A DNA stretch of 64,000 bases from Alphaproteobacteria bacterium (GTDB taxonomy: Bacteria; Pseudomonadota; Alphaproteobacteria; SMXS01), in assembly GCA_028284945.1 (NCBI GenBank), contig JANQQJ010000041.1:1-64000 (forward strand), written 5' to 3'. The translations under genes were made by a program, and so were the position numbers. The notes beneath the pieces were generated by a model. That model was given only the letters and a program-made list of their open reading frames with translations. It had not been told where the DNA came from and made no database searches. Positions 1 through 64,000 of this stretch are shown here, piece after piece. Numbering within the stretch: the stretch's first letter is position 1; each line of letters starts with the position of its first letter.

Positions 1-67
1 TCACCGAGGTTCCGGTTTTTGTCGCCGCGCCCGATACCCCCCGCGACAAAAACCGGAACGTCGGTGA
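1..67. repeat. Foldback inverted repeat at the left edge
   Basis: Bases 1-27 are the reverse complement of bases 41-67 with two mismatches (positions 8 and 26), leaving a 13-nt loop. The repeat starts exactly at base 1 and lies inside the nitronate monooxygenase frame, where it replaces the expected protein sequence. A contig-end foldback or chimera is the simplest reading; a real inverted duplication is less likely. Confidence 0.75.
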
Positions 68-587
68 TATGCGGCAACATCTCTTGCGCCGGCACCGCCG
101 TCGACACAGGCCCGATGTGACCGCCTGCCTCACTGCCTTCGATCACCAGCGCGTCCACACCACTGCGGATCAGCTTTTTGCCCAGCGCGAGCGCCGGCGT
201 GAAACATATCAGCTTGGCACCGAATTCCTTGACCGCCTCAATCGCGCTGCCGGGCGGGAGGCCGCCTGCGAGGACGACATGACCAACCTGGCGTTCACGG
301 CAGACATCGATCAGGTCGGACAGCTGAGGATGCATCGTAATCAGGTTCACGCCAAAGGGCTTGTCGGTCATTGTGGCGGTCGCCGCGATCTCCTGATCCA
401 GCAATTCCGGCGTCATCGACCCGCACGCGATCACCCCGAAACCGCCGGCATTGGATATTGCCGAGACCAGATTGCGTTCCGACACCCAGGTCATTGCGCC
501 ACCCAGAACCGCATAGCGCGTGCCCAGGAAATCGCAGCCCCTGCGCCACAGCGCGTCCAGCCGCTCTGTCCCCCTGGTTTCTGTCAT
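1..587 (-). CDS. Nitronate monooxygenase-like FMN protein (3' end cut by window edge)
   Basis: Translating the minus strand from the ATG at 587 gives a TIM-barrel flavoprotein of the nitronate monooxygenase (2-nitropropane dioxygenase) family. Visible family segments are an N-terminal RYAVLGGAMTWVSE-like stretch, SNAGGFGVIACGSM, GSEAGGHIGP (FMN/phosphate loop, about residue 150) and VPVFVAGGIGRG. Such enzymes oxidise alkyl nitronates with FMN and O2; the related enoyl-ACP reductase FabK is an alternative that this fragment does not exclude. The start lies 3 bp after the lysC stop, so the two are probably cotranscribed. About 195 codons are present of a usual 310-350. The final residues after GIGRG do not look like the family and come from an inverted duplication at the window end, so the reliable coding part stops near position 28. 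Confidence 0.8.
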   Translation of the reverse strand, partial: MTETRGTERLDALWRRGCDFLGTRYAVLGGAMTWVSERNLVSAISNAGGFGVIACGSMTPELLDQEIAATATMTDKPFGVNLITMHPQLSDLIDVCRERQVGHVVLAGGLPPGSAIEAVKEFGAKLICFTPALALGKKLIRSGVDALVIEGSEAGGHIGPVSTAVPAQEMLPHITDVPVFVAGGIGRGDKNRNLG

Positions 588-590
588 GCC

Positions 591-1808
591 TTAGGCCGAA
601 TCGAGTTGATAGGCCGCGTGGAGCGTCCGAAGCGCCAGTTCCGTATAATCCGCGGCGATCAACACACTGATCTTGATCTCTGACGTCGAGATCACCTGGA
701 TATTGATCCCCTTGTCTGCAAGGGCGGCGAACATCTTGCTGGCGATCCCTGCATGGCTGCGCATGCCGACACCGATCACAGACACTTTAACGACATTGTC
801 GTCCGTCGTGACCGCACGATAGCCGAGTTCACCCTGCAGCCCTTCGATCACGGAAAGCGACCGGGCTAGGTCAGTGCGCGGCACGGTAAAGGTGAGGTCC
901 GTCGTCGCATCGTCCGCGACATTCTGGACGATCATATCGACATTGATATTGGCGTCCGCCAGGGGACTGAAAATCGCCGCCGACACTCCCGGCCGGTCAG
1001 CCACGCCCTGCAAGGTGATCTTGGCTTCGTCGCTCGAGTAAGCAACGCCGCTAATGTCTGCCTGTTCCACGATCTGGTCCTCATCGACTACGAGCGTACC
1101 GGGTACATCATTGAAGCTGGAGCGCACCTGCACGGGCACTTTGAAGCGCATCGCAAGTTCGACAGACCGTGTCTGCAGAACCTTTGCCCCCAGCGATGCC
1201 ATCTCCAGCATCTCTTCATAAGTAATTTTATCGAGCTTGCGGGCCTGCGCAACGATCCTGGGGTCAGTGGTATAGATCCCATCGACATCAGTATAGATGT
1301 CACACCGGTCCGCCTTTAGTGCGGCAGCGAGAGCGACGGCGCTGGTGTCCGACCCGCCGCGCCCCAACGTGGTGATCCGGCCGTCCGGGCCGATGCCCTG
1401 AAAACCTGCCAGAACAGCGACTTGACCCTCGCTCAACCGCTGATCAAGATCATCGGCCTCGATCTCCAGAATACGTGCCGATCCATGCGCGTCCGTCGTG
1501 CGCACCGGGATCTGCCAGCCCAGCCAGGAACGTGCATCGACACCCATGTCCTGAAGCACAATGGCCAACAGACCACTGGTCACCTGCTCGCCCGAGGCGA
1601 CAACGGAATCATATTCGCGGGCATCATAAAGCGCCGAGGACTGAGTCACCCAGTCGACCAGCTGGTTTGTGGTTCCGGCCATGGCCGACACAACAACTGC
1701 AACCTGATCGCCTGCGTCCACGGCGCGCTTGACCTTGGTGGCGACATTCCGGATGCACTCCAGGTCTGCCACTGAGGTTCCACCGAATTTCTTGACTACT
1801 CGCGCCAT
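591..1808 (-). CDS. lysC: Aspartate kinase
   Basis: Phosphorylates L-aspartate with ATP, the first step towards lysine, diaminopimelate, threonine and methionine. The 405-residue product has the KFGGTS nucleotide motif at residues 7-12, the GRGGSDTSAVA loop near 155, and two C-terminal ACT domains (about 265-340 and 345-405), the second with a typical VGVGMRSHAGIASKMF start. ACT domains usually carry feedback inhibition by lysine and threonine. The ATG at 1808 fits the family N-terminus (MARVVKKFGGTS) better than the in-frame TTG six bases upstream. It is divergent from ubiG and is followed after 3 bp by the nitronate monooxygenase-like gene. Confidence 0.96.
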   Translation of the reverse strand: MARVVKKFGGTSVADLECIRNVATKVKRAVDAGDQVAVVVSAMAGTTNQLVDWVTQSSALYDAREYDSVVASGEQVTSGLLAIVLQDMGVDARSWLGWQIPVRTTDAHGSARILEIEADDLDQRLSEGQVAVLAGFQGIGPDGRITTLGRGGSDTSAVALAAALKADRCDIYTDVDGIYTTDPRIVAQARKLDKITYEEMLEMASLGAKVLQTRSVELAMRFKVPVQVRSSFNDVPGTLVVDEDQIVEQADISGVAYSSDEAKITLQGVADRPGVSAAIFSPLADANINVDMIVQNVADDATTDLTFTVPRTDLARSLSVIEGLQGELGYRAVTTDDNVVKVSVIGVGMRSHAGIASKMFAALADKGINIQVISTSEIKISVLIAADYTELALRTLHAAYQLDSA

Positions 1809-1946
1809 TGCCAACCACGTAAGAGGTGATCACCGTCCGCCAACGGCGGCAGGCAGTGTCACCGATTTGTTGCTTGCCCTTAAAAAGCCGGCCCCTACAT
1901 ACTCGGTAGCCCAACGCCGTGCAAGCCACGCAGGAGACAGGTTTTC

Positions 1947-2699
1947 ATGCCTGAGACCAATACATCGAGCGTCGATCCGCAAGAGGTCGAACGCTTTGAG
2001 GCGATGGCCGATTTGTGGTGGGACGCAGCAGGACCATTCAAACCGCTACACAAGTTCAACCCGGTTCGCCTGGCATTCATCAGGGAACATGTCGCCGGCC
2101 ACTGGGACCGTGATCCAACCAGCCTTAAACCTCTGACCGGTCTTCGGCTGCTCGACATCGGATGCGGCGGCGGCTTGATGTCCGAACCAATGTGCCGATT
2201 GGGTGCGCGAGTCACGGGCATTGACCCGTCGGAAAAAAACACCGGTACCGCGCAGCTCCATGCGACTCAGATGAGCCTGGAGATCGACTACCGTGCAACC
2301 ACGGCAGAAGACCTGGCCGCGGCGGGCGAACAGTTCGATGTCGTTCTCAATCTTGAGGTGGTCGAGCATGTCGCCGATGTTCAAGGATTTATGAACGCGT
2401 CTGCCGAATTGTTGGTGCCGGGCGGCATCATGATCTGCGCAACCATCAGCCGGACGCTCAAGAGCCTTGCGATGGCTAAGATCGGGGCTGAATACATTTT
2501 GCGCTGGTTGCCCGCGGGAACGCATGACTGGCGGAAGTTTCTGACCCCGTCCGAACTGACCGGACATCTTCGTGAAGCAGGGCTGAGCGTCACAAAGCTG
2601 CAGGGCTTGAGTTACAGTCCGCTCAAGGATGCATGGGGGCGGTCCGGCGATCTGAATGTCAATTATATGCTGGTGGCCGTAAAGCCGGGCCAGGGCTGA
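1947..2699 (+). CDS. ubiG: Ubiquinone biosynthesis O-methyltransferase
   Basis: S-adenosylmethionine-dependent enzyme that performs both O-methylations of the ubiquinone ring, so the organism respires with ubiquinone. In 250 residues it shows LDIGCGGG (69-75), the SAM-binding glycine loop, then the UbiG-typical GIDPSEKN and a VLNLEVVEHV segment. The start has a good upstream AGGAGA. It is divergent from lysC with a 138-bp shared promoter region, an arrangement common in alphaproteobacteria, and converges on the DUF1178 gene. Confidence 0.96.
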   Translation: MPETNTSSVDPQEVERFEAMADLWWDAAGPFKPLHKFNPVRLAFIREHVAGHWDRDPTSLKPLTGLRLLDIGCGGGLMSEPMCRLGARVTGIDPSEKNTGTAQLHATQMSLEIDYRATTAEDLAAAGEQFDVVLNLEVVEHVADVQGFMNASAELLVPGGIMICATISRTLKSLAMAKIGAEYILRWLPAGTHDWRKFLTPSELTGHLREAGLSVTKLQGLSYSPLKDAWGRSGDLNVNYMLVAVKPGQG

Positions 2700-2712
2700 T
2701 CAGGGCCGTCAC

Positions 2713-3141
2713 TCAGGCGTCGCTGGTCGGCACCCAGGGAATTGGCATGACCGGTATACCGTCCTCGACAAGGTCTTCGGCCTCCTCACGCGTGGCGTCG
2801 CCATAGATGCCACGCTCTTCGGACTCGCCCTTGTGAATGCGCCGGGCTTCTTTGGCAAACTCATCCCCGACATAGTCGCAATTCTCTTCGACGCCCCGCC
2901 GCATTTCCATCAATGTCCGGCGCACCTCGGCCTTGACCATTTCCGGCGACACCGGCGGTTCGCTTTGGTCCTGACGCACTGCAATATTGGGCGCCATGAT
3001 CGCTTTCTTGATGTCGGTACTGCTGCAAAACGGGCACAAAATCTCGCCCGCAACGGCCTGGGAATCGTAAGTCCCGCTGTCCGCGAACCACCCCTCGAAG
3101 TGTTGCGCGCACGCACCGCACTTAAGTTCATACTTAATCAA
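2713..3141 (-). CDS. DUF1178 family zinc-ribbon-like protein
   Basis: A protein of about 142 residues matching DUF1178: it opens with IKYELKCGACAQHFEGWF, then CPFCSSTDIKKAIMAPNI, giving two CxxC pairs that probably bind zinc, and ends in a charged helical region. No biochemical function is established for the family. The start is uncertain: the frame opens with a TTG at 3153, but family members usually begin M-I-K/R-Y, so I use the TTG at 3141 (residue before IKY) with GGGG just upstream. It is convergent with ubiG (13-bp gap). Confidence 0.85.
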   Translation of the reverse strand: MIKYELKCGACAQHFEGWFADSGTYDSQAVAGEILCPFCSSTDIKKAIMAPNIAVRQDQSEPPVSPEMVKAEVRRTLMEMRRGVEENCDYVGDEFAKEARRIHKGESEERGIYGDATREEAEDLVEDGIPVMPIPWVPTSDA

Positions 3142-3181
3142 GTTGCACCCCAATATCTCCCCGGCCCCAGCGACCTTGATC

Positions 3182-4084
3182 TTACAATTCCCTTAGAAAT
3201 GCAACGATTACCTGCGCCAGCTCCTCGCCTTTGTCTTCTTGCAGGAAGTGGCCTGCTTGGGTGATGGTCGTATGCGGCTGGCCCTTGGTGCCGGGAATGC
3301 GTGCCCGAAGCAGTTTGTCGCCGCCCGCGCTGATCGGGTCCGAATCACTGAAAACAGTGAGCCACGGGGTCTCCAGCGCCGACAGAACCTCCCAGGCTTT
3401 CAAGTTAGCGGTGACCGCCGGATTATCCTTTGTCACTGGCACCAGCATTGGAAACTGGCGCGCGCCCTCCTTATAGGTTTCGTCAGGAAATGGCGCGTCA
3501 TAGGCGGCGATCACTTCATCAGGCAGATCACTGACACACCCGCCATTGACGATCGCGCCGACGCCAAAGACCGGCGTTTCCTGCGAGAACTTCTGCCAGG
3601 CCATGAAAGCGTCTCCAGCAGCGTCACCTACCGGGAGCCCGGTGTTCCCGGTCACAACGCGCGCAAACCGGCCAGGGTGTTCAGCGACCAGCCGCATACC
3701 GATCAATCCACCCCAGTCCTGGCACATCAACGTAATGTCGCGCAGATCGAGCTGTTCGATAACGCTGAGCATCCAGGCGACATGGCGTTCATAAGTATAG
3801 TCTTCGCGGCGGGCCGGTTTGTCAGAGCGGCCAAATCCCGGCAGGTCTGGAGCGATCGCGCGCAGACCAGCGTCGGCAAAGACCGGGATCATCTTGCGAT
3901 AGAGGTATGACCAGCTCGGTTCGCCATGGAGGCACAAGACGACTTGTCCATCTGCCGGCCCCTCGTCAACATAGTGAACCCTTAAGTCACCGCCCTCCCC
4001 ATCCGGCACATCAAGATAGTGTGGCTGAAACGGATAGCCCGGCAGGTTTTCAAAACGATCATCGGGTGTGCGGAGAACATCCAT
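3182..4084 (-). CDS. dhmA: Haloalkane dehalogenase (HLD-I / DhmA type)
   Basis: Alpha/beta-hydrolase of 300 residues that would hydrolyse carbon-halogen bonds in haloalkanes, giving an alcohol and halide. Key residues visible: HGEP (53-56, oxyanion region), nucleophile D123 in CQDWGG with the halide-binding W124 next to it, a second candidate halide-binding Trp in the cap (W163), a candidate catalytic acid in FSDSDP (D249) and catalytic H279 in AGHF. The N-terminus (MDVLRTPDDRFENLPGYPF) matches type-1 dehalogenases closely. An epoxide hydrolase is the main alternative, but the Trp after the nucleophile and the HLD-I N-terminus favour dehalogenase. It is a single gene between a DUF1178 gene and a divergent methyltransferase. 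Confidence 0.87.
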   Translation of the reverse strand: MDVLRTPDDRFENLPGYPFQPHYLDVPDGEGGDLRVHYVDEGPADGQVVLCLHGEPSWSYLYRKMIPVFADAGLRAIAPDLPGFGRSDKPARREDYTYERHVAWMLSVIEQLDLRDITLMCQDWGGLIGMRLVAEHPGRFARVVTGNTGLPVGDAAGDAFMAWQKFSQETPVFGVGAIVNGGCVSDLPDEVIAAYDAPFPDETYKEGARQFPMLVPVTKDNPAVTANLKAWEVLSALETPWLTVFSDSDPISAGGDKLLRARIPGTKGQPHTTITQAGHFLQEDKGEELAQVIVAFLREL

Positions 4085-4130
4085 AAAAGGTCTTCCTTTG
4101 AAACGGCGGGATGCTTAGGGATTATCAATC

Positions 4131-4658
4131 ATGAGTACGCAACACACTGCAACTACACCCCCCAGCCCCTGGGTTGTCAATTACGCAGACCGGGTAAACG
4201 ACGGCAGCGACATATTGGATCTTGCCTGCGGCCGCGGCCGGCACACCCGGTTTTTTCTGGAGCGCGGCTGCCGGGTGATGGCCATTGACCTCAACATAGA
4301 AGGGCTATCCGACCTGATGGGCGACCCAGGCCTGGCGGTTCTTGAAGTCGATCTGGAGAATGGTCCATGGCCCATCGGTAATGCGGAGTTCGATGCGGTC
4401 GTCGTGACCAACTACCTTTGGCGGCCCCTGTTTCCGCGTATTCGCGACGCTGTGCGTGCGGGTGGATTGGTGATCTATGAGACGTTTGCAGAGGGCAATG
4501 AACGGTTCGGCAAGCCGTCCAATCCGGATTACTTGCTGAAAGAAGGCGAACTAAACGATTGGTTCAGCGACTGGAAAGTCTTGGGCTATGAGCACACTGA
4601 GGAGACTGACCCGCGGCCCGCGATGGTCCAGCGGATCTGTGCGGTGAAGCCCAGTTAA
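4131..4658 (+). CDS. Class I SAM-dependent methyltransferase
   Basis: A compact 175-residue Rossmann methyltransferase with the SAM motif LDLACGRGRHTRFF (29 onward), an acidic strand end in MAIDLN, and a post-motif region ending VIYETFAEGNERFGKPSNP. This last stretch resembles small TehB-like methyltransferases, but the substrate cannot be read from sequence. Divergent from the dehalogenase with a 46-bp gap. Its TAA overlaps the stop of the convergent nitrilase-superfamily gene by 4 bp (TTAA). Confidence 0.85.
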   Translation: MSTQHTATTPPSPWVVNYADRVNDGSDILDLACGRGRHTRFFLERGCRVMAIDLNIEGLSDLMGDPGLAVLEVDLENGPWPIGNAEFDAVVVTNYLWRPLFPRIRDAVRAGGLVIYETFAEGNERFGKPSNPDYLLKEGELNDWFSDWKVLGYEHTEETDPRPAMVQRICAVKPS

Positions 4659-5479
4659 ACGACCCGAACGTCACGGTCATGGGTCAGTGATGGAACGCGG
4701 CCCCGCGCTTTTGCGACGGCGGCCGGATCAATATCAGCAATGATATAACCAACGTCAGTGTCGGCATCCGCGAGCACCTTGCCCCAAGGGTCGATGATCA
4801 GCGAATGACCATAAGTGTCGCGCCCATTGTCATGGGTACCGGTCTGCGCGGCAGCAAAAACAAAACAGGTATTTTCAATTGCCCGCGCCCGCAGCAGCAC
4901 GTGCCAATGCGCTTCACCGGTTACGCGGGTGAAGGCTGATGGCACGCATAGATATGATGCACCTGCCTTGGCAAGTGCCCGGTAGAGATAGGGAAAGCGC
5001 AAGTCATAACAGACCGAAAGACCTAGTGTTCCCCACGGCAGGTCGGTGACAACAGCGTTAGTCCCGGGCTGGTAATTCTTTGATTCTCTGTAACTTTCAC
5101 CGCCGGGCAGGTCGACGTCGAACATATGGATTTTGTCATAGGTTGCTTTGATCGCGCCCGAGGGATCAATGACATAGGACCGGTTGGCGATCTTGGTGTC
5201 TGAGAGTTTGATCGGCAACGAACCGGTATGCAGCCAAACATCCAATTCATCGGCCAGCGCCTGAAACGCTTTCAAGGCGGGATCATTGTCTTCCTCACAG
5301 GCGCGGGCGAACAGGATCTTCGAGCGCGTTTCCATCAACGACACCACTTCAGGCAGCATGATGAAGTCGGCGCCATCGGCACGCGCCGCGCAGGACAGCT
5401 CCTGTACCGTCTTGATATTGGGATCGATCTCGTTGGTCGAGTTTGTTTGGATGCAGGCGGCTTTAAATCGGTCAGCCAT
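4655..5479 (-). CDS. Carbon-nitrogen hydrolase, Nit1/Nit2-like amidase
   Basis: Nitrilase-superfamily amidase of 274 residues with the full Glu-Lys-Cys triad: E44 in LPEVVS, K116 in YDKIHMFDVD and C157 in SVCYDLRFPYLYR. The YDKIHLFDVD and CYDLRFP signatures are those of Nit1/Nit2 enzymes (deaminated-glutathione amidase, omega-amidase), which clear mis-transaminated glutathione or glutamine. It follows grxC with a TGATG stop/start overlap, which links it to glutathione chemistry in one transcript. Which amide is the true substrate is inference. Confidence 0.92.
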   Translation of the reverse strand: MADRFKAACIQTNSTNEIDPNIKTVQELSCAARADGADFIMLPEVVSLMETRSKILFARACEEDNDPALKAFQALADELDVWLHTGSLPIKLSDTKIANRSYVIDPSGAIKATYDKIHMFDVDLPGGESYRESKNYQPGTNAVVTDLPWGTLGLSVCYDLRFPYLYRALAKAGASYLCVPSAFTRVTGEAHWHVLLRARAIENTCFVFAAAQTGTHDNGRDTYGHSLIIDPWGKVLADADTDVGYIIADIDPAAVAKARGRVPSLTHDRDVRVV

Positions 5480-5736
5480 CAGGCGCTCAAAAGGTCGTCC
5501 AGTTCGCCTTGTCCCTCAAGGCCATAGAGCTCGTCACAGCCACCGACATGCACGTCACCAATAAAAATCTGAGGTACCGTGTTTTGCCCATTCGCCCGCT
5601 GCCGCATCTCAGCCCTGACGTCAGGCTTCATATCGACGCTGATTTCGGTGAACGGCGCGCCCTTGCGCTTCAACAATTGCTTGGCGCGCGAGCAATAGCC
5701 GCAGAACATCGACGTATAGATTTCAACCTGTGCCAT
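5479..5736 (-). CDS. grxC: Glutaredoxin 3
   Basis: Glutathione-dependent thiol-disulfide oxidoreductase of 85 residues, with a CGYC active site (C12, C15), cis-Pro region TVPQIFI and a GGCDEL glutathione-binding turn. I use the ATG at 5736; an upstream in-frame start adds 14 residues that do not fit the family. It lies 38 bp downstream of comF and is coupled by one base to the nitrilase-like gene. Confidence 0.94.
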   Translation of the reverse strand: MAQVEIYTSMFCGYCSRAKQLLKRKGAPFTEISVDMKPDVRAEMRQRANGQNTVPQIFIGDVHVGGCDELYGLEGQGELDDLLSA

Positions 5737-5774
5737 GGCACCTGTACCCCTGACCGACCGAGGCTCAATATAGG

Positions 5775-6515
5775 TCAACGGCCCGGCAGCGCAACCCGCG
5801 CCAGGGTCAACACATCGACCGCGGATGCGCCCGCGCGTAACAGGGTGCGCGCGCAGTGCTCTGCGGTTGCACCCGTCGTCAGCACGTCATCGATCAACAG
5901 GACGCGGCGCGCCTCGACCCGCTCTTTCCAGCGAGCGTTGAGGGCAAAGGCACCGGCAACATTTTTCCCCCGCTGATTGCGGGTCAACCGGCCCTGACTG
6001 GGTGTCTGCCGGGTCCGCACCAAAAGATCAGCACAAAACGGCTTTTCCGCCAGCCGCGCGACGGCCTTTCCCAGAACTGCCGACTGATTGAATCGCCGCG
6101 AGAAAAGCCGGCGCCAATGTAAAGGCACGGGCGCGACAAGATCCGCATCCGCAAGCAGATCGCTGCCGGCGCGGGCCATCCAGCCGGCATAGGCAGGTGC
6201 CGGATCGAGCCGGTCTGCATGCTTGAATTTCAGAATCAGCGACCGGCTGAAGTCGCCATAGAGCATCACCGCCCTGGCTCGTTCATATGACGGCGGATCG
6301 CGCATACACGCTAGGCATAGGCTTTCCGGACCGGAATCGAATTCCAGCGGCACGCCGCAGCAAGCGCACCACGGCGTTTCGATGAACTTGATCTGCCCCC
6401 AACACTGGGGACACAGGAACCCGTGGGTTTCGACCAGGGCCATGCAGGACGGACATTGAGGCGGGAACACCGCATCGACCAGTTTTCGACCTATTGAGTG
6501 AATCATCTGCTGCAT
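5775..6515 (-). CDS. comF: ComF family phosphoribosyltransferase-like protein
   Basis: A 246-residue protein with two N-terminal zinc ribbons (C21/C24, C35/C38, C50/C53, C67/C70) and a C-terminal type-I phosphoribosyltransferase fold with the PRPP-binding VLLIDDVLTTGAT at 205-217. ComF is needed for DNA uptake in naturally competent bacteria; its catalytic role, if any, is not settled. The gene heads the comF-grxC-amidase operon and is divergent from an NDUFAF5-like gene. Confidence 0.93.
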   Translation of the reverse strand: MQQMIHSIGRKLVDAVFPPQCPSCMALVETHGFLCPQCWGQIKFIETPWCACCGVPLEFDSGPESLCLACMRDPPSYERARAVMLYGDFSRSLILKFKHADRLDPAPAYAGWMARAGSDLLADADLVAPVPLHWRRLFSRRFNQSAVLGKAVARLAEKPFCADLLVRTRQTPSQGRLTRNQRGKNVAGAFALNARWKERVEARRVLLIDDVLTTGATAEHCARTLLRAGASAVDVLTLARVALPGR

Positions 6516-6570
6516 GCCATGAACAATCTAACAGGTTGGCCCGCCAATGGCCCCATGCCATATAGCGGCC

Positions 6571-7503
6571 ATGGATTCACCAGCGCCCGGCATCGAGGTT
6601 TTCGACCGAGAATTGCTGCGCCGCCGACGCGACCGGCGCGCGGCTGATTTCAGTGACTTCACGTTCCTCAAGGAAGAAGTGTCTCGTCAACTGGCCGAGC
6701 GACTGGATGACATTCAGCGGATATTTCCCATTGCTGTCGACCTTGGCTGTCATACCGGATCGCTGGGCCACCTTCTGAACCGCCGTGATGATATCGAGAC
6801 ATTAGTTTCCTCTGATCTGTCGGCCTCGATGGTTCAAGCCGCGCCGGGCCATCGGGTCGTTGGTGATGAAGAAATGCTGCCCTTCGCCGATGAAAGCGTG
6901 AACCTGGTCGCCTCGGCCCTGGCACTGCATTGGGTGAACGACTTGCCCGGTGCCCTAATCCAGATTAACCGGGCCCTGAAACCTGATGGATTGTTTCTCG
7001 GCGCGCTGCTGGGCGGCTCGACCCTGCAGGAATTGCGTCAGGCGATGATGCAGGCTGAAATGGCGGTCGATGGCGGTGTTAGTCCGCGGGTGTCACCCTT
7101 TGTCGATATCCGCGACGCGGGCAGCCTGCTGCAACGCGCTGGTTTTGCGTTGCCCGTCACTGACAGCGACACGCTGACCGTCGACTATGGCGATGCGATT
7201 TCGCTGATGCGTGACCTGCAGGGGATGAGCGAAAGCAATCTGGTCAATGAACGCCGCCGCCAGCCAATGACCAAGCGGCTTCTCAGCGCAACCGCAGAGG
7301 CCTATCACGACCTCTACGCGCGCCCTGATGGCCGGGTTCCGGCGACCTTTGAGGTGATTACCTTGACCGGCTGGGCCCCGCATGAAAGCCAGCAGAAACC
7401 GCTGGCACCCGGTAGTGCAAAGATGCGCCTCGCCGAAGCGTTGAAAACAGAGGAAAAAAGCGCCGGTGAGAAGGCTGTCCCCACTACTCCAGATTCCACA
7501 TGA
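6571..7503 (+). CDS. NDUFAF5/BioC-like SAM-dependent protein
   Basis: About 310 residues. The N-terminus (VFDRELLRRRRDRRA) and the SAM region VDLGCHTGSLGHLL match the NDUFAF5 (C20orf7) branch, whose mitochondrial member hydroxylates an arginine of a complex I subunit during assembly. Bacterial members are often annotated as methyltransferases or BioC-like. A segment ALALHWVNDLPGALIQINRALKPDG is typical. Two in-frame ATGs exist (6547 and 6571); I prefer 6571 because the family N-terminus begins shortly before VFDR. The 3' end overlaps the convergent DUF2459 gene by 20 bp. Confidence 0.85.
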   Translation: MDSPAPGIEVFDRELLRRRRDRRAADFSDFTFLKEEVSRQLAERLDDIQRIFPIAVDLGCHTGSLGHLLNRRDDIETLVSSDLSASMVQAAPGHRVVGDEEMLPFADESVNLVASALALHWVNDLPGALIQINRALKPDGLFLGALLGGSTLQELRQAMMQAEMAVDGGVSPRVSPFVDIRDAGSLLQRAGFALPVTDSDTLTVDYGDAISLMRDLQGMSESNLVNERRRQPMTKRLLSATAEAYHDLYARPDGRVPATFEVITLTGWAPHESQQKPLAPGSAKMRLAEALKTEEKSAGEKAVPTTPDST

Positions 7504-8140
7504 CCCCATGGGGGAATGGTGACCATGCCGCCGTGGGAACACCCGCCTGTTTCAGTCCGTCATTCACCCATTCATTACATGTATAGAACGGCGTATAGGT
7601 GCCGAGCCCTTCAAGAAAAATGCCCGCCTGATCATAGAGCGCGCTGTCAACCGGGATCGGCGATCCATCTTCCAAGAAACGTATAGAGGTCTCGATAAAC
7701 AGGCTGATCTGACGGGCGTGGTCTTCGCCGATGTGGAGGCGACGTGTTCCTGGACCCGATGGAGCGGCATAAACCGGGCTGACGCGCATCAGAACATCGC
7801 TTTGCCAGAGCAACGCACCGATCGCGACGCCCAGATCAAAGTCGGCCCAAGTCGGTGTCTTCAGAAAGAATTCGCGTTCGCCCCAGCCAAACGCCAAATA
7901 GAGCGGCCTGGGGCCTGGCAACTGTTCGGCAACCACTGACAGAGGGCCCGCATCAGGTGTTTCGATGACGAATTCCAAATGGATACCGTTCGACTGGACG
8001 AAAATCTCAACCGGTCGATCCGGCGTATCCACGGTATCGCCAACCTGGATCGCAGCGCCCACCCAGGCGGCGACCATGTAAAGCAATCCAACACAGACCA
8101 GCGTAACCGCACCCCGCAGCAGCCAGCGCAGCAGGATCAC
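7484..8140 (-). CDS. DUF2459 family membrane-anchored protein
   Basis: A 218-residue protein with one N-terminal membrane helix (about 3-30) followed by an extracytoplasmic domain. HLEFVIE, YLAFGWGEREFF, TPTW and YNTCNEW-like (here FYTCNEWVNDGLKQAGV) features match DUF2459 (TIGR02117). The His/Cys-containing motifs look like a papain/NlpC-type hydrolase fold, but that is inference. Start is GTG at 8140, overlapping the mutT stop by 4 bp (GTGA), so it is the last gene of the argJ operon. Confidence 0.85.
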   Translation of the reverse strand: MILLRWLLRGAVTLVCVGLLYMVAAWVGAAIQVGDTVDTPDRPVEIFVQSNGIHLEFVIETPDAGPLSVVAEQLPGPRPLYLAFGWGEREFFLKTPTWADFDLGVAIGALLWQSDVLMRVSPVYAAPSGPGTRRLHIGEDHARQISLFIETSIRFLEDGSPIPVDSALYDQAGIFLEGLGTYTPFYTCNEWVNDGLKQAGVPTAAWSPFPHGVMWNLE

Positions 8141-8541
8141 AGCAAATCCCGCAACATGGCAATAAGCGGCGCATCTGCCGGCGGCATGTCGTAATCACTC
8201 AGCTTGCTGGGCCGCACCCACTTTAGCGCCTGATGTTCCAGCGCACGGGGAATGCCTTCCCACTTGCGGCAAACGTAGAGCGGCATCAGCAGATGAAAGT
8301 CGTCATAGGTATGGGAGGCAAAGGTAAACGGCGCCAGACAACTCTGCCACGTGTCGATGCCCAGCTCTTCGTCAAGCTCACGGATCAGTGTCGCTTCGGG
8401 GGTCTCATCCGCCTCGACCTTACCGCCCGGGAACTCCCATAGGCCCGCCATGGATTTCCCTTCCGGGCGCTGTGCAATCAGAACCCGGCCATCGACGTCG
8501 ACCAGCGCAACGGCCGCGACCAGCAGGATCGAATTAGTCAT
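8137..8541 (-). CDS. mutT: 8-oxo-dGTP diphosphatase, MutT-type Nudix hydrolase
   Basis: Nudix hydrolase of 134 residues with a complete Nudix box from G40 to I62 (GKVEADETPEATLIREL then DEELGI). The AQRPEGKSMAGLWEFPGGK lead-in is typical of MutT, which removes 8-oxo-dGTP from the nucleotide pool and limits A:T to C:G mutation. It overlaps the GNAT gene by 8 bp upstream and DUF2459 by 4 bp downstream. In alphaproteobacteria mutT often lies close to argJ and secA. Confidence 0.93.
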   Translation of the reverse strand: MTNSILLVAAVALVDVDGRVLIAQRPEGKSMAGLWEFPGGKVEADETPEATLIRELDEELGIDTWQSCLAPFTFASHTYDDFHLLMPLYVCRKWEGIPRALEHQALKWVRPSKLSDYDMPPADAPLIAMLRDLL

Positions 8542-9073
8542 TCAGGGCCATCCATTTCTCTCGCGTCAACTTGAAGTATAGCGCGTCTGCTTCGCCGTCC
8601 CGCATGCGGTAGGGTCTGTGACCGTCTTGCTCAAATCCGACTTTTTCCAGAACCCGGTGCGACGGTTTGTTTTCCGGATAGGCGGCAGCCCAAAGGAGCC
8701 GAAGACGCTTTTCTTCCAACGCAAAGCGACAAACACACCCCACGGCTTCTGTCGCATAGCCCGCACCCCAATAGGGGCGGCCCAGCCAATAACCGATTTC
8801 GCCATCACTATAATTGATGCCAATACCCCCGATAAGCTGGCCATCTGAGCGGCGGACGATGGCGCAAGGCAGACCTTTGCGCTGCCACCGGATTCGCCGA
8901 GAGAGACGCAGCCAGTCGCGCGCATCATCGTCCGTATAAGGATAGGGTGACCGTGACAACCAGCGCGCAACCTCCCAATCCCCAATCAACTCGGGCAGAC
9001 CCGGTAAATCCGCTTTCCGGTATGGCCGGATCTCCAGCCGCGCCGTCACGAAACGCCGGGCCCTCCGGATCAA
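8534..9073 (-). CDS. RimJ/RimL-type GNAT acetyltransferase
   Basis: N-acetyltransferase of 179 residues. It opens with TARLEIRPYRKADLPGL, has the acetyl-CoA region IGYWLGRPYWGAGYATEAV and ends with NKPSHRVLEKVGFEQDG, the standard RimJ/RimL layout. The acceptor (ribosomal protein N-terminus, amino acid or other) cannot be predicted. The start is a TTG at 9073 whose last two bases are in the argJ stop; a GTG eight codons in is the alternative. Confidence 0.88.
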   Translation of the reverse strand: MIRRARRFVTARLEIRPYRKADLPGLPELIGDWEVARWLSRSPYPYTDDDARDWLRLSRRIRWQRKGLPCAIVRRSDGQLIGGIGINYSDGEIGYWLGRPYWGAGYATEAVGCVCRFALEEKRLRLLWAAAYPENKPSHRVLEKVGFEQDGHRPYRMRDGEADALYFKLTREKWMALND

Positions 9074-10302
9074 CTTCGATAGTCAGCGTTGATGCTGATA
9101 TATTGATGGGTCAAGTCGCAGGTCCAGACGGTGGCTCGGCCACTTCCCGCCCCCAGATCGATCTCAAGATCGATTTCGCGGCCCTTGAGGTGCTGGGTCA
9201 GGGCTGCTTCGTCGTAGCCTTTTCGAACCTTGCCCTCATCTGTTACCGGCTGGCCGCCGAACTTAATCAGCAACGCATCGGCATCCACAAGTTCACGGGT
9301 CTTGCCGACGGCCATAACGACCCGCCCCCAATTGGCGTCTTCACCGGCGATGGCGGTTTTGACCAGCGGCGAGTTAGCGACCGACTTGGCAATCACCATT
9401 GCCGACGCATCATCGGCTGCCCCGCTGACATCGACGGTAATGAACTTCGACGCCCCCTCACCGTCCCGGACAACCTGCTGCGCCAGATCACGCATCAGAT
9501 CTTCCAACTGCGCGCGAAAATCGCTTAGTCGTTCATCGTCAGCGTTTTCGATCTGCTCATGAGACGCGGTGCCCGTCGCGAACACCACCAGCATGTCCGA
9601 TGTGGATGTATCGCTGTCCACGGTGATGGCATTAAAGGTTCTGGCATTGATCGGGCGAATAAGCGCATCAAGCGCTGAAGGCGTAATCGCCAGATCCGTT
9701 ACAACATAGGCCAGCATGGTCGCCATATTCGGTTCGATCATGCCAGAGCCCTTGGCGATCCCGTTGATCGTGACCCACTGTCCATCAACTTCGGCTGTGC
9801 GCGTTGCCCCCTTGGGAAAAGTATCGGTGGTCATGATCGCCTTGGCGGCCGCTTCCCACTCGTCCTCACCGAGCTTGAGCTTGGGCAATGCCTTGACGAT
9901 CTTGTCATAGGGCAGCCGCTCACCGATCACCCCGGTCGACGCCACCAGCATTTCAACGCCCTTGCACCCCGATACCAGTGCAGCGGTTCTTGCCGTTGCC
10001 TCGGCCGCGGAATTACCCTCAGCACCGGTAAAGACATTCGCGTTACCGGCGTTAACAACAAGGCCCCGCATATAGCCGCGGGACTGAGCCAGTGCACGCC
10101 GGGACCAGATAACAGGCGCCCCCGGCGTGGTCGACTTGGTGAACAGCCCGGCTGCTGCGGTGCCTTCCGGAAACGTCATCAAGGTGACGTCCGCGCGCCT
10201 TACGAACTTAATCCCAGCGGCAATCGTTCCCAGTTTCACCCCCGGGATTGGCGGCAGCGTCGGGAACTCCGACGGCGCGAGCGGTGACTTTGCTAAGTCC
10301 AA
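9070..10302 (-). CDS. argJ: Bifunctional ornithine acetyltransferase / N-acetylglutamate synthase
   Basis: Transfers acetyl from N-acetylornithine to glutamate, recycling acetyl groups in arginine synthesis; it may also make N-acetylglutamate from acetyl-CoA. The precursor (410 residues) has the self-cleavage site in [11 protein letters not shown] with nucleophile T195 after A194, and a [15 protein letters not shown] segment in the beta chain. The start appears to be TTG at 10302 with AGGATCAGG upstream, since the family N-terminus ([19 protein letters not shown]) begins right after it. First gene of a tightly overlapping argJ-GNAT-mutT-DUF2459 operon. Confidence 0.95.
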
Positions 10303-10349
10303 GACCTGATCCTATTTGCAAATGACGGGATGGCAGAACCAGCGGGTAC

Positions 10350-10766
10350 CTATCCGAACAACAGATTGTCGGGGTCCGGAATAGGCTCCTTCTTGTCATA
10401 GAGAATCCAGCCCTTGACCAGCCGGATGATCATCCAGATGAAAACACCGATCATCAAAAGGCCGCCGATCAGTATGAAGAGCAGGATGAACGAAATGAAC
10501 CAGCCCGCCAAACCGATCCAGAAGGTGCGGATCAACCAAGTGTAGTGACTTTCCTGCCAGCTTCCCGCGACCTCAGCGCGTTGAGAGTAGGCGATAACCA
10601 CGCTGACGATGCTGCCTAGTCCTGCGGTAATGAACCCGACAGCAAAAGCAATATAAGCGACAAGGCCCATATCTGTCGTGCCGGCGGCAGGTGACGACGC
10701 CGGGGCCGACTCCTGTGTTGCGGGCGTGTTTTCCTCAGGTTTAGGGGTATCGTTCTCTTCAGCCAT
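10350..10766 (-). CDS. DUF4870-like small membrane protein
   Basis: A 138-residue protein with a Pro/Glu-rich hydrophilic N-terminus (1-30) and three predicted membrane helices (about 33-55, 78-98, 100-118). The ESHYTWLIRTFWIGL stretch matches the DUF4870/YtjA-type pattern seen in small proteobacterial membrane proteins. Function unknown. It sits between argJ (47-bp gap) and a divergent secA, where many alphaproteobacteria carry a peptidyl-prolyl isomerase. Confidence 0.8.
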   Translation of the reverse strand: MAEENDTPKPEENTPATQESAPASSPAAGTTDMGLVAYIAFAVGFITAGLGSIVSVVIAYSQRAEVAGSWQESHYTWLIRTFWIGLAGWFISFILLFILIGGLLMIGVFIWMIIRLVKGWILYDKKEPIPDPDNLLFG

Positions 10767-10935
10767 AACTGCTCTCCACGATCAACCGATTGCCAGATTG
10801 ATATAACCGGTTTCGAATTCAACACACAAATGGTCATCACGACCACGTGTGCGCTTCATTGACATGCCCCCGGACGGGTCTTATCTGTCCCGCATGGGAA
10901 AATGCCTTATTTCGGGCGTGTAATCAGGATACCAG

Positions 10936-13671
10936 ATGGTTCAGTTCGGTAGCGCCGTTAAGAAACTTTTCGGCACAGCAAATGACCGCCTTGTTAAGGG
11001 CTATCGCGCCCGTATCGCGGCGATCAATGCCCTTGAGCCAGAGATGGAGGCGCTGTCGGACGAGGCGCTGCGTGGAAAAACCGCCGAATTCCGCGACCGC
11101 GCAGGCAATGGTGAAACGCTTGATGCGCTGCTGCCCGAAGCCTTTGCCGCCGTCCGTGAGGCGGCCAAGCGGACCCTGGGGCAGCGTCACTATGACGTCC
11201 AATTGATCGGCGGCATGGTGCTGCACGACGGCCGGATAGCCGAAATGAAAACCGGTGAAGGTAAAACGCTTGTCGCGACCTTGGCGGTCTATTTGAACGC
11301 CATTGAAGGCAAGGGCGTCCACGTCGTTACCGTGAATGACTATCTGGCAAGCCGTGATAGCGAATGGATGGGCCAGATTTATCGCTTCATGGGGTTGAGT
11401 GTGGGCTGCATCGTTCACGGCCTGAGCGACGACCAACGCCGTGAACAATACGCCGCCGACGTGACCTATGGCACCAACAACGAATTCGGCTTCGACTATC
11501 TGCGCGACAATATGAAATTCCGGCTGGATATGATGGCGCAGCGTCCGTTCAACTTCGCCATCGTCGATGAAGTCGACAGCATTCTGGTGGATGAAGCGCG
11601 CACACCGCTGATCATTTCCGGGCCGACTGAGGATAATTCCGAACTCTATAAAACGATCAACAAATTCATCCCCAACCTCAAGGAAGAGGACTACGAGAAG
11701 GACGAGAAGAGCAAAACCATCTCGCTGACCGAAGAGGGTAATGACCGGGTCGAAGAACTGCTGCGCGACGCCGGTATGATGCAGGGCGACAGCCTCTACG
11801 ACATCGAAAACGTCTCTGTCGTGCACCACGTTAATCAGGCGCTTCGGGCGCACAAGATGTTCCAACGCGACACCGACTACATCGTCAAGGATGACAAGGT
11901 CATCATCATCGACGAGTTCACCGGCCGCATGATGGAAGGCCGCCGCTATTCCGAAGGGCTGCATCAGGCGCTTGAGGCCAAGGAAGGCGTCTCAATCCAG
12001 AACGAGAACCAGACCCTGGCATCGATCACCTTCCAGAACTACTTCCGCCTCTATCCCAAGCTTGCCGGCATGACCGGCACCGCGGCCACCGAAGCCGAAG
12101 AGTTCATGGACATCTATGGGCTGGGTGTGGTGGAAATTCCGACAAATGTGGCGATCGCGCGCCTTGATGAAAATGACGAGGTCTATCGCACCGCCGATGA
12201 AAAATATCACGCGATCATCGATGAGATCGAAGAAGCCCAAAAACAGGGCCAACCGGTGCTGGTTGGTACGGTCAGCATCGAGAAATCTGAGCTGCTGTCA
12301 TCGCTGATGAAGAAGCGCAAACTGAAGCACAATGTGCTTAATGCCCGCTATCACGAACAGGAAGCGCAGATTATCGCACAGGCTGGCCGGTATGGTGCCG
12401 TAACCATCGCCACCAACATGGCCGGGCGCGGCACCGATATTCAGCTTGGCGGCAACCTGGAAATGCGCATGGAAGCCGAAGCCGCGGACATTAGAGACGA
12501 TGCGAAGCGCGAAAAGAAAGCCGCGCAGATCGCCGAAGAGGTCGATGTTGAGCGCGAGAAGGTTCTGGCCGCAGGCGGTCTTTATGTCATCGGCACCGAA
12601 CGGCATGAAAGCCGCCGTATTGATAACCAGCTGCGCGGCCGTTCCGGCCGTCAGGGCGACCCCGGCCGGTCGAAGTTCTACCTGTCGCTTGATGACGACC
12701 TGATGCGCATCTTCGGCTCAGAACGCATGGATACGATGCTGGTGAAACTGGGCCTCGAAGAAGGTGAAGCCATCACCCACCCGTGGATCAACAAAGCGCT
12801 CGAAAAAGCCCAGACCAAGGTCGAAGCACGCAACTTCGATATCCGGAAAAACCTGCTGAAATATGACGACGTCATGAACGACCAGCGCAAGGCGATCTAT
12901 GGCCAGCGCCTGGAGTTAATGGAAGCGCAGGACGTTGCTGAAACCGTCGCTGAGATGCGCCAGGAGGTGATCGAGGATCTCGTGGCCATCCATATGCCGC
13001 CGAAATCGTTCCCGGAACAATGGGACGTCGACGGACTGGAGGTTGAGTTCCACCGGATTTTCGCACTCGAACCACCGATCAAGGACTGGGTCGCAGAAGA
13101 CGGCATTGCTGACGAGGAAATCACCGAACGGCTAACCGATCTGGCCAATAAACGGATGGCGGAACGCGCCGCCACCTTCGGTCCCGATGTCATGCGCCAG
13201 GTCGAGAAGAGCCTGTTGCTGCAAGTCGTCGATCAGCAGTGGAAAGATCATTTGCTGCAGCTCGATCATCTGCGCCAGACCGTGACCTTGCGCGCCTATG
13301 GTCAACGCGACCCGCTTAACGAATATAAGAGCGAATCCTTCGATATGTTCGAGGCGATGCTGGCCCGCGTCCGCGACGAAACGACAACGATGCTGGCGCG
13401 CGTCGAGGTGCGCATGGACGAAGCACCGCCCCCGATTGAGGAGCGCATGCCACAGCAGAAGATGGTGGCCGAGCACATCGATCCGCTGACCGGGCAAAAC
13501 GAATTCGATGATCCGGGCAATATTCAACAACCGCTGCGCCGCAAGGTCGACCAGGCGGATATGAACCCCAACGATCCCACTACGTGGGGCAAAGTGCCGC
13601 GTAACGCGCCCTGCCCTTGCGGCTCAGGCAAAAAGTACAAGCACTGCCACGGCGCTGTCGCGGCCGCCTAA
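10936..13671 (+). CDS. secA: Preprotein translocase ATPase SecA
   Basis: Motor ATPase that drives unfolded preproteins through SecYEG. Full length at 911 residues: Walker A MKTGEGKT (104-111), Walker [12 protein letters not shown] (211-221), a helicase-like second nucleotide domain with [15 protein letters not shown] and [10 protein letters not shown], the scaffold/wing region, and a C-terminal zinc-binding [14 protein letters not shown] motif (893 onward) for SecB and phospholipid contact. It stands alone, divergent from the DUF4870-like gene, and ends 3 bp from the stop of the convergent VOC gene. Confidence 0.98.
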
Positions 13672-13674
13672 TCC

Positions 13675-14088
13675 CTAAGGTTGGGGTGGGCCCTTCAGTT
13701 CAACCACATTGCCCTCCGGGTCCTCAATATAGATCGAAGGCCCCATCCCTTCGGCGCCATAGCGCATACCGATATCGCCGACCTCAATGCCGTGGCCGTT
13801 GAGATGGGATAGAATCGCGTCTTCATCCCAGGGATCAATGCGCAGGCAGAAGTGGTCCATATTTCGGCCTTCCGCGCCGGGTCCTTTGCCGCCCAGTTGG
13901 CCAAGCTGGCCGTTTACATCAACGATATCGATCAACGACCCGCCGGCACGTAGCTGAGTCAAGCCGAGCTTTTCTTGAACCTTTTCAACAGTACAGCCGA
14001 TCACGTCGACATAAAATTCGACCATCACCGAAACAGTGTTGGCACGCAGCACGACATGATCCAACCCGACAGGCGCAAACGCCGTCAC
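13675..14088 (-). CDS. VOC family (glyoxalase/dioxygenase fold) protein
   Basis: A 137-residue vicinal-oxygen-chelate protein with two beta-alpha-beta-beta-beta modules. Candidate metal ligands are in GLDHVVLR (H11), NMDHFCLRI and the C-terminal DPEGNVVEL glutamate. The substrate is not predictable. Its ATG overlaps the stop of the preceding exported-protein gene by 4 bp, making it the third gene after accA. Confidence 0.87.
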   Translation of the reverse strand: MTAFAPVGLDHVVLRANTVSVMVEFYVDVIGCTVEKVQEKLGLTQLRAGGSLIDIVDVNGQLGQLGGKGPGAEGRNMDHFCLRIDPWDEDAILSHLNGHGIEVGDIGMRYGAEGMGPSIYIEDPEGNVVELKGPPQP

Positions 14089-14510
14089 TGGCTGCCGCCC
14101 TCTTCGTTGAGCAAGTCCATCCGGGCATGAACGTCGAACATATTGACCAGGTTGATCACTTCCGGGTCCGTACAGCCATTTTCCGCGATGGTTGATTTGA
14201 TCGTCTGATCAAGCGCCAAGGCGCGGTTGTTGATCATATCGAAAATCTGGGCGCGAGACTGATCCGGCAACTCGTTCTGAAAATAGCTGACTGTGATCTC
14301 CTGAACGATCAGCAGGTTGCGGGTGAACATGTTCATCATGCGCTGTTCGGGATTGTCACAGAGCCGCACGGCAACGAGCGACAGGAAGAAATTGTCGAAC
14401 ATCTGGACCGTGGGCGCACGCGTATCGCCGGGTGATTGCGCCATGGCAGGCGCGGTCACGATGGAGGCAGCCGCAACCAGACCGATCAGAACCCGCTTGA
14501 AATCAGGCAA
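14085..14510 (-). CDS. Small exported helical protein of unknown function
   Basis: About 141 residues with a clear signal peptide ([23 protein letters not shown] then Q). The mature part is helical and has two cysteines (in RLCDN and NGCTDPEV), possibly a disulfide. I do not recognise the family. A longer frame reads back into accA, but the best start is the TTG at 14510, which overlaps the accA stop by 8 bp and directly precedes the signal peptide. Cotranscription with accA suggests an envelope role, but that is only positional. Confidence 0.7.
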
Positions 14511-15459
14511 TACCCGCGGTCCCCATGGAAAGGAATTTGTCACGGCGGGCCTGGCGCAGGGCCGCACCGTCCTGGCCAGACAGGTCGTCGAGCGCCCGGC
14601 CAATCGCGTCGCCCAATGACCCAATCGCGGTCTCATAGTCCCGGTGCGCGCCGCCCAGCGGCTCCGGTACGATCTCATCAATGATATTGTGGCTCTTCAG
14701 ATCTGCTGCGGTGAGCTTTAGCGCGAATGCGGCTTCTTCAGCCCGGTCGTCGCTGCGCCAGAGGATCGACGCACAGCCTTCCGGCGAGATCACCGAATAG
14801 ACGGCATGTTCATACATCAAGACACGGTTTCCGGTCGCCAGGGCAACCGCCCCGCCAGACCCGCCCTCGCCGACAATCGCGGCAATCAAAGGCACTTCCA
14901 GATTCAGGCAGGCTTCGGTCGAACGGGCAATGGCCTCGGCCTGGCCCCGCTCCTCCGCACCCACACCCGGATAGGCGCCAGAGGTGTCGACCAGTGTAAT
15001 GACAGGAAGCTTGAACCGGTTGGCAAGGTCCATCAGGCGGGCGGCCTTGCGGTAACCTTCGGGCCGCGCCATGCCGAAATTATGCGCGACGCGGCTCTGG
15101 GTATCGCGGCCTTTTTCATGGCCCATCACCATCACCGCCTCGCCGCCGAACCGCGCCAACCCGCCCTCAATCGCTGAGTCGTCGCCGAATCCACGGTCGC
15201 CGGCGAGCGGCGTGTAGTCGGTGAAGAGCGCCTCGACATAGTCGCCATAATGAGGCCGCCTTGGATGCCGCGCGACCTGGACTTTCTGCCAGGGATTCAG
15301 GTTCTTATAGGTTTGACGCAGCGCCTGCTCCAGCTTGCGCTCCAGCCGGATGACCTCATCGACGATATTGACATCACCATCGTCTGACAGGCGCTTCAAC
15401 TCGTGAATCCGGCTTTCCAGTTCCACAACAGGCTTTTCGAATTCGAGGACTAGTTCCAT
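14503..15459 (-). CDS. accA: Acetyl-CoA carboxylase carboxyltransferase subunit alpha
   Basis: Alpha half of the carboxyltransferase that makes malonyl-CoA for fatty-acid synthesis, acting with AccD. In 318 residues it has the N-terminal [12 protein letters not shown] coiled region, the [13 protein letters not shown] segment, and the crotonase-fold signatures [16 protein letters not shown] and [13 protein letters not shown], with [12 protein letters not shown]. The ATG at 15459 begins [10 protein letters not shown], as in the family. Leads an operon with an exported protein and a VOC protein. Confidence 0.97.
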
Positions 15460-15637
15460 GGCGTAGAAATCGGTTCTGCTGTTTGATTTGCAAGGGGCGC
15501 GCACTGTCGCGCCCAGGCACGGTGCTTGTCAATCTAAGCCGCGACGGACTGAAACCGCAAACGCCGCGTGCGGTGATGCACTGACAGCCCGAGAATTGAG
15601 CCTTTTTTCACCCGCTTAGGCAGCGTATGTTTGCACA

Positions 15638-16279
15638 ATGCAAATAGATGTGATTTCAGATTCCATCTGCCCGTGGTGCTTTATCGGCAAGCGGCGGCTG
15701 GAAAAAGCCCTGGCGGAGCGCCCCGATCTCGATGTCGAGATTGTTTGGCGACCGTTTCAGTTGAACCCGGAAACCCCAGCCGAAGGCTATGACCGCAAGG
15801 AATATCTTGAGGCCAAGTTCGGCGACAAGGAACAAGCCAAGGGCGTCTACAAAATGGTGCGCGCGGCCGCGGAAGAAGAAGGCCTGGACTTTGCGCTCGA
15901 GACCCAGAAACGGCTCCCCAACACGATTGATTCTCATCGGCTGAACCACTGGGCGCATACCGCCGGTGTTCAGGACGCCGTGGTTGAAGGCCTGTTCCGG
16001 AAGTATTTCATCGAGGGTGAAGATATCGGCGACCCGGAGGTACTGATTTCGGTTGCCGAGGACGCCGGCATGGAAGCCGACGTTGTCCGCAAGCTGCTGG
16101 AAGGTGACGCCGACCGGGACCTTGTCCTGAAAGAAGAAGCCGTTGCCCGCAATATGGGGGTGACGGGTGTGCCGTGCTTTATCGTCGACAAGAAACTTGC
16201 GCTCGTCGGCGCGCAGGAACCGGATATGCTGCTGCGCGCTATCGACCACGCATTGGCACAGGCTGACGCGGCAGAATAG
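15638..16279 (+). CDS. DsbA family (FrnE-like) thiol oxidoreductase
   Basis: A cytoplasmic DsbA-fold protein of 213 residues without a signal peptide: CPWC active site (C11-C14) just after the first strand, helical insert, and TGVPCFIVDKK with the cis-proline. FrnE-like proteins are disulfide isomerases, and 2-hydroxychromene-2-carboxylate isomerases share the fold; the CPWC motif and the extra Cys after the cis-Pro favour FrnE. Divergent from accA across 178 bp. Confidence 0.9.
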   Translation: MQIDVISDSICPWCFIGKRRLEKALAERPDLDVEIVWRPFQLNPETPAEGYDRKEYLEAKFGDKEQAKGVYKMVRAAAEEEGLDFALETQKRLPNTIDSHRLNHWAHTAGVQDAVVEGLFRKYFIEGEDIGDPEVLISVAEDAGMEADVVRKLLEGDADRDLVLKEEAVARNMGVTGVPCFIVDKKLALVGAQEPDMLLRAIDHALAQADAAE

Positions 16280-16384
16280 CCAACGGGCCGCAAAAACTTC
16301 CGGCGCGTCGGGTCAAGCGCCCACGGGTCTCCATAAGTACCATTGGTATTCGTGATCCTTTCCGGGTCGCTAGGGGAGTTTCAT

Positions 16385-18229
16385 ATGCTGGGCCTGACGC
16401 CGCTTGTTCCGGTACCGCGACTGCATCGTGGCCTGGCCGTCGCAGCGCTTCTGCTCAGCGGCATCCAGCTCGCTGGATGTGCTAAAGAGGACGGGCCGGG
16501 CAATGCCATCCCCAACAAGAATGTCTATTTCGGCGACCTCCACCTGCACACCCGCTATTCCAATGACGCGTTCTATTTGACCACTGAAGAAGGCCTGGAC
16601 GCCGCCTACACCTACGCCAAGGGTGAACCCGTGGTTCGCAGCACCGGCGAGACGGTGCAGATGAAAAATCCACTCGATTTTATGGCGGTGACGGAGCACG
16701 CGGAATTTCTCGGCGCCATCCAGTCCTTTACTGACCCGGATCACCCGCTTTATGACCATCCGGCACTGGGACAACTGCTTCAGTCACCGGAAAGCAATGA
16801 GCGCATGAAGGCGTGGTTTGCCTTTGAAGCCGCCAGGCGCGAGGCTGGCACGCTGGAGGGTTTTGACGAAGTCGCGCTCAAGAAGGCTGTATGGACCGCC
16901 ATTGTCGACGCCGCCGACCGGCACAACGACCCTGGCACCTTCACAACATTCGCCGCCTATGAATGGACCGCCTATATCGATGGCGGCAATATGCACCGCA
17001 ATGTCATCTTCAAGGATACGAAGGACCTACCGGTCCCGTTTACGGCAGAAGATTCGATCTACCCTGAAGATTTGTGGAGTTTTCTGGACGCACTTCAGGC
17101 AGAAGGCGCCGAAGCCATCGCGATACCCCATAATCCGAATATGAGCGATGGCCGAATGTTCACAACGTTGGATTCGCGCGGTCAGCCCATCGATCACGCC
17201 TATGCGAAACGGCGGCAGGGCCATGAACCCGTGGTTGAGATCACGCAGAACAAGGGGACGTCGGAAACCCATCCCGAGCTATCGCCCTATGACTCCTTCT
17301 CGGACTTCGAGATCTTCGGCAATCTGCTGCAGGGATATAACCGTGTTGGCAAGCTGGAGGGCAGCTATGCCCGCGAAGGCCTCCTCACGGGCGTTCACTC
17401 ACACGCCGCTCACGGTTCCAATCCACTCAAATTCGGGTTTATCGGTTCCACCGACAGCCATTCGGCCCTGTCCATTGTCGAGGAAGATAATCTGCCCGGC
17501 TTTGGCGGCGCGACCTACGATGCAACACCAGAATCCCGCTGGGACCGTGAACTCTGGAACGGCATGCCTTATTGGGCGATGAGCACGGCTGGAGTCACAG
17601 GTGTCTGGGCAGAAGAAAACACGCGCGAGCACATATTCGAGGCACTCCGCCGGCGCGAAACCTTTGCCACGACAGGCCCGCGCATTCGCGTCTGCGTCTA
17701 CGCAGGACACGGATATGACGAAGCGTTGATGAACCAATCCGACTGGGCGGAAAAAGCAGCCGCAACAGGCGTCCCAATGGGCGCGGTTCTCCCCAGAACT
17801 TCAAAAACAGAACCGCCGCAGTTCCTTGTCTGGGCCGCAAAAGACCCGAGAGGCGCCAATCTAGACCGCATCCAGATCATTAAGGGTTGGAGCGACGGAG
17901 ACCACGCCCAGATACTGATTTATGATGTTGCCTTATCCGACGGCCGGTCAGTCGCGGCAGATGGCACCGTGCCGCCTGTCGGTAATACGGTAAACGTTGA
18001 AAGAGCGACCTATTCCAACGACATTGGCGCCGGTGAACTCAAGGCCCTGTGGATCGATCCGAAGTTCGACCCAGATGTGCCAGCGTTCTATTATGTCCGG
18101 GTGATTGAAATTCCGACTCCACGCTGGTCTACCTTCGACGCAGCCGCCCTGGGCAAGACCATTCCGACAGACATGCCGGCAACAATCCAGGAACGCGCCT
18201 TTTCCTCCCCCATCTGGTACGAGCCATGA
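16385..18229 (+). CDS. DUF3604 lipoprotein (PHP-like metal-dependent hydrolase)
   Basis: A 614-residue exported lipoprotein with a lipobox LAGC (C32) after a hydrophobic signal segment. The mature N-terminus YFGDLHLHTRYSNDAF (48 onward) with FMAVTEHAEFLG and IAIPHNPNMSDG are the metal-binding His/Asp motifs of DUF3604, distantly related to PHP phosphoesterases. The substrate is unknown. ATG at 16385 has a strong AGGGGAG; an upstream in-frame start lacks one. Its TGA overlaps the sulfatase ATG by 4 bp, so the two are translationally coupled and probably act on the same extracytoplasmic substrate. Confidence 0.88.
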   Translation: MLGLTPLVPVPRLHRGLAVAALLLSGIQLAGCAKEDGPGNAIPNKNVYFGDLHLHTRYSNDAFYLTTEEGLDAAYTYAKGEPVVRSTGETVQMKNPLDFMAVTEHAEFLGAIQSFTDPDHPLYDHPALGQLLQSPESNERMKAWFAFEAARREAGTLEGFDEVALKKAVWTAIVDAADRHNDPGTFTTFAAYEWTAYIDGGNMHRNVIFKDTKDLPVPFTAEDSIYPEDLWSFLDALQAEGAEAIAIPHNPNMSDGRMFTTLDSRGQPIDHAYAKRRQGHEPVVEITQNKGTSETHPELSPYDSFSDFEIFGNLLQGYNRVGKLEGSYAREGLLTGVHSHAAHGSNPLKFGFIGSTDSHSALSIVEEDNLPGFGGATYDATPESRWDRELWNGMPYWAMSTAGVTGVWAEENTREHIFEALRRRETFATTGPRIRVCVYAGHGYDEALMNQSDWAEKAAATGVPMGAVLPRTSKTEPPQFLVWAAKDPRGANLDRIQIIKGWSDGDHAQILIYDVALSDGRSVAADGTVPPVGNTVNVERATYSNDIGAGELKALWIDPKFDPDVPAFYYVRVIEIPTPRWSTFDAAALGKTIPTDMPATIQERAFSSPIWYEP

Positions 18230-19824
18230 GCGTTCGTCAAACATGCTTGGCGCTGGGCCTTATTGCGCTCCTGTTTCCCGGCATCGCCCACGCTGCTGGA
18301 AGTGAGGCCCCGGCCCGGCCCAATATCCTGTTCATCATGTCTGACGATCACACCAAACGCGCGATCAGCGCTTATGGCGTCGACCTGGCGGAAACCCCAA
18401 ACATCGACCGGATCGCCAATGAGGGCGTGCTGTTCCGGAATGCCTTTGTCACCAACTCGATATGCTCGCCGTCACGCGCGGTGATGCTGACCGGAAAGTT
18501 CAGCCACTTCAACGGAGTGCGCGACAACGGCCAGCCCTTCGACGGGTCGCAACCGACATGGCCAAAGATGCTGCGCGCCCTGGGTTATCAGACCTCCATC
18601 ATTGGCAAGTGGCACCTGAAGTCCGAGCCCGTGGGGTTTGACGAATGGCAGGTGCTGATCGGCCAGGGTGAATATTACAGTCCGCGCTTCAAGAACAAGG
18701 ACGGCATCGACCAATATGACGGTGCCTATGTGACCGATAAAATCACCGACATCGCCATCGCCACGCTGGAGGCCAGGGACAAGTCCCGACCCTTCATGAT
18801 GCTCTATCACCACAAGGCACCGCACCGGAACTGGATGCCGCGTGCTGATGATCTGGACCGGGCTGAGGCGTCACAATTCCCGCTGCCGCCGGATTTCTTT
18901 GATACGTTTGAAAGGCGGCCTGCCGCCAAAGAAGCCGACATGCTGATCGCCGACATGTTCCTGTCCTATGACATGAAGCTACAGCCCGGTGAGTATGACA
19001 CAGAAACCGGCTCTGGCGGCGCCCATCACCTGCCCAATAGAGCAGAGCTCGGGGAAAGCGTCTGGGCGCAGGATTATGCCCGGCTGACACCCGATCAGAA
19101 GGAAAAATGGGACGCGTACTATTCTGCCGTGAACGCCGAGTATCAGGCGGTCAAGGACGATCCGGCGGCACTCGCCCGCTGGAAGTATCAGCGCTATCTG
19201 AGCGACTATATGGGTACGGTCAAAGCGCTCGACGACAATATCGGCCGCATGCTGGACTACCTCGATGCCAACGGGCTGAGCGAAAACACCATCGTCGTCT
19301 ACACGTCCGACCAGGGGTTCTATCTTGGTGAACATGGCTGGTACGACAAACGCTTCATGTATGAGCAGTCCATGTCGACGCCCTTGGCGCTGCGTTACCC
19401 GGCTGCCGTCGCACCCGGCCAGACGGTCGATGCGCTGGTGCAGAACATCGACCTTGCCCCCACTTTCCTGGACTATGCGGGTGCGGCCGTTCCCCAAGAG
19501 ATGCAGGGTTATTCCCTCGCACCGCTGACGGCCGCCGATACTGTCAATCAGGGTCCATGGCGCACGGGTCTTTTCTATCACTACTATGGCGAACCGGGTG
19601 GCTGGCACAATGTGCCCGAGCATTACGGAATCCGCACACGCCGGCACAAGCTGATCCACTTCAAGGGTGAGCACGATCACTGGGAAATGTATGACCTTGA
19701 AACAGATCCGCGGGAGCTGAAAAACCTCTATGGCCTAGCCGAACACGCCGACCTGCAGGCCGACTTACACGAGCAGCTTGAGGCACTTCGGGTACATTAC
19801 GGCGATCCGCACGCGGGGCATTAG
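18226..19824 (+). CDS. Exported type I (formylglycine) sulfatase
   Basis: Alkaline-phosphatase-fold sulfatase of 532 residues with signal peptide (1-24). NILFIMSDDH (metal Asp 40/41) is followed by C80-S-P-S-R, the Cys-type sulfatase signature in which the Cys becomes formylglycine. GKWHLK, a DNIGRMLDYLD stretch and SDQGFYLGEHGWYDKRF resemble N-acetylglucosamine-6-sulfatase/glycan sulfatases of family S1. The substrate is probably a sulfated glycan or ester, not determinable here. The maturase is not in the window. Confidence 0.92.
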   Translation: MSVRQTCLALGLIALLFPGIAHAAGSEAPARPNILFIMSDDHTKRAISAYGVDLAETPNIDRIANEGVLFRNAFVTNSICSPSRAVMLTGKFSHFNGVRDNGQPFDGSQPTWPKMLRALGYQTSIIGKWHLKSEPVGFDEWQVLIGQGEYYSPRFKNKDGIDQYDGAYVTDKITDIAIATLEARDKSRPFMMLYHHKAPHRNWMPRADDLDRAEASQFPLPPDFFDTFERRPAAKEADMLIADMFLSYDMKLQPGEYDTETGSGGAHHLPNRAELGESVWAQDYARLTPDQKEKWDAYYSAVNAEYQAVKDDPAALARWKYQRYLSDYMGTVKALDDNIGRMLDYLDANGLSENTIVVYTSDQGFYLGEHGWYDKRFMYEQSMSTPLALRYPAAVAPGQTVDALVQNIDLAPTFLDYAGAAVPQEMQGYSLAPLTAADTVNQGPWRTGLFYHYYGEPGGWHNVPEHYGIRTRRHKLIHFKGEHDHWEMYDLETDPRELKNLYGLAEHADLQADLHEQLEALRVHYGDPHAGH

Positions 19825-19918
19825 CACCGCGGAGCCAAACCGCCGCTTTTGAAGCCATGGCTGACGCGGTAGGATCAACGCAACATATTCGCGTTTTTTT
19901 CCAAAGAGGAACCCAACC

Positions 19919-20296
19919 ATGCCCCGCTATACCCTGATCGGCCTGTGCGAACCGCAAAGCGACGAGAACCAGGCCGCGTTCGACGAATGGTTCATCGATC
20001 AGCACATCGAAGACACGGCCCACTGCCCGCATATGATCAGCGGCAGTGTTTATGAGCTCAAAGGCCCGCACCTGGATATCGAAAATGCCTCACGCTATCT
20101 GTCGGTCTATGAAGTCGAGGCTGAAAGCTATGAAGAGGCCGAACGAATTTTGAATGAATGGCAGGCCGATCCCAATGCCTGGGAAGGCCGCGCGCATCAC
20201 CAGGCGACTGGCGACAAATATGGCGGCATCCCCATGAATATCAGAGGCTCAGGCTGGTTTGAGCTGATCAAATCCTATCCGGGCCCAAAGGCATAA
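19919..20296 (+). CDS. EthD-like dimeric alpha/beta-barrel protein
   Basis: A 125-residue cytoplasmic protein starting MPRYTLIGLCEPQSDENQ with an EWFIDQHIEDTAHCPHM segment, the hallmark of ferredoxin-like dimeric barrels of the EthD/DUF4286 type that often shield small hydrophobic ligands. AGAGG lies 8 nt upstream. It is 94 bp after the sulfatase and 43 bp before the MDR reductase, probably in one transcription unit. The exact family is uncertain. Confidence 0.72.
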   Translation: MPRYTLIGLCEPQSDENQAAFDEWFIDQHIEDTAHCPHMISGSVYELKGPHLDIENASRYLSVYEVEAESYEEAERILNEWQADPNAWEGRAHHQATGDKYGGIPMNIRGSGWFELIKSYPGPKA

Positions 20297-20339
20297 GCCC
20301 GAAGACCAAAAGTTTTTTCTAATCCATTTGGAGCAGTCC

Positions 20340-21482
20340 ATGTCTGACATCCCCGCCAAAGCCCTTCAATATCGCACGCTCGCCAATGCAGATGGCACAC
20401 TCACCATGTCGCTGGAAGAAGTGGACGTGCCCGAACCCGGCCCCGACGAAGTGCTGATCCGGGTTGAAGCCGCGCCGATCAACCCGTCGGACCTGGGGCT
20501 GATGGTGGGTGCTGCTGATATGAGCACCGCCACCGTCAGCGGCACGGCGGACAGACCCGTTGTGACAGCCCAGGTGCCCGAGATCGGCATGCGGTTCATG
20601 GCGGGCCGCCTGGGCGATTCCCTGCCAGCAGGCAATGAGGGGGCTGGCGTCGTTGTCGCGGCTGGATCATCGGATATGGCGCAGGCGCTGCTTGGCAAAA
20701 CAGTCTCTGTCGCGGGTGGCGAACTCTATAGCCAGTATCGCTGTGCTCCGGCCATGATGTGTATGGAGCTACCCGAGGGCACGACCGCGGCGGAAGGCGC
20801 GTCTTGTTTTGTTAATCCTCTCACCGCGCTGGGTATGACCGAAACCATGCGCATGGAGGGTCACACAGCCCTGGTGCATACCGCAGCGGCCTCAAATCTG
20901 GGCCAGATGCTGGCCAAGATTTGCGTGGCTGACGACATTCCGCTCGTCACCATCGTCCGCAAAACCGAGTACGAAGCGATCCTGCGCGACATCGGCACCA
21001 AGCACGTGCTCAATTCGACCGCACCAGACTTCATGGATCAGTTGATTGCGGCACTGGCTGAAACCGGCGCCACCCTGGGCTTCGATGCTATCGGCGGCGG
21101 GCCCCTGGCCGGACAAATTTTGACTGCCATGGAGGCCGCGCTCAACCAGACGGCGACCGAATACAGCCGATATGGCTCATCGACGCATAAACAGGTCTAT
21201 ATCTATGGCCGGTTGGATATTTCCCCGACCGAAGTCGGCGCCGGGGTCGGTCTTGCCTGGGGGCTTGGCGGTTGGCTGCTGACACCGTTCATTGAGAAAA
21301 TCGGCATCGAGGGCATGCTGAAAATGCGCGCCAGGGTATTGGCGGAACTAAAAACGACCTTTGCCAGCCACTACACCGCTGAAATCTCGCTCGCGGAAGC
21401 GCTCGATATTGACACGATCAACGCCTACAACCGCCGCGCAACCGGCGAGAAATACCTGATCAACCCAAATAAGAGTCTCTGA
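20340..21482 (+). CDS. MDR superfamily NAD(P)H-dependent oxidoreductase
   Basis: Medium-chain dehydrogenase/reductase of 380 residues without the structural zinc cysteines: GroES-like N-domain (EPGPDEVLIRVEAAPINPSD), LPAGNEGAGVVVAAGSS, then a Rossmann domain with HTAAASNLGQMLAKIC and GFDAIGGGPLAGQ. This matches quinone/enoyl-type MDR enzymes and not zinc alcohol dehydrogenases. The ATG at 20340 has GGAGCAG upstream; a start 12 bases earlier is less good. Last of four same-strand genes from 16385. Confidence 0.85.
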   Translation: MSDIPAKALQYRTLANADGTLTMSLEEVDVPEPGPDEVLIRVEAAPINPSDLGLMVGAADMSTATVSGTADRPVVTAQVPEIGMRFMAGRLGDSLPAGNEGAGVVVAAGSSDMAQALLGKTVSVAGGELYSQYRCAPAMMCMELPEGTTAAEGASCFVNPLTALGMTETMRMEGHTALVHTAAASNLGQMLAKICVADDIPLVTIVRKTEYEAILRDIGTKHVLNSTAPDFMDQLIAALAETGATLGFDAIGGGPLAGQILTAMEAALNQTATEYSRYGSSTHKQVYIYGRLDISPTEVGAGVGLAWGLGGWLLTPFIEKIGIEGMLKMRARVLAELKTTFASHYTAEISLAEALDIDTINAYNRRATGEKYLINPNKSL

Positions 21483-21490
21483 CCCGTCGC

Positions 21491-23602
21491 CTAACGCCGC
21501 ACGCCCTGCCGCCGCCAGATGCTGACGCCATAGCGTCCGGTGAGCTCTATCCTGCCATTGTCCAGGAAGCGGTAGGTGACAGTCTCGGTCAGGTTTAGCG
21601 AGGGCGTGGTCTGATACATCACACCGCCGCTGGCGGTATAGGCACCCATGGTCAGGCCCTGGCCGTTATTGAAGATGAACTTTCCGTCGGCCCGGAATTC
21701 GGTGACCCAACCTGTAAAGGGCGGGTTCTCCAGGGCCCAGATGCCGACAATGGCCGGATCAAGAGTCTGATCGTCAACCGGTTTTGGCTTCGCCGCCTCG
21801 TCAGACTGGTCATCCGCCTTGTCCGTTTGATCACTTTCTCTGGGCGGGGCATTGCCAAGAAAGGCCTTAAGCCCGCGAAGGTCTGCTGCGGTCGCCTCGC
21901 AAGCGTCACTGTTCTTGCAGGTAACTGATGCACCGCGCATTTCCCAAAGACCAACGGGCAAAACAAGGCCCGCACAATAGTTCTCTTCGCCGGCACAGGC
22001 GATGTTAAGAATCTTCTGCTCCTTCAACGCCACCAAACGGTCCGTCCGCAGCGTCTCGGAATCCATCAGGTCGAGGGCGAACGCCATGTCGGCAAACATC
22101 TCCTTATCCTCATCGCCGCATTGTTCTCCTTCGACGCAGAAATACCCGGTAATCAGGATCGAATTGTCAGTATCGAATTCGGCATCGCGCTGGTGAATTA
22201 GATAGGTCAGGTCTATGTCGCTTATGGGCACGCGCCACGGTTCCTCGCGCAGCCGGTCTGCAATGCGCTTAAGCGCGTCTTCCGCATCGTCCCAATCGTC
22301 AATCTCGGTGACCGGATGGGCTTTCGCCATCATCTCAGCAACAAAGTCGTCATAGGCGGGTGTCGCGGCGAAACTGACAAGCGACATTATGGACCAGAGC
22401 GCGGTGTAACAGGTCTCAGCATCCTTGCAGGGGATGGTGCCGGTCTGACTGCGGAACGAGATGCCGACTCCGAACTCTTCAATACAAACCTCAGGCGCGT
22501 GACAGGCGAGGACCAGGGACTTGCCCTCCCACTCTGTAACAATCTCGCCGCCTTCCTTCTGGTTCTTCCAATCATGATAGATGGACCGGGCGGGATTGAT
22601 GTTCTCGATATCCACGACCATCAAGAGAGAGTCCCAATTCTGCTTGTCGTCGCATTTGCCTGGGTCGTTTTCGGCACAGACCTCAACGCTCAATTGCGGC
22701 AACCCTTCCCTGTTCATCCCAAAGGATGTTGCCTGGCGGTGGATCCTCTTTACGGACTCGATCCCGTTGGCTGAAGCATGAAGCCTTCCCTTGGGAAAAT
22801 GTTCCTCGAAGTCGGCCCCCGCAATCACGCCATTGATGATGGCGATCTGGTCCTTGATCTGGTTGGCATCGGTGATGTGCGGCCGCATCGCGGCCCGGTC
22901 CAGCAGCTCGCGAAACAGCAGAAGCGCTTCACTGCAGGTCTCGGCCGTGCCGCATTCGATGGTCATGGATTTTGAAGCCGCGCGGTTTCGCGCAAAGTCG
23001 ACCATTGATGCATGGACGGCTTCCTGCGCATTGCGCTTCATATCGCTGCAATCGTTGTTTTCGCAGCTATCGTACTCGTCATCATCATGGCGAATGCCAC
23101 GGGCCCGCAGACAGCTGGCATCCCCCGCCGCGGCGCACTCGAACTTCAGCGCATGACCCACTTCGCCACGAGCCGTGTCAGGCGCAATAATTCGGATGGA
23201 CCTGGGGTCAACCAGATTGGGCTCGATAGAATAGCCGACCGGTGTCCCACGGCCGTCTGCGCATTGTTCTGCGGAGTCCTCGGTGCGGCAATCCCATTTG
23301 TCGAGGCGGATATCCCAATAGGGCGGGGAAAACATGAAAGTCTCGATGTATTGGACGGTAAAACGATCCGTCCGCTCAATGGGTTCCCATCCTTTGTCGG
23401 CCTCGATGGCCGGGTCTTTACGCAGCGTGACCGACTTATAGACAAGGTCGCTGAGGTCGTCGGCCACGCTTTCAGGGCTTCGTTCGCTGCTGTCTCCACA
23501 GCCGGCAAGCGAGAGCCCTAAAACCAATAATAGCCCGAGGCCGCGACGCGGCGTCTTGGCGCGCACCTTATTCGGGTGCACCGAGAAATCGCTGTAGCCC
23601 AT
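21491..23602 (-). CDS. Large lipoprotein with ten spaced cysteine pairs, unknown family
   Basis: A 703-residue lipoprotein (lipobox LAGC, C35) I cannot assign. The mature part contains ten short Cys pairs at 105/114, 156/164, 180/185, 217/223, 309/317, 367/373, 392/398, 489/495, 536/543 and 562/568, mostly C-x5-C to C-x7-C with acidic or polar spacers, each near the end of a strand-like segment and often followed by an amphipathic helix. CGTAETC, CKDAETC and CKNSDAC look like copies of one unit. An Asp/Lys/Pro-rich linker (586-612) leads to a C-terminal beta-rich domain (about 618-700, GIWALENPPFTGWVTEF... GRIELTGRYG) like small lipocalin-type sensor domains. It converges on the MDR gene (8 bp). 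Confidence 0.8.
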   Translation of the reverse strand: MGYSDFSVHPNKVRAKTPRRGLGLLLVLGLSLAGCGDSSERSPESVADDLSDLVYKSVTLRKDPAIEADKGWEPIERTDRFTVQYIETFMFSPPYWDIRLDKWDCRTEDSAEQCADGRGTPVGYSIEPNLVDPRSIRIIAPDTARGEVGHALKFECAAAGDASCLRARGIRHDDDEYDSCENNDCSDMKRNAQEAVHASMVDFARNRAASKSMTIECGTAETCSEALLLFRELLDRAAMRPHITDANQIKDQIAIINGVIAGADFEEHFPKGRLHASANGIESVKRIHRQATSFGMNREGLPQLSVEVCAENDPGKCDDKQNWDSLLMVVDIENINPARSIYHDWKNQKEGGEIVTEWEGKSLVLACHAPEVCIEEFGVGISFRSQTGTIPCKDAETCYTALWSIMSLVSFAATPAYDDFVAEMMAKAHPVTEIDDWDDAEDALKRIADRLREEPWRVPISDIDLTYLIHQRDAEFDTDNSILITGYFCVEGEQCGDEDKEMFADMAFALDLMDSETLRTDRLVALKEQKILNIACAGEENYCAGLVLPVGLWEMRGASVTCKNSDACEATAADLRGLKAFLGNAPPRESDQTDKADDQSDEAAKPKPVDDQTLDPAIVGIWALENPPFTGWVTEFRADGKFIFNNGQGLTMGAYTASGGVMYQTTPSLNLTETVTYRFLDNGRIELTGRYGVSIWRRQGVRR

Positions 23603-23682
23603 CTGCCTGACTCCCGTCCGACAGATTTATCCTAACCCAACTTGCGGCCGTTTCGGATGAAAAATGACCCGGAAGTGAGAGC

Positions 23683-24657
23683 TCACCCCTCCAGTCGTTT
23701 TACCGTCTCCATGAGCACCTCGGCCTGACGGACCGACGCGATATCGATCAGCTTGCCATCCAAGGCGACGGCGCCACGGCCTTCGGCCAGAGCCTGCTCC
23801 ATTGCGTCCAAGACCTTTTTCGCCTTTTCGATCTCATCGGGGGACGGGCTGAACAGTTCGTTGCCCAGATCCACCTGAGATGGATGGATCGACCACTTGC
23901 CTTCACAGCCCAATACCTTCGCGCGCAGCGCCTGCGCGCGGTAACCGTCAGGGTCAGAAAAATCGCCGAACGGTCCGTCGATGGGGCGCAGACCATGTGA
24001 GCGGGCGGCCACCACCATGGTAACGATGGCCTGATGCCACATGTCGCCCCAATAGGTGTTGCGTTCGCCGTTCTCATCAGGGTTTGACAGCACGACATAG
24101 TCGGGGTTCGGCCCGCCAATCTGAGTGGTCTTCATCCCCATGGAGGCGGCGAAATCCGCGACGCCGAAATGCAGGCTTTCATTGCGCGGGCTGGCCGCGG
24201 CAATCTCATAAATGTTCCGAAGGCCCTGGGCCGTCTCCATAATATGTTCGAAGCCTACGCGCTTTTCGCGCCCCTTGGCCCATTCAATCTGGGTGCACAG
24301 CATGTCGAGCGCATAGACGTCCTTGGCGTTATCGACCTTGGGCATCATCAGCAGATCAAGCCGCTCACCAGCCTGTTCCATCAGGTCAACAACGTCACGG
24401 TACATATATTGGGTGTCCGCCGCGTTGATACGCACAGAGACCGTCTTTTCACCCCAATCGAGATCGTTGATCGCCTCAATCGCGTTTTTGCGTGCCATGT
24501 CCTTGTCCGACGGCGCGACAGCATCTTCAAGATCCAGGAAGACCACATCAGCCGCTGACTGGGCCGCTTTTTCCAGGAACCGGGTATTTGAGGCAGGAAC
24601 CGCGAGTTCACTGCGGTTAAGGCGCGCGGGCGCCTGTTCGATGGGGGTAAAGGCCAT
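23683..24657 (-). CDS. mcl1: L-malyl-CoA / beta-methylmalyl-CoA lyase
   Basis: CitE-like C-C lyase of 324 residues that cleaves beta-methylmalyl-CoA to propionyl-CoA and glyoxylate, and L-malyl-CoA to acetyl-CoA and glyoxylate, using Mg2+. VVFLDLEDAVAPSDK carries metal-binding acids, followed by VSVRIN, LLMMPKV, HFGVADFAASMGM and KWSIHPSQV. The DFAASMGM and DGPFGDFSDPDGYRAQA segments are those of Mcl1 of the ethylmalonyl-CoA and 3-hydroxypropionate pathways. The ATG at 24657 (MAFTPIEQAP) is preferred to one four codons upstream. No other pathway enzyme is adjacent; methylmalonyl-CoA mutase and MeaB lie 15-20 kb away. Confidence 0.88.
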   Translation of the reverse strand: MAFTPIEQAPARLNRSELAVPASNTRFLEKAAQSAADVVFLDLEDAVAPSDKDMARKNAIEAINDLDWGEKTVSVRINAADTQYMYRDVVDLMEQAGERLDLLMMPKVDNAKDVYALDMLCTQIEWAKGREKRVGFEHIMETAQGLRNIYEIAAASPRNESLHFGVADFAASMGMKTTQIGGPNPDYVVLSNPDENGERNTYWGDMWHQAIVTMVVAARSHGLRPIDGPFGDFSDPDGYRAQALRAKVLGCEGKWSIHPSQVDLGNELFSPSPDEIEKAKKVLDAMEQALAEGRGAVALDGKLIDIASVRQAEVLMETVKRLEG

Positions 24658-24690
24658 GGTTTTCCTCAACGTCGACAGGGGAGAATGGAT

Positions 24691-24717
24691 GCGGGCGCAC
24701 GCTACTTTCGCGCCCGC
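24691..24717 (-). other. GC-rich perfect hairpin upstream of mcl1
   Basis: GCGGGCGC at 24691-24698 pairs with GCGCCCGC at 24710-24717 around an 11-nt loop. It lies in the 143-bp gap between mcl1 and the preceding membrane-protein gene, 33 bases before the mcl1 ATG. No T-run follows on either strand, so a standard terminator is unlikely; a leader structure or 3'-end stabiliser is possible. Confidence 0.5.
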
Positions 24718-24799
24718 GCAGAGTCAATTGACGGAAGGACTCGGCTGACCACGAGGCATTATTGCGAGCGCACGGTGACAATCCGCTACAGCATCGGTT

Positions 24800-25315
24800 T
24801 TAAGAACTTGGTACCCTTGGTGTTGCCAACACGTAGATGCCGGCGATCACGAACCCTGCACCGAAAAGCGTGCCCGCCACGGGTACGGCGATTACCTGGA
24901 ATCCCGTACCCATCCCCAGAAGGCCCACCGTGAATGACGCGAGCCACATCCACCCGGCTTGAGCGAAAACGCCGGTGCGGACGAATTGCAGGCCGAGCAC
25001 CGCCATGCCCGCGGAAATGAGAACAGTTCCCGCCTGATACGTATCGACGCCGAAGGCAACCGTATCCGGGCCAACGATACTGGCCAGCCCGGTGGCCGCT
25101 ACGACAAAGCCAACAAAACCGGTCCATCCGACCCGGTCCAGCGTCTGCAGAAAAATACCCATCAGACCAAAAAGCAGCGCGATATCGATAATCAGGTAGA
25201 AAACCTCAAGCCATCCCGCTGTCGGGTCATAGGGGATGAATGTCGAGATCATGCGTAACCCGCCACCGATGATGGCCTCAATCGCCGCCAATTGAACAAG
25301 AAGCCGCAAGGTCAT
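24800..25315 (-). CDS. Small polytopic membrane protein, unknown
   Basis: A 171-residue protein with about five or six membrane helices and short loops (hydrophobic stretches near 5-25, 38-60, 65-88, 95-112, 120-138, 143-165). No recognisable catalytic motif; in outline it resembles DUF4386-like or small integral membrane families, but I would not assign it. Its ATG overlaps the xerD stop by 4 bp, so it is coexpressed with xerD. Confidence 0.75.
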   Translation of the reverse strand: MTLRLLVQLAAIEAIIGGGLRMISTFIPYDPTAGWLEVFYLIIDIALLFGLMGIFLQTLDRVGWTGFVGFVVAATGLASIVGPDTVAFGVDTYQAGTVLISAGMAVLGLQFVRTGVFAQAGWMWLASFTVGLLGMGTGFQVIAVPVAGTLFGAGFVIAGIYVLATPRVPSS

Positions 25316-26256
25316 GCGCTGGGGTCCTCACGCGCAAGAGGATGACCCGACCGAACCAGCGCCTGCAGCCGCTCCTCCAGCACATGCGTATAGATCTGGG
25401 TCGTACTGATATCGGCGTGACCAAGCATCTGCTGTACCGAACGAAGATCGGCGCCGTGATTCAGTAGATGACTGGCAAAGGCATGCCGCAGCACATGCGG
25501 GCTGACCCGGCGCGGATCGATCCCGGCAGCTACGGCCAGCTCATCCAGTAATTGGACAAACCGGATGCGGGTCAGATGCCCGGCCTTACCGCGCGAGGGA
25601 AATAGAAAGGGAGCCCCTTTCGGCCCTGCGCCTTTCAGGAAAAAGTCCCTGACCTCCAAATAGTCGTCCAGCGCTTTCCGTGCCGGTACGCTGAGCGGCA
25701 CCAACCGCTCGCGTCCGCCTTTTCCGCGCACCAGCAACACCCTTGTATCGCCCGTGACGGCCCCGAACGGTAGGGAAACCAGTTCGGTAACCCGAAGCCC
25801 GGTCGCATAGGCAACTTCCAACAAGGCCGCCAACCTGATCTGCCGCGGGTCTGCGCCCGACCCGGGACGACCGCGGACAGCATCCATCAGCGCGTCAATA
25901 TCGGCTTCGCTGAGCGTCTTCGGTAATGACCGGCGTTGTTTCGGCCCCTCGATCGACGCGGCCGGATCATCCGCGCGCAAGCCGTCTCCAAACAAAAAAC
26001 GATAGAACTGCTTGATCGCTGACAGCCGACGTGCCGCGGTGCTGGTTGCAAAGCCCGCATGATCCAGTTTGGCGAGATAAGCGCGGATCACCTCGTCATC
26101 GGCATCAATCAGCCGCGCCCGTTTTGTGGCCACAAATTCACGGAAATCACCAAGGTCACGCGCATAGGCCTGCAGCGTATTTTCCGCCGCCCCGCGCTCG
26201 GCCGCCAGCATTTCCAGGAAGCCTTCGATCAGGTAACGATCGTCAGCCTGGGTCAT
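25312..26256 (-). CDS. xerD: Site-specific tyrosine recombinase XerD
   Basis: Resolves chromosome dimers at dif with XerC under FtsK control. Full length at 314 residues: N-terminal SAM-like core-binding domain (about 5-95) and catalytic domain with R155 (ATGLRVTE), K179 (RGKGGRER), H254 and R257 (HVLRHAFASH), H280 (LGHADISTT) and Y289 (IYTHV). The neighbourhood (aroK-aroB divergent side) is the usual alphaproteobacterial site for the housekeeping gene, so it does not mark an integrated element. Confidence 0.95.
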   Translation of the reverse strand: MTQADDRYLIEGFLEMLAAERGAAENTLQAYARDLGDFREFVATKRARLIDADDEVIRAYLAKLDHAGFATSTAARRLSAIKQFYRFLFGDGLRADDPAASIEGPKQRRSLPKTLSEADIDALMDAVRGRPGSGADPRQIRLAALLEVAYATGLRVTELVSLPFGAVTGDTRVLLVRGKGGRERLVPLSVPARKALDDYLEVRDFFLKGAGPKGAPFLFPSRGKAGHLTRIRFVQLLDELAVAAGIDPRRVSPHVLRHAFASHLLNHGADLRSVQQMLGHADISTTQIYTHVLEERLQALVRSGHPLAREDPSA

Positions 26257-26265
26257 GACAACCGC

Positions 26266-28242
26266 CTAGAGCCCCGCCTCGGCCAATGCCTCGAGCGTCA
26301 GTGCCCGCGCCTCGGCTTCCAGCCCGACAAGCTTCAGGGCTTCGATCACATTGGCCAAGACAGCCGGGTTTGCCGCACCCGGCCCCTCTTCACCCAGAAG
26401 AATCAGGGTCAGCAACACCGTTTCACCCAGCCGGCCGGCTCGGGCCGCCAGAATGGTGCCCCGCCATGCTGACAGGGCCGGCATGCTGTCTTCCTGCCGT
26501 TCGGCGCCTTCGTAGAGTGACGCCCAGTAACGCGGCGGGACCTGATCGCCCAGCGCCTCAAAGACAGCGAAAAGCAGCGCGCCCTTGCTGGCACGCTCTG
26601 CCCGGCTGGTTGCGAGTTGCGATTGCCACCAGAGATCAAGAATCTCGTTCGAGAACGGGATGTTCCCAGCCTCGTCCGCGATCTGCATATAAGGCCACAG
26701 TTCGAGCAGGGTGGTCGTGGCGTTGACGTCGGCTGTCGATGCGGCATTGCGCACCATGTTGTACCAACGCATGGCCGTCGGCGAATCTCCAGCGACCACC
26801 AGTGCCTTAGCGATATCGGCGGAATAGCCGAGCATGGTCGGCAGGATCGGTAGCGCCTGCGCGGCTTCGATATTGGCCCGGGTCGAAATGGCATATTCAT
26901 TCTGGTCCCGCGCAACGCGCCAGGCGGCCTGAAGGTTAGTGGCCCGTGTTTCCGGCACGGGCGACCGGCGCGCCGCCTGATAAAGCAACGCATCGGTCCT
27001 GGCGCCTCCGCCGGCCTGTGCCAACACGGCTGCGTTCTCGAGTTCGGCAGCCTCGAACGGCATACCGCCGTAGAGCGCGACGAGCATGGATATGTCGATT
27101 GCGCCCTGACGCACCGCCATGTCGGCCGCTTCCAATCGCAAGCTCACCGGCATATTAGGCGTGCTGGCAATGGCCCGCAGGATCAGCGGATCCGCCTGCA
27201 CCAACGTATCAACCGGCACATCAACCCCTGAAACCCGCAACATCGCAAGCTTCAGCGGCGTCGGCGCGCCAATGGATGCGTTGGCAAGCCCCACTCTGCT
27301 GTCTTCGGGAAGGGTCAGATAGTTCATCAGCTCAAAGAACGCGGGATCGTCTACACCCAGCTCGCGCAACATCTCATTGGCGAAATTTGCCCCGCTGACA
27401 TCGCCTTCGATCAGGCGGCAAAAGGCGACAATCTGGAACCAATAGGTGTCTTCACTGCGCTGGTTGGCCGCGTTCGCCTCTGCACAGGCACCGGCCACGT
27501 CACCATTCAGAAGCATCACATCGATGCGGCTGCGGGTCAGCGCCTCGTCATAGCTTTGCGCCGGCATGCGGTCGAATAACGATCCAAGGCCGGACAAATC
27601 GCCCGCGGCGACCAGGCGCTCTACGCGCGCTTTGAGAATATCGTATCGGTCGCCGGTATCAGCGCCCAAGAGGCCCAATTGGGGTTCCGGCATAGGAATA
27701 TCGGCTTCACTGAGCAAAAGCCGGCGGGCAAGTTCACGCATGACAGGCGAGCGCGTGTTGACCGGCAGTTTCGGTAACAGCGCCATCAGCGATTGCCGAT
27801 TACTGCCTTCCCACATATTGGCCGGGAACCCGCCGGTCTCGACATCGAGAACACCGACCGACGACGGATCCAGAGCCGCCAGCCCCATTTCCGACACGCC
27901 CTGCGATTCCGTCGACGGCGCGGGCGGCGTCACCCCGATAATCCCTTCATCGAATCCCTGGTTGCCAAACTCAGGCCTGGCAGGGGCCTGCTGAACGCGT
28001 GGTCCCACACCACCGCCCAAAACGCCGCGGGGTACGATCTGTAAAGGACCGTCGCTGGGCTGAACGGGAGCAGGCTCTGTCGCAGGCTGCAGCGGGTCAG
28101 CCTGACGGCTTGGTGCAGGTTCCGTCTGGGTTTCCAGCGGTCGGAAGCCGTCCTGGGCCTGTGCCCACGCCGATAGGGTCAAACCGACGGCCACGCTTGA
28201 AAAGGCAAGGGCGCCGAACAGGCTAGTTTTGGATAAGCTCAT
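26266..28242 (-). CDS. Large exported, mostly helical protein next to aroK/xerD
   Basis: A 658-residue protein with a signal peptide ending near SAWAQAQ (about 30), then a Pro/Gln/Thr-rich stretch (35-75) and a long Ala/Leu-rich helical body that looks like degenerate helical repeats of the TPR/SEL1 sort (for example DALLYQAARRSPVPETRA). I know no function for this family; homologues commonly sit between xerD and aroK in alphaproteobacteria. The best start is the ATG at 28242, directly before the signal peptide; a longer frame to 28365 reads through the short upstream gene in another frame. It is 9 bp from xerD and overlaps the short gene by 20 bp. Confidence 0.82.
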   Translation of the reverse strand: MSLSKTSLFGALAFSSVAVGLTLSAWAQAQDGFRPLETQTEPAPSRQADPLQPATEPAPVQPSDGPLQIVPRGVLGGGVGPRVQQAPARPEFGNQGFDEGIIGVTPPAPSTESQGVSEMGLAALDPSSVGVLDVETGGFPANMWEGSNRQSLMALLPKLPVNTRSPVMRELARRLLLSEADIPMPEPQLGLLGADTGDRYDILKARVERLVAAGDLSGLGSLFDRMPAQSYDEALTRSRIDVMLLNGDVAGACAEANAANQRSEDTYWFQIVAFCRLIEGDVSGANFANEMLRELGVDDPAFFELMNYLTLPEDSRVGLANASIGAPTPLKLAMLRVSGVDVPVDTLVQADPLILRAIASTPNMPVSLRLEAADMAVRQGAIDISMLVALYGGMPFEAAELENAAVLAQAGGGARTDALLYQAARRSPVPETRATNLQAAWRVARDQNEYAISTRANIEAAQALPILPTMLGYSADIAKALVVAGDSPTAMRWYNMVRNAASTADVNATTTLLELWPYMQIADEAGNIPFSNEILDLWWQSQLATSRAERASKGALLFAVFEALGDQVPPRYWASLYEGAERQEDSMPALSAWRGTILAARAGRLGETVLLTLILLGEEGPGAANPAVLANVIEALKLVGLEAEARALTLEALAEAGL

Positions 28243-28369
28243 CAGAGATGTCTTTTTCGATCTGTTGTGATGGTGCGGGTGGATCCCATGCCGACAGGGC
28301 GATAAGCCCTGCGCCGCAGAGAACCAAAATGACGATGACCGCGATACCGAGTTTGCGTGAACCACTCAA
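28223..28369 (-). CDS. 48-residue single-pass membrane protein overlapping the large exported protein gene
   Basis: Reading from a TTG at 28369 (AAGGGG about 9 nt upstream) to TAG at 28223 gives a 48-residue protein: basic start (SGSRKLG), one strongly hydrophobic helix (about 9-27, IAVIVILVLCGAGLIALSA), then WDPPAPSQQIEKDISDELIQ. The membrane helix followed by a Pro-rich turn and short acidic tail is coherent protein sequence, and the end overlaps the next gene by 20 bp as in a coupled pair. No family assigned. The TTG start and small size keep confidence moderate. Confidence 0.62.
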   Translation of the reverse strand: MSGSRKLGIAVIVILVLCGAGLIALSAWDPPAPSQQIEKDISDELIQN

Positions 28370-28452
28370 CCGGGTGGACCCCTTTACTTCAGCAAGGTGA
28401 TTTTATCCTGCATGGGATATAACATAAGGCTAAACCACTTGCACAACAGGGC

Positions 28453-29025
28453 ATGGAAAAGATCGATACCATAAAGCAGCCTCGCACCTGCGATCAGCCG
28501 GGGGTCGACAAGACGATTGTTCTTGTCGGTCTGATGGGCGTGGGCAAGACGACGGTGGGCCGCCGCCTCGCCAAGCGGCTCGGCTTGCCATTTGTCGACG
28601 CAGACAGCGAGATCGAAAAGGCTGCAGGCTGCCGAATCCCCGATATTTTCGAGTGTTTTGGCGAACCGGCCTTCCGCGACGGCGAAATGCGGGTGATCTG
28701 CCGCCTGCTGGAAGGTGAACCCCATGTACTGGCGACAGGCGGCGGGGCGTTCATGAACGATCAAACCCGCCAGGCGATCAAAGACCATGCGGTCTCGGTA
28801 TGGCTGAAAGCCGATGTCGCGACCCTAGTGGAGCGAACCAGCCGCCGCGAGAACAGACCGCTGCTCAAAACCGGCGACCCGGTGAAAATTCTGTCTGACC
28901 TGGCCGAAACCCGAAATCCTGTCTATGCCGAAGCGGATTTGATCGTGGAAAGCACCGACGGACCGCACGAACAAGTCGTCGAGGCCATTATCCGCGCTCT
29001 GCAGGATCATCAGGATCGCCGCTGA
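28453..29025 (+). CDS. aroK: Shikimate kinase
   Basis: Phosphorylates shikimate with ATP in aromatic amino-acid synthesis. In 190 residues it has a P-loop GLMGVGKTT (26-34), the DADSEIEKAAG shikimate-binding Asp, the FRDGE turn, and the TGGGAF loop. The first 18 residues are an extension before the core; an internal start would be less complete. Followed by aroB after 4 bp, the usual aroKB operon. Confidence 0.96.
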   Translation: MEKIDTIKQPRTCDQPGVDKTIVLVGLMGVGKTTVGRRLAKRLGLPFVDADSEIEKAAGCRIPDIFECFGEPAFRDGEMRVICRLLEGEPHVLATGGGAFMNDQTRQAIKDHAVSVWLKADVATLVERTSRRENRPLLKTGDPVKILSDLAETRNPVYAEADLIVESTDGPHEQVVEAIIRALQDHQDRR

Positions 29026-29029
29026 CACC

Positions 29030-30139
29030 ATGAGCCAGCACATCGAAACCGTCTCTGTCGCACTGGGTGACCGGGCTTACGATATTCTGATCGGCCCCGA
29101 CCTGCTTTCACAAGCGGGCGCGTTGATCGGCGGGATTCTGGCGCGGCCGAAGACCTTTATCGTCACGGACGAAAACGTCGGCGCCCAACACCTGGCCGGA
29201 CTGGAAGCCACGTTACAGGCCCGTGGCATCGCCACAACCAGTCACACAGTCCCCGCTGGTGAGACCAGCAAGAGCTTTGCCGGGCTGGAATCCTTGACCG
29301 CGGCTATGCTCGACGCCCGGCTGGAACGGCGCGACATGGTCATCGCGCTGGGCGGGGGCGTGGTGGGCGACCTGACCGGCTTTGCCGCGAGCATTCTGCG
29401 CCGGGGGATGGATTTCATTCAAATCCCGACAACCCTGTTGGCCCAGGTGGACAGTTCCGTTGGCGGCAAGACCGGCATTAACACACCGCAGGGCAAGAAC
29501 CTGATCGGCGCCTTTCATCAACCTCGCCTGGTGCTGGCAGACACGTCCGTTCTGGACACCCTGCCCCGCCGGGAATTGCTGGCCGGCTATGCCGAGGTGG
29601 TCAAATACGGCCTGTTAGGCGATGCAGACTTCTTCGATTGGCTGCAAGCCAACGGACAGGCATTGCTGGATGGCGATCAGGATTTGCGCATAAAGGCTGT
29701 GGCGACCAGCTGCCGCGCCAAGGCTGGCATAGTCGCCCAGGATGAGCGCGAATCCGGTGTCCGCGCGCTGCTTAATCTGGGCCATACATTCGGCCACGCA
29801 TTGGAAGCTGAGACTGGATTCAGCGACCGCTTGCTGCACGGCGAAGGTGTGGCGATCGGCATGGTTATGGCGTTTGACCTGTCCGCCCGGATGGGCCTGT
29901 GCGGTGACAATGCCACAGCGGCGATCAAGCGGCATTTCAGGACGGTTGGCCTGCCCGCGAGCCTTGACGATATTGAAGGGCCGGGCCTCGACCCTGAACG
30001 ACTACTTGCGCATATGGCACAAGACAAAAAGGTCAAAGATGGCCGCATCACCTTCGTACTGGCGCGCGGCATTGGTGACGCTTTTCTGACCGACGACGTC
30101 GACCTCAATCTCGTCAGAGATGTTCTGACACCCTCTTAA
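29030..30139 (+). CDS. aroB: 3-dehydroquinate synthase
   Basis: Converts DAHP to 3-dehydroquinate with NAD+ and a divalent metal. The 369-residue product shows GGGVVGDLTGFAAS (NAD loop), DSSVGGKTGIN, the metal ligand Glu in AGYAEVVKYG, and His ligands in LGHTFGHALE and LLHGEGVAIG. Transcribed with aroK and followed after 19 bp by the CorC/HlyC-type gene. Confidence 0.97.
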   Translation: MSQHIETVSVALGDRAYDILIGPDLLSQAGALIGGILARPKTFIVTDENVGAQHLAGLEATLQARGIATTSHTVPAGETSKSFAGLESLTAAMLDARLERRDMVIALGGGVVGDLTGFAASILRRGMDFIQIPTTLLAQVDSSVGGKTGINTPQGKNLIGAFHQPRLVLADTSVLDTLPRRELLAGYAEVVKYGLLGDADFFDWLQANGQALLDGDQDLRIKAVATSCRAKAGIVAQDERESGVRALLNLGHTFGHALEAETGFSDRLLHGEGVAIGMVMAFDLSARMGLCGDNATAAIKRHFRTVGLPASLDDIEGPGLDPERLLAHMAQDKKVKDGRITFVLARGIGDAFLTDDVDLNLVRDVLTPS

Positions 30140-30158
30140 TCTACGGAAACACCCCATT

Positions 30159-31442
30159 ATGACCGATCCGATGTTGACCGGACTTGCCATCATCATCCTG
30201 ATAATGATGTCCGGCTTCTTCTCCGGCTCTGAAACCGCGTTGACCGCTGCGTCACGAGCCCGGATGCACCAGCTGGCCCGCGAGGGCAACAGGCGGGCCG
30301 GCCGCGTTGAAGTGCTAAAATCCGATAACGAAAAGCTGATCGGGACCATTCTGCTGGGCAATAACGCGGTTAACATCCTGGCGACCGCCCTGGCGACAAG
30401 CATGTTTTCGGCGCTATTCGGCGAATATGGCGTTGTGATCGCCAGCGCGGTGATGACCTTGATCGTGCTGATTTTCGCCGAGGTATTGCCCAAGACGATG
30501 GCAATCCGCAATCCGAACTCCGGCGCCATGGCCGTCGGCGGCGTAATCAGCGTGCTGGTGCCGGTCCTGTCGCCGATAACGAGCGCAGTCCAGGCCATCA
30601 TCCGGGGTACCTTGCATATCTTCGGCATCGATATCAGCGCGAACCAAGCCGTGCTCTCTGCCCACGACGAATTGCGCGGCGCGATTCAGCTTCACGCACA
30701 GGAAGGAAATATGATCAAGCCGCACCGGGACATGCTGGGCGGCATTCTCGATCTGGATGATCTGGACGTCGAAGAGGTGATGATCCATCGCCGGTCAATG
30801 GAAATGATCGACGCGGATATTGGGCCCGACGCGATCATTGAAAGCGTGGTCAACAGCCCGCATACGCGCATCCCCCTCTGGCAGGGCGATACAGAAAACA
30901 TCCTGGGCATTTTGCATGCAAAAGACATTCTGCGCGCGGTCCGCAACTCCGAGGACTCGCTGACCATGGAACAGATTGAGGCACTGGTAAACGAACCCTG
31001 GTTCGTGCCGGAAACCACGACGTTGCGTGAGCAGATGAACGCCTTCCGCGAACGCAAGGCCCACTTTGCCCTGGTGGTCGATGAATACGGTGCGCTGATG
31101 GGCATGGTGACGCTGGAGGACATCATCGAAGAGATCGTCGGCGACATTACCGACGAATTCGACATCACCCATATGGGCATCCGGCCACAGAATACCGGCC
31201 AGATCGTGGTCGATGGCACGACCACGATCCGCGATCTGAACCGGGAGATGGATTGGGAGCTTTCCGACGAGCATGCGAACACGATCGCCGGATTTGTCAT
31301 CCACGAAGCCCAGGCAATCCCCGACGCCGGGCAGGCCTTCATGTTCGAAGGGTACAAATTCGAAGTCCTGCAAAAGCAGCGCAACCAGATCCTGTCGCTG
31401 CGGGTCACACCGCCTCAGCCCGACGAGCCGGACGAGGAATGA
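30159..31442 (+). CDS. CNNM/HlyC-CorC family protein (DUF21 + CBS pair)
   Basis: A 427-residue inner-membrane protein: N-terminal DUF21 membrane domain with about four helices and the MSGFFSGSETALTAASRARM signature, a tandem CBS pair (from about 205, with DVMIHRRSME-like and VVDEYGALMGMVTLEDI segments), and a C-terminal CorC_HlyC domain (about 345-420, DGTTTIRDLNREMDWEL). The family is tied to Mg2+/Co2+ export and homeostasis. Third gene of the aroKB unit, with an ATGA overlap to the AEC carrier. Confidence 0.93.
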   Translation: MTDPMLTGLAIIILIMMSGFFSGSETALTAASRARMHQLAREGNRRAGRVEVLKSDNEKLIGTILLGNNAVNILATALATSMFSALFGEYGVVIASAVMTLIVLIFAEVLPKTMAIRNPNSGAMAVGGVISVLVPVLSPITSAVQAIIRGTLHIFGIDISANQAVLSAHDELRGAIQLHAQEGNMIKPHRDMLGGILDLDDLDVEEVMIHRRSMEMIDADIGPDAIIESVVNSPHTRIPLWQGDTENILGILHAKDILRAVRNSEDSLTMEQIEALVNEPWFVPETTTLREQMNAFRERKAHFALVVDEYGALMGMVTLEDIIEEIVGDITDEFDITHMGIRPQNTGQIVVDGTTTIRDLNREMDWELSDEHANTIAGFVIHEAQAIPDAGQAFMFEGYKFEVLQKQRNQILSLRVTPPQPDEPDEE

Positions 31443-32317
31443 CGGGCGAACTTTTCGCCATCATCGCACCGGTCTTTCTGACAGCGGCCGTCGGGTTTGT
31501 CTGGACCAAGCTGGGCTATCCCTACGACACCACCCTTATCACACAACTGCTAACGACAGTGACAACGCCGTGCCTGGTGTTCAGCCGCATCAGCGACCTG
31601 AGCATCGACGTCGACACTTTCGCCATGATCGCGCTGATCTCTTTCATCGCAATGGTGGCGTTTGCCGTCTTCGGATATGCCGGTGTGAAGCTGCTTCGGC
31701 TGCCTTTACGGGACTCCCTGCCGCCGATCCTGTTCCCCAATTGCGGCAATATGGGCCTTGCCCTGTGCCTGTTTGCCTTTGGCGACATTGGTCTGGCGCT
31801 GGGCATCAGTTTCTTTGTCGTCAACGCGACCAGCCAATACATGTTTGCACCGATGATTGCGTCGGGCGCCTTCTCGGCGCGGATGATCGTTCGATCACCG
31901 CTGGTCTATGCCACCATTATCTCGGTCATCGTGCTTGCGACAGGGGCAACTGTGCCTGGCTGGTTGTTAAACACCACGGGACTGCTGGGCGACATCACCA
32001 TCCCGATGATGCTGATCACCCTGGGCGTGTCGCTGGCGGGGCTGAAAGTGACTCATCTGAAAGGTAGCGTCTCCGTCGCGCTGATGCGGCTGGGGATCGG
32101 GGTCGCCACCGGCCTTGCTCTCATTGAAGTTTTTGCGCTTTCCGGCACAGAAGCCGGCGTCATCCTGATCATGTGTTCGATGCCGGCCGCGGTATTCAAT
32201 TACCTGTTCGCGCAGCGTTATGGGGAAAATGCCGAACAGGTCGCAGGCACGGTTATACTCTCGACCGCGATTTCCTTTGCGACATTGCCCATCCTGCTGG
32301 CCCACGTCCTGCCATAA
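31439..32317 (+). CDS. AEC family (auxin efflux carrier-like) permease
   Basis: A 292-residue polytopic protein with ten predicted membrane helices in two five-helix halves: APVFLTAAVGFVWTKLG at the start, FPNCGNMGLALCLFAFGD in the middle (the conserved broken-helix motif) and MCSMPAAVFNYLFAQRYG near the end. AEC members carry organic acids such as malate and malonate; substrate unknown here. The ATG at 31439 overlaps the upstream stop by 4 bp, which fixes the start. Confidence 0.9.
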   Translation: MTGELFAIIAPVFLTAAVGFVWTKLGYPYDTTLITQLLTTVTTPCLVFSRISDLSIDVDTFAMIALISFIAMVAFAVFGYAGVKLLRLPLRDSLPPILFPNCGNMGLALCLFAFGDIGLALGISFFVVNATSQYMFAPMIASGAFSARMIVRSPLVYATIISVIVLATGATVPGWLLNTTGLLGDITIPMMLITLGVSLAGLKVTHLKGSVSVALMRLGIGVATGLALIEVFALSGTEAGVILIMCSMPAAVFNYLFAQRYGENAEQVAGTVILSTAISFATLPILLAHVLP

Positions 32318-32342
32318 GATAGTGGGGCCAAGACGGGAAATA

Positions 32343-33275
32343 TCACCACGCCTTGATCACCAGCACGTCGCAGACCGGCCGGTTAAGGAACTTTTCCGCC
32401 ACACTGCCCAGCACCGCGCGCGACAAGCCAACCCGTCCATGCGTTCCCAGGACCATGAGATCGGGTTTCAACCGCTCTGCCTCCGCACGCAACACGGCTT
32501 GGGTTTCACCGTGACGGACGACCTTTTCAATCGATTCAAGTTCTGTGACCGTACCGGGCTCTTCGGCCTCGATGGCCTCGAATTCCTCGGCGATAAAGGC
32601 ATCCAGATCTGTCACGTGCTGCCGATGGGCGTGTAACAACGCCTCGCGATCAGGCTGAACCCCTTCAAAGGGCACCTTGAACGCATGGACAATGTTCAGG
32701 TCCGCATCGGGCGCCATGCCCAGCGCACCGCGAATGGCAAAGCGCGAGTAGATGGAGAAATCGAGGCCGAGCATCAGCCGCTTGTAGCGGCCTTTGACGG
32801 GGTCTGGGACGACGAGCACGGCGGTTGATCCCTTTCGGATGACCCGCTCCATCGTCGTGCCAACGATGGATTTCAGCCCCGACTCGTTGCGGTGAACGCC
32901 CATGACAATCAAGTCGGCTTCGGTCACCGCTACGGCGCGCAGAATGTCGCGATAGTCCTTGCCTGGCACCACCTGAATGTTGATGTCCAGGTCAGCACTT
33001 GGACGCGCCTTTTCGATATGATGCTCGATATCTTCGCGGGCCGCAGCCGCGACACTGTCGCGCACCTGATCCGGCAGGTTTTCATCAAAGACGTGCAGAA
33101 CGGTTAGGCGCGCATCGTGTTGATGGGCAAGCTGTAGCGCCCGTTCCAGCGGCCGGTCGGACCGGGCTGATAGATCAGTCGCCATAAGAATACTTCTGAT
33201 CGGGGAGCGCCGTTTCTCCGCAGCTTCTTCCAATCCGGTGGGCGCCGCCGTCTCATGAATTTGTTCGCTTGCCAA
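32343..33275 (-). CDS. Tandem universal stress protein (two UspA domains)
   Basis: A 310-residue protein with two Usp domains: residues about 23-150 (SILMATDLSARSDRPLERAL... VMGVHRNESGLKSIVGTTMERVIRKG) and 160-310 (LMLGLDFS... LVLGTHGRVGLSRAVLGSVAEKFL). Both carry the G-2x-G-9x-G(S/T) nucleotide-binding pattern or a near form. Likely a stress/stationary-phase ATP-binding protein. The start is taken as TTG at 33275 after GGAGGAG; no good ATG exists in frame. Convergent with the AEC gene. Confidence 0.88.
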   Translation of the reverse strand: MASEQIHETAAPTGLEEAAEKRRSPIRSILMATDLSARSDRPLERALQLAHQHDARLTVLHVFDENLPDQVRDSVAAAAREDIEHHIEKARPSADLDINIQVVPGKDYRDILRAVAVTEADLIVMGVHRNESGLKSIVGTTMERVIRKGSTAVLVVPDPVKGRYKRLMLGLDFSIYSRFAIRGALGMAPDADLNIVHAFKVPFEGVQPDREALLHAHRQHVTDLDAFIAEEFEAIEAEEPGTVTELESIEKVVRHGETQAVLRAEAERLKPDLMVLGTHGRVGLSRAVLGSVAEKFLNRPVCDVLVIKAW

Positions 33276-33379
33276 AATACCATCTCCTCCATATCTCGTC
33301 CGACATCCCAACACCCCTGCGTCGACGCTTGATCTAGAACGATTCGTCTCTTTTCAAATTGATTGAACGCTAATAAGCG

Positions 33380-33640
33380 CTATGTCGCACTTGCCTCAAT
33401 CGAGAGCGCGTGAACGGGTCCGGCGAGTTCATCGGCCAGAATCTTGTGGATCAAACGTTGTTGGGCCACCCGGGTCAGCCCGTCAAACGCAGATGACGCT
33501 ATCACCACATGGAAATGGGTTTCGCCCCCGGGCCGGGCGCCGCTGTGACCGGCATGTTTGTGCGATTCATCGATCACCTCCAGCCTGGCCGGGGCGAGTT
33601 CTGCCTCCAGTTTCGATTTGATCTGTTCCGCGACACTCAT
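33380..33640 (-). CDS. bolA: BolA family protein
   Basis: An 86-residue BolA-fold protein with an ESHKHAGHSG loop and the helix-turn segment RLIHKILADEL. BolA proteins pair with monothiol glutaredoxins in Fe-S cluster handling and affect cell shape under stress. The His of VVIASSAF-flanking THFHVV and the HKHAGH loop are the likely metal/cluster ligands. It is divergent from the J-domain gene with a 44-bp gap, an association common in alphaproteobacteria. Confidence 0.92.
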   Translation of the reverse strand: MSVAEQIKSKLEAELAPARLEVIDESHKHAGHSGARPGGETHFHVVIASSAFDGLTRVAQQRLIHKILADELAGPVHALSIEASAT

Positions 33641-33684
33641 ATCTCACCCTTTTCATCTGGCGTGCGCATCACCATAATCTGCCG

Positions 33685-34290
33685 GTGAGACATCCGCACG
33701 ACCATAGTAGCGAAGAGCGCGCCTGCGACTGGCCCGGCTGTACCTGCAAGGGTGAGCATCGTGCGCCCAAGGACCGCGATCACCTGACAGACTACTACTG
33801 GTTCTGCCTGGAGCATGTGCGGGAATATAACCGTTCCTGGAACTACTTTGCCGGCATGGAGGACATGGAGTACGAAACCCTGGTCCGGTCCGCCGCGACA
33901 TGGGACCGGCCCACATGGCCGCTGGGCACGAAGCCCGGGGGTTCGAACGGGCCCGAAAACGCCTGGACATTCTTTGCTGCACGCGACGCCGCAGCAGGAT
34001 TTGCCGATGACCCGGATGTCGGCGTTCATCGTATGGAGAGGCCCCCATCCGACCCTCACGCAGCCCGTTTGGGGCGCGAGGAACGCGATGCCCTGGCCAC
34101 CCTTGGCCTCAACGAGACTGCGTCGTTGCAAGACATTAAGAAACGCTATAAGCAATTGGTAAAACGCTACCACCCTGATGCGAATGGAGCCGCTGCACGG
34201 CAGGATCGCGCGGCTGAAGAGCGCTTGCGCGCCATCATTCAGGCCTACTCGCATCTGGTTGCAAGCGGCCTATTTGTGAACCCAACCTAG
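33685..34290 (+). CDS. C-terminal J-domain protein with Cys/His-rich N-terminus
   Basis: A 201-residue protein with the J-domain at the C-terminal end (about 136-195, LGLNETASLQDIKKRYKQL, HPD at 163-165), so it should stimulate a DnaK ATPase. The N-terminus holds C14, C19, C21, H25, C41 and H44 in a CDWPGCTCKGEHRAPKDRDH... YWFCLEHV context, a plausible zinc knuckle. A GTG start at 33685 is the only one available before a stop upstream. It stands between bolA and cobS (38 bp). Confidence 0.87.
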   Translation: MRHPHDHSSEERACDWPGCTCKGEHRAPKDRDHLTDYYWFCLEHVREYNRSWNYFAGMEDMEYETLVRSAATWDRPTWPLGTKPGGSNGPENAWTFFAARDAAAGFADDPDVGVHRMERPPSDPHAARLGREERDALATLGLNETASLQDIKKRYKQLVKRYHPDANGAAARQDRAAEERLRAIIQAYSHLVASGLFVNPT

Positions 34291-34329
34291 GCTTTCGATA
34301 AGCTAGACGTTCGATAAGAAAGAAGATCC

Positions 34330-35337
34330 ATGGCGTTGGATGACAACATGCCCGGCAACAACGGGATGCCCGACACCAAAGTGTCCGTTCGCGAGGTCTT
34401 TGGCCTTGATGTGGATATGGAGGTTCCGGCCTTTTCCAGCGGTAACGAATATGTACCGCCGGTCGACGAATCCTATCTTTTTGACCACGATACGACGATG
34501 GTCATTCTGGCCGGTTTTGCCCATAACCGCCGGGTGATGGTGCAGGGCTATCACGGCACTGGTAAATCGACCCATATTGAACAGGTTGCCTCACGGCTGA
34601 ACTGGCCCTGCGTAAGGGTCAATCTGGACAGTCACATCAGCCGTATCGACCTTGTCGGCAAAGACGCAATCGTTCTGCAAGACGGCAAGCAAATCACCGA
34701 ATTCCGCGAAGGCATTCTGCCTTGGGCGATTCAGAACCCGGTTGCCCTGGTATTCGATGAATATGATGCCGGGCGGCCGGATGTGATGTTCGTGATCCAA
34801 CGTGTCTTGGAGGTCGAGGGCCGCCTGACGCTGCTCGACCAGAATAAGGTGATCCACCCCCATCCTTCATTCCGGCTGTTTTCGACCACCAATACGGTCG
34901 GTCTTGGCGATACGACCGGGCTTTATCACGGCACACAGCAGATCAATCAGGGCCAAATGGACCGCTGGAACATCGTCACCACGCTCAACTATCTGGCCCA
35001 CGACGCCGAATGCGGCATCGTGCTGGCCAAGGCCCCGAGCTATGACACCAAGGAAGGCCGTGACACGCTGAGCCGCATGGTCCGCATCGCCGACCTGACT
35101 CGTGCCGGATTTATGGCCGGTGACTTGTCGACGGTTATGTCACCACGGACCGTGATCACCTGGGCACAGAACAACGAGATCTTCGATGATCTGGCGTTTG
35201 CGTTCAGGGTAACGTTCATGAACAAGTGCGACGAGTTGGAACGGCCCCTGGTGGCTGAATACTATCAGCGCGTCTTCGGTGAAGAATTGCCGGAATCAGC
35301 GGTTTCTCAGGCCCAGAAGCAGGCTGTGAACGCCTAG
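34330..35337 (+). CDS. cobS: Cobaltochelatase subunit CobS (AAA+ ATPase)
   Basis: MoxR-class AAA+ ATPase of 335 residues. Walker [10 protein letters not shown] (73-81), Walker B VFDEYD (141-146) and a sensor region [10 protein letters not shown]. With CobT it forms the chaperone-like ring that powers CobN to insert Co2+ into hydrogenobyrinate diamide in aerobic B12 synthesis. CobN is not in the window. Two direct repeats of TTCGATAAG lie just upstream (34294-34302 and 34310-34318). Followed after 12 bp by cobT. Confidence 0.95.
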
Positions 35338-35349
35338 GCGCTCGCTGCA

Positions 35350-37203
35350 ATGTCATCTAACGAAAATCCGGTCGAACCGTTCAAACAAGCCGTGGTTGGT
35401 GCTGCGCGCGCGATTGCCGAGGACAAAGAACTCGAGCTGACCTATAGCGCGCAGAACATGCCGGGCCCCGGCCGGCTGCCAATGCCGTCACGGGATTTGA
35501 CGGAGGCCGAGGCCGCGCAGGTTCGTGGCACCGCAGATGCCATTGCGCTCAAACTCAAGCACCACGACAAGGGCGTACACACCAACATGTTGCCGACGGG
35601 CGGCACGGCCCGCGCGATCTTCGATTCAGCCGAACAGGCCAGAGTCGAAGCGCTGGGCGCCCGGACCATGGACGGTGTGGCGCAAAACCTGGCTGCATCC
35701 CTGGATGCCAAGTGCAAACAGCGCGGTTATGACCAGTATTCCAACGCGGATGAGGTACCGCTGGCCGATGTCGTTGGCTTCATGGTGCGCGAACGGCTAA
35801 CCGGCGAGGAACCGCCACCCGCAGCCCGCCAAATGGTCGACTTGCTGCGCGAGATGGTCGAGATGAAGGCCGGTACCGACCTCGACCGGCTGGATGGCTC
35901 TTGCGACGACCAGAAAACCTTTGCCCGGGTCACCCGCGAAATCATCGCCGACCTCGACCTTGCTGATGAACTGGGCGACGACCCGGACGCCGAAGACGCA
36001 GGCGATCAAGACGACGACCAGCAACTCGAGCAGGAAGGCGAGTCCGACAACTCCGAGGACATCAATCCAGAAGGCAGCTCCGTCGCCGATGTCGAGATGC
36101 GCGAAGACATGATGGATGACGAGTCGCTGGAGACCGTCACCCTGGAAACCGAACAGGAAATGGAGGGCGATCAGGGCGACCAGGACAATGAGGGTGAAGC
36201 CCCTTGGCGGCCCGATCATGGCCGCAATGACCGCCGCAACGACCCCTACCGCACCTACTCGGAAGAATTTGACGAGGTGATCGGCGCCGAAGAACTGGCC
36301 GAAGCCGAAGAATTGCATCGGCTGCGCACCCAGCTTGACCGGCAACTCGATGCGCTTCAGGGCGCGGTCGCCAAGCTCGCCAACCGGCTGCAACGGCTGC
36401 TTATGGCGCAGCAGAACCGGTCTTGGGAGTTCGACCTGGAAGAAGGCATGCTGGATGCATCCCGCCTGCCCCGCATCATCATCGACCCGTATTACCCCCT
36501 CTCCTACAAGCAGGAGCAGGATATGGAATTCCGGGATACGGTGGTGACGCTGCTGCTCGACAATTCTGGGTCCATGCGCGGCCGCCCTATTACCATCGCC
36601 GCGATCTGTGCGGATATTCTGGCGCGCACGCTGGAACGCTGCCATGTGAAGGTGGAAATCCTGGGCTTTACCACCCGCGCGTGGAAGGGGGGGCAATCCC
36701 GCGAGAAATGGCTGGCCGGCGGCAAGCCGCCCAATCCGGGCCGCCTCAACGACCTGCGGCACATCGTCTACAAGTCTGCGGACGCGCCGTGGCGCCGATC
36801 ACGCAAGAACTTAGGCCTGATGCTGAAAGAAGGTCTGCTGAAAGAAAACATCGACGGCGAAGCGCTACTTTGGGCGCACAATCGGCTGCTTGGCCGCCCG
36901 GAAAGCCGCCGGGTTCTAATGGTGATCTCGGATGGCGCGCCTGTTGATGACTGCACGCTTTCGGCTAATCCGGCAAATTACCTGGAACAGCACCTACGGC
37001 AGGTGGTCGGCTGGATCGAAACCAAGTCACCGGTTGAACTGGTTGCCATCGGCATCGGCCACGACGTGACCCGCTACTACAAGCGCGCGGTTACGATCAC
37101 CGATGCCGAACAGCTGGGCGGCGCGATCACCGACCAGCTTGCCGCCTTGTTTGAGGACGACAAAGGTGCTGGACCGCGCAGCCGCTACGCCAGGGCCAGC
37201 TAG
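35350..37203 (+). CDS. cobT: Cobaltochelatase subunit CobT (VWA domain)
   Basis: A 617-residue partner of CobS. The N-terminal half is helical; residues about 205-290 form a very acidic linker (long Asp/Glu runs); the C-terminal third is a von Willebrand A domain with MIDAS D404-x-S-x-S408 in [11 protein letters not shown]. CobT is assumed to link the CobS ring to CobN. Its TAG overlaps the convergent dienelactone hydrolase stop by 4 bp (CTAG). Confidence 0.95.
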
Positions 37204-37979
37204 CCAATCGTTTCCTTCAGGAACGCCAAGGTCCGCTCCCAGGAAAGGGCCGCGTCTTCATCGTCATAGCGGGCGGATGTCGGGTTAGCGAAAGCGTGGT
37301 CGGCCTCATACCAATGCACGGTTAGGTCCTTGCCGACCTCGGCCATCGCGGCCTCGAACCCGTCGACCATCGGCTTATCGATGAACTGATCTTCTGTTGC
37401 GAAATGGCCCAGCACTGGCCCATCGATCACCGACAGGTCTTCTACAGGCTGATCGACGCGGCCATAGTAAATGATCGCCGAATCGACCTCGCCATGAATG
37501 GCAATCTCCAGTGCCCAGCCGCCGCCAAAGCACCAGCCCATGGCGGCCACCTTGCCATTGCTGCTTTCGTGATAGCGCAGCCAGTCGACCCAGGTTTCAA
37601 GCGTCTCCACCGCCTGATCATGATCAACACCGCCGACCAGTTCACGTGCTTTTTCAGGGTCGTCGGTCGCGGGGGCGTCATACATATCAACGGCCACGGC
37701 GATGTACCCCTGCTTGGCCAACTCCACCGCCATGGTCTTGATCTGGTCGTTCAGCCCCCACCATTCGTGGATCAAGACGACCGCGGGCGCAGGCGTCACG
37801 TCAGGCATTGCAAGACTCGCCCTCACCGGGCGGCCCATTGCTGTTTCGATCGTAACCTCGGTGGTTGCCGCGGCGGCCGCCTTGGCGAGCGCCGGACTAG
37901 CAAGGACCGACGCCAATGGCACAGCGCCTGCCCCTTTCAACAGGGACCGCCGGCTGATTTCCAGTTTCATTTCACCCAT
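37200..37979 (-). CDS. Exported dienelactone hydrolase family protein (Tat signal)
   Basis: Alpha/beta-hydrolase of 259 residues with a Tat-type signal ([11 protein letters not shown]) and a catalytic triad visible as C in GWCFGGG, D in FATEDQFI and H in EADHAFANP, as in carboxymethylenebutenolidase. The family opens the lactone ring of dienelactones, but many homologues act on other esters. The ATG at 37979 has GGAGGC directly upstream; an earlier in-frame ATG is less well placed. Divergent from the phytase-like gene by 61 bp. Confidence 0.88.
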
Positions 37980-38040
37980 GCTTGCCTCCATAGCGTTCAG
38001 ACATTAGATGCTGATCATACGACCCTCGCCCCGGTGATCC

Positions 38041-39054
38041 ATGCACAAACTGAAAAGCCTTCTTACCGCGTCCGTCCTGGCGCTTGCTTTGCTCGGCACT
38101 TCTGCGCCGGCCCGCGAGATTGTAATCCGCACGGAACCCCTGCTGCTGAATGACAACGATCCGGCGCAAACCCAACTCGGTTCATTGACCTATCTAGGGG
38201 GGCTCGTACTCGACTCTGATGAATGGCGGTTTGGGGGCATCTCTGGCCTCGCTGTCAGTCCCGATGGCGGACAACTTTTGGCGCTGACCGACCGAGCAAG
38301 CTGGCTGGCCTTCAGGCCCGTATTAAAGGATGGAAAACTGGCCGGCGTCACTGACAGCGAGGTTCGCTATGTCCGCAACGAAGGCGGTGGCAAGTGGGGT
38401 GAGGGCGATCAGGATTCCGAGGCTGTCGCCCTGTCACCCGATGGTCACGCGCTTGTCGCGTTCGAGCGCAATCATCGCATCGTGCAATTCAATCAACCCG
38501 ATCCCGATGATCCGTCAAGCATCATGATGCAAAACGCCGCGCCGGGGCCGGACATTCCCGAACTCGGCACCGCGCCGCACAATGCCGGGTTGGAATCACT
38601 GGTCTTTCTCGACGCTGAACGCATTCTGGGCATGACCGAAGGGGCGCGCCAAAATGACAATGACGACGCCGTGCGCGGCTGGATTATCGACGAAAACGGC
38701 CCCTACCCAGTCTCCTATGAAACCCGCGACGGTTACGTTCCAACTGATATGGCGCTGCTGCCCGATGGCGATGTGATCGCAGTGGAGCGTTATTTTAATC
38801 TGCTGACCGGCGTGAGAGCCCGGATATGCATCATCGAAAGGGAGTCCATCGCGCCAGGGGCGACGCTGATCTGCAATCAGATCGCCGAGCTACGCCGGCC
38901 CATTTCCGTCGACAATATGGAGGGGATCGCCGCCTATCAGAACGCCAGGGGCGAGACGACTATTTACCTGGCCTCCGACGATAATTTCTCGTCGTGGCGG
39001 CAACGGACACTACTGATGATGTTCAGGTTGGAGGACGGCGCCTCCGGCGACTAG
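38041..39054 (+). CDS. Exported esterase-like phytase-domain protein
   Basis: A 337-residue protein with signal peptide (about 1-24, ending SAPA) and a beta-propeller of the phytase-like (esterase-like activity of phytase) family: [66 protein letters not shown] and [11 protein letters not shown] are the repeated blades. The substrate is unproven; some relatives cleave phosphate esters. Its TAG overlaps the convergent rpmB stop by 4 bp (CTAG). Confidence 0.88.
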
Positions 39055-39347
39055 GCCGTCGCGGCCTCGGCCTGCTTTTTCTTCAAACGGCGTTTGATCT
39101 TCAGCGCCTTGTCGGACAGATCGCCATCGGCCTGCTTGAGCAGGAAGGCGTCCAGTCCACCACGGTGCTCTACCGTGCGCAGCGCATCGGCCGACACCCG
39201 AAGCCGCACATTCTCACCCAGCTGGTCGCTGATCAGCGTAACCTGCTGCAGATTCGGCAGGAAACGGCGGCGGGTACGATTGTTGGCGTGGCTGACATTA
39301 TTGCCCGTCAGAACACCTTTGCCGGTGAGTTCGCAGCGTCGCGACAT
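39051..39347 (-). CDS. rpmB: 50S ribosomal protein L28
   Basis: Ribosomal protein L28 of 98 residues: [23 protein letters not shown] and [11 protein letters not shown] are diagnostic. The C-terminal tail ([19 protein letters not shown] then a Lys/Arg-rich end) is the extended alphaproteobacterial form. ATG at 39347 with GAAGGAAAGA upstream. The zinc-ligand cysteine pattern is incomplete, so it is probably zinc-independent (inference). Confidence 0.96.
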
Positions 39348-39440
39348 CGATCTTTCCTTCAACAAACGAGAAGCGGCGCACCAACGCGCGCCGAACTGAG
39401 CGCGGTGTATAAGCGAGCGGCGTTACACGGTCAAGAGGGG

Positions 39441-40418
39441 CTATTGGCCCTGTTTGAAGGTCTCCAGCAACCTCTGCGCTGCCGCGCCCGGCGTGACAGC
39501 GCCGTCGGCAACCTGTTCCTCCAGTTCGTTGATCTGGCTTGAAACAGCATCTGTCCCCCGGAAGGCGTCGATCAGCCCTTCACGGATTTCCGACCACATC
39601 CAGGCCTTGGCCTGATCCGCGCGGGTGGCGGCCAGCTCGCCTGACTCGCCCATCTGTGCTTCGAAAGTGCAGATCGCGTCCCAGACCTCGGAAATGCCCA
39701 TTCCGTGCAGAGCAGATGTCAGCAGCACTTCGACACTCCAGTTCTGGCTTTTGGGCCGCATCAGGCCAAGCGCCGAAAGGTATTCCATCTGGGCCAGCTT
39801 GGCCGGCTTTTCCAGCGCGCCATCCGCCTTATTGACCACAATGAGGTCGGCCAGTTCCATAATGCCGCGCTTGATGCCCTGCAGTTCGTCGCCGCCGCCG
39901 GGCGATTGCAGCAAGACAAACATGTCTACCATATCAGCCACAGCCGTTTCAGACTGCCCGACGCCCACGGTTTCGATGATGATGACATCAAAGCCCGCAG
40001 CTTCAGCGAGTAGCATGGCTTCGCGGGTCCGCCGCGCCACCCCACCCAATGTGCCGCCGGAGGGTGACGGGCGAATGAAGGCCCTGGGATCGCGCGACAG
40101 CTCCTCCATCCGCGTCTTGTCGCCCAGGATCGACCCACCGGTGCGGGATGAGGACGGGTCGACCGCCAGCACCGCCACCTTGTGATCAAGCCCGGTGCAA
40201 TGTGTACCCAGCGCCTCAATAAAGGTTGATTTGCCAACCCCCGGTGCGCCGGACATGCCGATACGGATCGCCTTGCCCGCATTTGGTACGACATCGGCCA
40301 GCAAGGCTTGCGCCCGCTCGCGATGGTCAGCCCTTGTTGACTCAACCAGCGTGATCGCGCGGGCCAGTGCACGGCGATTCCCCGCCAGGATTCCAGCCAG
40401 AATTTCGTCAGTCTTCAT
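39441..40418 (-). CDS. meaB: Methylmalonyl-CoA mutase-associated GTPase MeaB
   Basis: G3E-family P-loop GTPase of 325 residues that gates and protects adenosylcobalamin in methylmalonyl-CoA mutase. N-terminal [18 protein letters not shown] is typical, followed by the P-loop GAPGVGKST (57-65), [18 protein letters not shown] and NKADG (guanine specificity). Formerly called ArgK. An ATG 22 codons upstream is possible, but the family N-terminus starts near [10 protein letters not shown]. The partner mutase gene is 3 kb downstream on the same strand. Confidence 0.93.
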
Positions 40419-40549
40419 GGCACGTGGGATGCCATTTTTGGCCCCGGAATGGAAGAGGGCAATCAGCGATGTTAGGCCCGACATTGCATTCTCGCGGTTC
40501 GCGTCTCATCGCGATACTGTCGATAAGTTGATGTGTAAGGAGCAGCCCG

Positions 40550-41209
40550 GTGGCATCGCCTAACCCGAAAATTCTGCGCCAATTCGCCAGAGTCTGGAAG
40601 ACAAGCGCCTGTCCGGTTTTGGCCGAGAACGGGATCGAGCAGCTTGACGACCTTGAACGCGCTACGCGGCTTGCCATCACCGGCGTCATGAAAGATGCAC
40701 CGGCTTCCAGGGATACCGCCGCGATATTCCGGCCCGCATTGGAGGGCAGTATCCTGATGATCGCGCTCCACAAAGCCCTGAGAGCCAGAGGCATGGCGAC
40801 GGAAGAAAGTGGCAAGCTGTGCCTGACCATCATGGAACGGCATATTGCAGCAACCCCTTCTATCCTCAAATGGCTGCAGCGGCGCGGCCTGTTCACCAAG
40901 CTCGCTATTTCGAGAACCCGGCGCGCCGCCACGCAAATGGAGAGCCAACCCGACAACCAGTTCAAATTTGACGTCGTCACGTCAGATGATGGGTCGGGCA
41001 ACTGGGGCTTCAATCTTACCAACTGCGCGATCTGCAGCCTGACGCGTGCACAGGGCGTTGAAGATTTCACGCGCTATCTGTGTGACGCTGACCGGATCAT
41101 GAGCGACCAGTTCGGTTGGGGACTGAAACGCACCCAGACGATTGCTAAAGGCGGCAGCCACTGCGACTTCCGCTTCCGCAAGGGCGAACAAACCGAAATG
41201 GAAACCTGA
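40550..41209 (+). CDS. L-2-amino-thiazoline-4-carboxylic acid hydrolase family protein
   Basis: A 219-residue protein matching the ATC hydrolase family. The conserved region NCAICSLTRAQGVEDFT... YLCDADRIMSDQFG and TIAKGGSHCDFRFRKG carries four cysteines, two aspartates and a His typical of the family. In Pseudomonas the founding enzyme opens 2-amino-thiazoline-4-carboxylate towards cysteine, but most homologues are uncharacterised. GTG start at 40550 after AGGAGCAGCCC. It is divergent from meaB, and the VOC gene follows after 2 bp. Confidence 0.83.
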   Translation: MASPNPKILRQFARVWKTSACPVLAENGIEQLDDLERATRLAITGVMKDAPASRDTAAIFRPALEGSILMIALHKALRARGMATEESGKLCLTIMERHIAATPSILKWLQRRGLFTKLAISRTRRAATQMESQPDNQFKFDVVTSDDGSGNWGFNLTNCAICSLTRAQGVEDFTRYLCDADRIMSDQFGWGLKRTQTIAKGGSHCDFRFRKGEQTEMET

Positions 41210-41211
41210 TT

Positions 41212-41589
41212 ATGCTGAAAGACGCGACCTTGATGGCTTTTGTCGCCACGACGGACACCGACGCCTGCCGCGCGTTCTATGAAGGCGTGCTGGGCCTTGA
41301 TGTCATTATGGACACGCCCTTTGCGCTGGTGTTCGACGCGCACGGTACGCCGCTCCGCGCCCAGAAGGTCGAGGCTGTTCAGCCCGCGCCCTATACTGCG
41401 GTGGGGTGGGAGGTCACCAAGATTGCATCCCATGTGCAATCCCTTGCCGCTAAGGGCATCGCGATGCTGCGCTTCGACGGCCTGGAACAAGACGATGAGG
41501 GTATCTGGGAGACCCCAGGCGGCGCCAAGGTCGTCTGGTTCAACGACCCGGACGGCAACATTCTGTCACTGACCGAAGCACCGGATTAG
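41212..41589 (+). CDS. VOC family protein
   Basis: A 125-residue glyoxalase/bleomycin-resistance fold protein: ATTDTDACRAFYEGVLGLDVI, FALVFDAHG, and a C-terminal VVWFNDPDGNILSLTE with the metal-ligand Glu. The N-terminal His usual in the first strand is not present, so metal binding may differ. Start 2 bp after the preceding stop suggests a two-gene operon. It does not have the DHIGIAV start of methylmalonyl-CoA epimerase. Confidence 0.83.
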   Translation: MLKDATLMAFVATTDTDACRAFYEGVLGLDVIMDTPFALVFDAHGTPLRAQKVEAVQPAPYTAVGWEVTKIASHVQSLAAKGIAMLRFDGLEQDDEGIWETPGGAKVVWFNDPDGNILSLTEAPD

Positions 41590-42173
41590 TTGGTATCAGG
41601 AATACAGCATTTGAACCGGTCGAGCCTGGTTTGGCTGTACCCTCCAGGACAGACAGCGCACCAGCGGACATCCGGCAGAAACTTGCCATCCACACGCTCC
41701 TTGCCGCGTGTGATGTAGCCCTTCGGGCAATTGCTACTGGACGAAATTCTCAACAAATAATCCGTCGGCGGCTGCGCACAGGACGTCTTGAGCGGCCCGG
41801 CCCTGACGATCTCAATACCGGCCGGCAAGGGATTGGGTGGCGTTCGGTCGGGCTCATCGACGACGGGCGCCTTGATGGGCCCGCCGGTGCTTTGGCCGAG
41901 CGTATTTCCGACCGTCTTCACATCTTCCGGCGCGCACAAGGCACAGACCTTGCCGCGAACGATGGGAGCCTGCCTGAGAAAGTCGGCAGCCGCCTCACAG
42001 TTCTCGCGAACTTTTTCGGGCGACAGATCCTGCCGCTCAATCGAGACGTAAGGCCCGTCACAATATTGTCCGCTGGCCAGTGTTGGCCCCGATAGTACAG
42101 TCAGCGACGCGGCGAATGTAGCAATCGCGAACGCACAAAGCGCACCGGTTCTGTAGATCAGACGCGTAAACAT
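41586..42173 (-). CDS. Small exported cysteine-rich protein, unknown
   Basis: A 195-residue exported protein (signal about 1-34) with eleven cysteines in the mature part: CAVCP and CAQPP-like motifs, CALCAPEDV, NCPKGYITRG, WCAVCPGGYSQ and FKCCIPDTN. No family recognised. The ATG at 42173 has GGGAGGGGAC directly upstream, better than earlier in-frame starts. The stop overlaps the convergent VOC stop by 4 bp. Confidence 0.72.
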   Translation of the reverse strand: MFTRLIYRTGALCAFAIATFAASLTVLSGPTLASGQYCDGPYVSIERQDLSPEKVRENCEAAADFLRQAPIVRGKVCALCAPEDVKTVGNTLGQSTGGPIKAPVVDEPDRTPPNPLPAGIEIVRAGPLKTSCAQPPTDYLLRISSSSNCPKGYITRGKERVDGKFLPDVRWCAVCPGGYSQTRLDRFKCCIPDTN

Positions 42174-42310
42174 GTCCCCTCCCATTTGGCCTCGTTTGGG
42201 CACCGCCGGAAGCCCCCTCGGCCCGACAGCCCCTCATTCCTTCAGAGGGTAGCATTCACTACGGAAACGTAAAGCACTCCTGTTCCACGAGCGCGTCAAT
42301 CCCGCCCTTC

Positions 42311-42354
42311 GACGCCGCAGGCGTCGCTCAGGATAAACTCCAGCGGGAATCCAG
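42311..42354. repeat. REP-like repeat remnants before the GIY-YIG gene
   Basis: Two motifs of widespread proteobacterial intergenic repeats sit together: a GACGCC-GCA-GGCGTC hairpin (42311-42325) inside a CTTCGAC...GCTCAGGATAAACTC context, and GCGGGAATCCAG (42343-42354), a half copy of the GCGGGAATCCAG repeat. The second ends 12 bp before the GIY-YIG start. Copy number elsewhere in the genome cannot be seen here. Confidence 0.6.
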
Positions 42355-42366
42355 TACCGTCATCCA

Positions 42367-42659
42367 ATGGCGCGTGCCTTTGTCTACATCATGGCAAGAA
42401 AGCGAAACGGGACGCTCTATATCGGCGTGACCTCAAACCTGCATAAACGGGTCTATGAGCATAGGACCGGTGCGGCCGATGGGTTCACCAAACGATACGA
42501 TGTCAGAACGCTAGTCTGGTATGAGCCGCATGACAGCATCGAAGCGCCATTGCCCGCGAGAAGGCGATCAAAAAGTGGAACCGGACTTGGAAGATACGCG
42601 AAATTGAAGCGTTCAATCCAGACTGGCAGGATCTCTATGAAGATATCGCCAGCGGCTAA
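42367..42659 (+). pseudogene. GIY-YIG nuclease family protein, frameshifted
   Basis: The first ~60 residues are clearly a YhbQ-like GIY-YIG domain: FVYIMARKRNGTLYIGVTSNLHKRVYEH then a catalytic Arg and FTKRYDVRTLVWYE. Near 42541-42549 the frame is wrong: adding one base there restores HDSIEAAIAREKAIKKWNRTWKIREIEAFNPDWQ and a stop at 42659, which is the normal end of the family. As written the gene runs on to 42702 in a foreign frame. This is a one-base deletion, either real or a sequencing error; GIY and the Arg are intact. Confidence 0.8.
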
Positions 42660-42676
42660 CCCTGCACTAGCGCCGT

Positions 42677-42703
42677 CTGGATTCTCGCCTTCGCGGGAAT
42701 GAC
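42677..42703. repeat. REP-like palindrome after the GIY-YIG gene
   Basis: CTGGATTCTCGCCTTCGCGGGAATGAC, a 27-bp copy of a common proteobacterial intergenic palindrome (stem ATTC-CGC/GCG-GAAT with one T/G mismatch). It is in inverse orientation to the half copy at 42343-42354, so the GIY-YIG gene is bracketed by inverted repeat pieces. It also lies 3 bp beyond the end of the convergent gene, where it could act as a 3' end structure. Confidence 0.68.
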
Positions 42704-42706
42704 AAA

Positions 42707-43375
42707 TCAATTCGGCATGACCTTGTCGACTTGTGGCGTGACCTTACCGAGGCCGGCGAGTTCGTGAAACAGATCGACTAACTCTCCCGCGCCATCTACA
42801 TCCATTAGGTTGCACATATGAATCGTTGAGAGTTTGTAGCGACCGGCGACTACTGCCTCGAGAACGAACGTTGTTCCATCCAGGCAAATGACAACTTTTT
42901 CGCCTGAGCGGCGCCGGTCCGCCAAGACGTCTGTTGGAAAACTCCAATAATCGATATGATCCAGTAGCGACAGAAACTCATTGGATCGAGCCGTTTCAAT
43001 CTGTCTAACGTCTCGCGTTTTGATTTTACCTGGTTCGTAACCGCCGGCACCGTTCAGAAGAACATACGTTAGCCGGGAAGAAGCGACAGAACCCCTTTCG
43101 ACTCGAATTGCGTAGGCTGGGATGAATGTCGGCAAAACGAGAAGCCGATACTGCTGAGCAGAGGGATTAGCCTTAGACATTTCCCAAAGCGAGGGCTCCT
43201 GCATCGCGCCGAGCTGTCCGCCATACCAGCTCTCAAGAAGTGACCACTCATCGACGTCCCGCCAGATGTCTTTTGGCAGGTAGTCGCTCGCAATCACCTG
43301 GAGAGGGAATAGCGCTAATAGAAGAAAGCATCGCGCGGCCACGGATAGACACCGGACCCTGCGATGAACGCCCAA
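42707..43375 (-). CDS. Exported protein of unknown function
   Basis: About 222 residues with a probable signal peptide (basic start, then CFLLLALFPLQVIAS). The mature protein has no motif I can name; LDGTTFVLEAVVAGRYKLSTI and a single CNL near the end look like a small compact domain. The start is uncertain: I use the TTG at 43375, 5 bp after the mutase stop; a GTG at 43342 is also possible. A longer frame overlapping the mutase in another frame is not credible. Confidence 0.65.
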   Translation of the reverse strand: MGVHRRVRCLSVAARCFLLLALFPLQVIASDYLPKDIWRDVDEWSLLESWYGGQLGAMQEPSLWEMSKANPSAQQYRLLVLPTFIPAYAIRVERGSVASSRLTYVLLNGAGGYEPGKIKTRDVRQIETARSNEFLSLLDHIDYWSFPTDVLADRRRSGEKVVICLDGTTFVLEAVVAGRYKLSTIHMCNLMDVDGAGELVDLFHELAGLGKVTPQVDKVMPN

Positions 43376-43379
43376 ACGA

Positions 43380-45527
43380 CTAAGCCGCTTCGCGTTGCTT
43401 GTTGAGCAGGCCGAGGATTTCGGCGGCCGCCTTGGGAATGTTCGTGCCCGGGCCATAGACGGCTGAGACACCCGCGGCGAAGAGCTCGTCATAATCCTTG
43501 GGCGGAATCACGCCACCACACACGACCAGGATATCCCCTGCGCCTTCGGCTTCCAGCGCCTTCACCAGCGCGGGCACCAGCGTCTTGTGGCCGGCGGCCT
43601 GGGACGAGACGCCGATCACATGCACATCGGCTTCCACCGCCTGGCGGGCGGCTTCTTCCGGCGTCTGGAACAGCGGGCCGACATCGACGTCGAAGCCGAT
43701 GTCTGCAAAGGCCGTCGCGATCACCTTGGCGCCGCGGTCGTGGCCATCCTGGCCCATCTTGACGACGAGCATACGCGGGCGCCGCCCTTCGACCTCGGCA
43801 AAGGCGTCAATGTCTTTGGTAATGGTCTCGAAGCCCTCGTCGCCTTCATAGGCGGAACCGTAGACGCCCGAGATAGAGCGGATTTCAGCCTTGTGACGGC
43901 CAAACACCTTTTCCATGGCGTCGGAGATTTCGCCCAGGGTGGCGCGCTCACGCGCCGCATCGACGGCCAGCGCCAGCACATTGCCATCGGCCTCGGCGCC
44001 TTTGGTCAGCGCCTCCAGCGCGGCCTGACATTTGGCCTCGTCACGCTCACCGCGCACCCGGTTGATGCGGGCGACCTGCGCCTCGCGCACCTTGTCATTG
44101 TCGATGTCCAGCACCTCAAACGGTGCTTCTTCCGTCGGCTGGTACTTGTTCACCCCGACGACGACTTCTTCGCCGCGGTCGATGCGCGCCTGCTTGCGCG
44201 CGGCAGCTTCTTCGATCCGCATTTTGGGCATGCCGCTTTCGACGGCCTTGGTCATGCCGCCCAGTTCCTCAACCTCCTGGATCAGCTTCCAGGCTTCCTC
44301 GGCCAGTGAATTGGTCAGGCTCTCGATATAGTAGGAGCCGCCCAGCGGATCGATCACATTGGTGATGCCGGTTTCTTCCTGCAGGATCAACTGCGTGTTG
44401 CGCGCCAGACGCGCGGAGAAATCAGTCGGCAGCGCCACCGCCTCATCAAAGGCATTGGTATGCAGCGACTGGGTGCCGCCCAGTGCGGCCGCCATCGCCT
44501 CAATCGTGGTGCGGATGATATTGTTATAGGCATCCTTTTCCGTCAGCGAGACACCGGAGGTCTGACAGTGCGTGCGCAGCATCAGCGAGCCCGGCTTCTG
44601 AGCGCCGAATTCCTTCATGACCCGCGACCACAACAGACGTGCTGCACGCAGCTTGGAGACCTCCATAAAGAAGTTCATGCCGATGCAGAAGAAGAAGGAC
44701 AGCCGGCCCGCAAATTGATCGACATCCATGCCGGTGGCCAGCGCGGCACGGACATATTCCATGCCGTCGGCGATGGTGAAGGCGAGCTCCTGCACCTGTG
44801 TCGCGCCAGCCTCCTGCATGTGATAGCCGGAGATCGAGATCGAATTAAAACGCGGCATGTTCTGCGTCGTGTATTCGATGATATCGGCGATGATCCGCAT
44901 CGAAGGCGCGGGCGGATAGATATAGGTGTTGCGGACCATGAACTCTTTCAAAATGTCATTCTGAATGGTCCCGGCAAGCTTGTCGGGCGTGACCCCCTGC
45001 TCTTCAGCGGCCACGATATAAAAGGCAATGGTGGGAATGACCGCCCCGTTCATGGTCATGGAGACCGACATTTCATCAAGCGGGATACCGTCGAACAGGA
45101 TCTTCATATCCTCGACGGAATCGATCGCGACACCGGCCTTACCGACATCGCCCACCACGCGCGGGTGATCGGAATCATAGCCCCGATGGGTCGCCAGATC
45201 GAACGCGACAGAGAGGCCTTTTTGCCCGGCCGCCAAGTTCCGGCGGTAAAAGGCGTTGGACTCTTCAGCGGTGGAGAAACCGGCATATTGCCGTACGGTC
45301 CAGGGGCGATTGGCATACATAGAGGCGCGCACGCCTCGGGTGAACGGAAAGAAACCGGGCAGCGTCTCGTCATATTCCATGGCTTCAAGATCAGCCGCGG
45401 TATAGAGCGGTTTGACCGCAATGCCTTCCGGCGTCATCCAGTCCAGGTCAGACAGGGGTTTACCGCGAAGCTCCTTTTCCGCCAGTTCTTCCCACTCGCC
45501 CAGGCTTGGTTTCTTGTCACCCGACAT
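43380..45527 (-). CDS. scpA: Methylmalonyl-CoA mutase
   Basis: Adenosylcobalamin-dependent mutase interconverting (R)-methylmalonyl-CoA and succinyl-CoA. The 715-residue chain is the large catalytic type: N-terminal TIM barrel with [25 protein letters not shown] and [21 protein letters not shown], and C-terminal B12-binding domain with [23 protein letters not shown], where the His of DGHDRG replaces the dimethylbenzimidazole ligand. Also called mcmA or bhbA. A small-subunit gene is not in the window, so the enzyme is probably a homodimer or has its partner elsewhere. meaB lies 3 kb upstream on the same strand. Confidence 0.96.
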
Positions 45528-45680
45528 CGCCGCACTCCTTTGAAATCGCGCAGATACTCTCCCAGCGGTGGGAAGGTATCATGTCGCGCGTCCATTCCAT
45601 TATGCAAATTGCGCGGCGCAGTATCGCGAGCGGGCGGCAGAAGTCAATTTTTGGGCCGCGCCAAGAACTCCCAACTGCCT

Positions 45681-46496
45681 TTAAGACTTGATTTGGGCAA
45701 TAAACACGACACGGCCTGCAACATAGCGGCCAAATCCACCGAGCATACGCATCAAGACGCGATCCATTTTGACGAGAACGCCACCTGAGTCTGCGAACAA
45801 TCTTCCCGTAAACATGTTGAAGTACTGAGTACGCTGTTCTTCCAAAATGGCGGCCAAAACATCAAACTCCCGCTCATCAATCTTGTGCTCGTCGGGCGTG
45901 ATATAGGGATCCTGAGACCGATAGATTCTCTTTACCATCAGGGGATAGAGAACCTTCTCCACCAACGCGCTCTCGCGGATATGCCGCTGCAGGAAACCAT
46001 GGGTATAGAGTTCGTCGCCAACGATGGCGCATCCCGGTGCAGCAACCCGTTTTAACTCGTTGACCGAAGCCGGGATGTCAACATGGTGCAGAATGTCGAG
46101 ACAGAAGACCAAGTCAAAGAAGCTGTCTGCAAAGGGCAGTGACTCTGCCGCGCCAACACAGAAATGGATGCGTCCGTAACCAAATTTCCGGCAACGTTGT
46201 TGAGCGACCTGAACGATTTCGGCTGATATATCAAAAGCGAATACCTCCGCTCCTAAGAGCGCCAGACGGGCCGCGTCATCACCGAAGCCACAGCCGGGGA
46301 CCAAGACTCTTTTTCCGTCAAGGTCCATGTCCAGAAGTATGTCATAGGTGCACCAGTAAGCGTTCCACCAGCGCCGCGTATTCTCAAGGACATCTCTGGC
46401 AACCGGCGACGTGACCTTGTCAGCATGCCGATGAGCGAATTCCCGATGATAGGAGATCTCTCGCTTTTGCCTATCTGTCAGGCTGAGTTCGTTCAA
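45681..46496 (-). CDS. Class I SAM-dependent methyltransferase
   Basis: A 271-residue methyltransferase: RVLVPGCGFGDDAARLALLG (SAM motif I), AFDISAEIVQVAQQR, and CLDILHHVDIPASVNELKRV. The N-terminal EISYHREFAHRHAD region and the C-terminal tail are not diagnostic. Substrate unknown. Base composition is visibly less GC-rich than its neighbours, which may point to transfer. It lies 9 bp from the Old Yellow Enzyme gene's stop, on the same strand. Confidence 0.85.
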   Translation of the reverse strand: MNELSLTDRQKREISYHREFAHRHADKVTSPVARDVLENTRRWWNAYWCTYDILLDMDLDGKRVLVPGCGFGDDAARLALLGAEVFAFDISAEIVQVAQQRCRKFGYGRIHFCVGAAESLPFADSFFDLVFCLDILHHVDIPASVNELKRVAAPGCAIVGDELYTHGFLQRHIRESALVEKVLYPLMVKRIYRSQDPYITPDEHKIDEREFDVLAAILEEQRTQYFNMFTGRLFADSGGVLVKMDRVLMRMLGGFGRYVAGRVVFIAQIKS

Positions 46497-46505
46497 AACA
46501 TCTCT

Positions 46506-47810
46506 CTACTCTGCCGCTGCCGCGCCCAATGCCTCGATCCGCCGGGCATTGGTTGCCGCCTCGTTCGCGTGATAGGCTTTGGCGGCCTCCAGGCAGGTCA
46601 TGGACAAGTCCGGCTCTTTGCCCTCGCCCATCTCGATGATCTTCATGCAGAACCAGCCCTGCTGGCCATGGCCTTGCAGCATGGCCCGCTGTATCGGGTT
46701 CATATCGGGCGCATCGGCTTCAGCGACTAACAATTGGTTCTCATAGGCTGGCAATGCGTCTAGTTCGCCTGCCAGCAGTTTGGCTGGACCGTCCGGATCG
46801 CCACATAATGGCCGCGCGAGGCCGATCACGTCGATCCCGCCTTCATTCAACGCCGCTTCCATAACCTCACGTGACCGGAATCCACCGGTGACCATCAGGG
46901 GCATGGTCGCAGCGGGGCGGATCGCCTTCGCATAGTCGACAAAATAGGCTTCGCGCGCTTTCGTGGAGTCCCTCAGCGGATCCTGCCACGTCTTCGCATT
47001 TCCCTTGTTGCCCACCATCATTGGCTGTTCATAAGTCCCACCGGAGATTTCAAGCAGGTCAATGCCCGCTTCGCCGAGCCACGACACGACCTGCTGACAC
47101 TCTTCCAAGGTAAAGGCGCCCTGCTGAAAATCAGACGAATTGAGTTTGACGGAGATGGCGAAATCCCTGCCGCAGGCTTCGCGCACCCCGCGCACGATAG
47201 TCAGCAGGAACCGCGCCCGGTTTTCCAGGCTGCCACCCCATTGGTCGGTGCGTCGGTTAACAACCGGCGAGAGGAATTCACTCGACAGATAGCCGTGGGC
47301 GGAGTGCATCTGCATGCCGGTGAAACCAGCCGCCTTCGCCGTTTCAGAGACATGAATGAATTTCTCAATGATCTCTTCGATCTCGTCGCCCGTCAGCGGA
47401 ATGGGTTTGCCGAACGCCTTGTCATTGCTGCCCAGCTGCACATCTGACGGCGCGCGGGGGTTCGGGCTGATTGACGCAGGCTCCTGCCGCCCCGGATGGT
47501 TGATCTGCATCCAAAGCTCCGTGCCGCCTGTCTTACCGGCCTCAGCATAGGTTTTGAGCACGTCTAAGCCGCCATTACCGTCAATCGCGACGTTACCAGG
47601 CCGCTCAAGATGCCGATGGTCAACTTGCACATTACCGGTGAGCGACAGCCCGATCCCGCCCTCTGCCCAGCGCCGATAGAGGCGCGCATGCTTTTCCGTC
47701 GCGCGGAGCTGCGGGTCGGCGAGGCCTTCGGTCATTGCCGCCTTGCACAAGCGGTTGGGTAATGTAATCCCACAGGGCAGCTCAAGCGGATCGGACAGGC
47801 TGATGGACAT
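46506..47810 (-). CDS. Old Yellow Enzyme-family NADH:flavin oxidoreductase
   Basis: FMN TIM-barrel enzyme of 434 residues: LPNRLCKAAMTEG at the start, MQINHPGRQ, GFTGMQMHSAHGYLSSEFLSPVVNRRTDQWGGSLENRARF (the conserved active-site block with His/Tyr), LLEISGG and LMVTGGFRS. The family reduces activated C=C bonds of enones or dienoyl-CoA esters. The C-terminal ~60 residues lack the Fe-S and FAD domains of the large 2,4-dienoyl-CoA reductases, so it is a single-domain ene-reductase. Confidence 0.9.
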   Translation of the reverse strand: MSISLSDPLELPCGITLPNRLCKAAMTEGLADPQLRATEKHARLYRRWAEGGIGLSLTGNVQVDHRHLERPGNVAIDGNGGLDVLKTYAEAGKTGGTELWMQINHPGRQEPASISPNPRAPSDVQLGSNDKAFGKPIPLTGDEIEEIIEKFIHVSETAKAAGFTGMQMHSAHGYLSSEFLSPVVNRRTDQWGGSLENRARFLLTIVRGVREACGRDFAISVKLNSSDFQQGAFTLEECQQVVSWLGEAGIDLLEISGGTYEQPMMVGNKGNAKTWQDPLRDSTKAREAYFVDYAKAIRPAATMPLMVTGGFRSREVMEAALNEGGIDVIGLARPLCGDPDGPAKLLAGELDALPAYENQLLVAEADAPDMNPIQRAMLQGHGQQGWFCMKIIEMGEGKEPDLSMTCLEAAKAYHANEAATNARRIEALGAAAAE

Positions 47811-47842
47811 AGGCGTCTCCTCGGGACGATGGACGCTAAGAC

Positions 47843-48235
47843 CTAACGAGGTACAGAGTTATCGGCAAACCATTTTGCCAAGCCTGCCACATCGATCTCA
47901 CTGGACGCTGTAGCCAAGATCATATGAACGGTCTTAACCTCATCGGGTTCAAAACGTAGGCCGTTCAGTGTCAGAAAAACCCGCGCGGCCAATAGACTGG
48001 TCCGTTTGTTTCCATCGACAAAAGGATGATTTTTCACGATACCGACGCAGTAAAGCGCCGCTAGGTCAAAAACCGTGATCTCAGGGTCATATGCAGCAGC
48101 GTTTTGCGGTCTGGCGAGTGCGCTCTCAAGCAGCCCTTCATCCCGTAAACCAGACGCGCCTCCAAATCGCGACAGTGACTCAGCGTGAAAGGCCTCGATC
48201 ATCCGCCGGGTAAGCCAGCGGAAATTTTGAGTCAT
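47843..48235 (-). CDS. doc: Doc-type Fic family toxin
   Basis: A 130-residue Doc protein with the diagnostic loop H70-PFVDGNKR-78. Doc phosphorylates translation factor EF-Tu and stops growth until countered by antitoxin. N-terminal LTRRMIEAFHAESLSRFGG and AALYCVGIVKNHPF match the family. The ATG overlaps the antitoxin stop by 4 bp, giving strict coupling. Functional integrity looks good: no frameshift and an intact active loop. Confidence 0.92.
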   Translation of the reverse strand: MTQNFRWLTRRMIEAFHAESLSRFGGASGLRDEGLLESALARPQNAAAYDPEITVFDLAALYCVGIVKNHPFVDGNKRTSLLAARVFLTLNGLRFEPDEVKTVHMILATASSEIDVAGLAKWFADNSVPR

Positions 48236-48456
48236 TTTGCAAGCTCACGCATCGCATTGGGATAATCCTTCATGAACGACCGGGCATCTTCCATGGCTTC
48301 GGCAAATGCCGGATCATAGGGCGTAAGCAGAATACCGTCTGGGGTCTGCACCAGGAAAACACTATCGCCCTCACCAAGCCCCAGTTCCTTAAGAGGTTCG
48401 GTCAATGTTACACCTAGAGAGTTACCGACTTTGCGAATCTTCAGTTCTGCAGTCAT
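48232..48456 (-). CDS. AbrB/MazE-type antitoxin
   Basis: A 74-residue SpoVT/AbrB swapped-hairpin protein: KIRKVGNSLGVTLTEPLKELGLGEGD at the N-terminus binds DNA, and a C-terminal acidic tail (PAFAEAMEDARSFMKDYPN) should block the toxin. It precedes doc, the usual antitoxin-first order. AbrB-like partners of Doc differ from the Phd fold but occur frequently. Autoregulation is expected through palindromes just upstream. Confidence 0.88.
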   Translation of the reverse strand: MTAELKIRKVGNSLGVTLTEPLKELGLGEGDSVFLVQTPDGILLTPYDPAFAEAMEDARSFMKDYPNAMRELAK

Positions 48457-48481
48457 GGTTTCGTCCTGACGTGAATACGAA

Positions 48482-48507
48482 TGTAAAATTACACAAATGT
48501 ATTACAT
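48482..48507. promoter_or_regulatory. Two palindromes upstream of the antitoxin-toxin operon
   Basis: TGTAAAATTACA (48482-48493) and ATGTATTACAT (48497-48507) are inverted repeats sharing a TGTA/TACA core, 25-51 bp upstream of the antitoxin ATG. They are AT-rich in GC-rich surroundings and lie where a promoter is expected, so they are good operator candidates for the AbrB-like antitoxin. Confidence 0.6.
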
Positions 48508-48620
48508 CCGCAAGCTAGCCGGGAGCTGCAACAATAATTTCTTTTTGCGTTCGCGCGCCGCTGCGGCAAAGATAGTGCCTGCATGGTGAGCACACGCCAT
48601 ATCTTCCGATCAGACCGCAA

Positions 48621-48634
48621 GGGGGCACGCCCCC
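48621..48634 (+). promoter_or_regulatory. Strong hairpin just upstream of the helicase start
   Basis: GGGGGC (48621-48626) and GCCCCC (48629-48634) form a compact all-GC hairpin ending 4 nt before the ATG at 48639. It occupies the place of a Shine-Dalgarno sequence, of which there is no other sign, so translation start may be structure-controlled or leaderless. Confidence 0.4.
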
Positions 48635-48638
48635 GACC

Positions 48639-51212
48639 ATGAGCCGCCGTGACGACAACGGGCGCCTGGTCGCCGTTTTGGGTCCCACTAATACCGGCAA
48701 GACGCATTTCGCGATCGAGCGCATGCTGGGCCACAGTTCCGGCATGATCGGCCTGCCGCTGCGTCTGCTCGCACGCGAGGTCTATGACAAGGTGGTTGCC
48801 GAGCGCGGACCGGCCAGCGTCGCCTTGATCACCGGCGAAGAAAAAAACGTGCCCAAGAACCCGTCCTATTGGGTCTGTACGGTCGAAAGTATGCCCCTTG
48901 ACCAGAAAGTTGCGTTCCTGGGGGTAGACGAAATCCAACTCGCTGCGGATGAAGAGCGCGGCCACACCTTCACCGACCGGCTGCTCAACGCACGGGGCCG
49001 GGAAGAGACCATGTTCATGGGGGCCGAAACGATACGGCCGCTCATTCGGAAACTGTTGCCCGAGATCGAAATTCTCGACCGCCAGCGATTCTCACAGTTG
49101 TCTTATGCAGGCGTTAAGAAACTCAGCCGCCTGCCCCGCCGCAGTGCCGTTGTCGCCTTTTCGGCCAATGACGTCTACGCAATCGCAGAGTTGATCCGCC
49201 GCCGAAAGGGCGGGGCAGCAGTTGTGATGGGTGCCCTGTCGCCGCGGACCCGCAACGCCCAGGTCGAAATGTATCAGAATGGCGAGGTCGACTATATCGT
49301 CGCGACCGACGCCATTGGCATGGGCCTCAATATGGCGATCAACCATGTTGCGTTCTCGTCGCTGACAAAATTCGACGGCGTGCGGCACCGCCGGCTGTCA
49401 CCACAGGAAATGGGTCAGATCGCCGGGCGCGCCGGACGCCACATGAACGATGGAAGCTTCGGCCTGATCAGCGACGGTCACGGAGACTTTGCCGGGCGCG
49501 ATCCCGACCTCGATGCTGAAGAGATTGAAGCCATCGAGCAGCACCGGTTCAAGGCGGTGGAGCGCCTGCAATGGCGCAACAGCAATGTCGATTACGGCTC
49601 GTTGGGCGCGCTGGTGCGCAGCCTGGAAGCCATGCCGCGGCGGGATGGCCTGATCCGCGCTCGCGAGGCAGAAGACCTGGAAGTGCTGAAGATGCTGGCG
49701 GCAGACAAGGAAGTTCAGCATTTCGCCGCCGGCCCTGCCGCCATCGCCAAGCTTTGGGAAGCCTGCCAGGTGCCGGATTTTCGAAAGGTCATGCCCGATG
49801 AGCACGCCCGATTGATCAAGCGCCTGTACAGCCATCTGATGTCAGACATGGGCCGCCTTTCGAACGACTGGGTCGCGGGCCAGGTTGCCCGGCTTGACCG
49901 GGTCGACGGCGACATCGATACGCTGGCAACCCGCATCGCCCACACACGCACGTGGACCTATGTAGCCAACCGGGCCGACTGGCTGGACGATCCGGCCCAT
50001 TGGCGCGGCGAAACCCGCGCCATTGAAGACCGGCTTTCAGACGCGCTCCACGAACGGCTGACCCATCGGTTTGTCGATAAGCGTTCAGCCATGCTGATGA
50101 AACGGCTTCAGGCCGACGATCAGATTTTCGCAACCGTCGACGCCCAAAGCGATGTGCTGGTTGAAGGGCATTACGTCGGACGATTGAACGGGCTGACCTT
50201 CGAAGTGGATAAGGACGCACAAGCCAGCCAGGGCGCGATGCTGATGCACGCCGCATCGAAGGCATTGCGGCGCGAGGTCGCCAGCCGCGTCCGTGCTATC
50301 CAGACCGCAGACGATCAGGCGTTCGACCTGCTGCCCGAGATCGGGGAGGTTCTCTACGGTGGCGCCCCGATCGCGAAGTTACAAAAGGGCGGGGACCCAC
50401 TGACGCCGGGCATTGAGGTTATCGCCAGCGACTTTGTCGACACAGGTGAACGCACCATCGTTGCGACCCGCGTCGCCACCTGGCTAGAGTCGCAGCTTCG
50501 CCGGTCGCTGCGCCCCTTGTTCAAAGTTCGGGATTTGCTGGACCGATCACACAAAGGCGACGATGTACCATTGAAGGGCCTGGCCCGGGGCATCGCCTTC
50601 AGGCTCCTGGAGAATTTGGGAACGATGCCACGCCGTGCCGTTGCCGAGGACATCCGAAAGCTCGCCCAGCCGGATCGCTGGCAGTTGCGGCGTCTGGGTG
50701 TCCGGTTCGGCGAAGCCAGCCTGTTCCTGCCCGCGATCCTGAAACCGGAAATGACCCGGCACCGGCTGATGTGCTGGCGGATTTTCGCAGGCGTCGATCA
50801 GACGCCCTCCATTCCCACACCCGGTCTGACCTCGGTGCCGGCCGTGGAGGCCCCTGAAGGGTTTTATGAATCTGTCGGCTTTCGTCAAATCGGCCGCCGA
50901 GCAGTGCGGATCGACATGCTGGAACGAGTTGCCGAGGGCGCCCGCAAGAAACACGACGCCGGCGAACTCAAGGCCGAAGGCGATCTGATGTCTTTGGTCG
51001 GCTGCAGCGGCGACGACTTTACCGCGATCTTGAAGGCGCTGGGGTACCGCCCGCGCAAACCTGCAAACGAAACAGACCAGATCACATTCGTTCGCGGCAA
51101 AAATCGGCCCGCAAAAAAGAGCAAGCGGCGCCACAAGAAAACATCCAGTCAAGCGGTCGCGTCGCCATTCGCCGAGCTGGCAAGTCTTAAATCAGCAATG
51201 AAGACAGGATAG
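48639..51212 (+). CDS. SUV3/MgpS-type superfamily 2 RNA helicase
   Basis: An 857-residue DExH-like helicase related to mitochondrial SUV3. Walker A GPTNTGKTH (15-23), a DEIQ Walker B in FLGVDEIQLAADEERGH, a TDAIGMGLN motif and QIAGRAGRH motif VI in the second RecA domain, followed by a long alphaproteobacterial-type C-terminus and a Lys/Arg-rich tail. SUV3 works with RNA-degrading enzymes in mitochondria; the bacterial role is less clear. It begins the helicase-S4-TerB-fdxA run. Confidence 0.92.
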   Translation: MSRRDDNGRLVAVLGPTNTGKTHFAIERMLGHSSGMIGLPLRLLAREVYDKVVAERGPASVALITGEEKNVPKNPSYWVCTVESMPLDQKVAFLGVDEIQLAADEERGHTFTDRLLNARGREETMFMGAETIRPLIRKLLPEIEILDRQRFSQLSYAGVKKLSRLPRRSAVVAFSANDVYAIAELIRRRKGGAAVVMGALSPRTRNAQVEMYQNGEVDYIVATDAIGMGLNMAINHVAFSSLTKFDGVRHRRLSPQEMGQIAGRAGRHMNDGSFGLISDGHGDFAGRDPDLDAEEIEAIEQHRFKAVERLQWRNSNVDYGSLGALVRSLEAMPRRDGLIRAREAEDLEVLKMLAADKEVQHFAAGPAAIAKLWEACQVPDFRKVMPDEHARLIKRLYSHLMSDMGRLSNDWVAGQVARLDRVDGDIDTLATRIAHTRTWTYVANRADWLDDPAHWRGETRAIEDRLSDALHERLTHRFVDKRSAMLMKRLQADDQIFATVDAQSDVLVEGHYVGRLNGLTFEVDKDAQASQGAMLMHAASKALRREVASRVRAIQTADDQAFDLLPEIGEVLYGGAPIAKLQKGGDPLTPGIEVIASDFVDTGERTIVATRVATWLESQLRRSLRPLFKVRDLLDRSHKGDDVPLKGLARGIAFRLLENLGTMPRRAVAEDIRKLAQPDRWQLRRLGVRFGEASLFLPAILKPEMTRHRLMCWRIFAGVDQTPSIPTPGLTSVPAVEAPEGFYESVGFRQIGRRAVRIDMLERVAEGARKKHDAGELKAEGDLMSLVGCSGDDFTAILKALGYRPRKPANETDQITFVRGKNRPAKKSKRRHKKTSSQAVASPFAELASLKSAMKTG

Positions 51213-51223
51213 AAGGAGTGCCT

Positions 51224-51550
51224 ATGCAAGAGTTGACCTTACGCGCCGACAAATGGCTTTGGTATGCCCGGTTTTTCAAAAGCCGATCACAGGCAGCGAA
51301 GTTCATTCAGGACGGCAAGGTCAGACTCAACCGGCAACGCATCTCCAAACCCAGCACAGCCCTGAAGCCCGGCGATGTCCTGACATTTGCCCGGCACAAG
51401 CAGATCAGGATTATCGAAATCGCCCATTTGGGCACTCGCCGTGGCCCGGCAAGTGAAGCCCGCACGCTTTACCTGGATCTGGTCGATAGTGACGCGCCCG
51501 TCTCGACGCCGCCAGCCGGCGACCTAATTGAGCCGGTACCCGCTGAATAG
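51224..51550 (+). CDS. S4-domain RNA-binding protein (Hsp15/HslR-like)
   Basis: A 108-residue S4-domain protein: LRADKWLWYARFFKSRSQAAKFIQDGKVRLNRQRISKPST is the Hsp15/HslR signature, which in E. coli returns stalled 50S subunits with peptidyl-tRNA to the cycle. ATG at 51224 with AAGGAG. It lies 11 bp after the helicase, a conserved neighbour pair. Confidence 0.9.
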   Translation: MQELTLRADKWLWYARFFKSRSQAAKFIQDGKVRLNRQRISKPSTALKPGDVLTFARHKQIRIIEIAHLGTRRGPASEARTLYLDLVDSDAPVSTPPAGDLIEPVPAE

Positions 51551-51586
51551 TAGTTTGGCATACCGCAACAATTGGCTGAGACTTCC

Positions 51587-52042
51587 ATGATCGATAGACT
51601 AAAGGCGCTGTTTACAAAAGACTCCGTTAGCGCCGAACCCAAAGAAGACAAAGTACAGCTCGCAGCCGCTGTATTGATGGTTGAAGCCGCATTGATGGAC
51701 GGTGAATTTACCATCGACGAACGTGAAACCATAAGTTCCATATTGCAGCGTCATCTCGATATATCCTCAGCAGAAACGAGTGACCTTATCGCGATGGCGG
51801 AGGCACAGCAGGAGGACGCTAACCACCTGTTTCGCTATACCCATGCGGTCAAGGAGCAGCTGGACGAGCCGGAGCGTTTGGAATTAATTGAACTGCTTTG
51901 GGAAGTCGTGTATGCGGACGGGGAGTCACACGCCTATGAAGCAAACCTGCTGCGCCGTGTCGCCGGGCTGATCTACGTGTCCGACAAGGACCGTGGTGAA
52001 GCGCGAAAGCGGGTACTGCGTCGCCTGGGCGTAAAGGAATAA
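51587..52042 (+). CDS. TerB-like (tellurite resistance TerB) protein
   Basis: A 151-residue helical protein of the TerB family: VQLAAAVLMVEAALMDGEFTIDERE and VVYADGESHAYEANLLRRVAGLIYVSDKDR carry the paired acidic loops (DG-x-x-D/E-x-E) seen in TerB/DjlA N-terminal domains, which bind metal. ATG at 51587; a TTG 15 bp earlier is possible. It lies between the S4 gene and fdxA. Confidence 0.85.
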   Translation: MIDRLKALFTKDSVSAEPKEDKVQLAAAVLMVEAALMDGEFTIDERETISSILQRHLDISSAETSDLIAMAEAQQEDANHLFRYTHAVKEQLDEPERLELIELLWEVVYADGESHAYEANLLRRVAGLIYVSDKDRGEARKRVLRRLGVKE

Positions 52043-52062
52043 GGGGTTAGAAGGAGACCAGG

Positions 52063-52395
52063 ATGACCTATGTGGTTACCGAAGCATGCATTAAGTGCAA
52101 ATATACAGACTGTGTTGAAGTCTGCCCGGTAGACTGCTTCTATGAAGGGGAGAACATGCTCGTCATTAATCCTGACGAGTGTATCGATTGCGGTGTGTGT
52201 GAGCCTGAATGCCCGGCTGAGGCAATTGTTCCCGATACCGAAGACGGCATCGATCAATGGCTTGAAGTGAACGCCAAATATGCCGCCGAATGGCCGAACC
52301 TGACTGAAAAGAAAGACGAGGCCCCGGACGCCGAAGAAATGAAGTCAGTCGAGAACAAGTTCGAACAGTTCTTCAGCCCCAATCCAGGTGGTTGA
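52063..52395 (+). CDS. fdxA: Seven-iron ferredoxin FdxA
   Basis: A 110-residue ferredoxin with one 3Fe-4S and one 4Fe-4S cluster. Cys ligands C9, C17, C21, C40, C43, C46 and C50 follow the Azotobacter ferredoxin I pattern (C12 and C25 are additional). A role in Fe-S or heme-related electron transfer is typical. Good AAGGAG upstream. A strong terminator at 52437-52473 ends the unit. Confidence 0.95.
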
Positions 52396-52436
52396 TTAGG
52401 CCAGTACTGCTGCCGGCAAAAGTGCCGGTGGAGATC

Positions 52437-52473
52437 ATCACCCCCGGTGTTTACCGTCGGGGGTGATTTTTTT
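52437..52473 (+). terminator. Rho-independent terminator after fdxA
   Basis: ATCACCCCCG (52437-52446) pairs perfectly with CGGGGGTGAT (52458-52467) around an 11-nt loop, followed by seven T (52467-52473). It separates the helicase-fdxA unit from carD. A small preceding hairpin (52413-52428) may add to it. Confidence 0.92.
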
Positions 52474-52715
52474 ACAATTTTGTGATATAGAATGCCCCGC
52501 AGCGCAACAAATGACCTGTCGGGGGCATTTAAGCGGCACCTCTTCTCAGACTGAGAAGGCCCTAACCTGCTTTAGACGCGGGTCCGTATCCCTCGACCCT
52601 CTGTACCGCCAACCGGCCTATTGAACCTCCGGCTGCCGGGCGCTTGAACCTTTTGACCAGCGAGGTCAGAAGGGCAACAGAAGCAAAGGGTCGCAGCACG
52701 AGTTGAGACGAGAGA
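52474..52715 (+). other. Structured, non-coding region before carD
   Basis: 242 bp without a credible gene. It should contain the carD promoter; I see no clear -35/-10 pair. Potential RNA structures: AATGCCCC (52491-52498) with GGGGCATT (52522-52529), and the perfect CTTCTCA-GAC-TGAGAAG hairpin (52542-52558). Together with the fdxA terminator, the gene-free stretch runs from 52396 to 52715. Confidence 0.5.
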
Positions 52716-53225
52716 ATGGCTACAAAGACAAAAACAGCGAAGAAGTTCAAAAAAGGCGAGCATATCGTTTACCCAGCGCATGGCGTCGGAAAGATCACGT
52801 CGATCGAGAAGGAAGAGATCGCCGGTACCGAGCTTGAACTTTATGTCATTGATTTCGATAAGGAAAAAATGACCCTGCGCGTTCCGATCCAGAAGGTTGA
52901 TCAGCTTCAAATGCGCAGCCTTTCCTCGCCAGATATCATGAAAAATGCTCTGACCACGCTGAAAGGCCGGGCCCGGATCAAGCGGACCATGTGGAGCCGC
53001 CGTGCCCAGGAATATGAAGCCAAGATCAACTCCGGCGACCCGATCTCGATTGCCGAGGTGGTGCGTGATTTGCATCGCGCTGAAGATCAGCCGGAGCAGT
53101 CCTATAGCGAGCGTCAGATCTATGAATCGGCGCTCGGGCGCCTTGCACGCGAGGTTGCGGCCGTCGAAAAAATCGACGAAGACAGCGCTGTCGAAAAGCT
53201 CGAGAGCACGCTCAAAGCAGCCTAA
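52716..53225 (+). CDS. carD: CarD-like transcriptional regulator
   Basis: A 169-residue CarD/CdnL protein: N-terminal RNA-polymerase-interacting Tudor-like domain (FKKGEHIVYPAHGVGKITSIEKEEIAG) and helical DNA-contacting C-domain (about 75-165). It stabilises open promoter complexes, especially at rRNA promoters. Transcribed alone between two terminators, next to rpoH. Confidence 0.95.
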   Translation: MATKTKTAKKFKKGEHIVYPAHGVGKITSIEKEEIAGTELELYVIDFDKEKMTLRVPIQKVDQLQMRSLSSPDIMKNALTTLKGRARIKRTMWSRRAQEYEAKINSGDPISIAEVVRDLHRAEDQPEQSYSERQIYESALGRLAREVAAVEKIDEDSAVEKLESTLKAA

Positions 53226-53248
53226 CCTGCTGAATTTAATGAAGATTG

Positions 53249-53276
53249 AAAGGCCTCGGCATTGCCGGGGCCTTTT
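53249..53276 (+). terminator. Rho-independent terminator after carD
   Basis: AAAGGCCTCGGC (53249-53260) pairs with GCCGGGGCCTTT (53264-53275) with one T/G wobble, loop ATT, followed by T residues. It begins 23 bp after the carD stop. Confidence 0.88.
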
Positions 53277-53333
53277 GCTTTATGCGCTCCTCGCGAACTT
53301 GTGATGCACTGCAACAAAAGTTTTTAATTAGAA

Positions 53334-53366
53334 TTGATCCAAACTGGTTGGATACCCATATAAATG
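53334..53366 (+). promoter_or_regulatory. Candidate promoter of rpoH
   Basis: TTGATC (53334-53339) lies 15 bp from CCCATATAAATG (53355-53366). The second element looks like a heat-shock sigma -10 (CCCAT-T) and also contains TATAAA, which would suit sigma-70. The spacing is suitable for the heat-shock reading. A perfect ATCGGC-AA-GCCGAT hairpin (53382-53395) follows in the leader. Confidence 0.35.
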
Positions 53367-53437
53367 TCAACGGACCAACCCATCGGCAAGCCGATTGTCG
53401 GTTTGCTCGCGGGGACTAGGTGAGTGGAGTTGGTTGC

Positions 53438-54337
53438 ATGAGACAGACTTACAGTGCGCAGCAGATCGATCAGCAGCTGGCGAAAGCCGCCGCTGCCGCA
53501 CCCCTTTTGGAAAAGGAACACGAATTCGAGCTGGCCCGTCGGTGGCGTAACGACCGTGACCCTGAAGCGCTCGAAGAATTAATGTCGGCCTATTTGCGGT
53601 TGGTGATCAGCATGGCCAGCAAGTACCGGCACTATGGTCTTCCTGCGAATGATCTGGTTCAGGAAGGGTCGCTTGGCCTGATTCAAGCCGCAGACCGCTT
53701 TGAACCGGAGCGCGACATCCGCTTTTCGACCTATGCAAGCTGGTGGATCCGGTCGTCGATCCAGGATTTCATTTTGCGCAACTGGTCTATTGTGCGGACA
53801 GGTACGACGTCTGCGCAAAAGAAGTTGTTTTTCAACCTGCGCCGGCTGCGCAGCCTGATCGGTCAGGATACCCGTAATGACAGCGCCGCACCTATCACGC
53901 CGGAAACGCGCGCGCGGATTGCTGACCAGCTCGGCGTCAAAAGCCACGAAGTTGACTATATGGAGGCGCGCCTGTCCGGCGGTGACTCCTCGGTCAACAT
54001 GCCGGTCGGCGACGAAGGCGATGCGGAGTGGCAGGACTATCTGGCCGACGAACGGCCTGTTCCAGAAGAATCCGTGATGCATTCGCGCGATACGGAAATG
54101 CGCAACAGCTGGCTGCAGCAGGCCATGGAATCCCTGACTGAGCGAGAGAAGTTGATTATCCGCGAGCGCCGCTTGGGTGACGAAACGGTTACACTGGCGG
54201 TTCTCGGTGACGAGCTGGGCATTTCCAAGGAACGGGTGCGGCAGATCGAGCACCAGGCCCTGGGTAAGCTTCGTAAAGCACTAACGCGTTTGGTCGGCGG
54301 CGACCCACGCCGTGCAGGGCTTATTCCTGCAAGCTAG
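53438..54337 (+). CDS. rpoH: RNA polymerase sigma factor RpoH
   Basis: Heat-shock sigma factor of 299 residues: region 2.1-2.4 (DLVQEGSLGLIQAADRFEPERDIRFSTYASWWIRSSIQDFILRN), the RpoH box QKKLFFNLRRLR near 127-138, which controls turnover by FtsH/DnaK, and region 4.2 HTH (AVLGDELGISKERVRQIEHQAL). Alphaproteobacteria often carry two RpoH types, and this one could be either. ATG at 53438 with GGAG; an upstream GTG is possible. Confidence 0.95.
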   Translation: MRQTYSAQQIDQQLAKAAAAAPLLEKEHEFELARRWRNDRDPEALEELMSAYLRLVISMASKYRHYGLPANDLVQEGSLGLIQAADRFEPERDIRFSTYASWWIRSSIQDFILRNWSIVRTGTTSAQKKLFFNLRRLRSLIGQDTRNDSAAPITPETRARIADQLGVKSHEVDYMEARLSGGDSSVNMPVGDEGDAEWQDYLADERPVPEESVMHSRDTEMRNSWLQQAMESLTEREKLIIRERRLGDETVTLAVLGDELGISKERVRQIEHQALGKLRKALTRLVGGDPRRAGLIPAS

Positions 54338-54446
54338 CGACGTCAGTAAAGCTGCCGTGCGGGCCGCAACTTTTTGACAGAGGCCAAACTTCGATCATCA
54401 CCTGTTAGACTATCGTCTTTGGACATTAGTGTATCGGGTGTTTTCG

Positions 54447-55148
54447 ATGGCAGATTGGGATGATATCACCGCCCGGCAGCTCGCATATTATCGCGCTCGC
54501 GCACCGGAATATGACGCATGGTGGCAAAAGTCTGGCGGTTATCAGCTCGACGACGATAACTCAGCGCGCTGGCAGCAAGACCTCCGCCAAGTAGAGCAGG
54601 CACTTGATCGGTTCCGGCCTTACGGAACCGTACTTGAGCTTGCCTGCGGGACCGGATGGTGGACCAAATACCTTGCACAATTTGATGTGTCACTAACCTG
54701 TGTAGATGGGTCGCCAGAAGTCGTTGAAATCAACAAAGTTCGGATTGCTGACGCCGACCTAATCATGCCGGACTATGTCATCGCTGACCTATTCAATTGG
54801 CAACCATCTCAGCGCTTCGATCTTGTTTTCTTCAGTTTTTGGCTTAGCCACGTCCCCGAGATCCATTTCGACGCTTTTTGGTCCATGGTGCGACATGCGT
54901 TGAAACCCGATGGGCGTGTCTTTTTCATCGATTCACATCCGGACGAAGGCCGCTCCGGAAGCTATAACCGGCGCCTTGGAACAAATGGCCTCGAAGATCG
55001 AGACCTAAAGAACGGCCAATCATATCAGATCGTGAAGCACTACCACTCACCGGGCACACTTTCGGAACGTCTGTCGCGGGCGGGCTGGAAGCTCAATTGC
55101 TCAACAACACAGAAGTTCTTTTTGTACGGCAAGGCATCTCGTCAGTAA
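54447..55148 (+). CDS. Class I SAM-dependent methyltransferase
   Basis: A 233-residue methyltransferase with an N-terminal YYRARAPEYDAWW, SAM motif VLELACGTGWWTKYLA, CVDGSPEVVEIN and a post-motif FSFWLSHVPEIHFDAFWSMV; this is the pattern of small bacterial SAM enzymes with unknown acceptors. ATG at 54447 is the better of two starts. It precedes the spermidine-synthase-like gene by 95 bp. Confidence 0.87.
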   Translation: MADWDDITARQLAYYRARAPEYDAWWQKSGGYQLDDDNSARWQQDLRQVEQALDRFRPYGTVLELACGTGWWTKYLAQFDVSLTCVDGSPEVVEINKVRIADADLIMPDYVIADLFNWQPSQRFDLVFFSFWLSHVPEIHFDAFWSMVRHALKPDGRVFFIDSHPDEGRSGSYNRRLGTNGLEDRDLKNGQSYQIVKHYHSPGTLSERLSRAGWKLNCSTTQKFFLYGKASRQ

Positions 55149-55243
55149 CATTACCCGCCGAACACCGTAGCCAATCTTTCACTGCTGATCGGTCAAAACG
55201 ATGCTATCAACACCGTCTGAGCGGGCCACGGCGGGGAAACCGG

Positions 55244-57496
55244 TTGAACGGATCAGCAAGGGGACTGCGCCTGGCAGTTCCCGTCTATACAGCGACGCTG
55301 CTCCTAAGCGCGTTCCTGCTTTTCCTGATACAGCCCATGTTCGGCAAGATGGTCCTGCCCATTTTGGGCGGTGTTCCGGCCGTCTGGATCACAGCGATGC
55401 TGTTCTTTCAGGTCGCGGTGCTGGCGGGCTATTGCTACGCGCACGGGCTTGCCAGGCTGTTGCCGATCCGCACCCAGGCGACCGTGCATATGCTGCTCGT
55501 CATTCCTTTCCTCTTGTTTTTGCCGATATCGCTACCGGACGGCCTGGTGGCCCCGGCAATCGAGAACCCTGCATTTTGGCAGCTTGGCGTGATGTTGGTC
55601 ACCGTTGGCGGACCCGTCTTCGTCTTGTCGGCCAGCGCACCACTATTGCAAAACTGGTTTGCACATACCGGGCACAAGGACGCGGATAACCCCTATTTTC
55701 TCTATTCGGCCAGCAATCTCGGCAGCTTAACCGCCCTTATTGCGTACCCATTTGTTGTAGAGCCCGCCTTGACCATCAGCAGCCAAAGCCTGTGGTGGGC
55801 GGCCGGTTATTGCGGTTTCTCCCTGCTGATCATTGGGGCCGCTTTGGCGCCCCAGGGTCGTCGCGTGGCGCAGAACCGGTCAACAACGACCGAAGCCGGG
55901 GAAACCGTCACCTGGAGCAGGAAGCTCCTTTGGATCGTGCTGGCTTTCGCACCCTCCAGCCTGATGCTCGGGGTGACGACATTCATCACGACCGATCTGG
56001 CCTCGGTCCCGCTGCTGTGGGTCGTTCCCCTGGCGCTTTACATCGGCAGTTTTGTTATCGCCTTCGCGCGCCGTGCCGCGCCCTACGCGCCGATGATCCG
56101 GCGAGTTCAGTTCGGCGTGTTACTTGTCCTCTTGGTCTTGCAACTGCTGCATCCATCCTCGCCGATCCTGTTTCAGATCATCTTCCACCTGCTGTTGTTT
56201 TTCATGACAGCCCTGGTGTGTCACCAGGAACTGGTTAGCGCCCGACCGACAACGCAGCACCTGACGCAGTTCTACCTGTTCCTGTCGCTCGGGGGCGCGC
56301 TGGGCGGCGTATTCAATGCAATCATCGCCCCGCAGATCTTCCTGCTGCCAGTGGAATATGCGGTCATATTGGCGCTTGCCGTATTTCTTAGGTTTTCCAG
56401 CGACCCCGAGACCGCACTCAGTACCGCCCTGCGGAACATGAGGGCAGGCGCAACACCTGTTCCAAGGCTGGTTTGGCAGGTTGTTCAGATACTGATTGTT
56501 GCCGGTGTTTCCGTCGCGGCGATCTATCTGGAAGACAACTGGTGGTATCTAGCCCCCTTGGTCCTGGTGACCATTCCGATCCTTCTGATGATGTCGAAAC
56601 GACGCTGGAGTCTTGGTGTGGCTGCGCTCGCCATTCTAGCGCTCCATGCTCCGGCAACCTTCTCCACCCGCTATCAGCCGGAAAATGTCCATTTTGTGGA
56701 TCGCAATTTCTTCGGTCTCGTCCGTGTTGTCGAGCGGGAGGAGCTTAATGCCATGGCTTTGACCCACGGCACGACAATCCACGGATCTCAATCGCTGGCG
56801 CCGATTTTCAAACTGATCCCGATGTCCTACTACAGTCACCGAAGCCCGTTTGACGATGCAATCAAACTCCTGGACGACCAGGGCAATTCCCAGGCCATCG
56901 CTGTGCTTGGCTTGGGTGTTGGCACGGTTGCCTGCTTCCCTGCAGAGGGCCGGCGTTTTGAGTTTTTCGAGATCAACCCGACCATTGTCCGGGTTGCCGA
57001 GGACCCGGCGCTATTTACCTTCCTGTCCGACTGCGGCTCTGACTACAGCATCGACCTGGGCGATGCCCGCATGGAAATCGCCAGGAAGCCTGATGCGTCC
57101 TACGACATGATCTTCCTTGACGTATTCAGTTCCGACACCATTCCGATCCACACGGTTACCGTAGAAGCGCTCGACCTCTACCGCAAAAAGCTGAAGCGCG
57201 GCGGTTTCATTGTCGTGAATATCTCAAACCGGTTCATGGACCTGAGGCCGGTTCTTGCCGCCGCGGCCAATGAGCTGGATATGACAATGCTCGCAAAGAG
57301 CAGTGAACGGGAAATCAATCAGGCCGCACGGCTTTTCATCTATGCCACTGAATACGCTGTTCTTACCGACAACGAGGCCCAGATTCGCACACTCCGGGCG
57401 AACGGCTGGAAACCCTACGAGCCTGACCCCTCTTTCCGGCTATGGACCGACCAGTATTCCGATCTGCTTTCTGTGCTGAAGGTACTACGCGATTGA
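55244..57496 (+). CDS. Membrane-fused spermidine-synthase-like protein
   Basis: A 750-residue protein: about 11-12 membrane helices in the first two thirds (LRLAVPVYTATLLLSAFLLFLIQPMFGKM start), then a soluble Rossmann domain (about residue 500 on) of the spermidine synthase fold: AVLGLGVGTVACFPAEG, FEFFEINP, LGDARMEIARK, and DVFSSDTIPIHTVTVEA. The aminopropyl-acceptor residues of true spermidine synthases are not clearly present, so the reaction is unknown. The start is a TTG at 55244 after GGGGAAACCGG; no ATG suits. Confidence 0.87.
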   Translation: MNGSARGLRLAVPVYTATLLLSAFLLFLIQPMFGKMVLPILGGVPAVWITAMLFFQVAVLAGYCYAHGLARLLPIRTQATVHMLLVIPFLLFLPISLPDGLVAPAIENPAFWQLGVMLVTVGGPVFVLSASAPLLQNWFAHTGHKDADNPYFLYSASNLGSLTALIAYPFVVEPALTISSQSLWWAAGYCGFSLLIIGAALAPQGRRVAQNRSTTTEAGETVTWSRKLLWIVLAFAPSSLMLGVTTFITTDLASVPLLWVVPLALYIGSFVIAFARRAAPYAPMIRRVQFGVLLVLLVLQLLHPSSPILFQIIFHLLLFFMTALVCHQELVSARPTTQHLTQFYLFLSLGGALGGVFNAIIAPQIFLLPVEYAVILALAVFLRFSSDPETALSTALRNMRAGATPVPRLVWQVVQILIVAGVSVAAIYLEDNWWYLAPLVLVTIPILLMMSKRRWSLGVAALAILALHAPATFSTRYQPENVHFVDRNFFGLVRVVEREELNAMALTHGTTIHGSQSLAPIFKLIPMSYYSHRSPFDDAIKLLDDQGNSQAIAVLGLGVGTVACFPAEGRRFEFFEINPTIVRVAEDPALFTFLSDCGSDYSIDLGDARMEIARKPDASYDMIFLDVFSSDTIPIHTVTVEALDLYRKKLKRGGFIVVNISNRFMDLRPVLAAAANELDMTMLAKSSEREINQAARLFIYATEYAVLTDNEAQIRTLRANGWKPYEPDPSFRLWTDQYSDLLSVLKVLRD

Positions 57497-57518
57497 TGGG
57501 CAGATCTCGTGAACCGGA

Positions 57519-58982
57519 TTACTCCATCATCACGATCTTGATCTGTTGACCAGGTGTAATCCGCTCGCCAGGCCGCATGCCATTAAGGGCCAGGAACCGC
57601 TCACGCTGATAGGCGGGAACAGCCATCAGCTCTGCCAACTCGTCAATGGTTTCGCCCTCTTCTACCGTCAAGACCTGAATGCGGCGCACCGGGATCAACC
57701 GGGCCTCCGTCGCGGTAATGGGCCGCAGGCTGACCGCAATGTCGAGGAACTGCCGGTCCAGCGCCGCGGTCGTACGCGGATCGGACACGAACTGGAAGCG
57801 GTAGACCCGGTCCCGGTCAAACCGCACCGCCACCAGCTTGACATCAACCGTCTTGCCGTTAGCCGTCGCCCGGGCGCGGCCTGTAGCGGCTTCCATGCCG
57901 TTGAGCCTAAGGCCACGCACGTCATTAAGCTGCAGGCTCTTGCCATAGTCATTGACCAGATAGGCCTGCATCGAAACGCCCGCTGATACCCGGGACCCGC
58001 TGAACGCCATCGCCGAACCGGAGGGGCCCTGAGCCAGGACGGCACTACTGGTGTTGATCAGAGTAAAACCATCCGGCACCGAGAAAGTGAGGCCCAGAGG
58101 TCCGTGCCAGAAATTGTTGCCGTCAACCACGCCAAGCGCCGGGTCGTCGCCATAGATCATCCCGTCTATCGCGGCCAGGTAGGGCGACTCCTTGCGTGGA
58201 CGCGACCCTGGTGGAATTTCGGTCTCGCCGGCTTTTTCACGGGCGCGGGTCACCCGCTCGGGCGACCGGGGATGGGTTGAGAAGAAGCTTTTATTGGTCG
58301 ACCGGCCCGCTGCCCGTGCCTCCAGATCGGTGACCATCCCCAGCGTATCCAGCACATCGGCCTGCGCAAATGGGTCATAACCGCTTCGCGCCAGATACCG
58401 GACGCCCAGGTCATCGGCCTGGAACTCCTGCCCCCGCGAGTAGCTCGACAGGTAAAGCGCCCCGCCAGTCTGGGCAATATTCTGCAAGCTACTGCTGCCG
58501 GTGACTGCCCCCAGCAATGCCGCACCGATACCAACCCCCGTGGCACTGCTATAGCGTTTGGCCGTATGCCGCGCCGTCACATGGCCGACCTCGTGCCCCA
58601 GCACGCCGGCCAGTTCCGCCTCGCTGTTCATGATCGCCAGCAACCCGCGCGTGACATAGATATAGCCGCCGGGCAACGCCATCGCGTTGGGGACCGGCGA
58701 GTTCAACACGGTAAAACTCCATCGGTCATTGGGCAGTTCCGAGGCAGCAGCGACTTTGCGGCCAACCTCCTCAACATAGGCTTTGACCGGTCCTTCATTA
58801 TAGACCCCGCCAAATTGCTGCAGCACCTGTGGGTGCTCCTTGGCGCCGATCGCCCGTTCCTGCGACGTGGACATAAACGGGGTGAAATCCCGCCCGCCTG
58901 TCGCTGGATTTGCCGTACAGCCCGCAACAAAGAGCGCTGTGAGAATCCACAATCGGTTCGCTTTGACCCGGCTATGGTGCAT
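57519..58982 (-). CDS. M48 family metalloprotease lipoprotein with LysM-like C-terminus
   Basis: A 486-residue lipoprotein (lipobox VAGC, C22) with the zinc site H130-E-V-G-H134 and the third ligand E186 in GQEFQADDLG, as in BepA/LoiP-like M48 enzymes that degrade misfolded outer-membrane proteins. The middle region is a substrate/TPR-free domain (about 285-430) and the end (about 435-483, VEEGETIDELAELMAVPAYQ then LNGMRPGERITPGQQIKIV) is LysM-like and may bind peptidoglycan. Starts inside the thermonuclease-fold gene end (11-bp overlap, ATG 58982). Confidence 0.91.
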   Translation of the reverse strand: MHHSRVKANRLWILTALFVAGCTANPATGGRDFTPFMSTSQERAIGAKEHPQVLQQFGGVYNEGPVKAYVEEVGRKVAAASELPNDRWSFTVLNSPVPNAMALPGGYIYVTRGLLAIMNSEAELAGVLGHEVGHVTARHTAKRYSSATGVGIGAALLGAVTGSSSLQNIAQTGGALYLSSYSRGQEFQADDLGVRYLARSGYDPFAQADVLDTLGMVTDLEARAAGRSTNKSFFSTHPRSPERVTRAREKAGETEIPPGSRPRKESPYLAAIDGMIYGDDPALGVVDGNNFWHGPLGLTFSVPDGFTLINTSSAVLAQGPSGSAMAFSGSRVSAGVSMQAYLVNDYGKSLQLNDVRGLRLNGMEAATGRARATANGKTVDVKLVAVRFDRDRVYRFQFVSDPRTTAALDRQFLDIAVSLRPITATEARLIPVRRIQVLTVEEGETIDELAELMAVPAYQRERFLALNGMRPGERITPGQQIKIVMME

Positions 58983-59721
58983 TGAGTATCTCCAACTGTT
59001 CGGCATGTGTCAGCTCGATCATAGGGCCGTTCCAACGCTTCACCCAACCCCTGACCCTGACGTTTTTGTCCTGCAGGACGCTTAAATCAATCTCAGCCCG
59101 GTCGAACTGCCGCCGGACCTTGGGTGGCACAAGAATTGTGAAATCAGACCGCCAGTCTTCGCCAAAATTAAGGTAGACACGGCCTCTGACATTGGCCGCT
59201 TCGGCTACCGTGCCCTCAACGACCTGAAAACTGTTCAACAATTGAGGCGTCTCTGCCGGGCTCTTCACATCGGTCTTCCAACTGGACCAAAGACCCCTGC
59301 CCGCATCGCGCGCCTCAGCCTCTATCGCCAGCATTTCGGCAACCCCTATCCGATTGTCCGAAAAGCTATAGACCCGTGCCAAACCCTGCCGCAGCAACGC
59401 AGCCTGCAGCCACGTGCCATCATCCAGCACCACATGCGCCACGGCGTGCCGCCAACGGTCTGATTTCGTTTCACCATAGAAAAGAGAAACCGGCCGGTCT
59501 GCTACCAGATCACCAAGGACCTTGAGAGCCTCATCTGAAACAGTTTCAGGAGAGTCGATACCACTGAGGCGCAGCGTGGTGCCATCCGCCAATTCCAGCG
59601 TCCGCGGATCCATCACCCTGACCACGTCAACCGTTTTCCCGGGCTCAAGACCCGTGGCAGGCGGCGCCACGGCGACTGAGCTGAATATCGCCACCCAAAG
59701 CGTTGTAAGGCCGGTTAACAC
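58972..59721 (-). CDS. Exported staphylococcal-nuclease-like (SNase) protein
   Basis: A 249-residue exported protein (signal about 1-24) with an SNase/TNase domain: VRVMDPRTLELADGTTLRLSGIDSPE, then VAHVVLDDGTWLQAALLRQGLARVYSF and EARDAGRGLWS. The catalytic Arg of R-L-x-G-I-D is present, but the second-loop residues differ from the active nucleases, so it may not be catalytic. Start is a GTG at 59721. It is cotranscribed with the M48 gene. Confidence 0.83.
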   Translation of the reverse strand: MLTGLTTLWVAIFSSVAVAPPATGLEPGKTVDVVRVMDPRTLELADGTTLRLSGIDSPETVSDEALKVLGDLVADRPVSLFYGETKSDRWRHAVAHVVLDDGTWLQAALLRQGLARVYSFSDNRIGVAEMLAIEAEARDAGRGLWSSWKTDVKSPAETPQLLNSFQVVEGTVAEAANVRGRVYLNFGEDWRSDFTILVPPKVRRQFDRAEIDLSVLQDKNVRVRGWVKRWNGPMIELTHAEQLEILNAP

Positions 59722-59981
59722 CGGAAAACCCTAATTCAGAAGGCTGGAAATGGGGAGACCTGCTGTTGCCTTTTCGGCACCTCAAGCGAATGTCACGCGC
59801 AGCACCGCATATGCGAGCCCGACGACGATGGCGCAGGGCATCAAAACACTCTTCAAAACGCCGTATATCCTACTATCCATGACCCATATAAGTTGGAGAC
59901 CGACTGAGGCAGATTTGTGGCATCCATGTGACGATTGCCGGGAATGCCTGCACAATGGAACGACTTGAACAGGAGATTTGA

Positions 59982-60761
59982 ATGGATCTGGGAATTGCCG
60001 GCCGAACGGCCATCGTCAACGCTGCGTCAAAAGGCCTGGGCCGGGCCTGCGCCATGTCCCTTGGCCGTGAAGGCGTCAATCTGGTGATATCAGCCCGTGG
60101 CGAAGAGGTGCTGGAAGCCACAGCAAAGGAAATCTGCGATACAACTGGCGCAAATGTTCAGACCATCGTGGCTGATGTGGCAACAGAGGCCGGTCAAGAT
60201 GCCGTTCTGGCGGCGTGCCCCAATCCAGATATCCTGGTGAACAATTGCGGCGGTCCGCCGCCAGGGGATTTCCACGACTGGACCCGTGACGATTGGATCA
60301 AGGCGCTGGACGCCAATATGCTGTCGGCGATTGCCTTGATCACCGCCACGGTGGACGGAATGATCGAGCGGAAATTTGGCCGGGTCGTCAACATCACCTC
60401 TGTTGCCGTGAAGGCGCCAATTCCCGTGCTTGGCCTATCCAATGGCGCCCGGGCCGGACTGACCGGCTTTGTTGCCGGAATCTCCAGGCAGGTGGCACAG
60501 CACAATGTGGCGATCAACAATCTGCTGCCCGGCCTGTTCGGTACTGACCGGGTGATGGCACCCGCGCGTGCGCAATCTGAACAGACCGGCAAGAGCATTG
60601 AGGAAACCATGGCCGGGTTCGTCAGTACGATTCCCGCTGGACAAATTGGCGATCCAGCAGATTTTGGCGAGATGTGCGCGTTTCTTTGCAGCGCCCATGC
60701 CAGCTACATCATCGGTCAGAACATCTTGATGGATGGTGGCCAGACCAATGTGACGATGTAG
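59982..60761 (+). CDS. Short-chain dehydrogenase/reductase with atypical active site
   Basis: SDR fold of 259 residues. The cofactor motif is NAASKGLG (9-20 region) in place of TGxxxGxG, and the NNAG is NNCGGPPPG. The position of the catalytic Tyr-x3-Lys is LSNGARAG: Ser in place of Tyr and Arg in place of Lys, while the preceding Ser of ITSVAVKAP remains. The C-terminus (DPADFGEMCAFLCSAHASYIIGQNILMDGGQTNVTM) is typical SDR. The NADP-type reaction is therefore doubtful. AGGAGA upstream; first gene of the SDR-DUF899 pair. Confidence 0.9.
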   Translation: MDLGIAGRTAIVNAASKGLGRACAMSLGREGVNLVISARGEEVLEATAKEICDTTGANVQTIVADVATEAGQDAVLAACPNPDILVNNCGGPPPGDFHDWTRDDWIKALDANMLSAIALITATVDGMIERKFGRVVNITSVAVKAPIPVLGLSNGARAGLTGFVAGISRQVAQHNVAINNLLPGLFGTDRVMAPARAQSEQTGKSIEETMAGFVSTIPAGQIGDPADFGEMCAFLCSAHASYIIGQNILMDGGQTNVTM

Positions 60762-60838
60762 CCGCTGCTGTCGGCAAAGCGTGATCCGGTTCGTCTTTAG
60801 GGAGAGTGCTTCAAGATCAACAGAGAAAGGGATGCACC

Positions 60839-61528
60839 GTGTCAGAACTTAGTTCAATTGGCAGGTTTCGCAGAGAAAGCGCCACCTATGCGGCCGCCCG
60901 TGATGAACTCGCCAGGGCCGAAATCGCGCTCAAAAACCAGCGCGAGGCGGTTGCGGAAATGCGCCGTGCACTGCCGGGCGACACACAAATCGAGGATTAT
61001 GTCTTCGAAGAAGGTCCCAGTGATCTGTCCGATACGGGGCCCGCGCGGGAAATCCGGCTTTCCGAGTTCTTTGAGGATCCCGAGAAAACCCTCGTTCTAC
61101 AGCACTTTATGTTTGGCAAGGCGCAGCAGAACCCCTGCCCCATGTGCTCGCTGTGGACGGATGGGTATAACGGCATCGCCCATCACATCCGCCGCCGGGT
61201 CAATTTCGCGGTCCTGGCTGCGGCCGACATATCCGCGTGGCGTGATTTTGCCCGCGACCGGGGCTGGACGACTCTGCGGCTGATCTCTGCAGCGGACTCG
61301 AGCATCAAATCCGATTTCGGCTTCGAGGGCCCCAATGGCGAACAGCACCCCGGCGTAAGTGTTTTCACAAAGTCGAAGGACGGAACTGTTCGGCATTTCT
61401 ACAGCGGAGCGGCCCCGATGAGTCCGTCCGAGTATCGCGGAATGGACCTGCTAACACCGTTCTGGAGCCTGCTCGATCTGACGCCTGAGGGCCGTGGCGA
61501 CTTCTTCCCAGGACTGAATTACGACTGA
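60839..61528 (+). CDS. DUF899 family thioredoxin-like protein
   Basis: A 229-residue thioredoxin-fold protein of the DUF899 family: after a helical N-terminus, IRLSEFFEDPEKTLVLQHFMFG then CPMCSLWTDGYNGIAHHI, with the CPMC redox site near 99-102. Reaction unknown; relatives are AhpC/TSA-like. GTG start at 60839 after AGAAAGGGATGC. It follows the SDR by 77 bp and converges on tetR after 8 bp. Confidence 0.87.
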   Translation: MSELSSIGRFRRESATYAAARDELARAEIALKNQREAVAEMRRALPGDTQIEDYVFEEGPSDLSDTGPAREIRLSEFFEDPEKTLVLQHFMFGKAQQNPCPMCSLWTDGYNGIAHHIRRRVNFAVLAAADISAWRDFARDRGWTTLRLISAADSSIKSDFGFEGPNGEQHPGVSVFTKSKDGTVRHFYSGAAPMSPSEYRGMDLLTPFWSLLDLTPEGRGDFFPGLNYD

Positions 61529-61536
61529 TCGCCGGC

Positions 61537-62181
61537 TTAAGAGGACGGTCCAAGGAGCAGTGTTGTGACCGCTTCGATGTGCTTTTCAATCACGTCAGGA
61601 TCTGCCGTGTCGACCTGGAAGTTCCGGCGAACTTCAGACGACACCATAAACATCCAACGGGTCATGCCCACAAAGGCGTAATACATGTTCATCGGTTCAA
61701 TATCGGGATAGACGCCGTCAGCGATATGTTCATTGGTCCGAAGGATGGCCCGCGCCGTCGCGGTCTTCATAAAGTTTTCGGCAATCCATTGTAACCTGTC
61801 GCCGTCGTCGATGACTTCGCTCATGGCGATCCGCAAGTGATTGGGATTATTGGCATAGAACTCAATCGACCGGCGAATTTCCAGTCGTGCCTGATCGCGT
61901 GGCGAAAGAGTTTCGAATTCCTCATCGCTCAGGGTCATCGCTTTGGCAGCGCGGTCATAATAGTAAAGCACGGCCTCTTGCCAGAGCTTCTGTTTGTTCT
62001 GGAAATGGTAGTTAACCAGCCCGGGCGAGACGCCAATGCGCTCGGTTATTTCGCGTATAGAAGCAGCCTCGTATCCGCGCGCTCCGAACACCTCAATCGC
62101 CGCCTGCAGAATGCGCGACCGAGTGTCGAGCTGAAAGCCTTCCTCTGCCGGACTTGGCGTATGTGGCAGCGGAACCGCCAT
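61537..62181 (-). CDS. TetR family transcriptional regulator
   Basis: A 214-residue TetR regulator: N-terminal HTH (about 17-65, TRSRILQAAIEVFGARGYEAASIREITERIGVSPGLVNYHFQNKQKLW) and a variable C-terminal ligand domain. It is divergent from the TonB-dependent receptor, and a 38-bp palindrome stands between, so it most likely controls the receptor and itself. Confidence 0.93.
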   Translation of the reverse strand: MAVPLPHTPSPAEEGFQLDTRSRILQAAIEVFGARGYEAASIREITERIGVSPGLVNYHFQNKQKLWQEAVLYYYDRAAKAMTLSDEEFETLSPRDQARLEIRRSIEFYANNPNHLRIAMSEVIDDGDRLQWIAENFMKTATARAILRTNEHIADGVYPDIEPMNMYYAFVGMTRWMFMVSSEVRRNFQVDTADPDVIEKHIEAVTTLLLGPSS

Positions 62182-62350
62182 AGCACATGCCCCCTTCTCA
62201 AACCCCTTACACCATCATCGAATGCCTAAGCGCAACATTCAACCCTGACTTTTCCATGAGTTTCAAAGTCCAAGGCTGAAGCAAGCTGAGAGGTGGAAGT
62301 CACCTCTTGCAAACGATGAACGCCAGCCGTATGTTCGCACCAATCAATAA

Positions 62351-62388
62351 TTTGAACAACTGATCAAATTTAAGATCATTTGTTCAAA
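62351..62388. promoter_or_regulatory. 38-bp palindrome between tetR and the receptor gene
   Basis: TTTGAACAACTGATC (62351-62365) and GATCATTTGTTCAAA (62374-62388) form 15-bp arms that match at 14 of 15 positions with an 8-bp centre. It is an operator-like element between the divergent tetR and TonB-dependent receptor genes, 77 bp before the receptor ATG. TetR regulators bind such palindromes. Confidence 0.8.
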
Positions 62389-62465
62389 AGAATGGGCAAG
62401 CCATCAGTAGTTCGGGCATCGGGCGCTTTAGGGAGCCCACAGGCCACTGACAATTGGGAGGAACC

Positions 62466-64000
62466 AATGGCACGTCGTATTAAGCAATCTGTAGTCGCGC
62501 TGGCTGTAACATCCACGGCTGTCCTAACAGCGCTGGTGACGTCTGCTCCTGCATCGGCGCAGGGTACCGCTGAGCAGCAGGACCGTGAAACGATCACCGT
62601 CGTCGCCCGTAAGCAGACAGAAACGCTGCAAGACGTGCCGGTGAACGTCGCCGTTATTGGCGGCGAAACCCTGCAGACATACGCGGTCAACGAAATCGCC
62701 GACGTCGTCGGCCGTGTACCGACCCTGAATGTACAGATCGGTGGATCGGGCGCGGGCGCGCAGATCAGCCTGCGGGGTATTGGTTCAACCAATATCTCGT
62801 CAGCCTTTGATTCCGCCGTTGCGTTGAATTTCGATGGTGTTTCCGTCAGCACCCAACGCCTGTTGCAGACCGCGTTCTTTGACGTAGAACAGATCGAAGT
62901 ATTGAAAGGGCCGCAATCACTATTCTTTGGAAAAAGCGCATCCGCAGGCGTTTTCTCCCTGCGGTCGGCTAACCCAACAGAGGAATGGGAGTTTGGCGGA
63001 ACGGCCTCCTATGAGTTCGAGGAAGAGGGCTACACGCTCAGCACCTTTTTCTCCGGCCCGATCAGTGACACGTTAGGCGTTCGCGTCGCGTTGCAATTCC
63101 AGGACGTCGCCAAATATGTGCAGCTCGAAGCCGGCACCCCTGCGCGCGACAGATCGAAGGAACTGACCAACTTCATCGGTCGCGTAACGTTCCAGTGGGA
63201 CCCGACCGACAACTTCAGCGCCAATCTTAAGATCAACTACAACAATCAGGACAGCGGCACACTGCTCGGGCATTCAGACCTGGATTGTGGTCCGGACGGC
63301 CTTCCCGATCCGGTTGTCCTTGGGCTTGCAAACGCGGCAGGTGACTTTTCACCCGTCATCATCGCACCAAGCCACAATTGCGACATTAACGATGGGCGCT
63401 ATCCCGCGCCCGACGGTCATCCATTGATCAACATCATTCCAACGGGCACGCCTGGCGACGGCAAATTCCGGGGCGAGGCCTATAACGATACGGAGATCTT
63501 CTTTGCCCGGCTGAATTGGGACTGGCAGCTTTCAGAAGTGTTGACCCTTTCGTCCACAACCGGTTTTGTCCGCCTCGATAATCAAAGCCTCGATTCCTTC
63601 AGCTACACGGGCGTTTTGCCCGACGGCTCACCGGCCGGACTGGTCGCCCCGTTCCGCAACGAACTGACACAGTTCACGCAAGAACTGCGGCTGACCAGCG
63701 ACTTTGACGGCTGGTTCAATTTCATGCTCGGTGCGTTCTACGAAGACCGGAACATCCCACTGGGCACGTCTCAAAACGCGTTCAACGTCTCGCTGTTCCG
63801 ACCTGATCCGATCACCGGTTATACGTTTGACTGGTTTGCCGAACGCAACAGCAAGGCTGAGGCGTTCTCAATCTTCGCCAGCACGACCATTGATATCACC
63901 GACCGGCTGCAGCTTTCCGGCGGTGTGCGCTATACCGACGAAACCAAGAAGACCACTGTCGCATTCCCCTATGTCCACAGCGACATCAGCAACATTCTCG
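62466..64000 (+). CDS. TonB-dependent outer-membrane receptor (3' end cut by window edge)
   Basis: The first ~511 residues of an outer-membrane receptor: signal peptide (about 1-31, ending SAQ), TonB box near residue 40 (ETITVVAR), plug domain with ADVVGRVPTLNVQIGGSGAGAQISLRGIG and IEVLKGPQSLFFGKSASAG, then beta-barrel strands with aromatic-rich turns. It resembles Sphingomonas/SusC-like receptors for small organic substrates more than siderophore receptors; substrate unknown. GGGAGG precedes the ATG. Control by the neighbouring TetR is likely. Confidence 0.93.

Follow-up and report, generated by a model that had tools for sequence, protein, structure and literature searches.

The lipoprotein gene and its neighbourhood

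The window, that is, the whole stretch of 64,000 nucleotides that was analysed, carries a gene for a predicted lipoprotein, located in a segment that sister genera lack at this position.

16280-23682, no strand assigned: segment not found at this position in sister genera, flanked by a DsbA/FrnE-like gene (15638-16279) and a CoA-ester lyase gene (23683-24669)
21491-23602, minus strand: whole gene of the predicted lipoprotein, 703 aa, ATG start
23498-23602, minus strand: lipoprotein signal peptide, residues 1-35, with an Arg/Lys-rich n-region, a LGLLLVLGLSLAGC lipobox, a predicted lipidated Cys35 and Gly as the +2 residue

The 703-residue frame is a real, resident gene: it has a GC3 of 0.69, and its codon usage follows that of the other long frames in the window (r = 0.96, equal to the highest values found there). 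The sequence GGGAG, 8 nt upstream of the ATG, may serve as ribosome-binding site; promoter- and terminator-like sites in the surroundings occurred at chance level. The coordinates given in the earlier note were exact, as was the minus strand, and the note's designation of the product as a lipoprotein is borne out by the lipobox LAGC at C35. As read from the sequence, the N-terminus (MGYSDFSVHPNKVRAKTPRRGLGLLLVLGLSLAGC35) consists of a basic n-region, a hydrophobic core and the lipobox LAG-C35, i.e., a signal peptide with a lipobox ending in Cys as in bacterial lipoproteins, with lipidation as a predicted step. The mature form has an acidic pI of 4.57 and carries a net charge of about -48.

The gene occupies a slot whose content varies between genomes. 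In sister genera, only 0-2 small genes separate the lyase gene from the DsbA/FrnE-like gene; they are an SDR gene or, judged by eye, toxin/antitoxin-like pairs. Here the slot is filled by a 7.4-kb segment that encodes, on the plus strand, a DUF3604 protein, a sulfatase, a 125-aa protein and an MDR-type oxidoreductase, and then, on the minus strand, the lipoprotein, whose gene lies 80 bases after the lyase gene. The best named relatives of the lyase gene are in alphaproteobacterial metagenome assemblies. On the plus strand, the DUF3604 gene (16343-18229) and the sulfatase gene (18226-19824) overlap by four bases and probably form one operon. Between the lyase gene and a XerC-like gene, positions 24800-25315 encode a predicted membrane-like protein of 171 aa, for which we obtained no blast match in the examined sister-genome loci and no NCBIfam match.

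Cysteine pairs and module architecture

The lipoprotein contains 21 cysteines, the lipobox C35 and 20 more, which amounts to a Cys content of 3.0% compared with mostly 0.3-1.5% in the clearly coding neighbours. All 20 non-lipobox cysteines (20/20) fall into close C-x4-8-C pairs, giving ten non-overlapping pairs (105/114, 156/164, 180/185, 217/223, 309/317, 367/373, 392/398, 489/495, 536/543 and 562/568). When the sequence was shuffled 20,000 times with its composition preserved, the mean was 2.15 pairs and the maximum 7, and none of the 20,000 shuffles reached ten, which confirms the ten pairs observed earlier. Such a number of close pairs within one bacterial envelope lipoprotein is unusual. 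The pairs are distributed along the protein as follows.

22883-23386, minus strand: module 1, residues 73-240, pairs 105/114, 156/164 and 217/223, with a further pair, 180/185, located in an insertion
22349-22783, minus strand: module 2, residues 274-418, pairs 309/317, 367/373 and 392/398
21833-22225, minus strand: module 3, residues 460-590, pairs 489/495, 536/543 and 562/568
21770-21859, minus strand: linker rich in Asp/Glu/Lys/Pro, residues 582-611, delimited from the sequence
21494-21769, minus strand: putative C-terminal lipocalin-like domain, residues 612-703 (GIWALENPPFTGWVTEFRADGKFIF...), with weak relatives in L029/L041, L043, L044 and L045

As indicated by this list, the pairs can be arranged in three modules, each some 130-170 residues long and with three pairs in corresponding positions. 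The first and second pairs are about 42-50 residues apart, the second and third are separated by 19 residues in modules 2 and 3 and by 53 in module 1, where the insertion with the extra pair lies, and the third pair is followed by the first pair of the next module after 86-91 residues. This three-by-three regularity gave p = 0.008 against uniform spacing and p = 0.019 against permuted gaps, the top-scoring grouping of the test being one that omits pair 105/114 and not 180/185. Only the third pair of each module has an Ala/Leu-rich, helix-like stretch after it, whereas a helix after every disulfide loop had been proposed. The look-alike motifs CGTAETC, CKDAETC and CKNSDAC are indeed present; they are not equal repeats among the ten, since each is the third pair of one of the three modules.

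We then compared the modules with one another. Modules 2 and 3 can be aligned from end to end with 20% identity, RIHRQATSF of module 2 facing LIHQRDAEF of module 3 ahead of the first pair, and their local alignment was significant against shuffles in which the Cys positions were fixed (z = 3.6, p = 0.010). Without its insertion, module 1 also resembled module 2 (p = 0.004 against shuffles, with a 34-residue cut chosen after inspecting the sequence); untrimmed, it reached only a marginal p = 0.065 with module 2 and showed no similarity to module 3 (p = 0.39). At the DNA level, no repeats marking a recent triplication were found in the gene. We read the three modules as an old internal triplication of which modules 2 and 3, apparently related to each other, are the firm part and module 1 the most diverged member. 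Since the modules have no relatives in the data (see below), conservation brings no confirmation of this reading, and a single-sequence AlphaFold model of the whole lipoprotein (pLDDT 35.5) gave nothing reliable on the fold.

Relatives of the modules and of the C-terminal domain

Searched against Pfam at E up to 1, the whole lipoprotein matched zero families, known Cys-rich repeat families included, and NCBIfam returned no relevant match. When the modules were searched separately against Pfam at E up to 10, we only obtained a chance match to a killer toxin (0.55). The strong hit to a known repeat family that the earlier note had named as a possible refutation did not appear in these searches, either with the whole protein or with the separate modules, and the note's statement that no named family resembles the protein holds. 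No relative of the modules was present among the PDB sequences, nor in plasmids searched by tblastn, nor in GTDB and viral contigs scanned with peptide patterns, a method of low sensitivity that detects close relatives only. Module profiles found no relative in samples of 289 and 385 class genomes, and in whole genomes (385 of the class and 398 of the phylum) only matches to the C-terminal domain and chance matches appeared. In the sample of 96 relatives, the lipoprotein was found in its own genome (1/96) and not in the other 95, which include nine further members of the family. These whole-genome samples overlap in part, come to about 700 genomes altogether and cover part of the class.

The module matches that we opened in class genomes were rejected as chance, because the frames were short, in some cases interrupted by stops, or ran antisense to known genes; for instance, that in L025 lies opposite a photolyase, that in L125 opposite an NADH dehydrogenase subunit and that in L123 within adenosylhomocysteinase. 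Literature searches found no described protein resembling the lipoprotein. As no module relative turned up in the collections searched, the protein looks like an undescribed one, an orphan in one alphaproteobacterial genome; relatives may exist, because the peptide-pattern scans detect close relatives only and the class was sampled in part.

The C-terminal domain gave another picture. Residues 612-703, which contain IVGIWALENPPFTGWVTEFRADGKFIF and come after the D/E/K/P-rich linker, have a layout common to four proteins of other genomes: a zinc-ribbon-like membrane protein (L029/L041), a fragment (L043), a small lipoprotein (L044) and a protein with two copies of the domain (L045). The last of these matched the C-terminal domain by BLASTP with E = 3e-9 in a single-pair comparison. 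The small lipoprotein matched Lipocalin_4 (PF13648) at E = 0.006 and the two-copy protein matched DUF5640 (PF18692) at 0.053, both below the curated cut-offs, and these two weak matchers of small beta-barrel models have, as does the C-terminal domain, a G-x-W start and a D/E-G-x-[FY] motif. In contrast, residues 605-703 of the lipoprotein itself matched no Pfam model at E up to 10, whether Lipocalin_4, DUF5640 or the NlpE profile, and a profile of the domain found no solved relative. The match to L045 and the sub-cut-off scores of L044 and L045 make a lipocalin-like barrel likely but do not prove it. The C-terminal domain is therefore a distinct one, as had been claimed, but it is not new in kind, since weak lipocalin-like relatives exist elsewhere. 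One match, in L027, was discarded because it is glucose-6-phosphate isomerase. The protein at L029:1480-2193 (237 aa) has no Pfam family above cut-off; its N-terminus contains Cys and is zinc-ribbon-like, it has a transmembrane segment, and its C-terminal lipocalin-like domain resembles that of the lipoprotein.

Possible working and alternative readings

In E. coli, a Gly at +2 favours the outer membrane in Lol sorting. The genome studied here encodes DsbB (E = 1e-35), so periplasmic oxidation of the Cys pairs is available. We tentatively propose, with chances that we put somewhat short of even, that the product is an orphan lipid-anchored envelope protein acting as a disulfide-stapled periplasmic scaffold with a lipocalin-like barrel. 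It would be exported by Sec and lipidated at Cys35, and given its Gly at +2 it would probably be sorted to the outer membrane, on the periplasmic face. Under the oxidising conditions of the periplasm, each of the ten close Cys pairs would most likely close a short loop, and these loops may staple the three related modules, apparently products of internal duplication, together as a rigid stalk. Attached to it would be a flexible acidic linker and then the C-terminal lipocalin-like barrel, which probably serves to bind either a small hydrophobic ligand or another protein.

As for the fold of the modules, their possible strand order and helix-like end recall, by eye only, the bacterial PH-like domains (PHb, PF08000), PH-like domains having two sheets with seven strands in all and a C-terminal helix as cap (PMC2817789). 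The modules differ from them in that there is no sequence match and disulfide loops are outside the PH definition. None of the modules matched a PH family profile in Pfam at E up to 10, and a hand-written PH-like probe, a guessed sequence not taken from a database, gave chance matches only, e.g. to diaminopimelate epimerase. We regard as unlikely the idea that the modules represent a disulfide-stapled envelope domain not described before, present in three tandem copies joined to a lipocalin-like barrel; such a domain might be a PH-like fold, heavily modified, whose strand ends are closed by short Cys loops. At present this concerns a single gene with no known phenotype, from one genome among little-known alphaproteobacteria; should the modules prove to share a fold that is new or strongly altered, they would be a disulfide-stapled building block added to bacterial envelope proteins, and the gene would be a clean case of an orphan grown via internal duplication.

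Other readings of the same protein have to be weighed against the stapled scaffold. The ten pairs have loops of similar size and three of them carry near-identical motifs, which is what about ten short equal units in a row, each a strand, a disulfide loop and a helix, would give; this was the reading of the earlier note. It is very improbable in our opinion, since the spacings between pairs run from 16 to 91 residues and recur in the three classes described above, each look-alike motif is the third pair of its module, and spacing and alignments fit three long modules of three pairs each. That the pairs are thiols binding a metal or switching with the redox state of the envelope, and so signal damage instead of stapling loops, also appears improbable. 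A Cys-rich envelope lipoprotein with a lipocalin-like domain is loosely like NlpE, which has a Blc-like N-terminal domain that contains a CXXC (PMC6538781). NlpE is an outer-membrane lipoprotein that also has an OB fold, and the two proteins have in common the lipid anchor in the envelope and, probably, a small lipocalin-like domain. The lipoprotein differs from NlpE in its domain order, its 703 residues, its three Cys-paired modules and its lack of CXXC, and the NlpE profile found nothing in it, as Pfam returned no family for the whole protein and NCBIfam nothing relevant. Its spacings are x4-8, with neither CXXC nor CXXCH, no regulator gene is adjacent, and the CXXC of NlpE was itself shown to be unnecessary for signalling (PMC6538781); the absence of CXXC and this dispensability make a redox- or metal-sensing role less likely.

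A reading that we consider doubtful, but still worth keeping in mind, is that of a fast-evolving surface or accessory protein without a fixed role, kept in a variable slot only in this alphaproteobacterial lineage. Its presence in a single genome of the relatives sample, its absence from the nine other family members and the different small genes that occupy the slot in other genomes all agree with such a protein. The fully native codon usage and the intact modular design, on the other hand, argue for long residence and selection.
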